Positions 1 through 64,000 of a DNA stretch of 64,000 nt are shown here, in pieces. The stretch lies in the NCBI RefSeq assembly GCF_004346035.1, contig NZ_SLZN01000008.1, positions 1 through 64,000 on the forward strand, read 5' to 3'. Source of the stretch: Acidomonas methanolica. Lineage in GTDB: Bacteria; Pseudomonadota; Alphaproteobacteria; Acetobacterales; Acetobacteraceae. A program made the position numbers and the translations under genes. Every line of letters starts with the position of its first letter. The stretch's first letter is position 1. The notes beneath the pieces are model-generated. The model did no database searches, was not told where the DNA came from, and worked only from the letters and a program-made list of their open reading frames with translations.

Positions 1-771
1 CGGGCGGAAGGCCATGTGGTGAACCGCAAGCGCGTCCGTCGGCTGATGCGGGCGATGGGCATCGCAGCCCTGGGGCCGAAGCCCCGGACGACGATTCCGG
101 CGCCCGGACACAAGATCTATCCCTATCTGCTGCGAGATCTGGTGATTGATCGCGCGAACCAGGTGTGGGGCCCGAAGGAGCCTTTGCCTCTTCTGATCGA
201 CAGCACGGAGATCAAGGTCGAGGGAGACGGCGAGTGGCACACACGCAAACATGGCGGCTCGAAACGCAGGATCTGGCGCAAGCTTCATATCGGCATCGAC
301 GAGCGAACATTGGAAATCCGGGCTGCCGAAATCACCGGTAACGACGTTGGTGACGCACCGGTTCTGCCGATGTTGCTGGCGCAGATCCCCCAGGATGAAG
401 AGATTGGCAGCGTGACGGCTGACGGCGCCTATGACACCCGAAGCTGCCACGACATCATCGCAAAACGAGGCGCCGATGCAATCATTCCACCCCGACGGAA
501 TGCAAAACCGTGGCGCCCGACAACGCCTGGCGCCCGGGCCAGAAATGAGGCCATACGGGCTTCAGAACGCTTCGGGCGGGCGATCTGGCGACGCTGGAGC
601 GGGTATCACCGCCGAAGCCGCGTCGAGACAAAAATGCACTGCATCAAACTGCTCGGCCAGCGCCTCACCGCGAGAGACTTTGACCGTCAGGTCTCGGAGT
701 TCTACCTGCGTATCGCCATACTCAATCGCTTCACCGCGCTCGGAACCCCACTCACCGAGGCTATTCAGTAA
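1..771 (+). pseudogene. Chimeric transposase: IS3 OrfB fragment fused in frame to IS5-type C-terminal half
   Basis: The reading frame is open from the window edge, so the 5' part is cut off. Residues up to about nucleotide 168 read like the helix-turn-helix part of an IS3-family OrfB ([15 protein letters not shown], then YPYLLRDL and ANQVW, where the integrase core normally begins). From about nucleotide 169 the protein abruptly becomes the C-terminal half of an IS5-family DDE transposase (LLIDSTEIKVEGDGEWHTRKHGG, with the catalytic Asp in LIDS; later TADGAYDT and RSRVETKMHCIKLLGQRL). The IS5 N-terminal third and the IS3 catalytic core are both missing, so neither activity is expected. Read as a deletion or recombination joint between two elements. 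The right IS end follows at 808-828. Confidence 0.85.
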
Positions 772-807
772 ATCATAAGTCCCAGAATGCGAGGTCCATA
801 ACCAAAA

Positions 808-828
808 CTCTATTTGTGCAACAGAGCC
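808..828 (+). repeat. Terminal inverted repeat, right end of the IS5-type element
   Basis: On the minus strand this end reads GGCTCTGTTGCACAAATAG followed by AG, a typical IS5-family terminus. It closely resembles the end at 1085-1097 (GGCTTTGTTGCGG), so two related elements were nested here. It sits directly against the interrupted transposase fragment at 829-1031, marking the insertion point. Confidence 0.65.
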
Positions 829-1031
829 ATGCCAGACAGAACCTTCAGTGTCAGACAGGTCTGGATGGCGACATCGCTATAGTCGGGTTTACGACCGCGG
901 CGTCCCGTCGGCAGCCCATTCCAGACCATGGCCGGGTCAAACCACACCGTCAGGGAGCCGCGCTGCTTCAGCGCGGCATTATACGAACCCCAGTTCGTCG
1001 TGCGGTAGATCGGGGAGGGCGGCTTGCTCAT
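829..1031 (-). pseudogene. IS5-family transposase, N-terminal fragment
   Basis: The fragment encodes about 68 residues beginning MSKPPSPIYRTTNWGSYNAA and running through GRRGRKPDYSDVAIQTCLTLK to SGMAL. This is the conserved N-terminal domain of IS5-family transposases. The frame is broken at GMAL by the terminal repeat of another IS at 808-828, after which only LHK and a stop follow. The catalytic domain that should follow is absent from the window on this strand. A GTG three bases upstream of the ATG is an alternative start. It is an insertional remnant and not functional. Confidence 0.8.
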
Positions 1032-1084
1032 CACAATCAGCTACCATCCTGGGTTCATTCCGTGAATCCAGGAACAAGCTATTT

Positions 1085-1097
1085 CCGCAACAAAGCC
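1085..1097 (-). repeat. Left terminal inverted repeat of the interrupted IS5 element
   Basis: On the minus strand the sequence reads GGCTTTGTTGCGG followed by AAATAGCT, about 55 bases ahead of the transposase fragment start. This is the usual position and sequence type of an IS5 left end. It marks the chromosome/IS boundary, since the DUF3597 gene ends 28 bases further right. I could not define a target-site duplication. Confidence 0.6.
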
Positions 1098-1125
1098 GTG
1101 TGAAGGGATATGACTCCAGAGCGGA

Positions 1126-1527
1126 TCAGGACTTCAGCTCGTCCGGCACCTTGCCGCCGTTTTCGGCGAGTTTCTGCATCACCTGCCGGATGAGCCAGAC
1201 ATTCATCGTCGCCGTGTCGTCCGTGCTGCCCGTGTAGTGCAACTCGCCGGCAAGCTGCTTGCGCGCGTCGAGCGACGAATCCATGCCCAACAGCTTGAGC
1301 AGATCGACGATCGAGGTCTTCCAGTTCAGGGTCTGGCCGGATTTCGCCGCCAGATCGCTCAATATGGCCTCCACATCCACGGGCGCGGCCGGAGCGGGCG
1401 TCGCCTCCGGGGCGGCGGCGGGCGCATCCGCTGCCGGGGTCGGGGCCGAAGAGGCTTCCGGAGCGGCGGGGGCGGGGGCTCCGGCATGGCTGAAGATTTT
1501 CGACAGGATGGTGCTGAAGATGCTCAT
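1126..1527 (-). CDS. DUF3597 domain-containing protein
   Basis: 133 residues of unknown function. The start was chosen at MSIFSTILSKIFSHA because this is the family's typical beginning and an A/G-rich stretch (GGAAAGA) precedes it; a longer frame to 1620 lacks family resemblance. Residues 1-15 form a short amphipathic segment. About 16-50 are an Ala/Pro-rich linker. About 50-133 form the conserved DUF3597 helical domain (VDVEAILSDLAAKSG, WKTSIVDLLKLLGMDSSLDARKQLA, ending KVPDELKS). There is no signal peptide or membrane segment. The gene lies 96 bases downstream of ahcY on the same strand, with IS debris immediately after it. Family assignment is secure but the role is unknown. Confidence 0.8.
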   Translation of the reverse strand: MSIFSTILSKIFSHAGAPAPAAPEASSAPTPAADAPAAAPEATPAPAAPVDVEAILSDLAAKSGQTLNWKTSIVDLLKLLGMDSSLDARKQLAGELHYTGSTDDTATMNVWLIRQVMQKLAENGGKVPDELKS

Positions 1528-1623
1528 GGTCGGACGTCTTTCCGAAAAATTGGCTGCATCCTGAGGAACGGCGCAGGACGGCGAATGTTGCGCGCCGGGA
1601 GCATGCCCGGCGCATTTCATCGA

Positions 1624-2940
1624 TCAGTAACGATATTCCTCGTGCTTGAACGGGCCGTGCTCGGGTACGCCGATATAGGCGGCCTGCGCGGCGGAGAGCG
1701 TCGTCAGATGCGCGCCGACCTTGGCGAGATGCAGGGCCGCGACCTTCTCGTCCAGTTTCTTCGGCAGGACATAGACCTTGTTCTCGTACTGGCCGGGCTT
1801 TGCCGTCCAGAGTTCGATCTGCGCCAGGGTCTGGTTGGTGAAGGAGGCGGACATGACGAAGGACGGATGCCCCGTCGCGTTGCCGAGATTCACCAGACGC
1901 CCCTCGGAGAGCAGGATGATGCGCTTGCCATCGGGGAACTCGACCTCGTCCACCTGCGGCTTGACGTTGTCCCACTTGAAGTTGCGCAGGCTGTTGACCT
2001 GGATCTCGCTGTCGAAATGTCCGATGTTGCAGACGATGGCGCGGTGCTTCATCTCGCGCATGTGGTCCAGCGTGATGACGTCGATATTGCCCGTGCAGGT
2101 CACGAAGATGTCGCCGCGCGGCGCGGCGTCCTCCATCGTGACGACCTCATAGCCCTCCATCGCCGCCTGAAGCGCGCAGATCGGATCGACTTCCGTGACC
2201 AGCACGCGGCAGCCGGCGTTGCGCAGGGAAGCGGCCGAGCCCTTGCCCACGTCGCCGTATCCCGCCACGACGGCGATCTTGCCCGCCATCATGACGTCCG
2301 TCCCGCGCCGGATCGCGTCCACGAGGCTCTCGCGGCAGCCATAGAGATTGTCGAACTTGGATTTCGTCACGCTGTCATTGACGTTGATGGCCGGGACTTT
2401 CAGACTCCCCTTCTTCGCCATGTCCCAGAGGCGATGGACGCCCGTCGTCGTCTCTTCCGAGAGGCCGCGCACATCGGCCAGCATCTCGGGGTATTTCTCA
2501 TGCATGATCTGCGTGAGGTCGCCGCCGTCATCGAGGATCATGTTCGGCGTCCAGACGCCGCCGTCCTGAGCCGGTCCCCTGATGGTCTGCTCGATGCACC
2601 ACCAGAACTCCTCTTCCGACAGCCCCTTCCAGGCGAAGACGGGGATTCCGGCGGCGGCGATAGCGGCTGCCGCCTGGTCCTGCGTCGAGAAGATGTTGCA
2701 GGACGACCAGCGCACCGTCGCGCCGAGGGCGACCAGCGTCTCGATCAGCACGGCGGTCTGGATCGTCATGTGCAGGCAGCCCGCGATCCGCGCGCCTTTC
2801 AGCGGCTGGCTCGCGCCGTATTCCTCGCGCAGGGCCATCAGCCCGGGCATCTCGCCCTCGGCGATGGAGATTTCCTTGCGGCCCCATTCGGCCAGCGCGA
2901 TGTCGCGAACCTTGTAGTCGGCCTGCTGCGATGCGGTCAT
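1624..2940 (-). CDS. ahcY: Adenosylhomocysteinase (S-adenosyl-L-homocysteine hydrolase)
   Basis: 438 residues, full length. The cytosolic NAD-dependent enzyme splits S-adenosylhomocysteine into adenosine and homocysteine, keeping methylation reactions running and feeding methionine resynthesis. Family signatures seen: [17 protein letters not shown] near residue 53, the substrate region [17 protein letters not shown] near 190-206, the NAD-binding [10 protein letters not shown] at about 227-236, and the C-terminal HxxxxRY-type end (KHEEYRY). The start follows from the alignment-like N-terminus ([17 protein letters not shown]). No methionine-cycle partner is adjacent. The 228-base gap to zntB is shared by two divergent promoters. 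Confidence 0.97.
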
Positions 2941-3180
2941 GTGTTCAGCCTTTGCTCTGCCTCGATCAGGCGGAAGCTATAGAGGCAGATGCGGCGCTCC
3001 GCCAGCCGGGAGACCGCGTACGCTCTGCATGTCCGGCTCCATGTCCGGAAAATGCCGCGCGGGGCGGTTGCCTGCGCGAGCGGCTCATGCCAGAGAAAAC
3101 CCTTGCAGGAAGAACCCGCCAGAAGACCCTGATCACCCCGGCCAGAGCCTCGTTTCCGGGCCTTTGTTATGGAGGTCGCC

Positions 3181-4275
3181 ATGTCGAACTCGCGTCTCTC
3201 CATGCCGTCTTCCGGTCCGGCCTCGGGCGGATTCGACGAGGACGGGCGTCCGGGAGACAGCCGGGCCGGGCTGAAGAACGGCCTCGTCTGGGCCGTGCGG
3301 GTGCGTCCCGGCGAGGAGCCGGTGCAACTCGCGCCCGCTGAAATCGACGCGATTCTCGATGACGTCACGCCGCCGAGCAACTGGCCGCGTCTGGCGGAGA
3401 GCTGGGTCTGGCTGCATTTCGACACGGTCCATTCCTCCGCGCGGGCCCATGTGGCGGAGCTTCCCTGCCTGCCGGAAGACGTGCGGGCCATGCTGGCGGA
3501 AACGGAATACGGCATCATGCTGGATGCGATGCCGGGGCTGGTCTGGGGCGCGATGCCCGCCTTCGACGCGCCCGGAGCGGAGGAGGATCGCGAGATCGCG
3601 GCCTGGCGCTTCGCCATGCGCCCGGACCTGCTCATCACGACGCGGCGCAATCCGATCCCGGTTCTGGGCGCGGCCTATCGCGCCCTGCGCGGCGAGGCGG
3701 TGCCGAGGAGCCCGGCAGGCGTGATCGACCGCGCCATGCGGGATTTCGCGACGTCGGTGCGGCGGCAGATCGGGCAGCTCGATGACGAGCTGGATCGCGC
3801 CGAGGACGCGCTGCTGATCGTCGAGCACCGGACGGATCTCGGTCATCTCGGCGGCATCGTCGGCAAGGTGCGGCGTCGGGCGACGGAACTGCGGCGCGTG
3901 GTGGTGCCCGTCGATCATGCCTTGCGGGACGGCGAACTCGACCTGCCGCCCTGGGCGGAGGACGAGCTGCGCGACCGCACGGAGCGGCAGGTTCACGCCG
4001 CGCTGGACGATCTTCTGGCGCTCCAGGATCGCGGGCGGTCGCTTCAGGACGAACTCGCGGCTTCGCAGGCGGAAGAAACCAACCGGCGGCTGTATATCGT
4101 CTCGGTGGCCACGACCATGATGCTGCCCGCGACCTTCGTGACCGGGTTTTTCGGCATGAACACGGGCGGGATGTTCCTCGCCCAGGGCGCGTGGGGAACG
4201 GTCTTCGCGGGTGTGATCTGCGCGATGGCCATGGCCGTGACGTGGGTGTTTCTCAAGGTGGCGCGGTTACTTTAA
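3181..4275 (+). CDS. zntB: CorA-family divalent cation transporter, ZntB-like
   Basis: About 364 residues. The inner-membrane pentameric channel of the CorA/ZntB family moves Zn2+ or another divalent cation. There is a long cytosolic N-terminal domain (WLHFDTVHSSARAHV, ITTRRNPIPVL), a coiled helical stretch (about 180-300), then two C-terminal transmembrane helices. The family signature follows the first helix as FGMNTGG, the ZntB-type variant of the GMN motif. ATG 3181 was chosen because GGAGG lies six bases ahead; an in-frame ATG at 3169 has no comparable site. The gene is divergent from ahcY, and its 3' end overlaps that of nagA by 23 bases on the opposite strand. Confidence 0.9.
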   Translation: MSNSRLSMPSSGPASGGFDEDGRPGDSRAGLKNGLVWAVRVRPGEEPVQLAPAEIDAILDDVTPPSNWPRLAESWVWLHFDTVHSSARAHVAELPCLPEDVRAMLAETEYGIMLDAMPGLVWGAMPAFDAPGAEEDREIAAWRFAMRPDLLITTRRNPIPVLGAAYRALRGEAVPRSPAGVIDRAMRDFATSVRRQIGQLDDELDRAEDALLIVEHRTDLGHLGGIVGKVRRRATELRRVVVPVDHALRDGELDLPPWAEDELRDRTERQVHAALDDLLALQDRGRSLQDELAASQAEETNRRLYIVSVATTMMLPATFVTGFFGMNTGGMFLAQGAWGTVFAGVICAMAMAVTWVFLKVARLL

Positions 4276-5377
4276 TGCCCCCCACATAGACCTCCTCGAT
4301 CTCCAGCGCCGCGTTCATCACCACCAGATCCGCCAGCAGGCCAGGGGCGATCCGCCCGCGATCCTCAAGCCCGAGATAGGCGGCGGCGTTGGTGCTGACG
4401 AGGCGCGCGGCTTCCGGCAGGGACGCGCCATGGGCGACGGCGTTGCGCAGGGCCTGATCGAGCGTCAGCACGCTGCCCGCCAGCGACCCGTTCGGCAGGC
4501 GCACGGCGCCGTCGGCGATCAGCACGTCCTGGCCGCCGAGTTGGCTCGGCCCTTCCGGCTGGCCCGTGCCCCGCATCGCGTCGGTGACGAAGAGCAGGCG
4601 CTCTCCCATGACCCGGGCGGCGAGGCGGAAGCTGGCCGGATGGACATGGTGCGTGTCGAAGATCATCTCGCCATAGGCCGCGTCATGGCACATCAGCGCG
4701 GTGACAGGGCCGGGCCGGCGGCCTTCGATGGGCGCCATGGCGTTGAAGAGATGCGTGCCGCCGGGGACGCCGCCCGCCGCGCAGACGGCGCAGATGGCGC
4801 GATGCGCGCCCTCGTAATCCGTGACCGTATGGCCCAGACTCACGCGCACCCCCGCACCGGCGAAGGCCTGGATGGCCGTCGCGGCATGGTCCAGCTCGGG
4901 GGCGAGGGTGACGACGCGCAGACATCCCGTCGCCAGCGCCTCGGCCACGCGCTCGGGCGAAGGCGGAATGGTGAAGGGCGGCTGCGCGCCGAGCTTGTGA
5001 GGGCTGATGAACGGGCCTTCGAGATGCGCGCCGTGGATGCGCGGGCCGCCCGCCACGCCGCGTTCCATGACCGCGGCGACGGCCTTCAGCGCGGCCATGA
5101 CGTCCGGCCAGGGCCGGGTGATGGTCGTGGGCAGGAGGGTCGTCGTGCCATGGCCGAGATGGAAGCGCGCCATCCGCTCGATGGCCGCCGCGCCCTCTTC
5201 GGCCGCGTCCATCGTGTCCGCGCCGTCGCCGCCATGGACATGCGTGTCGACGAAGCCGGGCAGGATGTAGCGGCGCGGCGCCTCGGCCAGTTCGGTCACG
5301 CTCTCGATGCGTGTCCCGAAACGCAGGCGGCCCGGAAGCAGGCGATTCTGAAGAACGAGTTGGCCGTCGATGTCCAT
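4253..5377 (-). CDS. nagA: N-acetylglucosamine-6-phosphate deacetylase
   Basis: 374 residues, full length. The amidohydrolase removes acetate from GlcNAc-6-P, giving glucosamine-6-P in amino-sugar and cell-wall recycling. Motifs seen: the metal-binding PGFVDTHVHGG near residue 40, HLEGPFISPHKLGA near 118, SLGHT near 185, GGTHLFNAM near 208, and the catalytic Asp in FVTDAM near 268. The NagA family reads the same order. It stands alone without nagB or a transporter. It is divergent from ackA across 113 bases that contain an FNR/FixK-type palindrome, so both might share control (inference). Its end overlaps zntB's end in convergent orientation. Confidence 0.93.
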   Translation of the reverse strand: MDIDGQLVLQNRLLPGRLRFGTRIESVTELAEAPRRYILPGFVDTHVHGGDGADTMDAAEEGAAAIERMARFHLGHGTTTLLPTTITRPWPDVMAALKAVAAVMERGVAGGPRIHGAHLEGPFISPHKLGAQPPFTIPPSPERVAEALATGCLRVVTLAPELDHAATAIQAFAGAGVRVSLGHTVTDYEGAHRAICAVCAAGGVPGGTHLFNAMAPIEGRRPGPVTALMCHDAAYGEMIFDTHHVHPASFRLAARVMGERLLFVTDAMRGTGQPEGPSQLGGQDVLIADGAVRLPNGSLAGSVLTLDQALRNAVAHGASLPEAARLVSTNAAAYLGLEDRGRIAPGLLADLVVMNAALEIEEVYVGGIKVTAPP

Positions 5378-5420
5378 GCTGCTCCAGATGTCGGAAATGT
5401 AAAACTTCTTTTGAAGCGCA

Positions 5421-5436
5421 ATTGACGTGTGTCAAT
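5421..5436. promoter_or_regulatory. FNR/FixK-type operator ahead of ackA-xfp
   Basis: A perfect 16-base palindrome, ATTGACGTGTGTCAAT, contains TTGAC-N4-GTCAA, matching the FixK/FNR box form TTGA(C/T)-N4-(G/A)TCAA. It is centred at 5428.5, about 40 bases before a TATGTT -10-like hexamer (5453-5458) and its likely start site. That is the usual position for class II activation of the rightward ackA-xfp operon. It could also affect nagA on the other side. Confidence 0.6.
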
Positions 5437-5490
5437 GCCTTTCCCTTCGTTGATATGTTCGACTTCCTTTCCTCCAGGCAAGCAGGGAGT

Positions 5491-6714
5491 ATGGGCGTGA
5501 CCGATACCGGCCGAACCATGGTGCTGACCCTCAACGCCGGGTCATCCAGCGTGAAATTCGCCGTGTACGGCGGCGGAGAGGGGCAGGCGCGGCTCGTCTC
5601 CGGCATGCTGGAAGGCGTCGAAACGTCGCCCCGTCTTTCGGCGCAGGATGCCGACGGCAAGGTGCTGGTCGATCGGCAATGCAGCCTGACGGGCGATTCG
5701 GACCCGCATCTGGCGGCGATCGACCTGCTCATGGGATGGATCGATTCCCATCTCGGCCTCGATGCGTTGGCCGGGGTGGGGCACCGCGTGGTGCATGGCG
5801 GTCCGGATTTCCACCTTCCGATTCGGGTCGACGCGCGGACGCTCGGGGAGATGGAACGCCTGATGCCGTTCGATCCTCTTCATCTGCCCGCGTGTCTTGG
5901 TCCGATTCGCGCGCTGCTGACGGCGCATCCGGACCTGCCCCAGATCGCCTGTTTCGACACGGCGTTTCACGCAGGAATGCCCGACGCGGCGCGGCGGCTG
6001 GCTCTGCCGCGCCGCTACGACGCGGCGGGCGTGCGCCGGTACGGGTTTCACGGCCTGTCCTATGAATATATCGCGGCATGGCTGTCGGCGGCGTATCCGG
6101 ATCTCGCGCGCGGGCGGGTGCTCGCGGCGCATATCGGCAACGGGGCGAGTCTCTGCGCCATGCAGGTCGGCCGGAGCGTGGCGACGACCATGGGGTTTTC
6201 TGTGCTGGACGGGCTGGTGATGGGTACCCGTCCCGGCGCGCTCGATCCCGCCGTGCTGCTTTATATGATGCGACAGGAAGGGCTCGGCGCGGACGATATC
6301 GAGAAGACGCTCTATCATGAGTCCGGCCTGCTGGGCGTTTCCGGGGTGAGCAGCGACATGCGGACGCTGCGCCAGCGGGAAAATGAACCTGACGTGCGCG
6401 AGGCGCTCGATCTCTGCATCCATCGGTTCACGGAGCAGGCCGGAGCGATGATCGCCGCCATGGGCGGAGTGGACGGCATCGTCTTCACCGGCGGCGTGGG
6501 CGAGCATGATGCCGCTTTCCGCGCCGAGGCGTGCGCGCGGCTGGCGTTTCTGGGTGTGCAACTGGCGGACGAGGCGAATCTGGCGCGCCGGGAGGTGATC
6601 TCGGCGGCGGAGAGCCGGGTGCGCGTGCTGGTCAGGGCCGCCGATGAGGAAGCAACGATTCATCGCCATGTGCGGGACTGCCTTGGCGATCATGCGAAAA
6701 GGAATGCAGGATGA
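5491..6714 (+). CDS. ackA: Acetate kinase
   Basis: About 407 residues. The cytosolic enzyme converts acetyl phosphate plus ADP to acetate plus ATP. The ASKHA fold is shown by [15 protein letters not shown] at the N-terminus, GHRVVHGG near residue 94, [11 protein letters not shown] and [13 protein letters not shown] in the middle, [11 protein letters not shown], and [13 protein letters not shown]. The start may be ATG 5491, GTG 5497 or ATG 5518; AGGGA at 5484-5488 fits the first two. The stop overlaps the xfp start (ATGA), so the two are translationally coupled. The pair forms a short acetyl-phosphate-to-ATP route from pentose or fructose phosphates. An FNR/FixK-like box lies upstream. Confidence 0.97.
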
Positions 6715-9080
6715 GTGAGACGACGAGCCCGCTGAGCGAGGGCGAACTCGCGCTGTTCGACAAATGGTGGGCGGCCGCGAACTATCTGTCCGTCGCCCAG
6801 ATCTATCTGCTCGACAATCCGCTGCTGCGCGAGAAGCTCACGCTGGAGCACACCAAGCCGCGTCTGCTCGGTCACTGGGGCACGACGCCCGGGCTGAACT
6901 TCCTCTATCTCCACCTCAACCGCATCATCCGCCGCGACAAATCCTCGGTGCTGTTCGTCGCGGGTCCGGGTCACGGGGCGCCGGGCGTGGTGGCGAGCAC
7001 CTATCTGGAAGGCACCTATTCCGAATATTTCCCCGAGATCACGCAGGACGCCGCCGGGCTGAAGAAGCTGGTGCGGCAATTCTCCTTCCCCGGCGGCATC
7101 CCGAGCCATGCGGCGGCGACCACGCCGGGCTCCATCCATGAGGGCGGCGAACTCGGCTACTCGCTCTCCCACTCCTTCGGCGCGGCGTTCGACAATCCCG
7201 ATCTGACCATCGCCTGCGTGGTGGGCGACGGCGAGGCGGAGACCGGGCCGCTGGCCACGTCCTGGCACGGCAACAAGTTCCTCAACCCGGTGGCGGACGG
7301 CGCGGTTCTGCCGATCCTGCATCTCAACGGCTACAAGATCGCCAACCCGACGGTCCTCGCGCGGATTCCGACCGAGGAGCTGCTGGCGCTGTTCCGGGGC
7401 TACGGCTATGCGCCGATTCTGGTCGAGGGGCACGAGCCCGATCTGATGCACCAGAAGATGGCGGCGGCCATGGACACCGCCTTCGCCGCCATTGCGGCGA
7501 TCCGGAGGGCCGCGCGCGAGGAGGGGAGCACGGAGCGCCCGACCTGGCCGATGATCATCCTCCGCAGCCCCAAGGGCTGGACCGGCCCCAAGACGGTCGA
7601 CGGCCTGCGGACCGAGGGCTACTGGCGCTCGCATCAGGTTCCGTTCTCCGATCTCACGAAGCCGGGCCATCTCGCATTGCTGGAGGAATGGCTCCGCAGC
7701 TATCACCCGGAGTCGCTGTTCGACGAAAACGGCACGCTTCTGCCGGAAATCCGTGCTCTCGCGCCGGCAGGCCATTTGCGGATGAGCGATAATCCGCATG
7801 CCAATGGCGGCATTCTGCGTCGCCCCCTGCGTCTGCCCGATCTCGCGCCCCACGCCATTGCCCTTTCTGCGCCCGGCGCGGTGACCGGCGAGGCGACCCG
7901 CGTGCTGGGCGAATGGCTGCGCGACGTCATGACGGCCAATCAGGACCAGCGCAATTTCCGCGTCTGGTCGCCGGACGAGAACAATTCCAACCGCCTCAAC
8001 GCGCTGCTCGACGTCACTGATCGCCAGTGGGAGGCGGAGCGGTTCGATTATGACGATCATCTCGCGCCCGAGGGGCGGGTGATGGAGATTCTCAGCGAGC
8101 ACACCTGCCAGGGCTGGCTGGAAGGCTATCTGCTGACCGGGCGGCACGGCTTCTTCTCGTGTTACGAAGCCTTCGTCCACATCGTCGACTCGATGGTCAA
8201 CCAGCATTCCAAATGGCTCAAGGAAGCCAACGAGACGCCATGGCGGCGGTCGATCTCGTCGATGAACTATCTGCTGACCTCCCATGTCTGGCGGCAGGAC
8301 CATAACGGTTTCAGCCATCAGGACCCCGGCTTCATCGACCATGTGGTGAACAAGCGGGCCGACGTGGCGCGCGTCTATCTGCCGCCGGACGCCAACACCC
8401 TGCTCTGCGTGGCCCGTCACTGTCTGGAAAGCTGGGACCGGATCAACGTCATCGTCGCGGGCAAGCAGCCGGAATGGCAATGGCTCGACATGGACGCGGC
8501 GATCCGCCATTGCGCGCAGGGAATCGGCATCTGGGAGTGGGCGAGCAACGATCGCGACGGCGGCCCGGACGTGGTGATGGCCTGCGCGGGCGACGTGCCG
8601 ACGATGGAAACGCTGGCCGCCGTCTCGCTGCTGCGCCGGCACGTGCCGGAGCTGAAGATCCGCGTGGTCAATGTCGTGGACCTGCTGACGCTGCAAGCCA
8701 AGGAGCAGCATCCGCACGGGCTGGACGAGGCGACCTTCGAGATGATCTTCACGAAGGACCGTCCCGTCATCTTCGCCTTTCACGGCTATCCGCAGCTCAT
8801 CCACCAGCTCATCTACAGGCGGTCCAACTGCCGGAACTTCCATGTCCACGGCTTCCGGGAGGAGGGGACGACCACCACGCCCTTCGACATGACGGTCCGC
8901 AATCACCTCTCGCGCTATCATCTGGCGCTGAACGTCTTCCGTCGCGTTCCCTCGATGGCGGCGAAGGCGGCCTATGCGACGCAGGCGATTCAGGACCGTC
9001 TGGTCGAACACCGTCTGTATGTCCGTGAGCACGGGCAGGACATGCCGGAGATCCGGAACTGGAAGTGGGAGACGCCCTGA
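6711..9080 (+). CDS. xfp: Phosphoketolase (xylulose-5-P / fructose-6-P phosphoketolase)
   Basis: 789 residues, the usual family length. The thiamine-diphosphate enzyme cleaves xylulose-5-P (and often fructose-6-P) with phosphate, giving acetyl phosphate plus glyceraldehyde-3-P or erythrose-4-P. Signatures: [20 protein letters not shown] near 84-103, [29 protein letters not shown] near 124-152, the ThDP-motif region [21 protein letters not shown] near 166-186, and [10 protein letters not shown] and SHQDPGF in later domains. It starts inside the last codons of ackA, so the acetyl phosphate maker and user are made together. A hairpin at 9096-9116 follows. It bypasses lower glycolysis, fitting acetic acid bacteria with weak glycolysis. 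Confidence 0.96.
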
Positions 9081-9093
9081 GCGCCTTCGCGGG

Positions 9094-10005
9094 TCAGGAG
9101 CCCGTTTCGGGCTCCTCGTTCTGCCGCAACGCGGCCGCGCCCGCCGCTACGGCCGTCCATGCCGCCTGGGCGAGCGCCTTGCGCGTGAGGAAATCCTCCG
9201 GCGCGAGGGGAGGGTGCAGGAGGATCGTCGCGCGTTTGCGGCGGTGCTTCAGGAATCGCCAGACATGCGGGCCGAGATCCATGTCGCCATACCAGGCGAA
9301 GACCGGCCTCTGACACCTTAGGACGGGCAACCCGTCCAGCCGGTCGTACACCACCGATACCGGCTGGATCAGCGGCGTCAGGCCGGGCGGAAAGCGCGGG
9401 CCGTCCCCTCCCTTCTCCTTCGGCAGGCGAGGCGGCTTGGCGATGGCGAAGAAGGTTGACATGAAGGGCAGGACGCGCGAGCCGTCCGACGAGGTTCCCT
9501 CGGGGAAAAGGATCAGGTTGTCGCCGCCGATCAGGCGCGCGATCATTTCGTCGCGCTCGCGTCCGGTGGTGGAGCGGTTGCGGCTGACGAAGATGGTGCG
9601 TCCGATCTTCGAGACCAGCCCCATGACCGGCCATTTCTCGATATCGCCCTTGGCGACGAAGACCGAATAGAGCTTCGTGCCGAGGACCGGGATATCCAGC
9701 CATGAGGAATGATTCGAGACATAGATGACCGGCCGCTCGCCCCGCATGCGGGCGCGGTGGCCGCCGACGGTTCCCGCCGGCGTGCCGATCATGCGGATGT
9801 CGAGCGAGAGAATGGCGCAGAGGCCGCGCCAGACCCAGCGTGTCCAGCGAATCTTGGTGACGCCGGGAACGGGCAGCAGGAGCGCCTCGAACCCGACGGA
9901 GAGCGGCACCCAGATCACAACGCCGATGAGTCGGGCCGAGGCGAGGCAGAAGGCTCCGAAACCGGGCGATGCCGCATCCGGGGAGCGGGTCGTGTTCGCC
10001 ATCAT
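9094..10005 (-). CDS. plsC: 1-acyl-sn-glycerol-3-phosphate acyltransferase (PlsC family)
   Basis: About 303 residues. The membrane-bound acyltransferase transfers an acyl chain to lysophosphatidic acid, giving phosphatidic acid in phospholipid synthesis. The catalytic motif NHSSWLD (NHx4D) lies near residue 117 and the substrate-binding FPEGTSSDG near 188. A hydrophobic N-terminal helix (ARLIGVVIWVPLSVGFEALLLP) anchors it. The start was set at ATG 10005, or the adjacent ATG 10002, behind GGGA. The frame runs to 10038, but the extra residues look unlike the family. It is convergent with xfp, and the sulfotransferase gene ends 62 bases upstream on the same strand. The exact acyl substrate cannot be read from sequence. 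Confidence 0.87.
   Translation of the reverse strand: MMANTTRSPDAASPGFGAFCLASARLIGVVIWVPLSVGFEALLLPVPGVTKIRWTRWVWRGLCAILSLDIRMIGTPAGTVGGHRARMRGERPVIYVSNHSSWLDIPVLGTKLYSVFVAKGDIEKWPVMGLVSKIGRTIFVSRNRSTTGRERDEMIARLIGGDNLILFPEGTSSDGSRVLPFMSTFFAIAKPPRLPKEKGGDGPRFPPGLTPLIQPVSVVYDRLDGLPVLRCQRPVFAWYGDMDLGPHVWRFLKHRRKRATILLHPPLAPEDFLTRKALAQAAWTAVAAGAAALRQNEEPETGS
9096..9116 (+). terminator. Hairpin after xfp, inside the 3' end of plsC
   Basis: A perfect 9-base stem, AGGAGCCCG-TTT-CGGGCTCCT, begins 15 bases after the xfp stop. It overlaps the last codons of the convergent plsC gene. The following T-run is poor (CGTTCTG), so termination may be partial, or the element may mark a convergent gene end. 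Confidence 0.45.
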
Positions 10006-10067
10006 AATCGTCCCATAGCGCCGTGCCGGACGGGCCACAATGGGGCAAACTCATGCGGGCGGCGGGA

Positions 10068-11147
10068 TCAGCCGCTCCGGCCGGAGGGCGCAAGGCGGCG
10101 ATAAAGGGCGGTTTCCGGGGCGGCGAGCGCGCGGACGCGGTCGATGCAGGCGGCGAATTCCTCCAGATCCCTGCTCTGCCGGACCAGATCGGAAACGTTG
10201 CGCCGGGCGGAGGGGGCGCCACGTCGCGGCAGGCCGAGATGTTTCCGCGCGGCTGCGATGAAGGCGCCGAGCCGCACGTCCGGCAGGAACAGCCGGTTCG
10301 GTCGGTCAAGCGCCGCATGGGCTCTGGCGACGAAATCACTGAACTCCGATGGATGCCCTTCGCCGTCCGGGGGCGTGCCGAGCATGAAGATCTGGAGATT
10401 GGTCTCCAGACGCGCATCGGGATGGTCGAGAAACGCGCTCAGGGGCATCTCGCGCATCCTGCGCATGGTGGCGGAGAAGGTGGCCGGGTCTTCCCCCGCG
10501 CGCCGGGCGTGGAGGAAGGCGGAGCGGAACCGCATGACGGGATCGCGGAGTACGGCTGCGATGAGCGCGTCGGGCCCGGCGTGGCGTTCGAGCACGCTCA
10601 GGGGGATATGGCCGCCGATGAGGTCGTAATCGCCCTGCACCGGCGGATGGGCGAGGAAGGGCAACGCGCCGTCATAATACAGCTTCGCCTCGACGTCGCG
10701 GGAGATCGCCTCCCAGGCGGATGTGCCCGCCGTCTTGGGAATGTGCATGAAGTAGAGCGTCGCCGCGCTGCGCCGCCTGACGCGGGGGGCGAGATGATGC
10801 CAGGCCGGTTTCACGTGCTTTCCGTACCGGCGCAGCCTGTTCTTCAGGCTCGGCGGCGTGTCGCGGCAGAAGCAGATGAACACCTCATTGGCATGGACGA
10901 TCTGCCATTCGGTGAGCAGGCGCGACAGTTCGGGGCGCGACAGGGTGCAGAGGCGTCCCTTGTGCAGCAGCACGGCGGAGGCGTCCCCGATCTCGATCCG
11001 GTCCTGATATTCACGCCGCGCCGCGATCAGATCGTCGGGCCAGCTTCCGGCCGGCAGAAGCACCGTGTCGTGTGGACCGACGAGCGGCCGCACAGCCTCC
11101 CATGCCGCGCGCCACGCGGGATCAGACAACGCCGAGAGCCGTTCCAC
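10068..11147 (-). CDS. Sulfotransferase-family protein
   Basis: 359 residues. The GTG start is fixed by an ideal AAGGAGGT eight bases ahead. Residues from about 135 look like a sulfotransferase: FMHIPKTAGTSAWEAI carries the 5'-phosphosulfate loop that binds PAPS, IGGHIPLSVL follows, and VLRDPVMRFRSAFLHARR is the 3'-phosphate loop. About 120 N-terminal residues (LLPAGSWPDDLIAARREYQ, NEVFICFCRD) have no match that I recognise. No signal peptide or membrane span is seen. Such proteins often sulfate polysaccharides or lipids in bacteria, but the acceptor is unknown. It lies beside an AT-rich island and a surface-type gene, possibly an accessory pair (inference). Confidence 0.75.
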   Translation of the reverse strand: MERLSALSDPAWRAAWEAVRPLVGPHDTVLLPAGSWPDDLIAARREYQDRIEIGDASAVLLHKGRLCTLSRPELSRLLTEWQIVHANEVFICFCRDTPPSLKNRLRRYGKHVKPAWHHLAPRVRRRSAATLYFMHIPKTAGTSAWEAISRDVEAKLYYDGALPFLAHPPVQGDYDLIGGHIPLSVLERHAGPDALIAAVLRDPVMRFRSAFLHARRAGEDPATFSATMRRMREMPLSAFLDHPDARLETNLQIFMLGTPPDGEGHPSEFSDFVARAHAALDRPNRLFLPDVRLGAFIAAARKHLGLPRRGAPSARRNVSDLVRQSRDLEEFAACIDRVRALAAPETALYRRLAPSGRSG

Positions 11148-11269
11148 CCGCTGGGACCTCCTTCTTTTCCGCGATCGGGAAAGGGAAGGGTAGTGCGCGC
11201 ATGTTGCAGATTTGTGACTCGATCTTTACGGAGAATTTGGCGCGTATATTAATGATTCATTGGTTTGAT

Positions 11270-11285
11270 ATGTTATTTATAACAT
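11270..11285. repeat. 16-base AT-rich palindrome
   Basis: ATGTTATTTATAACAT is a perfect inverted repeat (7-base arms, TT centre) in a locally AT-rich stretch of about 80 bases. It directly abuts the stop of the small ORF at 11286-11420. It is too AT-rich for a classic terminator stem and looks more like a protein-binding site. The rest of 11148-11269 shows no feature I can support. Confidence 0.4.
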
Positions 11286-11420
11286 TCAAGTAGCGGGCAG
11301 ATCGTCAAAATAATAATCCGGCTGCACCCGTTCGCCGTGATCGACGCCCTCCCGCCCCCTCATCCGCCGCGCTTTCCCGAAATCTCCCGTAAGCGCCTGC
11401 GGATCGGCCTCCGAAGCCAT
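11286..11420 (-). CDS. Hypothetical small protein (44 residues)
   Basis: The frame reads MASEADPQALTGDFGKARRM, then a charged middle (RGREGVDHGERVQ) and an acidic aromatic tail (PDYYFDDLPAT). The start was chosen because GAGGGGAG lies three to four bases ahead of ATG 11420; the frame is open to 11489 but without another site. It has no membrane span or signal and matches no family I know. It is divergent from the large Hint gene, with an AT-rich repeat array between them. It could be a genuine small protein or a chance frame. Confidence 0.4.
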   Translation of the reverse strand: MASEADPQALTGDFGKARRMRGREGVDHGERVQPDYYFDDLPAT

Positions 11421-11520
11421 TTTCTCCCCTCTGCAACGCGTCCAGCGCCCTCCAGGCTGGGCTCGGAAACGCATGCAATGGACGTCCAAATCGCCTCTTC
11501 TTCACTCCCGTTAAAGCTGT

Positions 11521-11575
11521 CGTTATTAATTCGTTATTAGATCGTTATTTGCTCACCGTTATTAATTCGTTATTA
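11521..11575. promoter_or_regulatory. Phased array of five CGTTATT repeats
   Basis: CGTTATT occurs at 11521, 11532, 11543, 11557 and 11568, spaced 11, 11, 14 and 11 bases. The 19-base unit CGTTATTAATTCGTTATTA occurs exactly twice (11521-11539 and 11557-11575). Near-helical spacing on one face of the DNA suggests a cooperatively bound operator or an architectural site. It lies 119 bases ahead of the Hint gene start and between divergent frames. The surrounding 11421-11693 holds no other gene. Confidence 0.5.
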
Positions 11576-11693
11576 TTATAAATAATTCTTTGGGGATTTA
11601 TTTCGTCGCTCTAGTATCCCCGACACTAGAACAGCGGCGAAACGTCAACCGGGACGCTTGCGCAAATCACGATTCAGCAAAGAGGTTTTGGAG

Positions 11694-14519
11694 ATGACGA
11701 CGATATTCTGGCAGGGCGGTGCATCCAACGACTGGTATGACCCGGCGAACTGGAGATACGGAAATCTCCCCCAAAGCGACAGCAACCAGGCCGCGAACGT
11801 CAGCGGCACCGCCGCCGATCCGGCGCTGGCGGTGCTCAACGCGCCGAGCTACAGCCAGATCGACTGCCTGACCGTCGGCGACGACGCCACGGTCAAGATC
11901 ACCGCCACGACGGCGGGCATCGGGAACGTCTTCGCCACGCGTGGCACCGAGGTCTATCCGGGCAGCAATCTGATCATCGACACGCCCGCAGCCGTCGAAC
12001 TCGGCATCGTCACCAAGGTCGACGGCACGCTGACGATCATCGGCAATGACGGCAAGGTCGTCCTCGACGGCACCCGCATCGTCGGTGGCGGGACGGTCAA
12101 CCTCGTCGATTCGACCCTCGGCAGCGCGACCTATCCCGTCAGCCTCGCCACCGCCGTCACCCTTTCGGGCAACAGCACGCTCTATGCCGGTTTCTATGGC
12201 GACGGCGCGTCCGTGACCTTCGATCCCGCGACGCAGAATACGCTCTATGTCACGGGCAACGAGAGCACCATTTCGACGCCGCTGTACGGCGTGTCGGAAA
12301 ACACGATCTTCGGCATCGAGGCCGGATCGCAGACGCCGGTCTCCGCCGCATACACCATGAATTCCGACGGCACCTACAGCCTGTCCGTCACCATGACGGA
12401 CGGCAAGGCGCTGACCTTCGACGACATCCATCTCGCCTCGGGCTTCGTCCCCGCCTCGCCGACCATCGAGCAAACGTCGAGTGGCTGGGCGATCGTCGAC
12501 ACCAATGCGAGCAGCGTGCCTCCTTCGTATGACACGTCCGATACGCACCTGTCGCTGGTGGCGACCGCCACCGCGGCGCAGCAGGTCGGCGGCGACACCT
12601 CGCAATATTCGACCACCGAATACAGCCAGCACAATGGCGATCAGACGGATGGCTGGAACGGCGGCGCGACCGGGAACTGGTCCACGGCGTCCGACTGGAG
12701 CACGGGCGCGGTCCCCGAGGAGGATCCGGCCGGCCACGCCTCGCTCGCCGGCACCGAATCGACGCCCGTGAGCGTGACCCTCGATACGCCGTATTACCAG
12801 CAGATCACCTCGCTGAGCATCGGTCCCTACGCGACCATGACGATCACGGCCACGGCGGATCGCGCCGGCTATGTCTTCGCGACACAGGGCATGCAGATCG
12901 CCCCCACCGGCGCGCTGGTGATCAACACCGCGTCGCCCGTCGAACTCGGCGGCGTCACCGAGGTGCGCGGCGGCACGGTCACGATCGAGAACAACGACGG
13001 CAAGGTTGTGCTCGATGACAACAGACTCACCGGCACCGGCACGCTCAACCTGATCAACTCGACCCTCGGCACCGTCGCCGCGCCGGTCCGGGTGGGGTCC
13101 TTCGCGGTCAATCTCACCGGCGGCAGCACGCTTTATGCCGGTTTCTACGCCAGCGGCTCCTCCGTGACCTTCGACCCCACAACGCGGAACACGCTCTATG
13201 TCACGGGTGACGAAAGCACGGTTTCCACCGCGCTTTACGACGTGTCGGCGAACACGGTCATCGGCATCGAGCCCGGCGCCTACAGCGCGCCCGATTCCGC
13301 GCAATACGTGGACAATGGCGACGGTTCCTACAGCCTCGTCGTCAGTCTGGCCGACGGCAAGACGCTGACGTTCTCGGACGTCCATTTCGCCAGCGGTTTT
13401 ACCCCGGTCACGCCGACCGTCACGGCGGTCGCTGGCGGCGGCTGGATCATCACCGACTCCAACGCGCCGTGCTATCTCGCGCAGACGCTGATCCGCACCG
13501 ATCGGGGCGATGTCGCGGTCGAAGACCTCCGGATCGGCGATCAGGTCGTCGCCTTCGACTGGGAGAACGGCCGGGACAGTCTCCGTGAGATCGTCTGGGT
13601 CGGCAAGGCCCGCACGGTGGCCCGGCCGCATCTTCCGGATGACGAGGCCGGGTATCCCGTCCGTGTTCTGAAGGACGCGATCGCCGATGGCGTGCCGTAC
13701 AAGGACATGCTGATCACGTCGGAGCACTGCCTGTTCTTCGAAGGCAAGTTCATTCCGGTCCGCATGCTCGTCAACGGTCGGTCCGTCTTCTACGACAAGA
13801 CGATCCGCTCCTATGACTACTATCACGTCGAGACCGAGCGGCATTCGGTCATCATGGCGGATGGCGTCCTGAGCGAGAGCTATCTCGATACCGGGAATCA
13901 TCGCGCTTTCCGCCGGCAGGAAGGCAACGTCATCTCCTTCCTGAATTCCCGCAACCTGACATGGGATGACGCCGCCGCGCCGCTGGGTGTCGCGCAGGAT
14001 TTCGCAGAGCCGCTTCACCAGCGGATCGCCGCCCGCGCGGAAGCGGCGGGTCTCGAGCGGCAGGAGGAAGCCCCCGAACTGACCACCGATGCGGACCTGC
14101 ATCTCATGCTCGATAACGGCGCTATCGTGAGCAAGCTGCGCGAGAATAACGGCCGCGTCATGTTCATGCTGCCGACCGGGGTGACGAGTGTTCGTCTCGT
14201 GTCCCGCGCCAGCCGCCCCGCCGACGTGATCGGTCCTTTCGTTGACGATCGCCGTTATTTCGGCGTCGCGGTCGGCGAGATCACCATGTTCGAGAGCGGC
14301 CACACCGTCGCCATCCGCTCCCATCTGACCGAAAAGGGACTGGACGGCTGGAACGACCTCCAATGGGAAGACACCCGCTGGACCAGCGGCAGCGCGCTGC
14401 TGCCCCTCGGCCAGCGCCATCCCAACAGCATCGCCCTGCTCGCCATTCAGGTCAGGGCGGCCGGCCCCTATCTGGCCGCCGGCATGATCGGGAAGACGGC
14501 TCTCGCCGCCACGGCCTGA
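11694..14519 (+). CDS. Large Hint-domain protein with duplicated N-terminal domain
   Basis: 941 residues. ATG 11694 was chosen over 11658 because AGAGG lies eight bases ahead and MTTIFWQGG is a typical opening for this group. Two homologous domains follow each other at about 5-290 and 319-590 (matching STLYAGFY, VTFDP, NTLYVTG, each opening with a WxGG...W segment), rich in G, T, S and beta-type repeats. A Hint (hedgehog/intein) domain spans about 592-735: APCYLAQTLIRT, VEDLRIGDQVVAFD, then ITSEHCLFFEGKFIPVRML. About 200 further residues (LMLDNGAIVSKLREN, VRLVSRASRPADVIGPF) resemble the C-terminal part of other such proteins. No Sec signal is visible. Probably surface-exposed or exported; function unknown. 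Followed by a strong terminator. Confidence 0.85.
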   Translation: MTTIFWQGGASNDWYDPANWRYGNLPQSDSNQAANVSGTAADPALAVLNAPSYSQIDCLTVGDDATVKITATTAGIGNVFATRGTEVYPGSNLIIDTPAAVELGIVTKVDGTLTIIGNDGKVVLDGTRIVGGGTVNLVDSTLGSATYPVSLATAVTLSGNSTLYAGFYGDGASVTFDPATQNTLYVTGNESTISTPLYGVSENTIFGIEAGSQTPVSAAYTMNSDGTYSLSVTMTDGKALTFDDIHLASGFVPASPTIEQTSSGWAIVDTNASSVPPSYDTSDTHLSLVATATAAQQVGGDTSQYSTTEYSQHNGDQTDGWNGGATGNWSTASDWSTGAVPEEDPAGHASLAGTESTPVSVTLDTPYYQQITSLSIGPYATMTITATADRAGYVFATQGMQIAPTGALVINTASPVELGGVTEVRGGTVTIENNDGKVVLDDNRLTGTGTLNLINSTLGTVAAPVRVGSFAVNLTGGSTLYAGFYASGSSVTFDPTTRNTLYVTGDESTVSTALYDVSANTVIGIEPGAYSAPDSAQYVDNGDGSYSLVVSLADGKTLTFSDVHFASGFTPVTPTVTAVAGGGWIITDSNAPCYLAQTLIRTDRGDVAVEDLRIGDQVVAFDWENGRDSLREIVWVGKARTVARPHLPDDEAGYPVRVLKDAIADGVPYKDMLITSEHCLFFEGKFIPVRMLVNGRSVFYDKTIRSYDYYHVETERHSVIMADGVLSESYLDTGNHRAFRRQEGNVISFLNSRNLTWDDAAAPLGVAQDFAEPLHQRIAARAEAAGLERQEEAPELTTDADLHLMLDNGAIVSKLRENNGRVMFMLPTGVTSVRLVSRASRPADVIGPFVDDRRYFGVAVGEITMFESGHTVAIRSHLTEKGLDGWNDLQWEDTRWTSGSALLPLGQRHPNSIALLAIQVRAAGPYLAAGMIGKTALAATA

Positions 14520-14589
14520 CGCCGGAGCCGCGCGATCGCCCGCGCCCCGCTCGCGGGGCGGGGATATCCGGTTTCCCGCACTATGACAT

Positions 14590-14631
14590 GGGAGCATTCC
14601 TGCCGAATTCCGGTTCGGCTGGAATGCTCCC
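14590..14631 (+). terminator. Rho-independent terminator after the Hint gene
   Basis: An 11-base perfect stem (GGGAGCATTCC pairing with GGAATGCTCCC) encloses an inner GCCGAA/TTCGGC stem, followed by TTTCATTGTTTCT. It lies 71 bases past the Hint stop and 17 bases before the end of the convergent oxyR gene. Confidence 0.8.
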
Positions 14632-14647
14632 TTTCATTGTTTCTACT

Positions 14648-15607
14648 TCAGGCCCGGGCGGTTTCCATTTCGGGGACGGCGGCCTCGTCCGACGCTGTCA
14701 TGACTCCTTCCGGCGGATGATCGCGGAGAAAGCCCGCGAATTCCGAGAAGGCCGCCCCGCGAGGGTCCGACGCGCGCCAGATCAGCCCGATATGGCGGCG
14801 GGCCCCCGGCACCGGGCGGGTGACGATGAACTCGGCCAGCGCCTCACGATGACGAAGGGCGAGAAGCGGGAAGAGTGAATACCCTTCTCCCGCCCCGACC
14901 ATATGCCAGAGCATTTCCAGACTTGTGGCCAGGCGATGGCTTTCCTGATGCGCCATGCCGCAGAGCGACAGCGCCTGATCCCGCAGGCAATGCCCGTCCT
15001 CCAGCAGCAGGAGGTCCGGCCCGGCCAGATCGCGCTCCGTCAGCACGGCTTCGGTGGTCAACGGATGGCCGAGGGGAAAGGCCGCGACGAAGGGCTCGTC
15101 GAACAGGGGCGCGCTGCGGGTGGTGTCGCCGGCCACCGGCAGCGCGGCGATCACGAGGTCGAGTTCGTTGTCGCGGAGGCGGCCCAGCATCGGATGGGTC
15201 AGGCCCTCGGTCAGTTGCAGCGTAAGTTGCGGGTAGCTCCGGCGTAGCAGCGGGAGCAGGGACGGGACATAATACGGCCCCAGCGTGGCGATGACCCCGA
15301 TGCGGAGCACCCCTTCGAGCGGGCCGGTGTGTGCGCGCGCGACTTCGAGCAGCGTTCGCGCGGCGATCAGGATCTCGCGGCAATGGGCAATGAGGCGCGC
15401 GCCGTCCGCCGTCGGCACGACATGGCGGCGCGTACGCTCGAACAGGGGCACGTTCAGCAGCGATTCGAGCTTGCGGACCTGCTCGGACAATCCGGCCTGA
15501 CTGACGCCGCAGCGTTCCGCCGCGCGGGAAAAATTCCGGAGGTCGTCCACGGCGACCACATATTCGATGTCGCGCAGGGAAAGCCCCGCCAGCGGGATAT
15601 AAGCCAT
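14648..15607 (-). CDS. oxyR: LysR-type hydrogen peroxide sensor OxyR
   Basis: 319 residues. The transcription factor senses peroxide through a disulfide and activates ahpC-type genes. The N-terminal winged helix reads LSLRDIEYVVAVDDLRNFSRAAERCGVSQAGLS... (about 8-65). The effector domain contains DGHCLRDQALSLC, whose two cysteines are nine positions apart, exactly like Cys199 and Cys208 of OxyR. It is divergent from ahpC with 146 bases between, the classic oxyR/ahpC arrangement. The ATG at 15607 has no clear Shine-Dalgarno site, and a TTATTTATAG stretch lies immediately ahead, so initiation may be leaderless (inference). Confidence 0.94.
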   Translation of the reverse strand: MAYIPLAGLSLRDIEYVVAVDDLRNFSRAAERCGVSQAGLSEQVRKLESLLNVPLFERTRRHVVPTADGARLIAHCREILIAARTLLEVARAHTGPLEGVLRIGVIATLGPYYVPSLLPLLRRSYPQLTLQLTEGLTHPMLGRLRDNELDLVIAALPVAGDTTRSAPLFDEPFVAAFPLGHPLTTEAVLTERDLAGPDLLLLEDGHCLRDQALSLCGMAHQESHRLATSLEMLWHMVGAGEGYSLFPLLALRHREALAEFIVTRPVPGARRHIGLIWRASDPRGAAFSEFAGFLRDHPPEGVMTASDEAAVPEMETARA

Positions 15608-15630
15608 ATGCTATAAATAATCCTGGTGCG

Positions 15631-15662
15631 ACCGGATTGATAGTCCGGTTTTACCTATAAAT
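15631..15662. promoter_or_regulatory. Candidate OxyR operator and ahpC promoter
   Basis: A 19-base inverted repeat, ACCGGATTGATAGTCCGGT (15631-15649; arms ACCGGA/TCCGGT), is followed by TATAAAT (15656-15662), a plausible -10 for ahpC. ATAG (15640) and CTAT (15655, 15611) half-sites resembling the OxyR consensus occur, but not at the canonical seven-base spacing. The location between oxyR and ahpC supports a LysR-type site. Confidence 0.45.
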
Positions 15663-15753
15663 GAAATTGGAACGACCAGTTTGCCGGAGAGGATGGTTCG
15701 TGGAAGAATGAGGTTGTCAGGCAGCAACCAAGCAACAGCCTTAGGAGTCCTCA

Positions 15754-16317
15754 ATGGCGCGCATCAACTCCCCGATCAAACCCTTCTCGACCGACGCCTT
15801 TCATAACGGAAAGTTCATCAAGGTGTCCGATGAGGACGTCAAAGGCAAGTGGGGCGTCTTCTTCTTCTATCCCGCCGATTTCACCTTCGTCTGCCCGACT
15901 GAGCTGGAAGACCTTGCCGATCATTATGCCGAATTCCAGAAGCTCGGCGTCGAGATCTATGCCGTCTCGACCGACAAGCACTTCACGCACAAGGCGTGGC
16001 ACGACACCTCCCCGGCCATCAGCAAGATCACCTATGTCATGCTGGGCGATCCGACGGGCACGATCGCGCGCAATTTCGACGTGATGATCGAGGAAGCCGG
16101 AATGGCCGATCGCGGCACCTTCCTGGTCGATCCGGAGGGCAAGATCCAGTATATCGAGATCACGGCGGGCGGCGTCGGCCGCAGCGCGACCGAACTGCTC
16201 GGCAAGATTCAGGCCGCCCAGTATGTCGCCAGCCATCCGGGCGAGGTCTGCCCCGCCAAGTGGACGGAAGGCGGCGAGACGCTGAAGCCGTCGCTGGACC
16301 TCGTCGGCAAGATCTGA
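15754..16317 (+). CDS. ahpC: Alkyl hydroperoxide reductase AhpC (2-Cys peroxiredoxin)
   Basis: 187 residues, usual length. The cytosolic peroxidase reduces H2O2, organic peroxides and peroxynitrite with electrons from AhpF. The peroxidatic cysteine sits in [16 protein letters not shown] (about residue 47). The resolving cysteine sits in [10 protein letters not shown] (about 166). The typical start [11 protein letters not shown] has AGGAG seven bases ahead. It is divergent from oxyR, with a candidate operator between them. A strong hairpin follows at 16326-16363 before ahpF, which would fit higher AhpC than AhpF output. Confidence 0.97.
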
Positions 16318-16325
16318 CGCGGGCG

Positions 16326-16363
16326 GGAGATCGGGCCGCCGTCTGAGAGGCGGCCCGATCTCC
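16326..16363 (+). terminator. Strong hairpin between ahpC and ahpF
   Basis: A perfect 15-base stem (GGAGATCGGGCCGCC with GGCGGCCCGATCTCC) has an eight-base loop, starting nine bases after the ahpC stop. The tail TCCTCCTCTCCC is pyrimidine-rich but lacks a U-run. It probably acts as a partial terminator or a 3' stabiliser of ahpC mRNA. The rest of the 264-base ahpC-ahpF gap shows no gene. Confidence 0.65.
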
Positions 16364-16581
16364 TCCTCTCCCGCGCCTGTCCGGCAGCGCGACGTCGCGC
16401 CGTACTGTCGAACATGCGCCGACGAACATGCGCCGCGCCCGCTCGTTGCGGCTTCCCATTGCGCCGGGGCACGTCCCTGACCACATCTCCAGTCATTTCG
16501 TCGGACGGAGCCTTTGCGGGCGCCGAAGACCCGACTCTTCCCGACCTCCCGATCCCCTCCCAGACAAGGAACAAGAGTCTC

Positions 16582-18165
16582 ATGCTCGACCCGGCACTCA
16601 AGGACCAGCTCCGCTCCTACCTCACCCGTCTCGCCGAGCCCATCGTGCTCGACGCCGCACTCGACGACAGCGCGGCGTCCGGGGAGATGAAGACCCTGCT
16701 CGACGAGATCGCCGGCCTGTCGGACAAGGTGAGCGTGACGGAGAGCGCGGACGCCGAGCGGCGTCCCGCCTTCACCGTCCGTCGGGCCTCAGGCGGGGCG
16801 AGCACGACCTTCGCCGCCATTCCGCTGGGGCATGAATTCACCTCGCTGGTGCTCGCCCTGCTCCAGATCGGCGGATACCCGCCCAGGATCGCGCCGGAAG
16901 AGGCGGATCAGATCCGCGCGCTGACGGGCGAATTCCATTTCGAGACCTTCGTGTCGCTCTCCTGCCAGAACTGCCCGGACGTGGTGCAGGCGCTGAACGC
17001 CATGTGCGCCCTCAACCCGCATGTGCATCACACGATGATCGACGGCGCGCTGTTTCAGGCGGAGGTCGCGGCGCGGGGCATCATGTCCGTCCCGCAGGTC
17101 TATCTGAACGGCGAGCCCTTCGCCTCGGGCCGCATGGATATCGAAGCGATTCTCGCCAAACTCGATGCCGGCGCCGTCGCGCGCAAGGCGGCGGCGCTGG
17201 GGGAGAAGGCGCCTTTCGACGTGCTGATCGTCGGAGCCGGCCCCGCCGGTGCGGCGGCGGCGGTCTATGACGCGCGCAAGGGACTCCGCACCGGCCTTCT
17301 CGGCGAGCGGTTCGGCGGGCAGGTGCTCGACACCATGGCGATCGAGAACTACGTCTCGGTGCCGGAAACGGACGGTCCGAAATTCGCCGCCGCGCTGGAA
17401 CAGCATGTCCGTGCCTATGATGTCGATATCATGACCGGGCAGAAGGCCGCGGCGCTCGTTCCCGCCTCCCGGAACGGCGGGCTGCACGAGTTGCATCTCG
17501 AAAACGGCGCGATCCTGCATGCGAAGACGCTGGTCCTCGCCCCCGGCGCGCGCTGGCGGCACATGAATGTCCCCGGCGAGGATATCTACCGCACCAAGGG
17601 CGTCGCCTATTGCCCGCATTGCGACGGTCCGCTCTTCAAGGGCAAGCGCGTGGCCGTGATCGGCGGCGGCAACAGCGGCGTGGAGGCGGCGATCGACCTC
17701 GCGGGGATCGTCCAGCATGTCACGCTGCTCGAATTCGCCGACTCCCTGCGCGCCGATGCCGTGTTGCAGACCAAGCTGCACTCGCTGCCGAACGTGACGG
17801 TCATTACCCACGCCCTGACAACGGAGGTCGTGGGCGACGGGCGGAAGGTGACGAGTCTGCATTATCGCGATCGCCGGACGGAGCAGGCGCATGAGATCGT
17901 GCTGGACGGGATTTTCGTGCAGATCGGCCTCGTGCCGAACACGGAATGGCTGCGCGGCGCGGTGACGCTGTCCGAGCGCGGGGAGATCGTGGTGGATGCG
18001 CATGGCGCGACTTCGGCGCCCGGCGTGTTCGCGGCAGGGGATGCGACGACGACGCCGTACAAGCAGATCGTCGTCGCCGTCGGCGAAGGCGCGACCGCAG
18101 CGCTCTCGGCCTTCGACTATCTCATCCGGCTGCCGGTGGAAGAGGGCGCGCGCGAAGCCGCATGA
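16582..18165 (+). CDS. ahpF: Alkyl hydroperoxide reductase subunit F
   Basis: 527 residues. The flavoprotein passes electrons from NADH to AhpC. The N-terminal double-thioredoxin-like domain holds [15 protein letters not shown] (CxxC near residue 133). An FAD-binding motif reads [17 protein letters not shown] near 214, the redox CPHCDGPL near 345, and the NAD-binding [19 protein letters not shown] near 357. It ends with [29 protein letters not shown] 16582 was chosen from the family-like start [14 protein letters not shown] and AAGGA upstream; the frame is open to 16414. Its stop overlaps the next gene's ATG (ATGA). Confidence 0.96.
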
Positions 18166-19007
18166 GAGGCGAACGGGACGTCGCGGCACGGCTGAACAGA
18201 CTGTTGATTCCGCTCGGGGTGGGAGGCGCGGTTCTCGTTTCCGTGCTTCTTGCCCATGCCTGCGATTTTTTTCTGCATGAGTTCGCCCATACCTTTACCG
18301 CGTGGGGTCTCGGCTGGATGGCGGACCCGCTTGCGCTTGGCTACGGCCGGCCCACCATCGACAACATCCTCATGCAGCAGCAGGTCGACGACAACGTCGA
18401 TTACGGCCCGATTTTCGCGAGTGGCCATGGTCTTCAGGCGGCTCTGATCGCCGCCGCCGGTCCGCTTCTCGCCAATGGCGGCGCGGCGATCCTGTGCGAT
18501 CGCCTGCTTCTTGTTCTGACGTGCGGGACGCAGACGCCCGGTCGCGGGAAAATTATGCTCCTCTGGTCGCTGACATGGGTCGCGGCCTTCAACGTATTCA
18601 ATGTGTGGAGCTATGCGCCGATCCGCGCTCTCGCCTCCCATGCGGACATGGCCCTTCTGGCGCGCGGGCTCGGCGTTCCCGGCTGGGTGCTTTTCCCCTT
18701 CGTCACCGGGTTCGCGCTCTGGCTGGCGATTCGCTTCTCCTGCGTGAGTCTGCCTCGGGTGTACTCCACCTTCGCCAGACGCTCCTGGGCCACCGTTCAT
18801 CCCGGGGCCGGTCGCTGGGGACGCATTTTCGGTCCCGTGGTGCTTGCCGCCACCGTGCCTTTTTTCTCGATGAGCGGTCTGGGCGGCACTTATGGCCTCG
18901 CTGCGATTCTCATGAGCTATGCGAGCCTGTTCTTTCTGGTGCCCGTGCTGATGATGGCGTGCTGGGCCGCGTCCCAGCCGGAACCGTCAGAAAACTCGGT
19001 CCGATGA
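18162..19007 (+). CDS. Polytopic membrane protein with M50-like metalloprotease signature
   Basis: 281 residues, start fixed by ATGA overlap with ahpF. Several hydrophobic segments are visible: about 12-33, 85-105, 125-150, 170-195, 215-235 and 240-265. The first membrane helix is followed by [17 protein letters not shown], an HExxH zinc-site pattern inside a hydrophobic context, as in site-2-protease-like M50 peptidases. [13 protein letters not shown] near residue 95 resembles their second conserved segment. [18 protein letters not shown] near 146-163 could supply the third ligand (Asp). These three segments in this order support a membrane metalloprotease, but overall similarity is weak and I do not recognise a named family. 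The overlap implies co-translation with AhpF. Its end overlaps rsmA convergently. Confidence 0.6.
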
Positions 19008-19820
19008 CGAGAGCAGAAGCGCCGCGAGAGTCGCGAATTCCTGCACCGAGAGCGTTTCCGCCCGTCTCGTCCCTGCGATGCCCGCGCGTTCGAGGAAGGC
19101 GTCCCCGCCCAGCGGCTTCAGCGAGGAACGCAGCATCTTGCGCCTCTGCCCGAAGGCGAGGGCGGTGAGGCGCTCCATGGAGGCGAAGAGGGCGGCGTCC
19201 GGCTGGGCGGGGTAAGGCGTCAGGCTCACCACGGCGGAGTGAACCTTGGGCGGCGGAGAGAACGCGCCGGGCGGAATCTTCATCAGCAGGTGACAGTCGG
19301 CGCACCACTGGGCGAGCACGGCGAGCCGCCCGTACGCGCCGGTATCGGGCGCGGCGCAGATGCGCTCGGCGACTTCCATCTGGAACATCAGCGTCAGCCG
19401 TTCCCAGAGCGCGGCCTGGCGCAGCCAGCCGACCAGCAGCGGCGTGCCGACATTATAGGGGAGATTGGCGACGATCTGACGTGGGGCCGGGCAGAGGCTG
19501 GCGGCATCCAGCGTCGTCGCATCGGCGGGGACGAGCGTAAGGCGGCCGGGGTGATGGTTCGCCAGTTCCTCGATCGCCGGCCAGGCGCGCCGGTCGATCT
19601 CCACGGCGAAGACATGGGCTGCGGGGGTGTCGAGCAGGGCGCGGGTGAGGCCGCCCGGGCCGGGGCCGATCTCCACCACCTGCCGTCCGCGCAGATCGCC
19701 CGCGAGGGAGGCGATGCGCGCGGTGATCGACGGATCGAGCAGGAAGTGCTGGCCGAGCGCCTTGCGGGCGTCGAGCCCATGGGCGCGAATGGTCTCGGCG
19801 AGACCGGGCAGGGCGCTCAG
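18987..19820 (-). CDS. rsmA: 16S rRNA dimethyladenosine transferase RsmA (KsgA), probable CTG start
   Basis: About 277 residues. The enzyme dimethylates two adjacent adenosines near the 16S rRNA 3' end using SAM. The family N-terminus is clearly encoded: AETIRAHGLDARKALGQHFLLDPSI, then VVEIGPGPGGLTRALL (SAM loop) and ANLPYNVGTPLL (catalytic NLPY), with PKVHSAVVSL later. No ATG, GTG or TTG exists in frame between the upstream stop and a GTG at 19679, which would delete GQHFLLD. The best start is CTG 19820, overlapping the surA stop as CTGA with AGG five bases ahead. The last 21 bases overlap the convergent membrane gene. Confidence 0.93.
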   Translation of the reverse strand: MSALPGLAETIRAHGLDARKALGQHFLLDPSITARIASLAGDLRGRQVVEIGPGPGGLTRALLDTPAAHVFAVEIDRRAWPAIEELANHHPGRLTLVPADATTLDAASLCPAPRQIVANLPYNVGTPLLVGWLRQAALWERLTLMFQMEVAERICAAPDTGAYGRLAVLAQWCADCHLLMKIPPGAFSPPPKVHSAVVSLTPYPAQPDAALFASMERLTALAFGQRRKMLRSSLKPLGGDAFLERAGIAGTRRAETLSVQEFATLAALLLSSSDRVF

Positions 19821-21250
19821 CTTGCCTGTTTCCCCTGCGTCTTGCCGCTCGCGGGCGTCTTGCTCTCCGGCGTCTCGGCGGCGTGTGCAGGTTCATCGCG
19901 CATCTGGATGATGGAGCGGCGTTCGAGATCGCGGGCCAACTGGCGGGAGGCCTGCTCCACACGCTCGTTCATCAACTCGTCCGCGATTTCGCTCGGTGTC
20001 TGCTGGGCGACGTTCTTCTGCTGGCGCGAGCAGACGATGAGCAGGGCGATGCCGTCGCGCGAGACCAGCGGGCGGCTGGCCTGCCCGTCGCCGAGATGCG
20101 CCAGCACGGCCTGCATCTGCGGATTGACGCGTTCGAGAATGATCGGGCCGGGATTGCTGGGATGGGAATCCGCGACGCCGAGCTGGGTATTGAGCGCCTC
20201 CATCTGCGTGCAGTCATGAATGGACGCGGCGGCGGCGGTCGCCTTCTGCAATTGCATTTTCTGCTGGTCCGTCGGCGCCTGCGGATTCAGCGGCGCCTCG
20301 AACGGGAAGAATGCCTGACGGATGGTCAGGACGGTCGCGTTCTGATGCCCGACCGTTCGTTTCGCAGTGACCGTCGCGATCACATAGCCGCCCGGCACGC
20401 GAATGGGATTCGAGATCGCGCCCACGGGCATGGCCCGGACGATGGCGGCGACGGGCTGGTCGAGATTGTCTTCCTGCACCCAGCCCATCGCGCCGCCGTT
20501 CAGCGCCGTCTGGGATTGCGAGAACTGGGCCGCGACGATCGGGAAGGGCGCGCCTTCGCGAAGCTGCGCGATGATGGTCTTGGTGAAATCGAGTTCCTGC
20601 TGATCGTGCCGGGGATCGGCGACGGGGATGAAGATCTCGCTGACCATGTACTGCGGCCGGCCTTCCTCCGCTTGCAGGGCGGCCTCGCGCTGGGCGATCT
20701 GCTGGGCGGTGATATGGCCGCTATCGGCGATCTGCTCGCGCAGGACCTGCATCCAGCCGAGCTGCACGCGGATCTGGTCGATCAGCGTGGTCAGCGAGAC
20801 GCCGTCCTGGGCGAGGTGATCGCGCAGGGCGTTCTTCGGCATGCCGTTGCGCTGTTCGATCCCCGCGATGGACTGGGCGATCTGCTCCGGCGGGATGTTG
20901 ATATGGCGCTTGAGGATTTCCTGCGTCTTGTAGCGTTCCACGATGAGCTGGTGGACGATCTGCGGACGCAGCCGGGCCATCAGTTCCGGGCTGATCGACA
21001 ATCCGGTGGAGAGCGCGAAGAGGCGGCCGCGATTATCGACGTCGCGCTGGGTCAGCACCTGGCCGTTGACGACGGCGACGATGGAGTCTTCGGGCGGCGT
21101 CGCCTCCGGCGCGGCGGGCGCATGTGCCTTCGGGGAGGTGGCGTCGGCCTGCTGATGCCGAGGCGCGGCCTGCGCCGCGGCGGGTGCAAGGAGTCCGGCA
21201 AGGAGACCGGCGAGGAGGCCGAAGCGGGCGACTGGAGGGGAAAGGATCAT
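19817..21250 (-). CDS. surA: Periplasmic chaperone / peptidyl-prolyl isomerase SurA
   Basis: 477 residues. The periplasmic chaperone escorts outer-membrane proteins, including LptD, to the BAM complex. A Sec signal peptide is visible (MILSPPVARFGLLAGLLAGLLAPAAAQA), and this decides ATG 21250 against the longer frame to 21394. The SurA N domain follows (DSIVAVVNGQVLTQRDVDNR, LRPQIVHQLIVERYK). A parvulin-type PPIase domain begins near residue 208 (RPQYMVSEIFIPV, QFSQSQTALNGGAMGWVQED, GAISNPIRVPGGYVIATV). The C-terminus is Lys/Pro-rich and unusually extended. It lies ten bases after lptD and its stop overlaps rsmA, as in many lptD-surA-rsmA operons, here without pdxA. Confidence 0.93.
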   Translation of the reverse strand: MILSPPVARFGLLAGLLAGLLAPAAAQAAPRHQQADATSPKAHAPAAPEATPPEDSIVAVVNGQVLTQRDVDNRGRLFALSTGLSISPELMARLRPQIVHQLIVERYKTQEILKRHINIPPEQIAQSIAGIEQRNGMPKNALRDHLAQDGVSLTTLIDQIRVQLGWMQVLREQIADSGHITAQQIAQREAALQAEEGRPQYMVSEIFIPVADPRHDQQELDFTKTIIAQLREGAPFPIVAAQFSQSQTALNGGAMGWVQEDNLDQPVAAIVRAMPVGAISNPIRVPGGYVIATVTAKRTVGHQNATVLTIRQAFFPFEAPLNPQAPTDQQKMQLQKATAAAASIHDCTQMEALNTQLGVADSHPSNPGPIILERVNPQMQAVLAHLGDGQASRPLVSRDGIALLIVCSRQQKNVAQQTPSEIADELMNERVEQASRQLARDLERRSIIQMRDEPAHAAETPESKTPASGKTQGKQAS

Positions 21251-21260
21251 CAGGGTTGTG

Positions 21261-23576
21261 TCAGCCGTTGATTCCGAAAGTGCCGATCGTCTTGAACGTG
21301 AAGTTGAACAGCACGGTCGTATTCCGCTGCTGCCCGCCAATCGAGGTATATTGCTTGATGGCCAGGATGTCCAAGCCGAAGCAGTCATTCGCATAGCCGA
21401 TGTCGCCGCCGAGGCTCACGAATTGATGCCGGGCGAGCGAGCGGCGGCCGAAGACGGAGAGATGGTAGTTCCGCCATTGGCTGGAGAATCCGCCGGAAAT
21501 CTCGCTCATCGGCGTGTACCATGCGGAGGTCGGGCCGTTCTGGCGGTAATTGGTGGCGTAATAATAGTATGGCGTCACGGGCTCGTAGACATAGCCCGCA
21601 TTGATGTGGAAGATCGGCACGCCGGTGCTGATCAGCCCTTCCCCGTAATCGAAGGCCTTGCGCCACGGATTGTAGCGGCCGCGGGCGGTCAGATCGATAA
21701 ATTTGCTGGGCGAGAAACGGATGCGCCCCACCGGGTCCGACAAGGTGTGGTCCAGGCCGGAATAGGGGACGCGATTGTGCTGGATATGCTCCTGCACGCT
21801 TTCGCCGATCAGCACGTCGATCGCGTGGCCGCGCCAGCTCCAGTTGTTGTGGAGGCCGAAATTGGCGCGCAGGCCGCCGTCCAGCCGATCCGTCCCCTGC
21901 CAGCGATTGAGCGAGAACAATGTCGTATCGGTGAATTCGTACGAGAGACTGTCCTCGTTCGGCAGGAAGCGGGTGGCGCTGTTGCCGCTGTTGGGCGCGG
22001 CGATGATCTGGGCGACGGGTTCGAACACCTGCGTGCCGTGCCCGTGGGCGAAGCCGCGGAGGAACGGCCAGTTCAGCTTCAGCGCGATGGTGGGAAGAAC
22101 CTGGCCGGCCGTATGGTTGCGGCCCGTGCCGTACCAGGCCGGCTGTTGGTAGAGATCGTTGCCGCGATAGAGCATCGAATCGACCCGCAGGGTCAGCAGC
22201 CAGATCTGGCCGAGCGTGTTGCGGAAGGGGCGGTCCCAGTTCATCTGGACCTCGCCGCGCTGATCAGACACGCCGCTGGCGCGATAGAGGTCGAAATCGG
22301 TCGTATGGAGCGAGAACGTCCCGCCCCATGCGTCCGGCTTCCCCTGGAAGGCGTAGGTCAGGCGCGGCAGGACATAGGGCAGTTCGGCGTCGTGAATGAC
22401 GCCCTGGTTGAGGCCCTGGAAGAAGGAGCCGTCCAGCCGCGCGTAGGCGCCGACGCCGAATCCCTCCAGATAGGCGGTCGAATTGAGGAATTCGTTGCCG
22501 TAGCCGGAGATGCGGTAATCGCGCATGTAGTTGGCGGATGAGGCGAGATTGACATTGACCCCGGCGCGCCACCAGCGATTGATGTCGAATTCCGCCATGC
22601 CTCGGACATAGCCCTGGATGCCGTGCTCGCTGGTCGAGCCCACGTCATTGCCGAACGCGTTGACGAACGAGCTCGTCCGGTGCGTGTCGTAGGCGACGCC
22701 GGCGATCGCGGAGATCTTGCCGAAATTCATCGCGTTGCGGTACAGCCCGCTGATCTGCGGGCCGGTGCGGCTGGAGATCAGCCCCTGGACCGTCAGATCC
22801 TGCTGGTCGTCGATCGCCCAGAAATAGGGAATGGTCATATAGGTGCCGAGCCAGCGGTCATGCGGGCTGATGCCGGTGGTGAGGAAGCCGCTCTGCCGCT
22901 TCACCGTGGGGTCGGACATGGAGAAGGTCGGGAAATAGATCACCGGGATGCCCAGTATGTCCATCCAGGCATGGGTGAACTCGATGCGCTTGTGCTCGAC
23001 ATCCTGCGTCGCGCCATAGGCGCGCAACTGCCAGAAGGCCGGCGCGGCGGGGTTGGCGGCGCAGGGCTTGCAGGCGGTATAGACCGCATGCGTCATTTCG
23101 TTGATCTGGCCGCCCGTCCGGCGCATGCCGTTCGCGGCGAGCTTGGCGTTGTCCTCCATGCGCAGATAGATGCCCGTGGCGATGCCGTCATGCATTCCGT
23201 TGGAAAGCTCGACATAGGAGGCGTAGGTGGTGCTGCCGTCGGGCTCGACGATCGCCACATGCCCGCGCGCGGCCATCACGCCGGTGTTGCGGTCATAGGT
23301 GATCCTGTCGGCGCGCAGGGCATGGTCGCCCTGCCAGACCTGAACGTTGCCCCACCATGTGGCGATGCCGTTCTTCTGGTCGTAGCTCTCGTGATCGGTG
23401 AGATAGGTCACGGGATCGGCGGCGCTGGTCGGCTTGCCGATCTGGACCTTCGGACCGGACTGCGCCTTCGTCCCCGCCGCCATGGCGGGCGCGAGAGTCG
23501 CCGTTCCCGTGAGAATCGTGGCTGCGATCCAGATACCCCGTCGCGCGTTGCCCATTCCGCCGCGCCCTCTTCTCAT
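21261..23576 (-). CDS. lptD: LPS-assembly outer-membrane protein LptD
   Basis: 771 residues. The outer-membrane beta-barrel inserts lipopolysaccharide into the outer leaflet together with LptE. The start at ATG 23576 overlaps the lptG stop (ATGA). A second methionine (MGNARRG) eight codons later would give a tidier signal peptide, IWIAATILTGTATLAPAMAAG. An OstA-like periplasmic domain follows (ADRITYDRNTGVMAARGHVAIVEPDG), then the barrel with VIYFPTFSM, GFLTTGISPHDRWLGTYMTIPYFW and SLGGDIGYANDCFGLDI. Two close cysteines near the domain border (ACKPCA) may form the disulfide used by LptD. The neighbours lptF/lptG upstream and surA downstream belong to the same pathway. Confidence 0.95.
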   Translation of the reverse strand: MRRGRGGMGNARRGIWIAATILTGTATLAPAMAAGTKAQSGPKVQIGKPTSAADPVTYLTDHESYDQKNGIATWWGNVQVWQGDHALRADRITYDRNTGVMAARGHVAIVEPDGSTTYASYVELSNGMHDGIATGIYLRMEDNAKLAANGMRRTGGQINEMTHAVYTACKPCAANPAAPAFWQLRAYGATQDVEHKRIEFTHAWMDILGIPVIYFPTFSMSDPTVKRQSGFLTTGISPHDRWLGTYMTIPYFWAIDDQQDLTVQGLISSRTGPQISGLYRNAMNFGKISAIAGVAYDTHRTSSFVNAFGNDVGSTSEHGIQGYVRGMAEFDINRWWRAGVNVNLASSANYMRDYRISGYGNEFLNSTAYLEGFGVGAYARLDGSFFQGLNQGVIHDAELPYVLPRLTYAFQGKPDAWGGTFSLHTTDFDLYRASGVSDQRGEVQMNWDRPFRNTLGQIWLLTLRVDSMLYRGNDLYQQPAWYGTGRNHTAGQVLPTIALKLNWPFLRGFAHGHGTQVFEPVAQIIAAPNSGNSATRFLPNEDSLSYEFTDTTLFSLNRWQGTDRLDGGLRANFGLHNNWSWRGHAIDVLIGESVQEHIQHNRVPYSGLDHTLSDPVGRIRFSPSKFIDLTARGRYNPWRKAFDYGEGLISTGVPIFHINAGYVYEPVTPYYYYATNYRQNGPTSAWYTPMSEISGGFSSQWRNYHLSVFGRRSLARHQFVSLGGDIGYANDCFGLDILAIKQYTSIGGQQRNTTVLFNFTFKTIGTFGING

Positions 23577-24727
23577 CAACCATCCTCCAGGTGCAGCAGC
23601 AATGCGATCGCCAGGCACAGCCCCGCCCCCGTCGGCGCCCATGCGGCGAGAACGGGCGGAAGCGCGCCGGATTCCCCGAACTGCGCCGCGACCTTGGAGA
23701 CGGTGAAGAGCACGAAGCCAGCGGCGACGCCCGAGCCGATCATCCGCGCGACACCGCCCCTCCGGCTGGGACGCATCGAGAATCCTGCCGCCACCAATGC
23801 CATCGTTCCGGCCAATATGGGAAGCGCCAGCAGTGTCTGAAAATGCAACCTGTGGCGAATGGAGGTGAAGCCGGACCGTTCCAGAAGGCGGATGAACCCC
23901 GGCAACGCCCAGACGGACATGGTTTCCGGCGAGGCGAAACTCTCCTCCACGCGCGGAACGGTCAGGTTGGTGGGCAGTTCGTAGGTCCCCGCTGGAACCG
24001 GCAGATGGTCGGGACGGATGGAGGACGCATCCTCCAGCGTCCAGTGGCCGGGGTCGAGTTCGCCGCGCGGCGCCTCGATCCGCAGGACGAGGCGGTCGTG
24101 ATCGCCGAGCCGGAAGACGGACACCTCCTGGAGATGGATCGTGCCGCCGCGCATGTGAACGACGCGCGCGTAAAGGATCGCCACCCCATCAGCGCCGTTC
24201 TGGCGATCCGGCTGGCGGACCCAGAGCGATCCGCCGTTCAGCGCCAGAGGGCCGCCGCCGGTGCGCAGATAGGTGTCGTCGAGAAGCTCCGCCCTGCGGT
24301 ACATCATGGAGGAGAGCGGGGTGACGAGCGTCGTCGCCGTCGTGCCGATCAGCAGGGCGCAGGCGAGGGGCGCGGCGAGGAACTGCCAGGCGGAAATCCC
24401 GGCCGCCCGCGCGACGATCAGCTCCGAGGAGCGGGTCAGCCGCCAGAAGCACACGATGCCGCCCAGCAGCACGCCGAACGGCAGGATGGTGATGGCGAAA
24501 TAGGGGATGTGCAGGCAGGCGATCTTGAGCGCCATGCTGGACGGCACATGGGGCTTGCTGGCCACGCGCCGCAACAGGTCGATGCAGTCGAAGAGCGAGA
24601 CCAGCCCGGTCAGCGCCAGGATCATGGCCATGACGGCCGCGGTGAATTGTCGCGCGAGATAGAGGGAGAGGGTGACGGAAACGCCCGTTCCCCAGCCCTT
24701 CGAGCGGACGAAAGCCTCAAGCGACAT
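23576..24727 (-). CDS. lptG: LPS export ABC transporter permease LptG
   Basis: 383 residues, YjgP/YjgQ permease family. Together with LptF and the LptB ATPase (not in this window) it extracts LPS from the inner membrane. Three N-terminal membrane helices (AAVMAMILALTGLVSLFD, IPYFAITILPFGVLLGGIVCFWRL, FLAAPLACALLIGTTATTLV) flank the typical RSSELIVARAAGIS coupling region. A periplasmic beta-jellyroll (about 140-270) is followed by three C-terminal helices. It overlaps lptF by 11 bases and lptD by four, so the three are translationally coupled. Confidence 0.93.
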   Translation of the reverse strand: MSLEAFVRSKGWGTGVSVTLSLYLARQFTAAVMAMILALTGLVSLFDCIDLLRRVASKPHVPSSMALKIACLHIPYFAITILPFGVLLGGIVCFWRLTRSSELIVARAAGISAWQFLAAPLACALLIGTTATTLVTPLSSMMYRRAELLDDTYLRTGGGPLALNGGSLWVRQPDRQNGADGVAILYARVVHMRGGTIHLQEVSVFRLGDHDRLVLRIEAPRGELDPGHWTLEDASSIRPDHLPVPAGTYELPTNLTVPRVEESFASPETMSVWALPGFIRLLERSGFTSIRHRLHFQTLLALPILAGTMALVAAGFSMRPSRRGGVARMIGSGVAAGFVLFTVSKVAAQFGESGALPPVLAAWAPTGAGLCLAIALLLHLEDG

Positions 24728-25940
24728 GATCGCCGCCTCCGCGCGCCGTCCGGCGCGCCGCTTTCCTTGCCGCGCATTTCTCCCGCCACCACTCCGCCAT
24801 TTCGGGGCCGAAGAGGTGCAGCGCGCCGATCAGGGCCGGCACGAGCGCGACCAGCCACATGAGCGGCACGAGATGGAGATCGCGCCCGGCAAGGTTCTGC
24901 ACCATGAGCGACAGCGCGAGCAGTCCTACCACGGTGAGGATCGCCGTCAGCGGCCGGGTGATGCCGCCATGGCGGGAGAACGCGCCGCTCAGCACCGAGA
25001 CGAGGCCGATCATCACGAAGGACAGCACGGTAAGCGGCGTGGTGAGCCGCCGCCAGCCTTCCACGGCGAATTTCGCCCGGTCCTGCCGGGAGAGATCCGG
25101 ATCGCGCGGCGACAGCAGGTCGCGCAGCGGCATCTCCGCCGCATCGCGCGATTCCTCGGTCGCGCGATGGACGGGGGTGAGGTCGATCGTGTTGCGCGCG
25201 AAGCTCAGCACGTTGAGCCGCCCCGTCTTGTGGTCGATCTCCTGCCGCGAGCCGTTATAGAGCACCACGCGCGGCTGGTCCTTCACCACGAGGATCGAAC
25301 CCCGTTCCGCCAGGATCGTCGCATGGGCGCCGGGTTGCCGGTCATCCTCGACCAGGACGCCGTGCAGCTCGCCGTCATTGGTGCGGGAGCGGACATAGAC
25401 GGTCAGGTCCGGCGAAATCTGCGCGAACACGCCCTCCTGCAACAGGAATGCCGCCATGCGGTTGCGGATCTGGAACTCCGTGCGGCGGAAGGCATGGAAG
25501 GAATGCGGCACGATCCAGAGATTGAGCGCATAGCAGAGCAGCGTCGCCAGCACGGCGCAGATCAGCCCCGGCCGCGCGAGCTGATAGGGCGATCGTCCCG
25601 CCGCGCGCATCACGGTGAGTTCGCGGTCGCCCAGCATCCGCTGATAGGTGAAGAGCACGACGAGAAAGGTGCTGATCGGCAGGATGATGGCGACGAAGCC
25701 GGGCACCAGCAGGGCGGTCAGGCCGATGAAGGTGCGCAGGGAGAGGCCGCGATCCACCACGAGCGAGACGAAATGCAGCGACTGCATGAGCCAGACAAGC
25801 GCCACCGCGCCGCCCGTGATGGCCAGCAATCCGAGCAGGAGCTGCCGCAGCACGTAGCGGTTCAGCAGCGGCAGGCGTATCCGGGTCACGAGCGCCGGAA
25901 AGACGGGCCGCACCGCTGAAAGGAAGGTGTCGCGCGTCAA
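24717..25940 (-). CDS. lptF: LPS export ABC transporter permease LptF, TTG start
   Basis: 407 residues, partner of LptG. Hydrophobic helices occur near 35-60, 72-95 and 125-145, with the family's RMLGDRELTVMRAAGRSPYQLARP coupling segment. The periplasmic domain (ISPDLTVYVRSRTNDGELHGVLVEDD) spans about 165-290. Three more helices end the protein, followed by a basic tail (REKCAARKAARRTARGGG). The start is most simply TTG 25940, which overlaps the previous stop (TTGA) with AAGGTGA ahead; a downstream GTG is the alternative. It heads the lptF-lptG-lptD-surA-rsmA operon. Confidence 0.92.
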   Translation of the reverse strand: MTRDTFLSAVRPVFPALVTRIRLPLLNRYVLRQLLLGLLAITGGAVALVWLMQSLHFVSLVVDRGLSLRTFIGLTALLVPGFVAIILPISTFLVVLFTYQRMLGDRELTVMRAAGRSPYQLARPGLICAVLATLLCYALNLWIVPHSFHAFRRTEFQIRNRMAAFLLQEGVFAQISPDLTVYVRSRTNDGELHGVLVEDDRQPGAHATILAERGSILVVKDQPRVVLYNGSRQEIDHKTGRLNVLSFARNTIDLTPVHRATEESRDAAEMPLRDLLSPRDPDLSRQDRAKFAVEGWRRLTTPLTVLSFVMIGLVSVLSGAFSRHGGITRPLTAILTVVGLLALSLMVQNLAGRDLHLVPLMWLVALVPALIGALHLFGPEMAEWWREKCAARKAARRTARGGGDHVA

Positions 25941-27376
25941 TCGAGCGGAATCACCTTGCCGGGGTTCAGCCGCCCGTCCGGGTCGAACGCGGCCTTGATG
26001 CGGCGCATCAGGGCGAGTTCCGCCCCGCCGCGCCAGCTTTCCATCATCTCCGTCTTGAGCTGTCCCACGCCGTGCTCGGCGGAGAACGAGCCGCCCAGCG
26101 CATGGACGACGTCATGGATCGCGTCCGTCATCGCCTCGCCCTCGCGGAGGAAGGCCGCCGGGTCCATCCCCTCCGGCTGGACGAGGTTGAAATGGATGTT
26201 GCCGTCCCCGACATGGCCGAAGGGGCAGACGCGCACGCCCGGCAGCAGCGCGCGGCACGCGGCGGTGGCGCGGTCGATCAACTCGGGCACGGACGGGACC
26301 GGCACGGAAATATCGTGCTTGATCGACGCGCCCGCGAGGCGTTGCGCTTCGGACTGCTCCTCGCGCAGCTTCCAGAGTGCTGCTTTCCGGGCCTCGGAGT
26401 CGCCAAGCACGGCGTCCGTGACGATGTCGCCTTCCAGCGCCGCCTCAAGAACCGATTCCATCGTCTCGCGCAGGGTCGTTTCCTGTCCCGCCAGCTCCAC
26501 CAGCACATAGGCATCCGCCGGTTCGGCAAGCGGAAAGGTCAGCCCGTCCAGATGGGCGAGGGCGACCTCCATCGCGGCGCCCGCGATGAACTCGAACGCC
26601 TCCAGCACATCGCCCGCCCGGGACTGGAAGAGATCGAAGAGGCGGATGACGGCGGCGGCGTCGGGCAGGGCGCAGAACGCCACCTCGCGCCGGGAGAGCG
26701 CCGGGCGCAGCCGCAGGCGGGCGCGGGTGATGAAGGCCAGCGTGCCTTCCGACCCGACGAGCAACTGGCGCAGCGCATAGCCGGTATTGTCCTTGCGCAG
26801 CGAGCGCAGCAGGTCCAGCCGCGTGCCGTCCACCAGCACCGCCTCCAGCCCCGCCACCAGTTCGCGCGCCGAGCCGTAGCGCAGCGCCTTGCTGCCGCCC
26901 GCGTTGGTGGCGACGATCCCGCCGATCTGCGCCGATCCTTCCGAGGCGATGGAGAGCGGGAGCACCATCCCCGCCGCCGCCGCCGCGTCCTGCGCCGCCG
27001 CCAGCGTCACTCCGGCCTCGGCCAGCAGCGTGCCGTCCGTGCGATCCACCGGCGCGACGGCGCGCATCCGTTCGAGCGAGACGATCATCTCCGGCGCGCT
27101 CTGCCGCCCGGCGGGAAGGGGCGTCGCCCCGCCGCAGAGGCCGGTATTGCCGCCTTGCGGCACGAGGTCGATCCGTTCGGGGTGCCGCGCGATGTGGCGG
27201 AGCGCCGCGCAAAGCTCCTCCGTCGAGGCCGGACGCAGCACCGCGAGCGCCGGACCCTCGAACAGGCTGCGCCAGTCCCGCGTATAGGGGGCGATGGCGT
27301 CGGACTCTGTCAGAAGGCCCTTGGGGCCGAGGAGGTCGGCGAGGCGGGAGAGGAGATGGGCTCGGGATTCGGTCAC
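25937..27376 (-). CDS. FAD-binding oxidoreductase, GlcD / D-2-hydroxyacid dehydrogenase type
   Basis: 479 residues. The FAD-linked dehydrogenase of 2-hydroxyacids may act on D-lactate, glycolate or D-2-hydroxyglutarate; the substrate cannot be decided by eye. The PCMH-type FAD domain reads VPQGGNTGLCGGATPLP near residue 74, IGGIVATNAGGSKALRYGSARELVAGLEAVL near 150-180, and GSEGTLAFITRARLRL near 213. The C-terminal domain has CPFGHVGDGNIHFNL near 385, SFSAEHGVGQLKTEMM, and the family ending FDPDGRLNPGKVIP. GTG start. It is coupled by overlap to lptF, although no functional link is evident. Confidence 0.88.
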   Translation of the reverse strand: MTESRAHLLSRLADLLGPKGLLTESDAIAPYTRDWRSLFEGPALAVLRPASTEELCAALRHIARHPERIDLVPQGGNTGLCGGATPLPAGRQSAPEMIVSLERMRAVAPVDRTDGTLLAEAGVTLAAAQDAAAAAGMVLPLSIASEGSAQIGGIVATNAGGSKALRYGSARELVAGLEAVLVDGTRLDLLRSLRKDNTGYALRQLLVGSEGTLAFITRARLRLRPALSRREVAFCALPDAAAVIRLFDLFQSRAGDVLEAFEFIAGAAMEVALAHLDGLTFPLAEPADAYVLVELAGQETTLRETMESVLEAALEGDIVTDAVLGDSEARKAALWKLREEQSEAQRLAGASIKHDISVPVPSVPELIDRATAACRALLPGVRVCPFGHVGDGNIHFNLVQPEGMDPAAFLREGEAMTDAIHDVVHALGGSFSAEHGVGQLKTEMMESWRGGAELALMRRIKAAFDPDGRLNPGKVIPLD

Positions 27377-27402
27377 GGGAGGGTTCTTTGTCCGGTAAGG
27401 CG

Positions 27403-27936
27403 TCAGTGCAGATAGATCGATTTGTCGACGGGCGGCGCGTCGAGAAGGGTATGGACGAATTGCGTGCCCGCGATGCCTAGCAGCAGCCCGACCAGACAGG
27501 CCAGCCAGATCACGCTCATGCGCAGCGGCCGGTTCATGGCGCGCGCATTGGCGAGCTGGGTCTGTATTTCCGCGCGGGCGGCCTGCGTCAGATGCAGTTC
27601 GGTGCGCAGTTGCTCCACGCGTGCCCGGGAGGTGCGCAGGTCCAGATCGAGGCGGCGGAGATCCTCGGTCAGCGTCAGGATACGCTGTCGGCTGTCCTGA
27701 GTCTCGCGCGCCGTCGCACCGGAGGCGGCGCGCGTGCGGGTGGCGCGCGCGCGGGGCGGGTTGGGCGCGATGGCGACGAAGAGATTCTTCAGCGCGCCCG
27801 CCGTCACGGCGTTACGGCGCGCGCGGTTGCGTACGGCTTCCAGCGCGTTCACCGCCTGGCCTGCCTGCTCGTCGAGGACGAGGGCGAGGATGTCCGAGAG
27901 GATCTTCAGTTCCTTCGGGTCGATATTGTCGCTCAT
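27403..27936 (-). CDS. Hypothetical protein with coiled coil and one C-terminal membrane helix
   Basis: 177 residues, no family recognised. Residues 1-50 form a helical N-terminus (DPKELKILSDILALVLDEQAG). About 60-80 are basic and Ala-rich. About 80-130 are strongly coiled-coil-like (DLRRLDLDLRTSRARVEQLRTEL). A single membrane helix follows near 142-162 (VIWLACLVGLLLGIAGTQFV), with a short periplasmic tail. It lies 26 bases ahead of the FAD oxidase and 12 bases after tsaC on the same strand, so it is probably in their operon. Possibly a membrane-tethered scaffold (inference). Confidence 0.75.
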   Translation of the reverse strand: MSDNIDPKELKILSDILALVLDEQAGQAVNALEAVRNRARRNAVTAGALKNLFVAIAPNPPRARATRTRAASGATARETQDSRQRILTLTEDLRRLDLDLRTSRARVEQLRTELHLTQAARAEIQTQLANARAMNRPLRMSVIWLACLVGLLLGIAGTQFVHTLLDAPPVDKSIYLH

Positions 27937-27948
27937 GACAGCCGGGCT

Positions 27949-28965
27949 TCAGCCGATCGAGGCCAGATCGTCGTCATCGGCGTCGTCGGGCAGGGAGACG
28001 GGGCGCGGGGCGGCGGCGCGGCGCAGCCGGTCGAGAATGGCGAGGCCCAGCCCGTGGCGCGGCATGGTCATGGCGGCGATGCCGCGCAACCCGCGCCTGC
28101 GCCCCTCGCTGTCGAGGAAACGCAGACCGGCGAAGAGGCGGGCAGCGGCCTCTTCCAGATCGCCGCGATCGCTGAGACTCCAGGTGAGTCCGGCGCCGGG
28201 CAGGGGCGGCCCGAACGCCAGCAGGGCCTCGTCAGGGTGCACCGCCGCCGCGTTGAGCCGCACCGGCAGGTCCGGCGCGTAATGGGAGGCCATCAGCCCC
28301 GGCGAGATGGGACGTTTGCTGCCGTGGTCGTCCGCGTGACGCACGGGGCCGCAGACGGCGGTGAGCTGCTCGAGCGTCACCCCGCCGGGACGCAGAAGGA
28401 TCGGCGCGCCGCGGCTGAGATCGAGCACGGTGCTCTCCACCCCGACGGGGCAGGGGCCGGAATCCAGCACCGCGTCGATCCTGCCGCCCAGCCCTCGCAG
28501 GACGTGGAAGGCGTCGGAGGGGCTGACGCTGCCGGACGGGTTGGCGGAGGGCGCGGCGACGGGGATGTCGAGCTGGGACAGCATCGCCTGCACCGTCTCC
28601 CCGCGCGGCACGCGCAGGGCGAGGGTGGGCAGCCCGGCGGCGGCGAGATCGCAGACCGTCGCGTCGGCCCGCCGCGGCAGGACGAGCGTCAGCGGGCCGG
28701 GCCAGAACGCCTGGGCGAGGAGGCGGGCCAGCGCGTTTTCCTCCCCCTGGCGGAACGCGGCCTCGGCGCTGGCGACGTGGTTGATGAGCGGATTGAAGCG
28801 CGGCCGGTTCTTGGCGGCGTAGATTCGCGCCACCGCCGCGTCGGAGGTCGCGTCCGCGCCCAGCCCGTAGACCGTTTCCGTCCCGAAGGCGACAAGATGC
28901 CCCGTGCGCAGCAGCGTGGCGGCGCGGGCGATGCCGGCCGCGTCGGCCTTGAGGAGTTCGGTCAT
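27949..28965 (-). CDS. tsaC: Threonylcarbamoyl-AMP synthase (Sua5/YrdC family)
   Basis: 338 residues, the long Sua5 type. It makes threonylcarbamoyl-AMP from Thr, bicarbonate and ATP for the t6A37 modification of ANN-decoding tRNAs. The YrdC domain (about 10-200) shows GTETVYGLGADATSDAAVARIYAAKNRPRFNPLINHV and PSANPSGSVSPSDA. A C-terminal Sua5 domain follows (ILLRPGGVTLEQL, SPGLMASHYAPDLPVRL). ATG 28965 overlaps the cysQ stop (ATGA), which settles the start against a longer frame to 29115. Proteins of this length are often named Sua5 or YwlC. Confidence 0.93.
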   Translation of the reverse strand: MTELLKADAAGIARAATLLRTGHLVAFGTETVYGLGADATSDAAVARIYAAKNRPRFNPLINHVASAEAAFRQGEENALARLLAQAFWPGPLTLVLPRRADATVCDLAAAGLPTLALRVPRGETVQAMLSQLDIPVAAPSANPSGSVSPSDAFHVLRGLGGRIDAVLDSGPCPVGVESTVLDLSRGAPILLRPGGVTLEQLTAVCGPVRHADDHGSKRPISPGLMASHYAPDLPVRLNAAAVHPDEALLAFGPPLPGAGLTWSLSDRGDLEEAAARLFAGLRFLDSEGRRRGLRGIAAMTMPRHGLGLAILDRLRRAAAPRPVSLPDDADDDDLASIG

Positions 28966-29783
28966 GGCGCGCGCGCCTCCTCCGCCAGCAGGCCCCGGCA
29001 CTGGAACGGTGGATTGAGCCAGCCCGGCTTGCCGTAGCGCAGCGGCGCGCCGTGCTCGTCCAGCACGGCCCCTCCCGCAGCCTCGACGACGGCCTGGGGG
29101 GCGGCGGTGTCCCATTCCATGGTCGGGCCGAGGCGGGGATAGAAATCGGCCGCACCCTCCGCCACGCGCACGAATTTCGCCGCCGAGCCGATATTGCCCA
29201 CCGAGGCGACGACGCGCCCGGCGAGCCAGGCCTTGAGGCGCGGATCGTCGGAATAATGGCGCGAGGCGAGAACGCGGAGCCCCTCCGGCCCGGGCGAGAC
29301 GGCGTGGATGGGGCGCGTGCCCTCGCGATCGGTCAGGCTCGCCCCGACTCCTGCCAGCCCCGCGTAGATCTGCCCGTAGGCCGGGAGCGCGACCGCCCCC
29401 AGCACCGCGCGGCCATGGCGGACGAGGCCGATATTCACGGTGAAATCGTCCCGTCCGGCGACGAATTCCCGCGTGCCGTCCAGAGGATCGACGAGCCAGT
29501 AGACGGGGCCGGGTTCCGTCGTGACCCCGGCGGCGACCTCCTCCTCGCCGATGGCGGGGATGTGCGGCGTGGCGGCGCGGAGGCCGGACAGGATGTGACG
29601 CTCGGCGGCATGATCGGCTTCCGTCACCGGGGAGCGGTCTGATTTGGTCTCGGTGGCGAAGCCGCGCGCGCGAATGTCACGGATCAGCTCCGCCGCCTCT
29701 CCCGCGAGGCGGGTGGCGAGCGCGAGGAGAGCCGTGTCGGCGACGGTCTCGGACAGTGCGGCGGGAGGAACGGTCTTGATCAT
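28962..29783 (-). CDS. cysQ: 3'(2'),5'-bisphosphate nucleotidase CysQ
   Basis: 273 residues from MIKTVPPAAL; an ATG 12 codons earlier (29819) is possible but has no ribosome site. The inositol-monophosphatase-fold enzyme hydrolyses PAP to AMP, relieving product inhibition in sulfate assimilation and sulfotransfer. Metal-site motifs: SPVTEADHAAERHI, IGEEE, VDPLDGTREFVAGRDDFTVNIGL, and MEWDTAAPQAVVEAAGG near the C-terminus. A sulfotransferase, which would generate PAP, is encoded elsewhere in this window (10068-11147). A possible 14-codon leader ORF ends ten bases ahead and could couple its translation. Confidence 0.92.
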   Translation of the reverse strand: MIKTVPPAALSETVADTALLALATRLAGEAAELIRDIRARGFATETKSDRSPVTEADHAAERHILSGLRAATPHIPAIGEEEVAAGVTTEPGPVYWLVDPLDGTREFVAGRDDFTVNIGLVRHGRAVLGAVALPAYGQIYAGLAGVGASLTDREGTRPIHAVSPGPEGLRVLASRHYSDDPRLKAWLAGRVVASVGNIGSAAKFVRVAEGAADFYPRLGPTMEWDTAAPQAVVEAAGGAVLDEHGAPLRYGKPGWLNPPFQCRGLLAEEARAP

Positions 29784-29793
29784 GCCACACGGC

Positions 29794-29838
29794 TTACCGC
29801 AACTTCCGCGCAACGTCATGACGTTTATCGCATCGCAT
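29794..29838 (-). CDS. Possible 14-residue leader ORF upstream of cysQ
   Basis: ATG 29838 is preceded by AAGGAG at a six-base spacing, the best ribosome site in this gap. It encodes MRCDKRHDVARKLR and a TAA ten bases before the cysQ ATG, which itself lacks a clear site. The arrangement suggests termination-reinitiation coupling. It could instead be a chance ORF. Confidence 0.35.
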   Translation of the reverse strand: MRCDKRHDVARKLR

Positions 29839-29850
29839 TGCCGGCTCCTT

Positions 29851-29889
29851 ATCCCGTGCCGGGCGCACGGCCCGGTCCGAAGACGGGAT
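29851..29889 (-). terminator. Nested hairpin between tauE and cysQ
   Basis: An outer stem, ATCCCGT/ACGGGAT, encloses CCGGGC/GCCCGG. It lies 11 bases after the stop of the TauE/SafE gene on the minus strand. No U-run follows, so it could be a terminator of the permease gene or a structured leader of cysQ mRNA. Confidence 0.35.
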
Positions 29890-29900
29890 CACCGGACCGG

Positions 29901-30686
29901 TCAGACCATCCGGGCGCCGACGATCAGCAGGACCGTGGCGAGAATGCCGCGCTGAACGCGGTCGCTCACCGTATTGACGCAGGCACTGCCGAGCAGGATG
30001 CCGGGAATCGATCCGCAGAGCAGGGATATCAGCATGGGCAGGCGCACGTCGCCCATCACCCAGTGTCCGGCGCCCGCGATCAGGGTGAGCGGCACGGCAT
30101 GGGCGATATCCGATCCCACGATGCGCGCGGTGGAGAAGGACGGGTACAGCAGCATCAGGGCCGTGACGCCGATGGCGCCGGCGCCGACCGAGGAGATCGT
30201 GACCATCACGCCGAGGCACGCGCCCAGCGCGATCGTGAGCGGCCGGACCATCCGGGGCGGGATGGACGCGCCCCGGCCGAGCGACCATTTTTGCAGCCAG
30301 GGGCGGAAGAGCACGCTGGGGACAGTCAGCAGCAGCGCGACGCCCAGCGCGACGCGCACGATATCCGAGGTGTCATGGGAGGGGCTGCCGAGCCGATGCA
30401 GCCACCAGAGCGTCAGGAGCGTGGCGGGCACGCTGCCCGCCGCCAGCGCGCCGACGGCCGGCCAGTCGATGACGCCGCGCTTGCCATGGGCCAGGGTGCC
30501 GACGCTCTTGGTGATGGCGGCGTAGAGCAGGTCCGTGCCCACGGCGGCCTGTGGATGGACGCCGAAGACCAGGATGAGCAGCGGAGTCATCAGCGATCCG
30601 CCGCCGACCCCGGTCATGCCGACGAGAAACCCGATGACGAGGCCGGACAGGACATAGAGCGGTTGAATGGCGGTCAGGACAAACAT
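29901..30686 (-). CDS. TauE/SafE-family permease (probable sulfite/anion exporter)
   Basis: 261 residues with about eight hydrophobic segments. The family repeat signature appears near the start (GLVIGFLVGMTGVGGGSLMTPLLILVFGVHPQAAVGTDLLYAAITKSVGT) and again in the second half (ITISSVGAGAIGVTALMLLYPSFSTARIVGSDIAHAVPLTLIAG). TauE/SafE members export sulfite, sulfoacetate or other small anions across the inner membrane. Placement next to cysQ, which processes the PAP left by sulfate reduction, makes a sulfur role plausible (inference). The promoter probably lies in the AT-rich gap 30687-30930. Confidence 0.87.
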   Translation of the reverse strand: MFVLTAIQPLYVLSGLVIGFLVGMTGVGGGSLMTPLLILVFGVHPQAAVGTDLLYAAITKSVGTLAHGKRGVIDWPAVGALAAGSVPATLLTLWWLHRLGSPSHDTSDIVRVALGVALLLTVPSVLFRPWLQKWSLGRGASIPPRMVRPLTIALGACLGVMVTISSVGAGAIGVTALMLLYPSFSTARIVGSDIAHAVPLTLIAGAGHWVMGDVRLPMLISLLCGSIPGILLGSACVNTVSDRVQRGILATVLLIVGARMV

Positions 30687-30872
30687 GATGGCCTCGCGGG
30701 GGAAAGCCGATCGATCCTACGCCATGAGTTCGGGGAGGTCAATAAACAACAACGTAACATGTGTAATAATGAAATAACAACCATGTCAAATCGTTATATG
30801 GCGGGCCGCGGAGATTCCGGTCCGCGGGCGCTTCTTGCGCCGCGCTCCTTGTTTTCCGTACCGTGACAGTCG

Positions 30873-30912
30873 ATAAACAGGCGATATCGTCATAAACAGA
30901 CGTGATCGTCTG
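30873..30912 (+). promoter_or_regulatory. Tandem 19-base direct repeat and palindrome ahead of pepA
   Basis: ATAAACAGGCGATATCGTC (30873-30891) is followed immediately by ATAAACAGACGTGATCGTC (30892-30910), a 16/19 match. The second copy and two more bases contain CAGACGTGATCGTCTG, a perfect inverted repeat (30897-30912). It lies 18 bases before the pepA start, so it is in the leader or core promoter. Likely a protein-binding site; PepA of other bacteria can bind DNA, so self-control is conceivable (inference). Confidence 0.45.
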
Positions 30913-30930
30913 AAGAAAGTCCGCTCTCCC

Positions 30931-32433
30931 ATGCTCGATGTCCAGATCAGACCGCGTCTTTCCCTTGAGGCCGAAGGCGGCGAGGCGCCCCTTTCACTCG
31001 CCTTGTTCGTGGGGCGCGGCTTCGAGAACGGCGAACCTTTGTTCGAGGCGCTCGACCGGCTTTCGGCCGGCGCGGTGCGCCGGGCGGTGATCCTGACCGG
31101 CTTCGAGGGAGATGCGGAGCAAAGCTGCGTGCTGCTGGCCCCCACGCCGTTCATCGAGCGTCTGGTGCTGATCGGATGCGGAGGCGCGGACGCGCCGGAA
31201 GCCGTGGCGCTGGAGGCCGCCGGGGCACTGGCGGCGCGGCTGCTCCGCAAGGCGGGCGAGGCGCATTTCCTGTTCGCCGCGGAGTTCGAAGGGCACGCCG
31301 CGCATGCGGCCTATGGCGCGGTGCTGGGGCAATACGCCTTCACCCCGTATCGCACGCAGAAACCCGCCGGGTCCACGCCGCTGCTGGCGATGGTGACGTT
31401 GCATGTGAACGACAAGAAGGCGGTGGAGGCGGACTGGACGGGGCTGGAAGCCGTCGCGCGCGGCGTGATGCGGACACGCGACCTCGTTTCCGAGCCGCCG
31501 AACGTGCTGACCCCGCCGGAATTCGCGCGACGCATTGAGGCGCTGCGCGATCTGGGGGTGGAGATCGAGAGTTTCGACGAGTCCGCGCTTCAGGACCTGG
31601 GTTTCGGCGCGATGCTCGGGGTGGCGCAGGGTAGCGAGGCGGGCGCGCGCCTCGTCGTGATGCGCTGGCGCGGCGGACGCGGCGACGGGGACGAGGCGCC
31701 GGCGGTGTTCGTCGGCAAGGGTGTCACTTTCGATTCCGGCGGGATTTCCATCAAGCCCGCGGGCGGCATGGAGGAGATGAAGACCGACATGGCGGGTGCC
31801 GCGGTGGTCGTGGGGCTGATGGAGACACTGGCCCGGCGCGGGGCGAAGGCGCATGTGGTCGGGCTCGTCGGTCTGGTCGAGAACATGCTCTCGGGCGGCG
31901 CGCAGCGGCCGGGCGACGTGGTGCGCTCCTATTCCGGCCAGACCATCGAGGTGCTGAACACCGATGCGGAGGGGCGGCTCGTGCTGGCGGACGTGCTGGC
32001 CTATGCCCGCGCGCGCTTCTCGCCCGCCTTCATGGTCGATCTCGCGACGCTGACCGGCGCGATCGTGGTCAGTCTCGGTCACGTGCGCGCGGGGTTGTTC
32101 AGCAATGACGACGCGCTCGCGGGGGAGATCTTCGCGCGGGGCGAGGCGGTGGGCGAGCCGGTCTGGCGGATGCCCATGGGCAAGCCCTACGACAAGCTCC
32201 TGCGTTCGGATATCGCGGATATGAAGAATATCGGCGGCCGGCCCGGCGGCTCGATCACGGCGGCGCAGTTCCTTGCCCGGTTCGTCGGCGAAACGCCCTG
32301 GGCGCATCTGGATATCGCAGGCGTCGCCTGGCGCGGCGACGCCGGACCGATCGGCCCCAAGGGGGCGACGGGGTTCGGCGTGCGTCTGCTCGACGCGCTG
32401 GTGCGCGAGCATGTGGAAGGGCGGGGGGCCTGA
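30931..32433 (+). CDS. pepA: Leucyl aminopeptidase (M17) PepA
   Basis: 500 residues, full length. The cytosolic dinuclear metal-dependent aminopeptidase is hexameric in the family. The catalytic domain shows VFVGKGVTFDSGGISIKPAGGMEEMKTDMAGAA near 262-294 (metal-binding Lys and Asp), then the M17 signature NTDAEGRLVLADVLAYAR near 346-363, and WRMPMGKPYDKLLRSDIADMKN. The N-terminal domain (about 1-160) is less conserved, as usual. It is adjacent to holC, the common pepA-holC pairing. A tandem repeat lies in the promoter. Confidence 0.95.
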   Translation: MLDVQIRPRLSLEAEGGEAPLSLALFVGRGFENGEPLFEALDRLSAGAVRRAVILTGFEGDAEQSCVLLAPTPFIERLVLIGCGGADAPEAVALEAAGALAARLLRKAGEAHFLFAAEFEGHAAHAAYGAVLGQYAFTPYRTQKPAGSTPLLAMVTLHVNDKKAVEADWTGLEAVARGVMRTRDLVSEPPNVLTPPEFARRIEALRDLGVEIESFDESALQDLGFGAMLGVAQGSEAGARLVVMRWRGGRGDGDEAPAVFVGKGVTFDSGGISIKPAGGMEEMKTDMAGAAVVVGLMETLARRGAKAHVVGLVGLVENMLSGGAQRPGDVVRSYSGQTIEVLNTDAEGRLVLADVLAYARARFSPAFMVDLATLTGAIVVSLGHVRAGLFSNDDALAGEIFARGEAVGEPVWRMPMGKPYDKLLRSDIADMKNIGGRPGGSITAAQFLARFVGETPWAHLDIAGVAWRGDAGPIGPKGATGFGVRLLDALVREHVEGRGA

Positions 32434-32437
32434 CCGT

Positions 32438-32899
32438 TTGAGCGAGATCGGCTTCTATCACCTCACGCGCAGCACGCTGGCGGAGGCGCTGCCCGCCCTG
32501 CTGGGCCGCACGCTCGACGCGGGGGAGCGGGCGGTCGTCCGCTGCCGGGACGGGGCGGAGGTCAAGACGCTGGATGACGCCCTGTGGCGCGCCAGGGAGC
32601 CGGTCTGGCTGCCGCATGGAAGCCGCGCCATGGGACACGGGCCGCGCCAGCCGATCTGGCTGACCGAGGGCGAGGACGTGCCGAACGGGGCGGCGTTCCT
32701 CTTCCTGCCGGATGGCGGGCCGGAGGCGGTCTGGGCGGCGGAGGCGCTGGGCGCGTTCCGCCGGGTGTTCGATCTGTTCGACGGCGGGGACGAAGCCGCC
32801 GTGGCGCGGGCGCGGGCGCGTTGGCGCGCGGCGAAGGCGGCGGGACACGGAATGGCCTATTGGCAGCAACAGCCGCGCGGCTGGAAACGGTCCGCATGA
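32438..32899 (+). CDS. holC: DNA polymerase III chi subunit, TTG start
   Basis: 153 residues. The chi subunit links the clamp loader to SSB at the replication fork. The family opening EIGFYHLTRSTLAEALPALLGRTLDAGERAVVRC is followed by VKTLDDALW and WLPHGS, and ends in FDLFDGGDEAAVARARARWRAAKAAGH. The start is TTG 32438, four bases after the pepA stop; no ATG or GTG gives the conserved N-terminus. A pepA-holC order is widespread in proteobacteria. Confidence 0.9.
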   Translation: MSEIGFYHLTRSTLAEALPALLGRTLDAGERAVVRCRDGAEVKTLDDALWRAREPVWLPHGSRAMGHGPRQPIWLTEGEDVPNGAAFLFLPDGGPEAVWAAEALGAFRRVFDLFDGGDEAAVARARARWRAAKAAGHGMAYWQQQPRGWKRSA

Positions 32900-32918
32900 G
32901 CGGGGGGCGGGAAGGGTC

Positions 32919-33743
32919 ATGACACCGGGGGAGATGGAGCAGGAAAGCCGGGAAGGGGCGGGGGATTCGCCGCCTCTTCCGCCAATCGCGAAGGTTGCGC
33001 CCGGGCCGGGAGGCGGCATGCCGTCGATGTGGACGATCATCGGCGCCTCGTTGCGCGATGCCTGGCGTCTGGCCGGGCAGGAAAAGGCGACCGTGGCGCT
33101 GTTGCTGACGCTGGAACTGCTTCTCGGCGGGGTGCCGCTTCTGGCCGGAAAGGGCGCGAAGGAGAGCGACCTGCCTTTCCTGACCGATATGCTGGCGCAA
33201 TTGCTGGCTCTGCCCTTCACGCTCCGCTTCTGCGCGGCGCTGCTGGGCATCGCGCGGGCGGACGCGCTGCCGCCTGCCGTCTGGGTGCGGCTGGCGGGGT
33301 GGGGGGCTTTCTGCGTCGTCCTGGGCATGCTGGAGAGCGTGGCCGCCTTGCCGGTACCGCTCCCGCGTCCGGTCACGGCGGCCATCGAACTGGGGGCGAT
33401 CTATTTCGCGCTGCGCCTGCTGCCGCTCTATCCCGCCATCATGAGCTGGCCCGACTGGCCGGGGATCGACCGTCTGTGGGCGGCTTCGCGGCGTTTCGTC
33501 ATGCCGCTGATCGGTTGCGCGGTCGCGGTCTACCTGCCCATTTTCCTCGTCATCATTCTCGTTCTCGCCGCGACGTCGGTGATCGGCCATGGCGGGGACG
33601 ATCCGGTTTTGACGACGGCGCGGCTGGAGCATCTCCTGGAGCCGCTTCTCCCCGTCATGACCGTGTTGACCGCGCTGCTGGCCACGGCGGCCACGCTGTT
33701 CGGCGCGGCGTTGAGGGTGCGGCTGTTCCGGCTGATCGCATGA
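32919..33743 (+). CDS. Hypothetical integral membrane protein
   Basis: 274 residues, start at ATG 32919 behind GGAAGGG. After about 45 soluble residues (acidic and Pro/Gly-rich), hydrophobic segments occur near 62-82, 95-115, 128-148, 155-175, 202-230 and 245-265. No motif known to me is present. It lies 19 bases after holC and may share its transcript. Possibly a DUF-type glycerophosphodiester or transport accessory protein, but this cannot be claimed from sequence. Confidence 0.7.
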   Translation: MTPGEMEQESREGAGDSPPLPPIAKVAPGPGGGMPSMWTIIGASLRDAWRLAGQEKATVALLLTLELLLGGVPLLAGKGAKESDLPFLTDMLAQLLALPFTLRFCAALLGIARADALPPAVWVRLAGWGAFCVVLGMLESVAALPVPLPRPVTAAIELGAIYFALRLLPLYPAIMSWPDWPGIDRLWAASRRFVMPLIGCAVAVYLPIFLVIILVLAATSVIGHGGDDPVLTTARLEHLLEPLLPVMTVLTALLATAATLFGAALRVRLFRLIA

Positions 33744-33806
33744 CGGGGCCGGGGCAGGAAAGGCCGTGAAGAAAAGGCCATGAAGATAAGATAGGGAGGG
33801 TGTGGA

Positions 33807-34658
33807 ATGCCGATGCGGAAGATCACGCTCAGGAATGGAACCGAACTGCCTGTCCTGGGCATGGGGACGTGGAATGTCGGCGACTGCACGGAACGCAGGG
33901 CGGAGGAGATCGCAAGCCTGCGGGCGGGAATCGAGGCCGGGCTGCGGGTGATCGACACGGCCGAGATGTATGGCGGCGGCCGCTCCGAAACGCTCGTCGG
34001 CGAGGCGATCGACGGCGTGCGCGAGGAGGTCTTCCTCGTCACCAAGGTGCTGCCGTCCAACGCCTCCTTCGAGGGGGTGCGGCGCGCCTGCCGGAACTCC
34101 CTGCAACGGCTGGGGACGGACTGGCTCGATCTCTACCTGCTCCACTGGCGCGGCGGCGTGCCTCTGGCCGAGACGGTGCGCGGGATGGAGAGCCTGCGGG
34201 CGGACGGCGTGATCCGCGACTGGGGTGTTTCGAATTTCGATGTCGATGACATGGAGGAGCTGGAGGAACTGGGCGGATTCTGCGCGGCGAACCAGATTCT
34301 CTACAATCTGGAATATCGCGGCGTGGAGTTCGACCTGCTGGACCGCGATCGCGTGGCGGGGGTGGTGAACATGGCCTATTCGCCGCTGGGTCAGGGCGGC
34401 GAATTGCTGCATCATCCGGTGCTCGACGGGATCGCGGCGCGGCATGAAACCTCGGCGGGAGCGGCGACGGCGGCGCAGATCGCGCTGGCGTGGGTGTTGC
34501 GGCGCGGCGATGTGCTGGCGATTCCCAAGGCGGGAACGATGTCCCATCTGCGCGAGAACCTGCTGGCGACCGAGCTGGAGCTGACGGAGTCCGATCTCGC
34601 CGCGCTGGACGGCGCCTTTCCGCCGCCCCGGCGCAAGACGCGTCTCGCTATGATCTGA
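33807..34658 (+). CDS. Aldo/keto reductase
   Basis: 283 residues, full-length AKR barrel. The cytosolic NAD(P)H-dependent enzyme reduces aldehydes and ketones. The catalytic tetrad is visible: Asp and Tyr in VIDTAEMYGGGRSE (about 50-63), Lys in FLVTKVLPSNASF (about 78), and His in DLYLLHWRGGVP (about 112). NAD(P)-binding residues sit in IPKAGTMSHLRENL near 238. AGGGAGGG lies ahead of the ATG. It is followed at 67 bases by the Hyf-like cluster on the same strand, with no obvious terminator between. Substrate unknown. Confidence 0.92.
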   Translation: MPMRKITLRNGTELPVLGMGTWNVGDCTERRAEEIASLRAGIEAGLRVIDTAEMYGGGRSETLVGEAIDGVREEVFLVTKVLPSNASFEGVRRACRNSLQRLGTDWLDLYLLHWRGGVPLAETVRGMESLRADGVIRDWGVSNFDVDDMEELEELGGFCAANQILYNLEYRGVEFDLLDRDRVAGVVNMAYSPLGQGGELLHHPVLDGIAARHETSAGAATAAQIALAWVLRRGDVLAIPKAGTMSHLRENLLATELELTESDLAALDGAFPPPRRKTRLAMI

Positions 34659-34725
34659 GCATCAACGGGTCCGGCGCGGGCACGCGGCGCGTCGCGGCCA
34701 GACGAACCGGCATAAGGGGCATATC

Positions 34726-36138
34726 CTGTCCGCTCTCGTTCTCTTTCTGCTCCTTTGCGGCCTTCCCGCCCTGCGGTGGGCCGCGCTGTCCGTGCCGGTT
34801 CCGTTTTCCGATTCCGCCCGGCGCGGTGTCGGGCTGGCGCTTGCGAGTCTGCATCTGGCGGCGGTCTGCTGGGTCTCCGCGCACAGCGTCCGTCTCACTG
34901 CGGGCCCGCTGCATCTGGACCCGTTGCGCGATGCGTTGGACGCGGTGGTGGTGGCGGTCTCCTTCGCGGCGCGGGGGCCGGGTGCGGCGGCGCTCATGCT
35001 CGGCGCGGCGGGGCTGGTGCTGGACGGCGTGGCGGGGGCGACGCTGCTCGGACTGGCCGGGATGCTGGCGGGAGGAATGACGGGCGCCCAGGGTGGATGT
35101 CGGGTCGGATTTCTGGCCGGGGGGCTGGTGCTGCTCGTGACGGGCGCTGGCGGGTCGGCGGTGGTGTCCTGCCTGACGGGGCTGGTGCTGCTGGCGGCCT
35201 TCGCGGACGTGCCGGTGCTCGGGCTGGCGTTGCTGGCGACGCATGTCACGCCCGACCCGGCGGTCGGATGGCTGCTCGTCGCGGCGGGTCTGGCGGGGTG
35301 CTGCCCCATTGGGCAAGGGCGGTGGACCCTGGTGTCGCGGCGTGTGGTACTGCCGCTTTTCTGGCTGGCGGCGCTGCTCGGCGCGCGCCGGGCCGATCTG
35401 GCGGAGACGGCGCTGGCCGCCGCCGAGGCGTTGCTGCTGTCCATGGTGCTGTTGCCTGTGCCGGGAGTCGCGGAGGGGCGGGCGGGTATCCTGCTGCGAT
35501 CGGTTTTGCCCGGTGCGGCGGGGTTTCTGCCGCTCTGGCTGGGGCTGCACGCGTTCTTCGGACTCGCGGCGGCGGAGACGGGCTGGATCGTGCCCGCGCT
35601 GGCGCTGGGCGGGGTGATCGGCTGGATCGCGGTGCTGGAGCTGCGGGCCTGTTGGCGCAGGCTGGGGGAAGCGGGGCTTGATCGAGTCGAAGACTATGTG
35701 CTGCCGGGGCTGGCGGCGGTCGCGCCGGGGCTGGTCTTCATGATCGTCGCCCCGGGTCTCGCGGCGATGTGCGGGGCGGCGGAGGCATGGTCCGGCTCGC
35801 TCTTCGCGCCGGTGCCGGGCGGGGATGGCGGGCGCTGGCTGCCCTGGCTCGCCGCGTTGCTTCTGGCGTCTGTGGTCCTGGCGGCAGGGCCGGGCGGGCG
35901 GATGACGCGCGATCCGTTCGAGGAGCCGGGCGCGCGGCCGGGCGCGGCGGTCTGGGCCTATGGCTGGCGCAGGCGGGCGGTACTCTTCCGTCGGGCCGGA
36001 CGGCGCTGGGGGGAGTCCCTCGCGAAGGCGGCTGACATGAAAAACGGCCTCGGGCTGGCGCTCAAGGCACCGCTATCGCCCGCCTTCTGGCTGGGGCTTG
36101 TGGCGTTCGGCCTGGCGGTGCTGGGAGCCGCCGCGTGA
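34726..36138 (+). CDS. HyfB-like antiporter-type membrane subunit of an Ehr-like complex (divergent, short)
   Basis: 470 residues if CTG 34726 is the start (AAGGGG six bases ahead), or 448 from GTG 34792. The CTG start adds a first membrane helix, LSALVLFLLLCGLPALRWAA, as expected for this family. At least ten hydrophobic segments are seen. Position in the operon (before NuoH-, NuoK- and NuoCD-like genes) and fold suggest an MrpA/NuoL-type subunit like HyfB. It is far shorter than the roughly 670-residue HyfB, and the usual TM7 region with Lys and PFHxWLPxA is not recognisable. Assignment rests mainly on synteny. Its stop overlaps the next gene (GTGA). Confidence 0.6.
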   Translation: MSALVLFLLLCGLPALRWAALSVPVPFSDSARRGVGLALASLHLAAVCWVSAHSVRLTAGPLHLDPLRDALDAVVVAVSFAARGPGAAALMLGAAGLVLDGVAGATLLGLAGMLAGGMTGAQGGCRVGFLAGGLVLLVTGAGGSAVVSCLTGLVLLAAFADVPVLGLALLATHVTPDPAVGWLLVAAGLAGCCPIGQGRWTLVSRRVVLPLFWLAALLGARRADLAETALAAAEALLLSMVLLPVPGVAEGRAGILLRSVLPGAAGFLPLWLGLHAFFGLAAAETGWIVPALALGGVIGWIAVLELRACWRRLGEAGLDRVEDYVLPGLAAVAPGLVFMIVAPGLAAMCGAAEAWSGSLFAPVPGGDGGRWLPWLAALLLASVVLAAGPGGRMTRDPFEEPGARPGAAVWAYGWRRRAVLFRRAGRRWGESLAKAADMKNGLGLALKAPLSPAFWLGLVAFGLAVLGAAA

Positions 36139-37034
36139 CCGCGGTCTTCGAAGGGGCGAGCGAGGCGCTGCTCTGGCTGATCCAGATGGCGATCGTCCTG
36201 CTCGTCGCGCCGCTGTTGGTCGATTTCGGCGCGATGATCCGCGCCTGGCTGGACGGGCGACGCGCCGGGCGCTGGGGCGCGCGCTGGCGGCTTCTGCTGG
36301 CCGGATGGCAGGCCGGGGGCGCGGTGGGGGTGGAGGCGCGGCTGGCGCTGGGCTTTGCCGTCGCGGCGCTGGCCGTGCTGCCGATTGCGACGTTCTGGAC
36401 GTTTTTCCCGGTTCTGGCCGATCCGCTGGCGGTCGGCCTGCTGCTGCTGGCCAGCCGGGCGGCGCTGTGGAGGTTCGCGGCTTCGGCGGGCGCGCCAGTG
36501 TGGCGGCGGGACGGGGCGGCGCTGCGGTTCGTGCGGGGTGAGGCGTGGCGGCTGGGCGCGCTGGCGTTGATACTCGTGCTGGTGAGCGCGCTGATCGCCA
36601 TCGCCTTGCCCGGCGCGAACGGGCTGGCGGGGCTGACGCGGAATTTGCGGATCGACGCGGCGCCGTCCCTGGCGGGCGGGCTGGTCTTCATGGCGCTGGC
36701 GATGCTGGCGATCGCGGCCCCCCTGCTCGATACCGGAGCATGCGAGGCGCTGTTTCCCCGCGCCGGAGGACGGGAGCGGGCCGTGCTGCGGCTGGCGCTC
36801 GATCTCGGGGCGTGCGGATGGTACGTCCTGCTGGCCGATCTGGCCATGCCGGGGCTGGTGGCGGGAGAGGGCTGGCGCGGGCAGCATCTGCTGGACTGGG
36901 CGGCGATGCCCGTCCGTTTGGCGTTGATGGCCGGGCTGGGCGCGTTGTTCGACTCATGGCGCAGGCCGGGCGTGGCGGTCATGCTGGCGGCGGCGGGCGT
37001 GGCGCTGGTGCTGGCGGGGAGACTCGGGGCATGA
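36135..37034 (+). CDS. HyfC/NuoH-like membrane subunit (divergent)
   Basis: 299 residues, about the length of HyfC/HycD, with eight hydrophobic segments. The GTG start overlaps the previous stop. The first helix and loop resemble a worn NuoH N-terminus: PLLVDFGAMIRAWLDGRRAG stands where family members have the quinone-site sequence with GRxGP. The fifth-sixth helix loop, normally ETGRxPVDNP in HycD, reads LDTGACEALFPRAGG. NuoH-type subunits join the peripheral arm to the membrane arm, so the loss of the acidic loop is notable. No other family fits better. Confidence 0.65.
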   Translation: MTAVFEGASEALLWLIQMAIVLLVAPLLVDFGAMIRAWLDGRRAGRWGARWRLLLAGWQAGGAVGVEARLALGFAVAALAVLPIATFWTFFPVLADPLAVGLLLLASRAALWRFAASAGAPVWRRDGAALRFVRGEAWRLGALALILVLVSALIAIALPGANGLAGLTRNLRIDAAPSLAGGLVFMALAMLAIAAPLLDTGACEALFPRAGGRERAVLRLALDLGACGWYVLLADLAMPGLVAGEGWRGQHLLDWAAMPVRLALMAGLGALFDSWRRPGVAVMLAAAGVALVLAGRLGA

Positions 37035-37579
37035 CAATGCTGTTCGGGCTGTTCTTCCTGCTGGCGTTGGCCTCGATCGGGCGGGACGGGCGCGTTCTGC
37101 CCGTGCAGGGTGTGCTTGCGGCGGGATGCGTGGCCGTGGCGGCGCGCGGAGACGTCGCGATCGCGGCGGCGCTGGCGGCGCTGGCGACGAATGGCGCGGC
37201 CTGGGCGGGATTGCGGCGGCTCGCGCCCCATGAACCGGGGGGGCGCGGCCTTCCGCAACCGGCGCTGATCGGGATTCTGGGCGGCATGGTGCTGGTGCTG
37301 CTGTTGCTGCTCGCTCTGGCCGCGCCGTCGGACCTGCCCGTGCTGATGGCGGCGGGGGTGGTGCTGCTCGGACTGTGCGGCGCGGCGCAACCGGCGCCTC
37401 TGGTGCAGTTCGTCGGATTGCTCGGGGCGGTGAACGGGCTGATCGTCCTGGCCGGGGTGCTGGGCAACGGCATGCTGCTGCTGGCGGCGCTGCTGGTCTG
37501 GGCGGCGCTGGGCGTTCTGGGCGTCTGGCTGCTGCCGCGTCTGGCGTGGTTGCGCGTGGATCTCCCCGATGAGGGGTGA
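37031..37579 (+). CDS. HyfE/NuoK-like small membrane subunit (divergent)
   Basis: 182 residues, somewhat shorter than HyfE (about 216). ATG overlaps the HyfC-like stop (ATGA). Six hydrophobic segments are seen. The most diagnostic part is PLVQFVGLLGAVNGLIVLAGVLGNGMLLL near 125-153, matching the HyfE segment with GYLxxENGxxL. Here the conserved Glu of ENG is Val (AVNG), so a residue thought to take part in proton movement is absent. The neighbours support membership of the same complex. The C-terminus ends LPRLAWLRVDLPDEG. Confidence 0.65.
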   Translation: MTMLFGLFFLLALASIGRDGRVLPVQGVLAAGCVAVAARGDVAIAAALAALATNGAAWAGLRRLAPHEPGGRGLPQPALIGILGGMVLVLLLLLALAAPSDLPVLMAAGVVLLGLCGAAQPAPLVQFVGLLGAVNGLIVLAGVLGNGMLLLAALLVWAALGVLGVWLLPRLAWLRVDLPDEG

Positions 37580-38696
37580 GGCACTGCTGGCGGGGGGAGG
37601 AAGCCTCGTTCTGGCGCTGCTGCCGTGCTGGCCCCTGCTCGCGGCGTGTCTGCTGGCTTTGACGGGGCGGGGGCAGCGCGCGGCGGCGGCGCTGTTCCTG
37701 GCGGGCACGGGGCTGGCGGGCACGATCCTGCTGACGCCTTTTCTGCCCGGACAGGATGCGTTGTCCGACGTCGTGCGCGTGCTGGCGGCGGGAATGCCTC
37801 TGCTGCTCTGGCGCAGGGAGGCGGCGGAGCGGCTTTCGGGGGTGGTGGTGTTCCTGACGGCGTTCTGCGTCATGCTCGCGGTGGGGCTCAGGGCGATGTT
37901 GCCGGTGGTGGCGTTGCTGGCGCTGGCCTCCGTTCTGCCCGCGTTGCATGAGGCGGCGGGAGCCCCTCGCGCGCGACAGGCCTGGGAAAAGGCGCGTCTG
38001 CGCGCCATGGGCGCCGTGCTGGCGCTGCTTGGCGCGGCGCTGGCGGTTTCGCCGGGCGGGGTGGGGACCACCGGGCGGGCCGGGATGTTGCTTCTGGCCG
38101 TGGGGCTTTGTCTGCTGGCGGGGCTCGGGCAGGCGGCGTTTGAAGCTCCGGGGGTCGATAGGGGGCTCGACGGATTGCCGCGTCTCGGGGCTCTGGCGCT
38201 GATGTTGCGCCTGCCGCCCCATGAGGTGATTCATCTGGTGTTTCTCGTGGCTGGTCTGGTGGCGCTCGCCCTTGCCGTGTTGCGGCGGGAGAGCGGGACG
38301 GCGGCGCTCGTGACGCTTTGCGCGGCCGTGGGCGTATCGGGGAACGGGGTGCTGGTGGCGGCCCTGCTGCTCCTGACTCTGGGCGTGGCGCTGGAGTGCG
38401 GGCGGATCAGCGAAGGGGAGCGGCGCTGGATGGCGGCGGCGGTGCCCCCGTCTCCTGCTTTTCCTGCCGCCGCGCTGCTGGTCGGGCCCTTGCTGGAGAT
38501 GGACAGGCTGGCGGGGGGAGTCGTGTTGCTGATGGTGGTGGCGCAGGCGGCGCGGCTCCGGCCGGCATGGGTGGAACGGGCGGGACCGGCCTTCTGGCTT
38601 CTGGCGGCGCTGGGCGTGGGTGCGGCGGTGACCTTGGCCTGTGGCGCGCCGGGAAACTGGCCGTGGAGCGGGGGGCTGGCATGGCGGGCGGCGTGA
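37569..38696 (+). CDS. HyfF-like antiporter-type membrane subunit (divergent, short)
   Basis: 375 residues against about 526 in HyfF. The start ATG overlaps the HyfE-like end by 11 bases. About ten membrane segments are seen. Faint matches to the antiporter-like fold are AWEKARLRAMGAVLALLGAAL (where members have a W-K/Y-Y helix) and LLLAVGLCLLAGLGQAAFEAPG, where the family has GxGTKxGLxPxHxWLPDA. The TM7 Lys is therefore replaced within GLGQAA. Very Ala/Leu/Gly-rich. Identification depends on position in the operon. Confidence 0.6.
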   Translation: MRGEALLAGGGSLVLALLPCWPLLAACLLALTGRGQRAAAALFLAGTGLAGTILLTPFLPGQDALSDVVRVLAAGMPLLLWRREAAERLSGVVVFLTAFCVMLAVGLRAMLPVVALLALASVLPALHEAAGAPRARQAWEKARLRAMGAVLALLGAALAVSPGGVGTTGRAGMLLLAVGLCLLAGLGQAAFEAPGVDRGLDGLPRLGALALMLRLPPHEVIHLVFLVAGLVALALAVLRRESGTAALVTLCAAVGVSGNGVLVAALLLLTLGVALECGRISEGERRWMAAAVPPSPAFPAAALLVGPLLEMDRLAGGVVLLMVVAQAARLRPAWVERAGPAFWLLAALGVGAAVTLACGAPGNWPWSGGLAWRAA

Positions 38697-40129
38697 GCAT
38701 GGCGGCGGCGATCCGGGCCGGGGAGCGTATCGCGCCGGGGCCTTTTCCGCCCGAAAGTTTTGTGCTCGATGAGCGGCAATGGGAGGCGATGGTCGAGGCG
38801 GCCGTCGCCGATCCGCTCTGGTTCATCGGCCATTGGTGCGAGGCCGGGCGCGCCTATGCGCTGTTTCTCGATCGCGAGCGCCCGCTGATGGCCGGCACGG
38901 CGTTGGTGGACGGGCGTTATCTCGCCCTGTCGCGGGCGCTTCCCGCCGCGTGCTGGGCGGAACGGGCGGCGCAGGATCTCTGCGACGCGCGGCCGATGTT
39001 CGCGCGGGAGGTCGCGCCCTTGCTGGATGAAGGCGGGTGGCTGCGCGCCACGCCGCTTTCTCCCCGGCCTGGTCCGGGGCAGGCGGCGCGGGAGGCGTCG
39101 CCCGAGGCGGAGCCGCTCGGCATGGGGTTCGGCGCGGCGGCGGCGTTGCTGACGCCGGTGCTGGCGGACGGGCGGCTGGAGATGCGGCCCTCCCATGCGC
39201 ATCGGGGGTTTCTGGCCCGATTGCGCGGGATGCGGGTGGAAGAGGCGCTGGCGCCGGTCGGGCGGGTTCATGCGGGCGGGTTCGTCGCGCATCCGCTGGC
39301 CTATTGCCGGGCGGTGGAGCAGGCGCTGGGAGCGGTCGTGCCGCCGGACGGGCGGGATGGGCGGATCGTTCTGGCGGAGATCGAGCGGATCGGCGTGCAT
39401 CTGGCCGATCTCGCGGCGAGCGGCCGCGCCGCCGGGGGCGGTCTGCTGGCGACTCATGCCGTACTGGCGCGTCAGGCTCTGGCGGAGTTGTGCGTCACGC
39501 ATGGGGCGACGCGTCGCCTGACGGATGCGATCGCGCCGGACGGGGTGGCCGAGGGCATTGCCGCGCCCGAACTCGGCGCGGCGGCGGCGGCGCTGATGGA
39601 GGAGCGGCTTCCCGACCTGACCGAAGCGCATCGGCTTTTCGCGGAACGTTTGCGCGGCGTGGCGGTGCTGGGGCGCGGGCTGGTCGAGCGGTTCTGCATC
39701 GGCGGGCTGGCGGGCCGCGCGACGGGGCGGTCCTTCGATCTGCGGCAACAGGAGGAGGACCATCGGCACATGCCGGGGCGCGCGGGTTCGCTCGTCGAGG
39801 GGGACGCGCTGGCGAGAGGCACGCTGCGGCTGCGCGAGATCCGGGATTCGGCGCTGCGGATCGCGCGCGTGGCCGAGCATTTCGGGGAAGGCGGTGTGCC
39901 GCCCGTCGGCGCGCATGGCGGGGAGGGCATCGGAGCGGCGGAAGGGCCGCGCGGCGATGTCTGGTATTGGGTGCGGGTGAAGGACGGGCGGATCGAGGCA
40001 ATCTGGGTGCGGGACCCGGCCTTCAGCCTCGGCCCCGCGCTGGGCGCGGTGTTGCGGCGGGACGATGCGGCGCGCTGGCCGCTCGCGCTGGCCTCGCTGG
40101 GTGTCCCGGCGGCGGGAATGGCGCTTTGA
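38681..40129 (+). CDS. HyfG/NuoCD-like large subunit lacking Ni-Fe cysteines
   Basis: About 482 residues (ATG 38681; GTG 38693 or ATG 38699 also fit). Residues about 15-125 resemble the NuoC-type domain (ACWAERAAQDLCDARPMF). The rest is NuoD-like: MRPSHAHRGFLARLRGM, GRVHAGGFVAHPLAYCRAVE, RIVLAEIERIGVHLADLA, and AGRATGRSFDLRQQ. In NiFe hydrogenases the segment aligned with GRVHAGG carries RxCGxC, and a second CxxC lies near the C-terminus; neither is present. Thus it cannot bind the Ni-Fe centre, as in Ehr complexes and complex I. No NuoB-like partner is encoded beside it. Soluble protein expected on the cytosolic face. Confidence 0.75.
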   Translation: MAGGVSMAAAIRAGERIAPGPFPPESFVLDERQWEAMVEAAVADPLWFIGHWCEAGRAYALFLDRERPLMAGTALVDGRYLALSRALPAACWAERAAQDLCDARPMFAREVAPLLDEGGWLRATPLSPRPGPGQAAREASPEAEPLGMGFGAAAALLTPVLADGRLEMRPSHAHRGFLARLRGMRVEEALAPVGRVHAGGFVAHPLAYCRAVEQALGAVVPPDGRDGRIVLAEIERIGVHLADLAASGRAAGGGLLATHAVLARQALAELCVTHGATRRLTDAIAPDGVAEGIAAPELGAAAAALMEERLPDLTEAHRLFAERLRGVAVLGRGLVERFCIGGLAGRATGRSFDLRQQEEDHRHMPGRAGSLVEGDALARGTLRLREIRDSALRIARVAEHFGEGGVPPVGAHGGEGIGAAEGPRGDVWYWVRVKDGRIEAIWVRDPAFSLGPALGAVLRRDDAARWPLALASLGVPAAGMAL

Positions 40130-40147
40130 ACGTCGTGTCGGACGTTC
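40128..40147. terminator. Weak hairpin between the large-subunit gene and corC
   Basis: GAACGTC-GTGTCG-GACGTTC forms a seven-base stem at the end of the Hyf-like operon, ten bases from the convergent corC stop. There is no T-run, so it may only partly terminate. Confidence 0.35.
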
Positions 40148-40156
40148 AGGCGCCGC

Positions 40157-41488
40157 TCATGGTTTCGGCGGCTTGTCGCGGCGGGAGACGAGAAGCTGGT
40201 TGATGCGGAAGCCGTCCACATCCACCACCTCGAAGCGGAAGCCATGCGTGTCGACCCGGTCCGTCTTGCGGGCCATGCGGCGCAGGCGGTTCATGATGAA
40301 GCCGCCGATCGTGTCGAACATCTCGCGTTCGGCGATCAGGTCGATATGCAGTTCGCGGATCACGTCGCCGATCGGGGCCGCGCCGTCGATGAGCCAGGAA
40401 TCCTCGTCGCGCCGGACGATCGCCTGCTCCTCGAAAGGGCTGGCCAGACCGTCCATCAGCGCGCCCATGATGTCCTTGAAGGTGATCAGCCCGACCACCA
40501 GCCCGTATTCGTTGACGATCAGGCCGAATCCCGCGCCGTGGCTGTCGAACTGCGCCAGCGTGTCCCAGAGGTTCAGCGTGTCGGGCAGGGAGAGCACGTC
40601 CCGGCGCAGGCGGTAGAGCGGGTTCTGCTCCGGCGTCTCCGGCGGCGGGACGGCGCCGTCATCGACCACGGAGACCAGCACGTCCTCGGCGCGGATGGAG
40701 CCGATCACATGATCCAGCCCGCCGTCGCAGAGCGGATAGCGCGAATAGGGGCGGACGCGCACCTTGTCGCGCTGGACGTCCGGACTCTCCTGCATGTCGA
40801 GAAAGACGATCTCGTCACGCGGGGTCATGGCGGAGGTGACGGCGCGGTCCTGCAGGGCGAGGACGTTCTGGATGAGCTGATGCTCCTCCTGCGAGATCAC
40901 CCCGGCATCCATGCCTCCCGCGAGGATCGCGCTCAGATCCTCCGGCGTCACCGGCTCGACGGCGGAGGCGGCCGGGATGCGCAGCACGCGCAGGAGCCAG
41001 TCGGAGATCTTCGAGAAGACCCAGACCGCCGGATAGAGCAGCTTCAGCGCCAGTTCCGGAAACCAGCCGACTTTCAGCGCCACGCGGTCCGGCGCGTTCA
41101 GCGCCACGCGCTTGGGCAGGAGATCGGCGAAGATCACGAACACGCCCGTCACCATCATGAAAGCGGCGATCGCGGCGATGCGCCCGGCTACGCCCGGGGA
41201 CAGTCCGGTCAGTGCGAGCGCGTCAGCGAAAGCGGGCGTCATCAGTTCGCTGCTGATGATGCCGCCGAGAATGCCCACGGCGTTCAGGCAGATTTGCAGG
41301 ACGGTGATGACCTGCCCGCTGTTGCGCCGCAATTTGAGGAAGGTGGCGGCGCGCGAATCCCCGGCTTCGGCCAGGGCCCGCAACCGCACCTCCTTCGCGG
41401 CGGCGAAAGAGATCTCCGAAAGGGAAATGAGGACGGACACGCCGATGATGACGATCATGGCCGCGACGCCGAGAAGGAAGGGCGTCAT
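40157..41488 (-). CDS. CNNM/CorC-HlyC family protein (DUF21 and CBS domains)
   Basis: 443 residues. The N-terminal DUF21 membrane domain (about 1-190) has four helices, including LISLSEISFAAAKEVRLRALAEAGD and LQICLNAVGILGGIISSE. Then SAMTPRDEIVFLDM opens a pair of CBS domains (about 215-350; VNEYGLVVGLITFKDIMGALM). A CorC_HlyC domain follows (SWLIDGAAPIGDVIREL, TIGGFIMNRLRRM, GFRFEVVDVDGFRINQLLV). Members are linked to Mg2+/Co2+ efflux or resistance. It is convergent with the Hyf-like operon and divergent from fba. The haemolysin label often attached to this family is not supported. Confidence 0.9.
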   Translation of the reverse strand: MTPFLLGVAAMIVIIGVSVLISLSEISFAAAKEVRLRALAEAGDSRAATFLKLRRNSGQVITVLQICLNAVGILGGIISSELMTPAFADALALTGLSPGVAGRIAAIAAFMMVTGVFVIFADLLPKRVALNAPDRVALKVGWFPELALKLLYPAVWVFSKISDWLLRVLRIPAASAVEPVTPEDLSAILAGGMDAGVISQEEHQLIQNVLALQDRAVTSAMTPRDEIVFLDMQESPDVQRDKVRVRPYSRYPLCDGGLDHVIGSIRAEDVLVSVVDDGAVPPPETPEQNPLYRLRRDVLSLPDTLNLWDTLAQFDSHGAGFGLIVNEYGLVVGLITFKDIMGALMDGLASPFEEQAIVRRDEDSWLIDGAAPIGDVIRELHIDLIAEREMFDTIGGFIMNRLRRMARKTDRVDTHGFRFEVVDVDGFRINQLLVSRRDKPPKP

Positions 41489-41707
41489 GGCGTCGGGCGG
41501 TTGGCGGGGCCGGGGCGAATCAGGACGGGCATGCGGGGCGAAGTCTAGCGGAAGGGGGGGTATGACGCCACCGAAAGCGGCGTCGGCGCGTGAAGACGTT
41601 CACGGTCCGGTGTATATTCCTCGTAAGGTGGAGGAACCCCGGAGCGTTTCAGGCGATGCTTCGCGGAGTACGTCTTGTCGGGCCAGCCCGCGAAAGGAGC
41701 CTGCCGA

Positions 41708-42604
41708 ATGAGTAAAGCTGAAATGATGGCGCAGATGGCCGGAAAGGCCGGGCTGATCGCCGCCCTCGACCAGAGCGGCGGCTCAAGCCCCAAGGCGCTG
41801 GCGCATTATGGCATCCCCGAAACCGCCTATCATTCCGAGGACGAGATGTTCGCCCTGATGGCGGAGATGCGCGTCCGCATCATGACGGCGCCGAGCTTCA
41901 CGGGCGAGCGGGTCATCGCGACGATTCTGTTCGTGCTGACCATGGATTCCAAGGTAAAGGGCGAACCGACACCGTCCTATCTCTGGCGCGAGCGCGGCGT
42001 CGTTCCCTTCGTGAAAATCGACAGGGGGATGGAGGACGAAGCCGACGGCGTTCAGCTCATGAAGCCGATCCCGGATCTGGACGCGCTGCTGGAGCGCGCC
42101 GCGAGGCTGGGGGTGTTCGGCACCAAGGAGCGTTCCGTCATCCGTCTGGCGAGCGAGAGCGGCATCCGCGCGATCGTCAGGCAGCAGTTCGATCTGGCCG
42201 CGAAGGTGCGCGCGCATGGGCTGCTTCCGATTCTCGAGCCCGAGGTGCTCGTGAAAAGCCCGCAGAAGAAGGAATGCGAGCAGATCCTGCATGACTGCGT
42301 CCTGGAGGAGATACGGGCGCTTCCGGCGGAGGCGCGCATGATGCTCAAGGTGACGCTGCCCGAGGTGCCGGATCTTTATGACGACATTGCCCGCGATCCG
42401 CATGTGGTGCGTGTCGTCGCGCTGTCCGGCGGATACACGGAGGACGAGGCCTGCGCGAAGCTGAAACGGAATCATCGCATGATCGCCAGCTTCTCCCGCG
42501 CGCTGGTCGGCGATCTGCGGCATCAGATGGACGAGGCGGAGTTCGATTCCGTTCTGGCGGATGCGATCGCGAAGATTTACGACGCGTCCGTGAACAAGGT
42601 CTGA
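41708..42604 (+). CDS. fba: Class I fructose-bisphosphate aldolase
   Basis: 298 residues, start at ATG 41708 behind AAGGAG (nine-base spacing); a TTG at 41675 is less likely. The Schiff-base aldolase cleaves fructose-1,6-bisphosphate to dihydroxyacetone-P and glyceraldehyde-3-P. Signatures: LIAALDQSGGSSPKAL near residue 17, PFVKIDRGM near 112, PILEPEVLVKSPQKKE near 178, MLKVTLPEVPDLY near 216 (catalytic Lys), and VVALSGGYTEDEACAKL near 240. This compact bacterial class I type is annotated in many alphaproteobacteria. The gene ends 19 bases before the end of convergent ligA. Confidence 0.9.
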   Translation: MSKAEMMAQMAGKAGLIAALDQSGGSSPKALAHYGIPETAYHSEDEMFALMAEMRVRIMTAPSFTGERVIATILFVLTMDSKVKGEPTPSYLWRERGVVPFVKIDRGMEDEADGVQLMKPIPDLDALLERAARLGVFGTKERSVIRLASESGIRAIVRQQFDLAAKVRAHGLLPILEPEVLVKSPQKKECEQILHDCVLEEIRALPAEARMMLKVTLPEVPDLYDDIARDPHVVRVVALSGGYTEDEACAKLKRNHRMIASFSRALVGDLRHQMDEAEFDSVLADAIAKIYDASVNKV

Positions 42605-42623
42605 AACGGCCTTCCGGGCGTCC

Positions 42624-46392
<3,769 letters not shown>

Positions 46393-46443
46393 GCATGCCC
46401 GCTATCGTTCGGAGCCTGTTCGCGAGGCCGCGTTGATATCCCG

Positions 46444-47316
46444 TCAGAAGATGAAGTGCCACATTCTGGTGATGAGACCTTCAGGCCGGCTCTTGGGCCG
46501 CACGTCGCGGGACTGCACCAGCTTGTTGTCACGCAGGTCGTCATACGTATAGCGATACCACTCGCTGGCCGGGTAATTATAGCCCAGAACGGCGGCGGCG
46601 CGCTGCGCTTCGGCCTTGAGACCGAGCGCGAGATCGACTTCCACGATGCGGTGAAGCGCCTCGGCGACGTGGTTGGTGGTCTGATAGTCCTGCACCACCC
46701 GCTGATACCGGGTCAGCGCGGCCTCATAGCTGTGTTGGCCCTGGTAATAGCGGCCGACAAGCATTTCCTTGCCGGCCAGATGGTCGCGGCAGAGGTCGAT
46801 CTTGAGCTGCGCATCGCGGGCATAGGCCGTCTGCGGGAAGCGGGTGACGACTTCTTCCAGCGCGTCCATGGCTTCCGACGTGCCCTGCTGGTCGCGCTGC
46901 ACGTCGGCGATCTGCTCGTAATAGCAAAGCGCGCGCAGGTAGAAGGCGTAGGCGGCGTCCGGGCTGGTGGGATGGAGTTCGAGATAGCGGTCGATCTGCT
47001 GGACGGAGAGCGCATATTCGCCCTGGAGATAATAGGCGTAGCCTTCCATCAGCTCCGCATTCGCGGTGTAGCCCGAATAGGGATAGTTCTGCTGGAGCAG
47101 CTCGAATTCGCCCGAAGCCAGCGTGTAACGCTGGGAGTGCAACGCATCGACGCCGTAATTGTAGAGTGCCTCGGCGCTGGCCATCTTGGGCACGTGCACT
47201 TCCTGCTTGTTGGAAAGGAGTGAACAGCCGCACAGTATGGACATTCCCGACGCAGCCGCGAGGGCGCGGATGCCGGGTGACAGGAGGCGATGCAGGCGTT
47301 CGGGGCTGTGTGACAT
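46444..47316 (-). CDS. bamD: Outer-membrane assembly lipoprotein BamD
   Basis: 290 residues. The essential BAM-complex lipoprotein inserts outer-membrane barrels. The signal peptide ends in a lipobox (SILCGC, lipidated Cys near residue 31). TPR-like repeats follow (ALYNYGVDALHSQRYTLASGEF, YPYSGYTANAELMEGYAYYLQGEYALS, FYLRALCYYEQI, FPQTAYARDAQLKIDLCRDHLAGKEM). ATG 47316 (MSHSPERLHRLL) was chosen because it gives a normal signal length; the frame continues to 47382. It sits between lpxC and recN on the same strand. Confidence 0.94.
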   Translation of the reverse strand: MSHSPERLHRLLSPGIRALAAASGMSILCGCSLLSNKQEVHVPKMASAEALYNYGVDALHSQRYTLASGEFELLQQNYPYSGYTANAELMEGYAYYLQGEYALSVQQIDRYLELHPTSPDAAYAFYLRALCYYEQIADVQRDQQGTSEAMDALEEVVTRFPQTAYARDAQLKIDLCRDHLAGKEMLVGRYYQGQHSYEAALTRYQRVVQDYQTTNHVAEALHRIVEVDLALGLKAEAQRAAAVLGYNYPASEWYRYTYDDLRDNKLVQSRDVRPKSRPEGLITRMWHFIF

Positions 47317-47382
47317 GCGGACTCTTCCAGTGACGCCGCATTTTATATCATGCGACGGCCGCTGGGAAACCCCATCCCGCAT

Positions 47383-48354
47383 TCACGCCGCGACGCGGAG
47401 AACGGAAGCGGGGGTGTGGGAGGCGGACAGCCGCCAGTTGGCGGAATCGGCCAGAACCGCGCGTAGGAGACGATTATTCAGGCAATGGCCGGATTTATGG
47501 CCGATGAACCGCGCTTGCAGGCGATGACCGGCGAGGTAGAGATCGCCGATCGCATCCATCATCTTGTGACGCACGAACTCGCCGGACCGGCGCAGGCCGC
47601 CGGGGTTGAGGATTCTGTCCTCCTCGACGACGATGGCGTTCTCCAGGGAGCCGCCCCGGGCGAGCCCCATTTTTTTCAGCGCCTCGATGTCGCGCCGTTC
47701 GACGAAGGTGCGGCAATTCGCCACCTCGTGTCGGAATCGCTGTTCGGTCAGCGGCATGACATGGGCCTGACGGCCGATGGCGGTGGCGGCGAAATCGATG
47801 GAGAAAGCCAGCAACATGCCATGTTTGGCGGGGCGTAACTCGGCGAAGGCGCCGTCTTCCCCCTCGACGCGAACGGGACGCAGGATTTCGATCCGGCGGC
47901 GCGGCGCGTCCTGCTCGACCCGTCCGGCGCAGCAGATCAGGAAATCGAACTCCGCGGCGGAGCCGTCCAGGATCGGCATTTCCGGCCCGTCTATGTCCAG
48001 CAGAGCGTTGTCGATGCCGTTGCCGCTCAACGCGGCCATGACGTGCTCGACCGTTGCGACGCGGATGGCGGGATCGGTCGCGTCGCCGAGGACCGTGCTC
48101 AGCCGCGTGTCGACGACACGATCATAAAGCGCGGGGATAACCGGCGCGCCGGGAAGATCGCTGCGGCGGAAGGCGATTCCGTGACCGGCCGGCGCGGGGA
48201 GGAGGGAAAGACGGACCTTCATGCCGCTGTGAAGCCCGATCCCCGTGCATGAGATCGGGTTGGCGAGGGTCCGTTGCCGTGCCGCTCCGGTGGAACCCGG
48301 AACCGTGCCGTCCGCCGCCGGAGCGGGGGCTTCACATACGGTCAGGCTCTGCAT
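47383..48354 (-). CDS. lpxC: UDP-3-O-acyl-N-acetylglucosamine deacetylase LpxC
   Basis: 323 residues. The zinc enzyme catalyses the committed step of lipid A synthesis. Motifs: TLANPISCTGIGLHSGMKV near 30, TVEHVMAAL (zinc His) near 100, MPILDGSAAEF near 127, GGSLENAIVVEE near 215, and RHKMMDAIGDLYLAGHRLQARFIGHKSGHCLNNRLLRAV with the other zinc ligands near 262-300. It follows ftsZ at 170 bases, as at the end of many dcw clusters. The 170-base gap 48355-48524 is AT-richer than its surroundings and probably carries an lpxC promoter. Confidence 0.96.
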   Translation of the reverse strand: MQSLTVCEAPAPAADGTVPGSTGAARQRTLANPISCTGIGLHSGMKVRLSLLPAPAGHGIAFRRSDLPGAPVIPALYDRVVDTRLSTVLGDATDPAIRVATVEHVMAALSGNGIDNALLDIDGPEMPILDGSAAEFDFLICCAGRVEQDAPRRRIEILRPVRVEGEDGAFAELRPAKHGMLLAFSIDFAATAIGRQAHVMPLTEQRFRHEVANCRTFVERRDIEALKKMGLARGGSLENAIVVEEDRILNPGGLRRSGEFVRHKMMDAIGDLYLAGHRLQARFIGHKSGHCLNNRLLRAVLADSANWRLSASHTPASVLRVAA

Positions 48355-48524
48355 TCGGCGGCTCCGGAACTGTGGGGCCGGGGCATGGGGAACCCCGGGG
48401 CTCGACGCATTACATAAAACGGGCGGAATGTTTGCCGCCAGTCAATGTTTGTTGCCGAGTATTACGCATCAACTCCTTGAAAAAACGTCAAAATTCGGGC
48501 GAGATTGATGAACTGTGATCCATG

Positions 48525-49949
48525 TCACTGCTGCCGCCGGAGAAAGGCCGGGATGTCCAGCGGATTTTCCTCCTCCTGACCTTGCTGCGGCGCGGGCGGC
48601 TGAGGCTGGGTCTGCGCGGGCTGGGCGGCCAGGCCGGGTTCGACGCGCGGCGGCTGCGGAGCCTCCGGCGCGGGGGCGGCGGCACGACCCCGAAGCGCGC
48701 CGGTCACGATGCCGAACAGGCTGCGCGGCGGCGCCGCGGGCTCCGGCTGGCGCTGCGGATCGGAGAAGAGACCGGCGCGGGGCGACGGGGCGCGGCCGGC
48801 CTGGGACGGGATGGAATGAGGCGAGGGCGCGCCCGGACCGTCCGGCGTAAAGCCGGGGCGCGGAACGGCCGCATAGGTGGAGGCGGGCTGGAAGGGTTGC
48901 TGGCCATGCGCGGGCGCGGGCTGCGTTTCGGCGGGCGCGGCCTCCGGCTCGGCGGCCACGGGAGTCTCGACGGGCGGCGGGGTGTCGATGCCGGTCGCGA
49001 CGACAGAGACGCGGATGCGCCCGTTCAGCGACGGGTCGATCGCCGAGCCGAAAATGATGTTCGCGTCGTCGGCGACCTGCTCGCGGATATGGTTGGTCGC
49101 CTGGTCCACCTCGTACAGCGTCATGTCGTCGCCGCCGGTGATGTTGATGAGCAGGCCGCGCGCGCCCGCCATGGAGGTATCCTCGAGCAGCGGGTTGGAG
49201 ATCGCCTGCTCGGCGGCGACGATGGCGCGATCGTCGCCCTCGCCCTCGCCGGTGCCCATCATGGCCTTGCCCATCTCCGCCATGACGGTGCGGATGTCGG
49301 CGAAATCGAGATTGATCAGGCCGGGCGCCATCATCAGGTCGGTCACGCCGCGCACGCCCATGTAGAGGACGTTGTCGGCCATCTTGAACGCGTCCTTCCA
49401 GCTCGTCCGCTCATTGGCCATGCGGAAGAGATTCTGGTTGGGGATGACGATCAGCGTGTCCACATATTGCTGAAGCTCGGCGATTCCCGCCTCGGCCGAG
49501 CGGGCGCGGCGCGGCCCCTCGAAGGTGAAGGGCTTGGTGACGACTCCGACGGTCAGGATGTTCCGGTCGCGCGCCATCTTGGCGATGATCGGCGCGGCGC
49601 CGGTGCCGGTGCCCCCGCCCATGCCGGCGGTGATGAACACCATGTGCGCGCCCTCGATATGGCGGGCGATTTCGTCGGCGGCTTCCTCGGCCGCGGCCTT
49701 GCCGATCTCGGGCTTGGCGCCCGCGCCGAGACCCTGCGTCAGATGCGGGCCGAGCTGCACCCGGCGATCGGCGCGCGAATGGGAGAGTTGTTGCGCGTCG
49801 GTATTGGCGACGACGAACTCCACCCCTTGCAGTTGCAGCGCGATCATGTTGTCGACCGCGTTCGTGCCTCCGCCGCCGACGCCGATCACCGTGATGCGCG
49901 GAGAGAAATCGGCGTGAGACTGGGACGGGAGGGTGAGGTTCAGGGTCAT
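48525..49949 (-). CDS. ftsZ: Cell division GTPase FtsZ
   Basis: 474 residues. The tubulin homologue forms the Z-ring. The nucleotide site is [15 protein letters not shown] and [13 protein letters not shown] near 95-107, with the T7 region [19 protein letters not shown] later. After about residue 315 comes a long disordered Pro/Ala/Gln linker of roughly 150 residues, longer than in E. coli but normal in alphaproteobacteria. The end is the conserved peptide [10 protein letters not shown], the binding tail for FtsA and other partners. ATG 49949 was chosen; a GTG 15 codons upstream lacks a ribosome site. The gene lies 84 bases after ftsA and probably has its own promoter there. Confidence 0.97.
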
Positions 49950-50033
49950 GGCGTATCCGAATCCGGGCAATGGGCGGCCGTTTGCGCTCCGCACAGATGA
50001 TCTTGCACGTTTTGTCTTAACGGGAAGTGTATA

Positions 50034-51431
50034 TCACACATGATTGCGAATGAAGTGAATCACGTGTTTTAAAAATCCGCCGGAGCGTGTTTCGGGCATG
50101 TCGACACTCCGGAAGGCCCGGTCGGCGCCCGCCGCCCAGGCCAGCAGCCCCGCCGCCGTGGAGAAGCCCGCCGCCGCCGAAGACACTTCAGGCAGGCCGG
50201 AGACATGCATCGGGCGACCGAAACGGACCGGCCGGTCAAGTATCCGCGTCGCCAGCGGGCCGATGCCGTCGAGCAGCGACGCGCCGCCCGTCAGAACCAC
50301 GCGGCTCCGCCCGGCGCGCCCCAGACCGGCGCCGTCGAGCCGGTCGCGCACCAGTTCGAGCGTTTCCTCCACGCGCGGGCGGATGGCGGAGACGAGGCGC
50401 GCGCGCGAGACTCGCGTCATCGCGTCCCCGTGCTCGCCGATCATCTGCAACGGCAATAATTCGAGCTCTTCCACGGGCGCGACTTCCGTCGAGCCGTAGA
50501 CCGTCTTGAGCCGCTCGGCATTCTCGCGCGAGGTCGAGAGCAGGCGCGCGAGATCGTTGGTGACATGCAGGCCGCCGACCGGGAGATGGGCCGTGTGCAG
50601 CAGCAGCCCCTCGCCGAAGACGGCGATGGACGTCGTGCCTCCCCCCATCTCCACGACGGTGGCGCCGAGTTCCCGCTCGTCCTCCTCCAGCACGGCGAGG
50701 CCCGAGGCGAGGGGGGAGGAGACCAGGCCCGCCAGCTTGAGTTCGGCGCGGGCGAGGACGGAATCCAGCGTCCGCAGCGCGGTGGTCGCGGCGTCCACCA
50801 CATGCAGGTGGCCGGAGAGATGCTCGCAGAGATGGCCGCGCGGATCGACGATGCCGGATGTCTGATCGACGGAGAAGCCGACCGGCAGCGTATGGATGAC
50901 CGAGCGGCCTTCCGTATGGGCGCGCGCCTGGCCCTCGGCGATCGTGCGGGCGACGTCCTGCGCCGTCACCTCGCGGCCGCCGATGGGCATCCGCACGTTG
51001 AAGAGGCGGCTTTCCGGCTGGCCGCAGGAGAGGTTCACCGTCACCTCGTCCAGGCGCTTGTCGGCGGCTTCCTCCGCCTGGCCGACGGTGGCGCGGATGG
51101 CCTGCTCCGCCTCCCGCAGATCGACGACGGCGCCGTTGCGGATGCCGCGCGACCGGCGCCAGCCATAGCCGAGCACCCTCAGGGAGCCGTCGGCCTCGCC
51201 GCGCCCGATCAGGCAGGTCATCTTGGTCGAGCCGATATCCAGCACCCCGAAGATGCCGGGGCGCCAGAGCCGGGGCGCGGCGGGCGCGTCCGGCGGCGGC
51301 AGGCTGAGAATGTCGCGGTCCGGCCGTTCGCGCAGCGCGGGCTCGCCTCCGACCGGGATCAGCCCCCGTCCGCGCGGACCGCGCCGCTTGCGCTTGGGAG
51401 GCTGCGGCTCTGTGACGACGAGGTCGTTCAT
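50034..51431 (-). CDS. ftsA: Cell division protein FtsA
   Basis: 465 residues. The actin-like protein tethers FtsZ to the membrane. Motifs: FGVLDIGSTKMTCLIGRGE near residue 60, VEMGGGTTSIAVFGEGLLLHTAHLPVGGLHVTNDLA near 235-270, and VVLTGGASLLDGIGPLATRIL near 365. The amphipathic C-terminal membrane helix is visible (GGFLKHVIHFIRNHV). An N-terminal basic extension of about 50 residues (PPKRKRRGPRGRGL) is longer than in E. coli. ATG overlaps the ftsQ stop (ATGA). Confidence 0.96.
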   Translation of the reverse strand: MNDLVVTEPQPPKRKRRGPRGRGLIPVGGEPALRERPDRDILSLPPPDAPAAPRLWRPGIFGVLDIGSTKMTCLIGRGEADGSLRVLGYGWRRSRGIRNGAVVDLREAEQAIRATVGQAEEAADKRLDEVTVNLSCGQPESRLFNVRMPIGGREVTAQDVARTIAEGQARAHTEGRSVIHTLPVGFSVDQTSGIVDPRGHLCEHLSGHLHVVDAATTALRTLDSVLARAELKLAGLVSSPLASGLAVLEEDERELGATVVEMGGGTTSIAVFGEGLLLHTAHLPVGGLHVTNDLARLLSTSRENAERLKTVYGSTEVAPVEELELLPLQMIGEHGDAMTRVSRARLVSAIRPRVEETLELVRDRLDGAGLGRAGRSRVVLTGGASLLDGIGPLATRILDRPVRFGRPMHVSGLPEVSSAAAGFSTAAGLLAWAAGADRAFRSVDMPETRSGGFLKHVIHFIRNHV

Positions 51432-52318
51432 GGGCTCTGTCCTCCGCTGTCCTGTGGGTTGCCCTCCGGCCTGGCCGGAACGGGAGCCGCCGCCGGAGCC
51501 GGCGCCTGATGGATGATCATACGATCGGGCAGGCGCATGTCGATAGAAATGACGGGACGTTCGAGGAGACGGTCCGACGCCTCATAGCGCGCCAGCCGGG
51601 CCAGGGCGGCGGGCTCGTGGCCCTCGGGAAGCAGGACGGTCGTGCCGTCGCGCAGGGTCAGGTTCCAGCGCCGGTCGCCGACCCGCACCGCGGCGACGAC
51701 GAAGGACTTGACCACGGGCTGGGCGTCCATCGCGTCGATCAACTCTGCCGCCGCGACGTTCGCGCCATCACCGACCACGAGCGGCAGCTTCGTGAAGGCT
51801 TCGGCGTCCTTGCCGGTCATGCCCTGATCGGGGACGCGCTCGCCCGCGCGGTTGATGAGCTGGAACGTGCCGTGACTCTGCCAGACCGCGACCGGGCTGC
51901 GTTCCACGAGATGAATGAGGACGGTGTCGGGGAGATGGCGCTCCACCGTGGCGTGATCGACGAAGGGCAGCGCGTCGATGCGGCGGCGCGCGGCCTCGAC
52001 GGAAAATCCGAACATCGGCGCGCCGGGCCGCGTGCCGAGCGCCTGAAGGAGGCTCGCCTCGGTCGTCAGGTGACGGCCCGTGATCTCGATATGCACGATC
52101 TTCAGCGGCATCATCTGGATCAGCCGGGCGCGCAGCGGCGCGAAATGCTGCTCCGATTCCGAATCGTGCAGCATGGCGGCCGCGCCCATGGCGGCTCCGG
52201 CGAGCAGGGTGAGGAGAAGCAATGGCCGCAGCAGCCGCTTCTGACGCCGCCAGAACATGCGCGCGCGCGACGGGCGATCGTTGCCGTAGCCGTTCCTGCT
52301 CTGCGGGCGTGCAGCCAT
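51428..52318 (-). CDS. ftsQ: Cell division protein FtsQ
   Basis: 296 residues. The bitopic divisome protein binds FtsB/FtsL in the periplasm. A basic cytosolic segment (ARMFWRRQKRLLR) precedes one membrane helix (PLLLLTLLAGAAMGAAAML, about 33-51). The POTRA domain follows (IVHIEITGRHLTTEASLLQALGTRPGAPMFGF, near 73-104), then the FtsQ domain with VDHATVERHLPDTVLIHLVERSPVAVWQ. The tail is Ala/Pro-rich. ATG 52318 overlaps the ddl stop. The start is certain from the overlap, although the frame is open to 52756. Confidence 0.94.
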   Translation of the reverse strand: MAARPQSRNGYGNDRPSRARMFWRRQKRLLRPLLLLTLLAGAAMGAAAMLHDSESEQHFAPLRARLIQMMPLKIVHIEITGRHLTTEASLLQALGTRPGAPMFGFSVEAARRRIDALPFVDHATVERHLPDTVLIHLVERSPVAVWQSHGTFQLINRAGERVPDQGMTGKDAEAFTKLPLVVGDGANVAAAELIDAMDAQPVVKSFVVAAVRVGDRRWNLTLRDGTTVLLPEGHEPAALARLARYEASDRLLERPVISIDMRLPDRMIIHQAPAPAAAPVPARPEGNPQDSGGQSP

Positions 52319-53247
52319 CAGCGGTCGAGCGCCTCCCGCACCATCCAGTCGCACAGCGCCGGATAGCTCATGCCGGTGAAGGCCGCCTGCTCCGGCAGGA
52401 GCGAGGTCGGCGTCATGCCGGGCTGGGTGTTGACTTCGAGAATGACGAGGCGGCCCGGTTCGGCGTCGTCGCCTGTGTCGTCGTAGCGGAAATCGGTGCG
52501 GGTGGCGGAGCGGCAGCCCAGCGCGCGATGGGCGGCCTCGGCGAGGCGGAGCGCCTGTTCGAACGCCGCCGGATGCAGCGCGGCGGGAAGGTGATGAACC
52601 GAGCCGCCCGGCGCGTATTTCGCGTCGAAATCGTAGAAGCCCGTCGCGGCGGGGCGGATCTCGGTGACGGTCAGCGCCCTGCCGCCCAGCACGCCCACGG
52701 TCAGTTCCTTGCCCGGAATGAATTCCTCGGCCAGCGCCACCTTGCCGAAACGCCATGTCCGGGCGATCTCGGCGCGCCGGTTGTCGCCTTCGCGCAGGAT
52801 CTCGACGCCGACGGACGATCCCTCGGCGACGGGCTTGATGACATAGGGCAGCGGCAGCGGGTCGGCCGCTTCCAGCGTGGGGAGGTCCAGCGTCATGCCG
52901 CGCGCCACGGGCAGCCCGGCGGCGGCGAGGAGAGCGCGGCTCGCGGCCTTGTCCATGGCGGTCGCGGAGGCGCGGATGCCGCTATGCGTGTAGGGCAGCC
53001 CCATCCATTCGAGCACGCCCTGGATCGCACCGTCCTCGCCGAACGGGCCGTGCAGGGCGTTGAACACGACCTCCGGCGCGGCGTCGCGCAGGGCGGCGAT
53101 GGTGAGGGCGATGTCCGGCCCCGCGTCGATCGGGGTCACGCGGTATCCCGCCTCGCGCAGTGCGGCGGCGATGGCCTGGCCGCTGCTGAGGCTGACGGGG
53201 CGCTCGCTGGAGATGCCGCCCATCAGGACGGCGACGTGACGGGTCAT
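52318..53247 (-). CDS. ddl: D-alanine--D-alanine ligase
   Basis: 309 residues. The ATP-grasp enzyme makes D-Ala-D-Ala for the MurF step. Motifs: [23 protein letters not shown] at the start, [29 protein letters not shown] near 60-88, [16 protein letters not shown] near 145, [16 protein letters not shown], and the metal-site [21 protein letters not shown] near 268. The start ATG overlaps the murB stop and the stop overlaps ftsQ, both as ATGA. Confidence 0.96.
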
Positions 53248-54143
53248 GCCGGGTTTCCCAGTCTCTTGATTTCCCAGCGCAATGCGACACCGGACCGGGC
53301 CTTGACGCGCGCGCGGACGGTTTCGCCGAGGTCTTCGAGTTGCGCGCTGGTGGCGGCGCCCAGATTGAGCAGGAAGTTGCAGTGTTTCTCGCTCACCTGC
53401 GCGTCGCCGATCCGCAGGCCGCGACATCCCGCCGCGTCGATCAGTTCCCATGCCTTGTGGCCGTCCGGATTGGCGAAGGTCGAGCCGCCGGTGCGCGAGC
53501 GGGTGGGCTGCGAGGCGTCGCGGGCGGCGCGGATGTCGGCGATATGGGTGCGGATGACGTCCGGGTCGCCCTTTCGCGCGCGGAAGCGGGCGCGGAGGAC
53601 GATCGCGCCATCGGGCAGGGCCGAATGACGGTAGGAGAAGCCGAGTGCGGCATTGTCCAGACGCCGGATCGAGCCGTCCGGCAGCATGATCTCCGCCCAG
53701 TCCAGCACGGCGGCGGTGTCCGAGCCATAGGCGCCGGCGTTCATGACGACCGCGCCGCCGACCGAACCGGGAATCCCCGCGAGGAAGGAGAGACCGTCCA
53801 GCCCGGCGGCGGCGGCATGCTCCGCCAGCGTCATGTCGAGCGCCGCCGCCCCGGCGACGATGCCGTCCGCCTCGACGTCAATGCCGGAGAAGCCGCGCGC
53901 CAGCCGGATGACGAGCCCTGCGATCCCGCCGTCGCGGATGATCACGTTCGAGCATGCGCCCAGCAGGGTGACGGGCGTGCCGCGCGGCAGGGCGCGCAGG
54001 GCGGCGGCGAGGTCGTCCGCGTCTTCGGGCGTGAAGAGCGCCTCGGCGGGGCCGCCGCTGCGGAACCAGGCGCGCGGCGCGAGCGGCGCGTTATGGGTCA
54101 GGCGGCCGCGCGTGCCCGGCAGGGAAAGGGGGGTCACGCTCAC
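53244..54143 (-). CDS. murB: UDP-N-acetylenolpyruvoylglucosamine reductase MurB
   Basis: 299 residues, GTG start overlapping the murC stop. The FAD- and NADPH-dependent enzyme completes UDP-MurNAc. Motifs: [20 protein letters not shown] near 27, [22 protein letters not shown] near 60, [22 protein letters not shown] near 120-140, and FSYRHSAL near 172 (catalytic Arg). It lacks the long insertion of type I E. coli MurB and so is a type II enzyme, as expected in alphaproteobacteria. Confidence 0.95.
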
Positions 54144-55576
54144 GCGGCGGCGTCCTTGCTCTCCGGCTTGCCGTTCAGCGCGGCGAGCTGGCCGGGCAGG
54201 GCCTGCGCCCAGTTGGTGATGGTGCCCGCGCCGAGACAGACGACATAATCGCCCGGCTTGGCCATGGCGTTGACCATCTCCGCGAGGTGGTCAGGCGCGG
54301 AGAGCGGCACGACCGAACGGTGCCCGCGCGCGCGGAGCCCCTCCACCAGCGCGTCGCGGCTCACGCCTTCGATCGGCCCCTCGCCGGCCGCGTACACATC
54401 GGCGACGACCACCGTGTCCGCGTCGTTCATGCAGGTGCAGAACTCGTTGAACAGCCCTTGCAGGCGTGAATAGCGATGCGGCTGCACCACGGCGATGACC
54501 TGACGCGCCCCGGCCTGACGGGCGGCGCGCAGGACGGCGGCGATCTCGACCGGGTGATGGCCGTAATCGTCGATCACCGTGATGCCGCCATATTCGCCGG
54601 TGCGGGTGAAGCGGCGCTTCACGCCCCGGAAGCTGGCCAGGGCCGAGCGGATGGTCGCGTCGTCGATATCCATCTCATGCGCGACGGCGATGGCCGCGAG
54701 CGCGTTCTGGAGGTTGTGATTGCCGAGCATCGGCAGGCGGAACGGCCCGGCGCGGCGCGTGCGGTTCCGCGTGCGGTCGGTCATCACGACCTCGAAGGTC
54801 GCGCCGAGCCGGTCGGTGATGACTTTCTCCGCGCGGATATCGGCCTGCGGACTGAAGCCGTAGGTGATGACGCGGCGGTCCGAGAGGCGGGGGATCATCT
54901 GCTGCACCGCCGGATGGTCGATGCAGAGCACGGCGAAACCGTAGAAGGGGATGTTGGAGACGAACTGGTCATAGGCCGCCTGCATGGCCTCTTCCGTCCC
55001 CCAATGGTCCAGATGTTCCGGGTCCATGTTGGTGACGACGGCGATCACGGCGGGGAGGCGCAGGAAGGAGCCGTCGCTCTCGTCGGCCTCGACGACCATC
55101 CATTCGCCGGAGCCCATGCGCGTGTTGGTGCCGTACGCCTCGATGATGCCGCCGTTGATGACGGTCGGGTCCAGCTTCGCGTGTTCGAGCAGGCAGGCGA
55201 CGAGGCTGGTCGTCGTCGTCTTGCCGTGCGTGCCGCCGACGGCGACGGACCATTTCAGCCGCATCAGCTCGGCCAGCATCTCCGCGCGGCGCACGACGGG
55301 GATGAGGCGCGCTCGGGCGGCGGTCACTTCCGGATTGTCGGGCCTGACGGCGGTGGAGGTGACCACGACCTGCGCGGCGCCGAGATTTTCCGCAGCGTGG
55401 CCGATATGCACGGTGAGTCCCAGCTTGCGCAGGCGCTGGACGTTGGCGTTCTCGCTGATATCCGATCCCTGCACCTTGTAGCCGAGCAGGTGCAGCACCT
55501 CGGCGATGCCGGACATGCCGATGCCGCCGATGCCGACGAAATGGATGGTGCCGATGGAGAGGGGAAGTGCGCGCAT
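54140..55576 (-). CDS. murC: UDP-N-acetylmuramate--L-alanine ligase MurC
   Basis: 478 residues. It adds the first amino acid of the stem peptide. The Rossmann domain opens with [32 protein letters not shown]. The ATP loop is [15 protein letters not shown] near 110. The middle has [15 protein letters not shown] and [11 protein letters not shown], and the C-terminal domain [15 protein letters not shown] and [13 protein letters not shown] 55576 (MRALPLSIG) was chosen; 19 upstream in-frame codons are Pro-rich and not conserved. It lies 28 bases after murG, one of the few non-overlapping joints in this cluster. Confidence 0.96.
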
Positions 55577-55604
55577 GGGAGTTCGGACTTTCGCGGAGGG
55601 CGGG

Positions 55605-56738
55605 TCAGAGGGTGGGGGATGAGGGCGAGGCATAGGCCGCGCAGGTCGATTCGACCAGATCGGCCAGCAGGGCGGCGCTGCCCGGCCGCGCGAGGGCGCG
55701 CGCGGCGGCGGCGGCGCGTGGGAGGGCGGCGGGATCGGCGAGCAGGGCTTCGAGGCGCTGCGTCAGCGCGGCGGCGGTGAAATCGGGCTGGCGGATCATC
55801 CAGCCCGCGCCCGCCCGCACCAGTTCCTCCGCATTCGCGCCCTGTTCGTCGGAGGCGGCGACCGGCAGCGGCACCATGATGGCGGGACGGCCCGCCATCG
55901 TGAGTTCGGCGACGGACGAGCCGCCGGCGCGGCCGATCACGAGATGCGCGGCGGCGAGCAGGTCCGGCACGTTGTCGAAGAACGGCGCGGTGGTGGCGAG
56001 GATCCCGGCGTTCCGATAGAGGGCGGCGACGCGCGGCGCGTCCTCCTGCCGGACCTGCTGCGTGACGCGCAGCCGCGCGCGATCGCCGGGCGGCAGGGCG
56101 GTCAGCGCCTCGGGCACCACGTCGGAAAACACACGCGCGCCGAGGGAGCCGCCCCAGACGAGCAGGTTCAGCGTCTCGCCGGGCGGGTCATAGGCCGTGT
56201 CGATCAGCGCCGCGATGCCGGGGCGCACGGGCATGCCCGTCAGCACCGCCGTCTTGCCGGGCGGGAAGCGGGCGACGACGGGATAGGAGGTGGCGACGGC
56301 GTCGGCGAAGCGGGCGAGCAGCGCGTTGGCCTGACCGAGCACGGCGTTGCCCTCATGGATGATCAGAGCCGGGCGCCTCCCGCCCATGAGCCGCGCGGCG
56401 AGAAGCGGCGGGACGGACGGGTAGCCGCCGAATCCGACCACCGCGTCCGGCGCGATCGTCTTCAGCAGGGCGAGGGCGGCGAACGTCCCGCCGGCCAGCG
56501 CCTTCAACCCGCGGAGCTTCGCTGCGAGACCCTTGCCCGCGACGCCCGCGCCGTCGAGCACATATTGCGGCCTGTCGGCGAAGAAGCCGGTCGCGCGCGC
56601 GCCGTGGCGGCGGTCCGTCATCAGGATCAGCGTGTGCCCGCGTGTGCCGAGTTCCGTCGCCAGCGCCTCGGCGGGGAAGAAATGCCCGCCCGTTCCGCCT
56701 GCCGCGATCGCGATCTTCAGGGGAGACGAACAGCTCAT
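55605..56738 (-). CDS. murG: Lipid II synthase MurG (undecaprenyl-PP-MurNAc-pentapeptide GlcNAc transferase)
   Basis: 377 residues. The GT-B glycosyltransferase on the inner membrane converts lipid I to lipid II. The N-terminal G loop [22 protein letters not shown] is near residue 8. Others: [18 protein letters not shown] near 98, [17 protein letters not shown] near 126, and [18 protein letters not shown] near 190. The donor site reads [45 protein letters not shown] near 245-290. ATG overlaps the ftsW stop. Confidence 0.96.
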
Positions 56739-57952
56739 GCGAGGTCCTGCCGCGCGCGCCAGTGCTGGTCGTTCCAGCGCTGGCCGTCGAGGAACTCCTC
56801 TTCCTCGAACCGTTGCGAGATGCTGCTGGCGGTGACGCGATGGCGGGTGAGCGCCAGCACCATGCCCAGGGTCAGGGCGACGGAGATCGCCGATGAGCCG
56901 CCATAGGAGATCAGCGGTAGGGTCATGCCCTTGGTGGGGATGAGATGCAGCGTCGAGCCCATGTTGATGAAGGCCTGCAAGCCGAAGCCGGCGACCAGAC
57001 CCGTGCAGGCGGTGATGATGAACGGGTCGTCCTCGCGCATCAGCTTGAGCAGCGTGCGCAACACGATGACGAGAAAGACCGCGATGATGCCGAGACAGAT
57101 CAGCAGGCCGTATTCCTCCCCCGCCACGGCAAAGACGAAATCGGCATGGGCGTCGGGCAGAAGATCCTTCACCCGGCCCTCGCCCGGTCCCCGTCCCAGC
57201 AACCCGCCATTGCCGAAGGCCCGCAGGGCGGTGTCGATCTGGTAGTGATCGCCGATATTCGGGTGCAGGAAGCGTTCCACGCGCGAGCGCACATGGGGGA
57301 AGGCGACGAACGCCGCGCCGAACGCGCCGACCATCGCGCCCACGCCGAGCCCGACGAAGAGGAGCGGTAGCCCGTCCACGAAAAGCTGGGTCATGAACAC
57401 CATGGTGACGACCGAGAGCATGCCGATATCCGGCTGGGATTTCAGCAGCAGCAGGATGACGGCGAAGCAGCCCAGCGCGATCGGGAGGCCGGGGAAGGGG
57501 ACGCGGCCGAAGAGCCTGTGCCTGCGCCGCTCGGCCAGCAGCCAGGCCGTGACGACGGCGAAGCAGGGCTTGAGGAATTCCGAAGGCTGGACCGACATGA
57601 GCGGCAGCGCGATCCAGCGTCGCGCGCCCTTGATCTCCACGCCGTGGACCAGCGTCAGCGCCGTGGCGGCGAGCGCGATCACGCCGCCGATCAGGCCCAG
57701 CCGCTTGACGCCTTTGGTCGAGAGGGTGGAGACGGCCAGCACGGTCATCCCGGAGAAGGCGAGGAAGACCACCTGCTTGAGGATGAACATCTCGCGCGAC
57801 GCGCCGATTCGCACCGCCACGGCGGGGCTCGCGGCGAGCATGAGGATGTAGCCGAACGCGATGAGGATGCCGACGCAGGAAAGGGTCACACGATCGATAT
57901 TCCGCCACCAGCGGGCCAGGCGCGACGCATCGACGCGGGAAATGGCTGGCAT
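56735..57952 (-). CDS. ftsW: Septal peptidoglycan polymerase FtsW (SEDS family)
   Basis: 405 residues with ten membrane helices. The SEDS glycosyltransferase polymerises lipid II with FtsI at the septum. Motifs: GARRWIALPLMSVQPSEFLKP near 110-130, KSQPDIGMLSVV near 173, GDHYQIDTALRAFGNGGLLGRGPGEGRVKDLLPDAHADFVFAVAGEE near 240-285, and PLISYGGSSAISVALTLGMVLAL near 355. The C-terminal cytosolic tail is acidic then Trp-rich. The start lies six bases after murD. Confidence 0.95.
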   Translation of the reverse strand: MPAISRVDASRLARWWRNIDRVTLSCVGILIAFGYILMLAASPAVAVRIGASREMFILKQVVFLAFSGMTVLAVSTLSTKGVKRLGLIGGVIALAATALTLVHGVEIKGARRWIALPLMSVQPSEFLKPCFAVVTAWLLAERRRHRLFGRVPFPGLPIALGCFAVILLLLKSQPDIGMLSVVTMVFMTQLFVDGLPLLFVGLGVGAMVGAFGAAFVAFPHVRSRVERFLHPNIGDHYQIDTALRAFGNGGLLGRGPGEGRVKDLLPDAHADFVFAVAGEEYGLLICLGIIAVFLVIVLRTLLKLMREDDPFIITACTGLVAGFGLQAFINMGSTLHLIPTKGMTLPLISYGGSSAISVALTLGMVLALTRHRVTASSISQRFEEEEFLDGQRWNDQHWRARQDLA

Positions 57953-57958
57953 GGGGCG

Positions 57959-59377
57959 TCAGTCCTCTCGTGGCAACGGCTCGGTTGAAGTGTTTGATTC
58001 TATAAGATTGCCAAAAAGATGAATAAACTGTGAACCGCGCGCCTCAAAGCTCGAAAATTGATCGAAGCTCGCACAGGCGGGTGAAAGCAGCACGACGGGC
58101 GCGTTTTCCGCCCGCGCGGCGGCGTGAGCGGCGGGCACGGCGCGATCCAGCGTGACGGCGATCTCGAATGGAACGCCATGGCGGGCGAGCGTGTCCGCCA
58201 GGACCGGCGCGTCGCGGCCGATGAGAAAGGCTCGGGCGATGCGCGGAAAGAGTGGGGCGAGGCTCTCGATCCCGCCGGATTTCGCGGTGCCCCCGGCGAT
58301 CCAGATCACGCGGTCATAGCAGCCCAGCGCTTTCTCCGCCGCCTCGGCGTTGGTGGCCTTGCTGTCATTGACGAAGGTGACGCCCTGGAACGTGCCGACA
58401 CGCTCCTGACGGTGCGGCAGGCCGGGATAGGAACGCAGCCCGGCGGCGATGGCCTCGGCGGAAAGGCCGAGATGCGCCGCCATCGCCCAGGCGGCGAGCG
58501 CGTTCTGGGCGTTGTGCGCGCCGGGAAGCGCCGGGGCCTCGGCCATGGCGAAGAGCGCCCGGCCGTCCGATTTCAGCGTCGTTCCGTCAAAGGTGAGCGT
58601 GGCGGGCGCGCCGGCGAGGGAGAGGCGCGTGACGGGCACGCCGCGCGCGGTCACGCTCTCGGCGATGGCGGCGCACCATGGATCGTCCACGCCGATCACC
58701 GCGCGGTCCCGGGCGTCCATATGGTCGAAAACATGCGCCTTCGCGGCGGCGTAGCCCGCCATGTCGCCGTGGCGGTCGAGATGGTCCGGCGTCAGGTTGA
58801 GCAGGCAGGATGTGGCGGCGTGATAGCGGTCGAGGCGCTCCAGCATGTAGGAGGACATCTCGATGACGTACGCGCCGTCATCGGGCAGGAGAGGCAGGGC
58901 GAGCGCGGCCGTGCCGAGATTGCCGCCCGCGGCGACGGGCCAGCCGGCCTGTTCGACGATATGGGCGAGCAGCGCGGTGGTGGTGGATTTGCCGTTCGTC
59001 CCGGTGACGGAGGCGAAGCGGGCCCGCGAACCGGCGGCGCGGACGCAGCGGAACAGGATCTCGGCGTCGGAGAGGATCGGCACGGCCGCCTCGCGCGCCA
59101 GGACGGCGGCGGGATGCGGGGCGGGCAGCGTGTGCGGGATGCCGGGGGACAGGATCAGCGCGTCCATCCCCTTCAGCGTCGTGAAGGGAGCCAGCGTCAG
59201 CCGGTCCTGCGCCGGGGGAGAGACGGGGTGGGCCGGGTTCCGGTCGTCCCAAGCCTGCACGCTCGCCCCCATGGCGAGCAGCGCGTCCACCGCCGCGCCC
59301 CCGTTGCGTCCCAGCCCCAGCACGGCGAAGCGCCGTCCGGCGAGGAGAGCGGCGGGGAAGGGGCGGGGCGTGCTCAT
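57959..59377 (-). CDS. murD: UDP-N-acetylmuramoylalanine--D-glutamate ligase MurD
   Basis: 472 residues. It adds D-Glu to UDP-MurNAc-L-Ala. Motifs: [28 protein letters not shown] at the N-terminal Rossmann domain, [13 protein letters not shown] near 75, the ATP loop [17 protein letters not shown] near 122, [15 protein letters not shown] near 190, and [18 protein letters not shown] near 332. The start shares one base with the mraY stop (TGATG). Usual length for the family. Confidence 0.95.
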
Positions 59378-60468
59378 CAGCGCAGCTTCAGCGTCGCGAG
59401 GCCGCAGAGCCCCAGGATGATCGACACGATCCAGAAGCGCACGACGATCTTCGGTTCCTTCCAGCCTTTCTTCTCGAAATGATGGTGCAGCGGCGCCATG
59501 AGGAACACCCGGCGCCCGGTCCGCTTGAACCAGAAGACCTGGATGATGACGGAGAGCGTCTCGACCACGAACAGCCCGCCGACGATGCAGAGCACGAGTT
59601 CATGCTTGGTGGCGACGGCGACGGAGCCGAGCGCGCCGCCCAGCGCGAGCGAGCCGGTATCGCCCATGAAGACCTCGGCGGGCGGGGCGTTGAACCAGAG
59701 GAAGCCGAGCCCCGCCCCGATCAGCGCGGCGCAGAAGACCGAGAGTTCGCCCGTGCCGGGGACATGATGGAGCTGGAGATAGTCGGCGAAGACGTGATTG
59801 CCGACGAGATAGGAGATCAGCGCGAAGACCAGCGCGGCGATGATGACGGGGACAATCGCCAGACCGTCCAGCCCGTCGGTGAAATTCACCGCGTTGCCGA
59901 AGCCGGCGATCGTCACCATGGCGAAGAGCGGGAACGCGAACCCCAGGGGGAGCAGCAGATCCTTCACGAAGGGAAAGGCCACCGTGTTCCTCAGGTCGGC
60001 GGGCATCAGGCTCTCCAGCCAGTAGCCGCCGACGAGCGAGGCAGCGAATTCGATGGCCAGGCGGACGCGGCCGGAAACGCCCTTGGTGTTGCGCCGCGAG
60101 AGCTTGAGATAATCGTCTGCGAAGCCTACCGCGCCGAAGACGGCGGTGATCGTCATCACGGCCCAGACGAAGCCGTTCGTCAGGTCGGCCCAGAGCAGGG
60201 TCGAGGTGAAGAGCGCGATCAGCGTCAGCAGGCCGCCCATGGTCGGCGTGCCGGCCTTTTCCAGAATATGCCGCTCCGGCCCGAGGGCGCGGATCGGCTG
60301 GCCTTCGCGCTGGATGCGCTTGAGCTGCGCGATGAAGGGTTTGCCGAGGACCATGCTGACGAACAGGGCCGTGACGCAGGCGCAACCGGAGCGAAAGGTG
60401 ATGTAGTGGAAGAGATTGAAGATGCCGCCATGCGATGTGGCGTGGGCCGCGATGAGATCATAGAACAT
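59377..60468 (-). CDS. mraY: Phospho-MurNAc-pentapeptide transferase MraY
   Basis: 363 residues with ten membrane helices. It transfers phospho-MurNAc-pentapeptide to undecaprenyl phosphate, forming lipid I. Motifs: [21 protein letters not shown] near 73, [20 protein letters not shown] near 115 (catalytic Asp pair), [18 protein letters not shown] near 190, and [15 protein letters not shown] plus the [14 protein letters not shown] histidine loop near 325. The ends overlap murF and murD by one base each (TGATG). Confidence 0.96.
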
Positions 60469-61847
60469 CAGTGCGCGCCCTCGCGCGTCTCCGGTTCCGG
60501 CGTCTTGAGCGCCGCCACGATGTCACGCATCCGGCTGCCGTTGCTGCCTTTGATCAGCACGAGATCCCCATTCGTCAGGAAAGGTTTGAGAAGAGGCGCG
60601 AGTGATGCCGCATCGGGCGCCCAAGCGCCACGTTTTTCCGGCGGCAAAGCCGTGAAAAGTGCGTTCATCGCCGGACCGCAGCAGAAAACGAGATCGGCCG
60701 CGCGCGCCGCGTCGGGCGCGAGCCCCGCATGTTCGGCTTCCGCGAAGGGGCCGAGTTCGAGCATGTCGCCCAGCACGGCGATGCGGCGCGTGGCGGGCAG
60801 GAGGGCCAGCGTGTCGAAGGCCGCGCGCATGGAAAGGGAGGACGCGTTGTAGCTCTCATCCATCAGCGCCGCGCCGCAGGGGAGCGGCTCGGTCAGGCCG
60901 CGCCCGGCGCCGGGACGATAGCCGCGCAGGGAAGCGATCGCCGGGGCGAGATCGAGACCGAGGGACAGGATGACGGCCAGAACGGCGGCGGCGTTGCGCG
61001 CGAGGTGGCGTCCCGGCGCTTCGAGCGTCACCTCATGGCCCCCGAGGGTGAAGCGGCTGCCTTCGGCGGTGCAGGTGAGGTCGATCAGGCGGAAATCGGC
61101 GCTCCTGCCCGCCCCGACGCGCCTGAGACTGGCGCCGGACCGCGCCGCCGCCGCCTCGAAGCAGTCCTGCCCCGGCGCGTCATCCGGCACGAAGGCGACG
61201 CCGCCGGGCGGAAGCGCGGCGATGAGGGCCGATTTTTCCAGCGCGATCGCATGGATGCTGCCCATATGGCCGAGATGGCTCGTGCCGATACTGGAGATGA
61301 CCGCGTGATGCGGCGCGGCCAGTGCTGCCAGCGGGGCGATCTCGCCCGGATGGTTCATGCCGATCTCCGCGATGCAGAACGCGGCGTCGCGCGGCAGGCG
61401 GGCGAGGGTGAGCGGCACGCCCCAATGGTTGTTATAGGACGCGACGGAGGCATGGGCCGGGCCGTAGGCGGCGAGGGCCAGCTTCAGCATGTCCTTGGTG
61501 GTCGTCTTGCCGACGCTGCCGGTGACGCCGATCGCTGTGCCGCCGAAGCGCGCGCGCCCGGCCCGGCCGAGATCCTGCAAGCCGCGCATCGTGTCGGCCA
61601 CATGGAGCAGGCGGGGATCGTCGCCGTCGCGATGTGCCATGGCGATGGCGGCCCCGCGCGCGAAGGCGGTGTCGAGATGGACGTGGCCGTCGCTGTTGTC
61701 GCCCGCCAGCGCGATGAAGAGATCGCCCGGCTGAATCGTGCGCGTGTCGATGGAGACGCCCCTGACGCCGGTTTCGGCGGCCAGCGTGCCGCCGGTGGCG
61801 GCGCGGAGTTCGGCGCTGGACCAGAGGGGCGCGGCGTCACTTCTCAC
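60468..61847 (-). CDS. murF: UDP-MurNAc-tripeptide--D-alanyl-D-alanine ligase MurF
   Basis: 459 residues, GTG start overlapping the murE stop (GTGA). It adds D-Ala-D-Ala, the product of Ddl, to the tripeptide. Motifs: [19 protein letters not shown] near 31, the ATP loop [20 protein letters not shown] near 105, [14 protein letters not shown] near 138, [19 protein letters not shown], and [22 protein letters not shown] near 333. It ends one base into mraY's start (TGATG). Confidence 0.95.
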
Positions 61848-63307
61848 GGCGCGACTCCCGCCAGTTCGCGGAGGACGCCGCGATCGTCGAAGGGATGGAC
61901 GACGCCCTGGATGATCTGGCCCTGCTCATGGCCTTTGCCCGCGACGACGAGCACGTCGCCGGGGCGCAGCATGTCCAGCGCGGCGGCGATGGCCGCCCGG
62001 CGGTCGCCGATTTCCAGCGCGTCCGGAAAGCCCGCCCTGACCTCGGCGCGGATGGCGGCGGGGTCTTCGCCGCGCGGATTGTCGTCGGTGACGATGGCGA
62101 TATCCGCGAATTTTCCTGCCGCCGCGGCCATGAGTGGGCGCTTCCCGCGATCGCGGTCGCCGCCCGCGCCGAACACCGCGATCAGCCGTCCCGCCGCATG
62201 CGGGCGGAGACTGACCAGCACGCGCTCCAGCGCGTCCGGCGTGTGGGCGTAGTCGACATAGGCGGCGGCGCCGTCGGCGCGGAGGACGGCGCGCTCGCAG
62301 CGTCCGCGCACGCCCGTCAGCCTGGGCAAGAGATCGAGTACGGCGCGCGCCTCGTCATCGTCCTCCCAGGCCAGCGCGGCGGCGAGCAGCGCGTTGTCCG
62401 CCTGGAAACGGCCCGGCAGCGCCAGGGTGATGTCGGGGAGGCGTGTGCCGAACAGATCGAGCGTCAGCACCTGTCCTTCCGGCAGGGGGCGGGCCGTGAC
62501 GAGGCGCAGCGTTTCGCCCGCCAGCCCGACCGTCCGCAGCCGGTGGCGGCGGGCGGCGGCGATGGAGGTGACGGCGGCGACGGTCTCCGGGTCCATGTCC
62601 GCGTTCAGCGCGGCGATGCGGCCCTCGGGGAGGAGATCGCGGAACAGGCGGAGCTTGGCGTCGCGATAGGCGTCCAGCGTGCCGTGATAATCGAGGTGAT
62701 CGCGGGTGAGGTTGGAGAAGCCCGCGCTCGCGATCGCCACCCCGTCCAGCCGGTGCTGGTCGAGCCCGTGCGACGAGGCTTCCAGCGCGACCGACTCCAC
62801 CCCGGCGCGTTCGAGGGCGGCCAGCGTCTCGGCCAGCGCGACCGGATCGGGCGTCGTCAGGGCGGGCGGCGGCGGGACCGGACGGTCGGAAATCAGCCCG
62901 AGCGTGCCGAGGCTTGCGGAGAGATCGCCGCGCGCGTGGCGGAGCTGGCGGATGAACTCCGCCGTGCTGCTCTTGCCGTTCGTGCCGGTGACGGCGGCGA
63001 TGCGCGCCGGCTGCGGCCCGGCGAGGGAGGCCGCCATCAAAGCGAGGGCGCGGCGCGGTTCGGGGGTCGCGACATGGACGAGACCGGGCGGGACGGGGAC
63101 GCCCGGCGGCGTCAGCAGCGCGACCGCGCCCTTCGCCGCCGCATCCGCGATGAAACGGGCGCCGTCGGCTTTCGCGCCGGGGAGCGCGGCGAAGAGCGAA
63201 CCCGGCGTGACGGCGCGGCTGTCGGCGGTCAGCGTCGCAATCTCGGGATCGCCCGTGCCGTCCGGGAGGGAAAGCGCGGCGGCGGCGAGAAGATCGGAAA
63301 GCCGCAT
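61844..63307 (-). CDS. murE: UDP-MurNAc-L-Ala-D-Glu--meso-diaminopimelate ligase MurE
   Basis: 487 residues. It adds the third stem residue. Motifs: LTADSRAVTPGSLFAALPG near 27, the ATP loop [15 protein letters not shown] near 105, VALEASSHGLDQHRLDGV near 170, NLTRDHLDYHG, VDYAHTPDALE and GAGGDRDRGKRPLM. DNPRGEDPAAI near 412 carries the DNPR signature of meso-diaminopimelate-specific enzymes, so the wall is of the DAP type. The start lies seven bases after the ftsI stop. Confidence 0.96.
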   Translation of the reverse strand: MRLSDLLAAAALSLPDGTGDPEIATLTADSRAVTPGSLFAALPGAKADGARFIADAAAKGAVALLTPPGVPVPPGLVHVATPEPRRALALMAASLAGPQPARIAAVTGTNGKSSTAEFIRQLRHARGDLSASLGTLGLISDRPVPPPPALTTPDPVALAETLAALERAGVESVALEASSHGLDQHRLDGVAIASAGFSNLTRDHLDYHGTLDAYRDAKLRLFRDLLPEGRIAALNADMDPETVAAVTSIAAARRHRLRTVGLAGETLRLVTARPLPEGQVLTLDLFGTRLPDITLALPGRFQADNALLAAALAWEDDDEARAVLDLLPRLTGVRGRCERAVLRADGAAAYVDYAHTPDALERVLVSLRPHAAGRLIAVFGAGGDRDRGKRPLMAAAAGKFADIAIVTDDNPRGEDPAAIRAEVRAGFPDALEIGDRRAAIAAALDMLRPGDVLVVAGKGHEQGQIIQGVVHPFDDRGVLRELAGVAP

Positions 63308-63314
63308 GATCCGA

Positions 63315-64000
63315 TCAGCCGCGCTTGACGCTGTGACGGACGAGATGCGCGGTTCTGGCCTCCGCGGCTTTCCGCTGTGCCGCCGCGCGGGGATCGCCGG
63401 GATCGTTGCCGGGACCGAGGGCGCGATATCCCGCGGGCACGCGGGGTTCCAGCGGTATGGCCAGTTCGGCGCCGATGCGCGCCGCGTCCTTCGTGTCCGG
63501 GAACATGCCGAGGATGGGGGCGATGCGGGAGATGATCTTGCCCACGGTGGGGGCGGCGTTCCACGCGGCGGTGGTGAAGCCGTACGTTCTGGGTGTCGCG
63601 TGGGGCGCGTCGAGCATCACATAGACCGCGTAGCGCGGCGCGTTCATCGGGAAGATCGAGGTGAAGGCGGAGACGTTGACATGCTTGAGATAGCCGCCAT
63701 GCGGGCCGATCTTCTCCGCCGTGCCGGTCTTGCCGCCGACGTAATAGCCCGGCACCTCGGCGGTCTTGCCGGTGCCCTGAGTAACGTCGAGGCGCAGCAT
63801 CTTCCGCAGGAGGGTGGAGTTTTCCTGGGACAGGACGCGCCTGCCGTTCGGGATCTCGGCCGGGTCGGCGCTCTCCGCGGCGGGAGCGTAGACGACGGGG
63901 CGGATGGGCGCGCCGCTGGGGCTGGTCAGCGCCGGCGCGCCGGCGGAGGCCGGGGTGTCGGCCTCGGGCGTCTTCGCGAGCAGGGTCGGCGTGACGAGGA
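63315..64000 (-). CDS. ftsI: Peptidoglycan transpeptidase FtsI (PBP3), C-terminal part, cut by window edge
   Basis: The frame runs open to the window end, giving the last 228 residues or so of a class B penicillin-binding protein. The KTG box is clear in GGKTGTAEKIGPHGG, about 70 residues into the visible part. Upstream, LTSPSGAPIRPVVYAP and RRVLSQENSTLLRKML match the region before it in FtsI. After it come AFTSIFPMNAPRYAVYVMLDAP and YGFTTAAWNAAPTVGKIISRIAPILGM. The SxxK and SxN motifs lie outside the window. It heads the visible dcw cluster. Confidence 0.9.
   Translation of the reverse strand, partial: LVTPTLLAKTPEADTPASAGAPALTSPSGAPIRPVVYAPAAESADPAEIPNGRRVLSQENSTLLRKMLRLDVTQGTGKTAEVPGYYVGGKTGTAEKIGPHGGYLKHVNVSAFTSIFPMNAPRYAVYVMLDAPHATPRTYGFTTAAWNAAPTVGKIISRIAPILGMFPDTKDAARIGAELAIPLEPRVPAGYRALGPGNDPGDPRAAAQRKAAEARTAHLVRHSVKRG

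Follow-up and report, generated by a model that had tools for sequence, protein, structure and literature searches.

The 113-bp gap between the divergent genes nagA and ackA of Acidomonas methanolica (positions 5378-5490 of the window, i.e., of the whole 64-kb stretch of DNA analysed) contains a palindrome that probably serves the genome's single FNR-type regulator as the site for class II activation of the ackA-xfp operon when oxygen is scarce, as judged from sequence comparisons. Directly observed are the site itself, a regulator with four cysteine ligands, conservation of the site, and the predicted promoter spacing in relatives.

On the plus strand, ackA (5491..6714) encodes an acetate kinase of 407 residues (PF00871, E 8.8e-99; TIGR00016 over cut-off), its start being placed at 5491, the first ATG in frame beyond the gap, with GTG 5497 or ATG 5518 as further possible starts. 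It overlaps by 4 nt with xfp (6711..9080, plus strand), which encodes a D-xylulose 5-phosphate/D-fructose 6-phosphate phosphoketolase of 789 residues (PF09364, PF03894 and PF09363; NF003619 over cut-off). The N-acetylglucosamine-6-phosphate deacetylase gene nagA (4253..5377, minus strand; TIGR00221 over cut-off) begins with an ATG at 5377 and diverges from ackA across the gap. The family models uphold the identities that the first-pass annotation had given to all three genes. Elsewhere in the window, reading by eye from the translations assigns a transposase-like reading frame to the left edge (16-771, plus strand) and a large repeat-rich protein with a Hint-like C-terminal part to 11658-14519 (plus strand).

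The predicted FNR box, TTGACGTGTGTCAA at 5422-5435 (no strand assigned), is a strict match to TTGA(C/T)-N4-(G/A)TCAA, and its 14-nt core is framed by a flanking A and T in ATTGACGTGTGTCAAT at 5421-5436. The palindrome that had been claimed for this region is thereby present, the interval given for it is exactly the nagA/ackA gap, and the promoter region of ackA contains, as a strict match, the FNR box that belongs to a class II promoter. For the strict pattern, the 64-kb window yields a single match where 0.03 would be expected; sites with one mismatch (2 against 1.92 expected in the window) were dropped as evidence. Counting throughout the 3.68-Mb genome was likewise discarded, with 5 strict sites and 5 for a reversed-pattern control, and 16 against 18 for a loose pattern. 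Since strict sites are not enriched in this genome, support for the box comes from its place and its conservation, and not from counts.

The genome, estimated to be 100% complete, encodes one protein with both Crp-type DNA-binding and cNMP-type sensor domains, a regulator of 241 residues (L001:1024-1749; PF00027, PF13545 and PF00325 over cut-off). The regulator of FNR/FixK type that the first-pass annotation wanted looked for is accordingly there, as an FNR-type protein, and the genome yielded no other full Crp/Fnr regulator. An alignment of 30 loci of the family (its own and those of the best 29 orthologues) keeps the cysteines C16, C19, C27 and C115 in all 30, with ETVSR or ETISR as the sequence of the recognition helix throughout. 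The regulator thus has the N-terminal cysteine cluster and the fourth cysteine, placed in the sensor domain, of FNR-type proteins, and its sensor domain is joined to a Crp-type helix-turn-helix with the conserved Glu, Ser and Arg recognition residues described in the accessible part of PMC7713065. Its best NCBIfam matches are FnrL (148 bits against a cut-off of 300), FixK of Caulobacter (129 against 300) and Fnr (102 against 228), all under cut-off, and the regulator is an FNR-class protein that is not filed under the names FnrL, FixK, Fnr or CRP. A CRP/cAMP reading is ruled out by the score of 32 bits against the CRP cut-off of 266 together with the FNR cysteines, and the solved structures related to the protein include FixK2 and an FNR regulator. 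The conserved residues make it very likely that the protein senses oxygen, by means of a predicted [4Fe-4S] cluster. Two further candidates were set aside: a 163-residue protein on contig C71, which has a second Crp-type helix-turn-helix match, at cut-off, and lacks a sensor domain; and an 886-residue frame on contig C1, which has a cNMP-binding domain and lacks a Crp-type helix-turn-helix match.

To assess conservation, 200 family genomes, themselves a draw from a larger group, were searched with Xfp, and the enzyme was found in 65. The upstream stretches examined comprised 69 of the 79 match rows from other genomes and the window, giving 70 loci; ackA lies directly upstream of xfp in 29 of these, from 18 genera, and the other 41 include short contig ends. 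Of the 29 loci, 14 have a strict box no further than 100 nt from the inferred start of ackA, and they represent 8 of the 18 genera (15 loci have one within 350 nt); 1000 rounds of dinucleotide shuffling gave a mean of 0.018 loci with a box and a maximum of 1. The reversed pattern is absent within 350 nt of ackA from all 29 loci, and the 36,418 nt between the ackA and xfp starts of the same loci contain no strict box. Conservation upstream of ackA-xfp in relatives, which had been proposed as a check, is therefore found in these 14 family loci. The half-sites are kept and the four central bases vary by genus (GTGT, TTGG, GTGC, CGAC, ACGG and TCGC). Among the ten named family loci, some of which come from the same genome as other loci in the set, five have the box (Brytella, Gluconobacter thailandicus, two Gluconacetobacter and Komagataeibacter melomenusus) and five do not (Swaminathania, three Asaia and Commensalibacter); for the labelled genera g42, g60, g85 and g40, the names Gluconacetobacter, Komagataeibacter, Asaia and Commensalibacter were guessed from their similarity to named loci. 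One locus (L107, genome G022) has two strict boxes, 231 and 52 nt before ackA.

Of the 41 family loci in which no ackA was found upstream, some of them short contig ends, 4 have a strict box no more than 350 nt from xfp. These boxes, at L136, L147, L148 and L166, stand 97-261 nt before xfp and possibly represent independent wiring of phosphoketolase to FNR. In the set of 80 phosphoketolase loci that includes the ten named ones, 70 belong outside the family; in the rhizobial rows among them no strict box lies within 350 nt before xfp. One row has a strict box about 460 nt before xfp (L091), another has two further off (L060), and seven carry a looser TTGATC-type palindrome about 0.9-1 kb upstream.

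The spacing between box and promoter was evaluated with a -10 matrix of approximate weights, and the -10 elements given here denote consensus matches rather than mapped starts. Averaged over 10 non-redundant promoters that have a box, the -10 score is highest at offsets 23-24 downstream of it, which corresponds to a box centre at -41.5/-42.5; 0 of 2000 shuffles reached this peak, and the same placement is the best single one in 10 of the 15 box-bearing rows. For E. coli, -41.5 is described as the commonest single activating position, by authors who searched 41.5 ± 4 (PMC7349173, accessible part); most FNR-activated operons of Sphingopyxis granuli are centred at -40.5 to -42.5 (PMC7713065, accessible part). 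The best -10-like hexamer for ackA in the window, TATGTT at 5454..5459 on the plus strand, places the box centre at -37.5 and is a consensus match only; in the close relative G025, the class II position lacks a good -10. The earlier placement of the box about 40 bases before the transcription start agrees only in part with these results: class II spacing is seen in those 10 of 15 promoters, but the window's own best -10 gives -37.5.

The displaced -10 is one of three points in favour of a different reading, that FNR binds the box but represses ackA-xfp at low oxygen, or acts weakly there. Repression by FNR proteins is also known (PMC7713065, accessible part), and the gene for the regulator itself offers an example of the geometry: a strict box stands upstream of fnr in 25 of 30 loci, this genome included, and here it overlaps the -35 of TTGACC-N18-TATAAG with its centre at -29.5. 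Such an overlap with the -35 that belongs to a good -10 suggests that fnr is under negative autoregulation. At ackA, in contrast, the mean -10 signal of the relatives has the activating geometry, with no shuffle as good. The TTGACG of the box was also considered as an ordinary -35 of ackA and rejected; in the window, a scan of offsets 5-40 after the box gives the best -10s at 19, 16 and 33 only, none of them at the distance from the TTGAC half-site that an ordinary -35/-10 pair would have. We regard repression or weak action as unlikely.

Equally little weight is given to the alternative that the box serves nagA, or both divergent genes, with ackA-xfp as a bystander. The box is symmetric and lies 44 nt from the nagA start codon, and a -10-like hexamer on the nagA side, TACATT at 5396..5401 on the minus strand, would place its centre at -39.5 (consensus match only), so nagA may be a second target; in G025, GATACT on the nagA side, read by eye, corresponds to about -37.5. 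Against this, a divergent nagA was found in only 3 of the 29 ackA-xfp loci, whereas the box is found beside ackA in 14, and in the two other nagA loci some 120 and 170 nt separate the box from the match to nagA. The first-pass remark that nagA diverges from the same region is thus correct for the window, but nagA is not a conserved part of the arrangement, because so few loci have it. It is very improbable that the palindrome arose by chance or binds some other factor: the strict pattern is no commoner in the genome than its reversed control (5 against 5), and one of the five sites, on C35 at the end of a MarR-type gene, looks accidental, but the box occupies the same place in 8 genera, compared with the 0.018 loci expected, and no further full Crp/Fnr protein was found in the genome.

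Activation of ackA-xfp by FNR, the reading that we favour, can be set beside the other boxes of the group. Four box-bearing relatives contain 42 strict sites, compared with 9 for the reversed control. A strict box precedes an AdhP-type alcohol dehydrogenase gene in this genome and in G022 (the match is over cut-off in G022 and reaches 331 bits against a cut-off of 344 here), and the adhP of this genome has TATACC with the box centred at -41.5, the sole clear class II spacing among the other targets. Strict boxes are further found before a pntA-like transhydrogenase subunit gene in Brytella and G009 (matches below full-length cut-offs) and before an OprB porin gene in G025 and G022; other downstream genes were seen once each. 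Of the further sites inspected in five genomes, 19 of 37 lie inside a called reading frame, both adhP sites included, with a crude ORF caller. A search of the present genome (G000) with the pntA-like protein of Brytella, run without a positive control, found nothing at E 0.001, and the genome may lack this transhydrogenase. Together, alcohol dehydrogenase, transhydrogenase and phosphoketolase-acetate kinase would make up a low-oxygen redox and ATP programme.

A strict box also lies 106 nt before the gene for a 711-residue flavin/2Fe-2S oxidoreductase, within a 4-kb stretch (L253:14-4014; L235) that is 99.975% identical across genera, between contig C6 of this genome and contig C3 of Brytella. 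The 2.8-kb part with the box and the oxidoreductase gene is 93% identical to an Acetobacter aceti plasmid and 87% to a Gluconobacter oxydans plasmid, and the 4-kb stretch, box included, was probably transferred recently.

No box lies within 100 nt of ackA in 15 of the 29 loci. A search of 46 of the genomes for the regulator gave matches in 42, and 11 of the 15 genomes with box-less loci encode an FNR-like protein of at least 40% identity; in Swaminathania and three Asaia-like genomes, fnr is preceded by a strict box and ackA is not. FNR control of ackA-xfp would thus be dispensable, because box-less genomes keep FNR, some of them with the box before fnr. Three small genomes of the genus g40 gave neither a regulator match nor a box within 100 nt of ackA; in one of the three, an AT-rich region contains a strict match at -153. 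The closest relatives as judged by ackA do not agree with one another: the box is present in G025, whereas G047 shows a one-mismatch site at -165 and no strict one. Mapped onto a 26-row ackA tree, the distribution of the box takes 3 changes; the mean after shuffling is 9.0, and none of 500 shuffles came as low. One gain and two losses would fit, on a tree whose root is arbitrary and which has nine unresolved inner branches and several long ones.

The closest known system is GoxR (GOX0974), the single Crp/Fnr protein of the strictly aerobic Gluconobacter oxydans, which has an iron-sulfur cluster, is of FNR type and regulates genes of respiration and redox metabolism, according to the accessible parts of PMC9429829 and PMC7567684. 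The low-oxygen FNR idea, put forward in the first-pass annotation as notable for strict aerobes, is less surprising than it was made to appear, because a regulator of this kind had already been described in one (PMC9429829, accessible part). The present case resembles GoxR, as far as the accessible sources describe it, in a single Crp/Fnr member, a strictly aerobic acetic acid bacterium and redox genes among the targets, which here are predicted ones. The pnt operon is reportedly also a target of GoxR; here, pntA-like genes with strict boxes occur in two relatives, whereas the genome itself gave no pntA match.

Sphingopyxis granuli TFA shares with our data an identical FnrN/FixK consensus, TTGA(c/t)-N4-(g/a)TCAA, and the centring of most activated operons near -41.5; it differs in that it respires nitrate, and the targets seen in the accessible part of the report include neither phosphoketolase nor acetate kinase (PMC7713065). 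Crp/Fnr-type regulator genes are also described for acetic acid bacteria in Komagataeibacter (CRP/FNRKh and CRP/FNRKx), but these were studied for cellulose synthesis and phytohormones, in a text whose accessible part contains neither 'consensus' nor 'TTGA' (PMC4686702). In the open-access literature, of which some listings were available in part, we found no report of FNR/FixK control of phosphoketolase-acetate kinase in acetic acid bacteria, and the work found on phosphoketolase, acetic acid bacteria and oxygen limitation concerns glycerol conversion. A fructose-6-phosphate phosphoketolase was reportedly described in Acetobacter xylinum by Schramm, Klybas and Racker in 1958, a work cited in PMC12012885; this enzyme has the same activity and comes from the same bacterial family, with no connection to oxygen or FNR as far as the source was available. 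With GoxR known, and no such report found in the open-access literature, ackA-xfp appears as a predicted addition to the targets of a regulator whose type is already known.

Phosphoketolase converts xylulose-5-phosphate or fructose-6-phosphate and phosphate to acetyl-phosphate, from which acetate kinase forms acetate and ATP; this is established enzyme chemistry. When oxygen becomes limiting, the iron-sulfur cluster of FNR would stay intact and the protein would dimerise; the dimer would bind at 5422-5435 and recruit RNA polymerase to ackA-xfp, and Xfp and AckA would then yield ATP without respiration and without NAD(P)H. Of these steps we infer FNR binding, activation rather than repression, and the response to oxygen. 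The interpretation first given to this locus is, as a whole, partly supported.

Why strict aerobes keep a phosphoketolase is not obvious, and the conserved FNR box points to a possible source of ATP at low oxygen. A broader proposal, which we regard as possible rather than probable, is that strictly aerobic acetic acid bacteria have a conserved, FNR-run emergency fermentation, composed of ackA-xfp with AdhP, and in some genera also transhydrogenase, as redox outlet. This wiring would be old in the Gluconobacter/Komagataeibacter/Gluconacetobacter group, and the Asaia/Swaminathania line would have lost it. That acetic acid bacteria with a strictly aerobic life can have an FNR was known before; new is the predicted conserved ackA-xfp target. 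If correct, this would be relevant to the vinegar, cellulose and sugar-oxidation processes in which cells can be limited by oxygen transfer, and it would widen the GoxR-type regulon, known for respiration and redox genes, to substrate-level ATP synthesis.

Follow-up and report, generated by a model that had tools for sequence, protein, structure and literature searches.

A probable six-subunit Ehr complex of Acidomonas methanolica and related acetic acid bacteria, with nearly all conserved membrane charges lost and its small-subunit gene on another contig

How a gene set laid out like a Hyf operon might work when its large subunit has no nickel ligands and no iron-sulfur subunit is encoded beside it is the question raised by the window, by which we mean the whole stretch of 64,000 nucleotides analysed here from the 3.68 Mb genome of Acidomonas methanolica, a member of the acetic acid bacteria family. 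An earlier note, made from the sequence, had described five overlapping genes in the order of Hyf operons, and this arrangement was borne out: five open reading frames (ORFs) on the forward strand at 34726-40129, overlapping by 4-11 bp, read as HyfB-, HyfC-, HyfE-, HyfF- and HyfG-like. The Hyf gene order is B-C-E-F-G-I, as in the operons of energy-converting-hydrogenase-related (Ehr) complexes considered here. The five genes, and a probable sixth found elsewhere in the same genome, are as follows.

34726..36138, + strand: compact HyfB/NuoL-like membrane subunit, putative, 470 aa from CTG 34726 or 448 aa from GTG 34792
36135..37034, + strand: compact HyfC/NuoH-like membrane subunit (iterated profile)
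37031..37579, + strand: HyfE/NuoK-like membrane subunit (iterated profile)
37569..38696, + strand: compact HyfF/NuoN-like antiporter-fold subunit, 375 aa (AlphaFold, Foldseek, hhalign)
38693..40129, + strand: HyfG/HycE-like large subunit, a NuoC+NuoD fusion (Pfam PF00346, HycE profile match)
G000:C4:169561-170049, outside the window: HycG/NuoB-like small subunit, 164 aa, probable sixth subunit (PF01058 genome search)

HyfG was the sole ORF of the five to be recognised from its single sequence by Pfam and NCBIfam. It matches Complex1_49kDa (PF00346) at 8.8e-9, as an Ehr large subunit should, it also scores against NCBIfam NuoD models, and its family profile matches HycE of E. coli FHL at 1.5e-50; its nearest relatives are those of Brytella acorum and of one further sampled genome, G025. 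The two NiFe-binding Cys-pair motifs of group 4 [NiFe] hydrogenases are absent from it, as the note had stated: the protein reads RVHAGGF at RxCGxC position 1 and SLGVPAAGMAL at its C-terminus, RxCGxC was found in 0 of 27 aligned HyfG rows, and the window HyfG has no C-terminal CxxC either. One canonical relative (L050) carries CSC at the C-terminal Ni-motif position, the Ni motifs being otherwise absent in the canonical set, and judged from these motifs every large subunit examined is of the Ehr type. The N-terminal EPGHF hairpin of HyfG is deleted, with loss of the segment GPIHAGIIEPGHFRF, and the segment corresponding to the N-terminal hairpin (quinone site) of NuoD in complex I is thus missing.

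As single sequences, the four membrane ORFs gave no credible match to Pfam or NCBIfam, and their identity therefore rests on orthologs, through family alignments, hhalign and AlphaFold. A scan of named genomes gave nothing with a single-sequence query; the full alignment was too diverse, and a closer alignment produced matches. Iterated profiles link the HyfC and HyfE families to their canonical members, and canonical HyfC matches NADHdh at 7.5e-32. HyfF, shortened to 375 aa versus about 470-490 in canonical proteins, aligns weakly with canonical HyfF (hhalign E 1.9e-4, probability 47), and its AlphaFold model (pLDDT 85.8, pTM 0.83, about 14 helices) matches E. coli NuoN in Foldseek with TM 0.71 and prob 1.0, the lowest E among all matches being 6.1e-5. 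In HyfB, translation could begin at CTG 34726, which has AAGGGG upstream, the first standard start being GTG 34792; either way the protein is short, at 470 or 448 aa versus at least about 610 aa in canonical relatives. Its AlphaFold pLDDT is 72, its hhalign match to canonical HyfB is weak (E 0.005), and its best Foldseek matches are to Mrp, complex I and FHL HycC (7z0t_C, TM 0.55, E 0.016), so that with weak sequence homology the name HyfB, drawn from gene position and a weaker fold match, is a putative one. The NuoH-like and antiporter-like membrane subunits of an Ehr complex are in this sense represented, by profile for HyfC and HyfE, by fold and weak profile for HyfF, and by position and fold for HyfB.

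The earlier note had further held that no HyfI/NuoB-like small subunit was encoded nearby, and had described the complex as one without iron-sulfur subunits, either minimal or repurposed, or in decay. The first of these statements holds for the surroundings of the operon but not for the genome, in which a search with PF01058 returned two proteins, one NuoB-like on contig C17 and one of 164 aa at C4:169561-170049; the lack of iron-sulfur subunits and the minimal reading are not supported, since the latter is a HycG/NuoB-type protein with four invariant cysteines and brings the set to six genes. The protein on C17 scores as ordinary NuoB and is found alongside complex I antiporter genes, C17 being the contig of the genome's three Proton_antipo_M proteins. 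The protein on C4, whose gene adjoins rplU, scores against NuoB models too, and its family profile finds its best match in HycG, subunit 7 of E. coli FHL (4.3e-37). Small-subunit matches were obtained in 32 of 32 relatives searched, in most of them directly 3' of hyfG, and all 28 small-subunit sequences compared share the same four Cys, the first pair spaced CxxC; a small subunit with [4Fe-4S] ligands, as in Ehr complexes, is thus encoded, its gene lying on another contig. The unlinked NuoB-like partner that the note had proposed to seek genome-wide therefore exists, but the set to which it would belong is not a normal Ehr set, its membrane charges having been lost.

In Asaia, Swaminathania and two further genomes (G022, G045) the small-subunit gene occupies a common alternative site without the flanks of the window-genome copy, and these different flanks imply at least two separate departures from the operon. 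By contig coordinates, about 1.9 Mb separate it from hyfG on a 3.2 Mb contig of G148; in G025 and Brytella the gap is about 1 kb and holds an opposite-strand NUDIX gene. In G025 (L036, 9311-11508) and at the matching place in Brytella (L037), the small subunit is flanked by this NUDIX gene and a gene for an NrtR-type winged-helix protein. Distances of the small and large subunits across 33 genomes correlate with r 0.83, the maximum of 500 permutations being 0.25, a correlation that shared vertical descent also yields. Operon and C4 gene probably encode, as part of the best explanation given below, a six-subunit Ehr complex, with which the relocated small subunit would co-assemble.

What is unusual about this set is its membrane arm, a feature that the note does not mention. 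At the 80% level, conserved charged columns number 22 in canonical HyfF (7 sequences) versus 2, both Arg, in compact HyfF (25 sequences), and 51 in canonical HyfB (5 sequences) versus 4 in compact HyfB (20 orthologs), the canonical counts being inflated by a smaller and less diverse set that is not diversity-matched. No Glu, Asp, Lys or His column is conserved at this level in compact HyfF, and five compact HyfF proteins contain no Lys whatever; compact HyfB has no conserved Lys column and only 2 acidic ones, and it aligns too poorly for the positions of its TM5 and TM7 residues to be located. The specific residue losses are clearer than these unmatched counts. The TM7 Lys position of HyfF is uncharged in 25 of 25 sequences (canonical GYGTKAALAP versus GLCLLAGLGQ) and the TM5 Glu is also lost, so that the conserved TM5 Glu and TM7/TM8 Lys of antiporter-like subunits (NuoL/M/N) are missing; GLCLLAGLGQAA of HyfF is aligned to canonical GYGTKAALAPLH. 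HyfC lacks most of its glutamate-rich loop (the TM5-TM6 loop region of NuoH), canonical NARVPVDNPATHLELTMVHEAMTLEYSG corresponding to LL------------DTGACEALFPRAGG, and the conserved Glu of ENGL in HyfE is given as Asn by the alignment and motif read-out (ENGL to VNGL in that sense). E. coli NuoM cannot do without E144, K234 and K265, and E138 and E203 of HycD matter for FHL activity (PMC5061711); HycC of a working FHL is likewise without the TM7 Lys (PMC5061711), and a single lost residue therefore proves little. Here nearly all conserved membrane charges are lost across a clade comprising Asaia, Gluconobacter, Bombella, Saccharibacter, Brytella and the window genome, while many invariant charged or ligand residues are kept in the large and small subunits of the same organisms. 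The loss is graded: in three genomes (G122, G041, G173) HyfF is compact and HyfB canonical-like. Separately, a canonical full-length Ehr operon (L054, G075) has HyfC and HyfE glutamates already altered (NRAALAETGMVHAALAL, LSGL), hinting at a parallel loss.

Like previously described Ehr complexes (PMC6349859; PMC10284858), the set pairs a group-4-hydrogenase-like large subunit without Ni ligands with a one-cluster small subunit and has NuoH-, NuoK- and antiporter-like membrane subunits; unlike them, it has lost the conserved membrane-arm charges and the large-subunit N-terminal hairpin, and its small-subunit gene is relocated here and in the Asaia group. The nearest solved relatives are in E. 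coli FHL/hydrogenase-4 (HycCDEG, HyfBCEFGI), as the HycG and HycE profile matches indicate, from which the operon differs by lacking a NiFe site and subunits for ferredoxin and formate dehydrogenase, and in its compact HyfB and HyfF. With complex I (Nuo) it has the core folds NuoB, NuoCD, NuoH, NuoK and NuoN in common, whereas no NADH module belongs to the Ehr operon, no NADH-oxidising module genes surround it, and complex I itself is separate in the Acidomonas genome (contig C17), while searches of several relatives in which the Ehr set is kept did not find complex I. The note was right that no ferredoxin subunit is encoded near the operon, but none is seen in a canonical operon (L053) either, so that its absence is not necessarily a loss peculiar to the Acidomonas genome; full-length operons such as that of G010 read B-C-E-F-G-S, show no ferredoxin subunit and have a HyfF that matches Proton_antipo_M at 1.6e-42.

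The location is conserved on its upstream side, where it is marked by pepA, holC and aldo/keto reductase genes (30931-34658), and in many relatives pssA-psd, which we take to be phospholipid genes, lie downstream. An obligatory functional link to the aldo/keto reductase was rejected, as that gene was not found adjoining the operon in Bombella, Saccharibacter and others, and so was pssA-psd adjacency as a functional link, which looks like fixed synteny. A predicted membrane protein encoded upstream of the aldo/keto reductase gene (32712-33743), similar in Brytella, G025 and G022, has no Pfam match. Promoter and terminator scans remained at chance level.

Among 200 sampled family genomes, 178 gave a HyfG match, some of which may be other NuoD-like proteins at the threshold used, and compact HyfB orthologs occur in 21 of the 200, in 12 of 102 genera. 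The Ehr small subunit is the sole PF01058 protein in 11 genomes keeping the set. G. oxydans, Bombella and Saccharibacter likewise keep it and have no second PF01058 protein, which means that a complex I small subunit was not found in those genomes; nine of the genomes searched have no Proton_antipo_M proteins.

Two readings would deprive the locus of an intact complex. The stepwise shrinkage of membrane subunits across the family, together with split or shortened frames on some Asaia draft contigs (L108, L113; sequencing error or true breakage), could be taken for an operon in decay, which is highly improbable given that pairwise dN/dS has medians of 0.07-0.26 in Gluconobacter, Asaia and Bombella, frames stay open in 20 compact genomes, 2 Mb symbiont-type genomes among these, and the small subunit has been retained through two relocations. 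These dN/dS values come from relatives, the family sample having yielded no further genome of the genus to which the window belongs, and in Asaia they are drawn from 1-4 unsaturated pairs per gene, the small subunit having no value there; being well below 1, they agree with the earlier note, which had suggested dN/dS across Acetobacteraceae orthologs as a check, had named a repurposed Ehr complex among its readings and had argued against simple decay. It is just as improbable that five subunits form a complex without any iron-sulfur subunit and that the distant PF01058 protein serves something else: that protein is indeed unlinked to the operon in this genome, but it is an ortholog of the in-operon small subunit of relatives, its divergence tracks that of HyfG, and the genome's other PF01058 protein is the ordinary NuoB found with the complex I antiporter genes.

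The reading that we favour, and consider probable, is a conserved, membrane-anchored redox variant of Ehr that makes no use of the known pumping route. The six subunits would assemble into one complex, in which the membrane arm may serve as anchor and scaffold, with no ion pumping by the complex-I route; the small subunit would supply the ligands for one [4Fe-4S] cluster, and the large subunit and this cluster may transfer electrons between a soluble partner and the site occupied by NiFe in hydrogenases or by quinone in complex I. For E. coli FHL there is no evidence of proton translocation and the membrane subunits are still required (PMC5061711), and by analogy it is the closest precedent for a membrane arm of this kind. 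A non-catalytic function, either regulatory, with the cluster as a redox sensor, or structural, with the assembly as a scaffold for some other membrane process, is unlikely; it would suit the loss of the hairpin at the active-site region, an operon with no electron-input subunit and the pssA-psd genes next to it in many relatives, but none of the four cluster ligands has been lost, the large subunit still holds many invariant polar residues, and the neighbours vary in a manner that resembles fixed synteny rather than function. Slightly more doubtful still is redox-driven ion translocation by an unconventional route (backbone, water wires or non-conserved charges). Redox-ion coupling is only suspected for Ehr complexes in general (PMC6349859), and the retained antiporter fold of HyfF and the selection on these genes in relatives are in keeping with it; against it stand a compact HyfF without any conserved Glu, Asp, Lys or His column at the 80% level, and in some cases without Lys in the whole protein, and a HyfC whose glutamate loop is mostly gone.

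None of the papers found in our literature search describes this complex in acetic acid bacteria, and hydrogenase-type subunits go unmentioned in the main texts of the G. oxydans knockout and RNAseq studies. The Ehr set is nevertheless conserved in tractable acetic acid bacteria, G. oxydans included, where no PF01058 protein other than the small subunit was found, and the existence of a knockout collection for Gluconobacter oxydans (PMC8602642) thus makes a clean genetic test of Ehr function possible. There is perhaps an even chance that these organisms hold a member of the complex I/hydrogenase superfamily that has kept the membrane-arm fold as an anchor, has discarded the known proton path and is selected for a redox task, also where complex I has been lost; if the membrane arm is truly non-pumping, its scaffold role would be separable from its pumping role.
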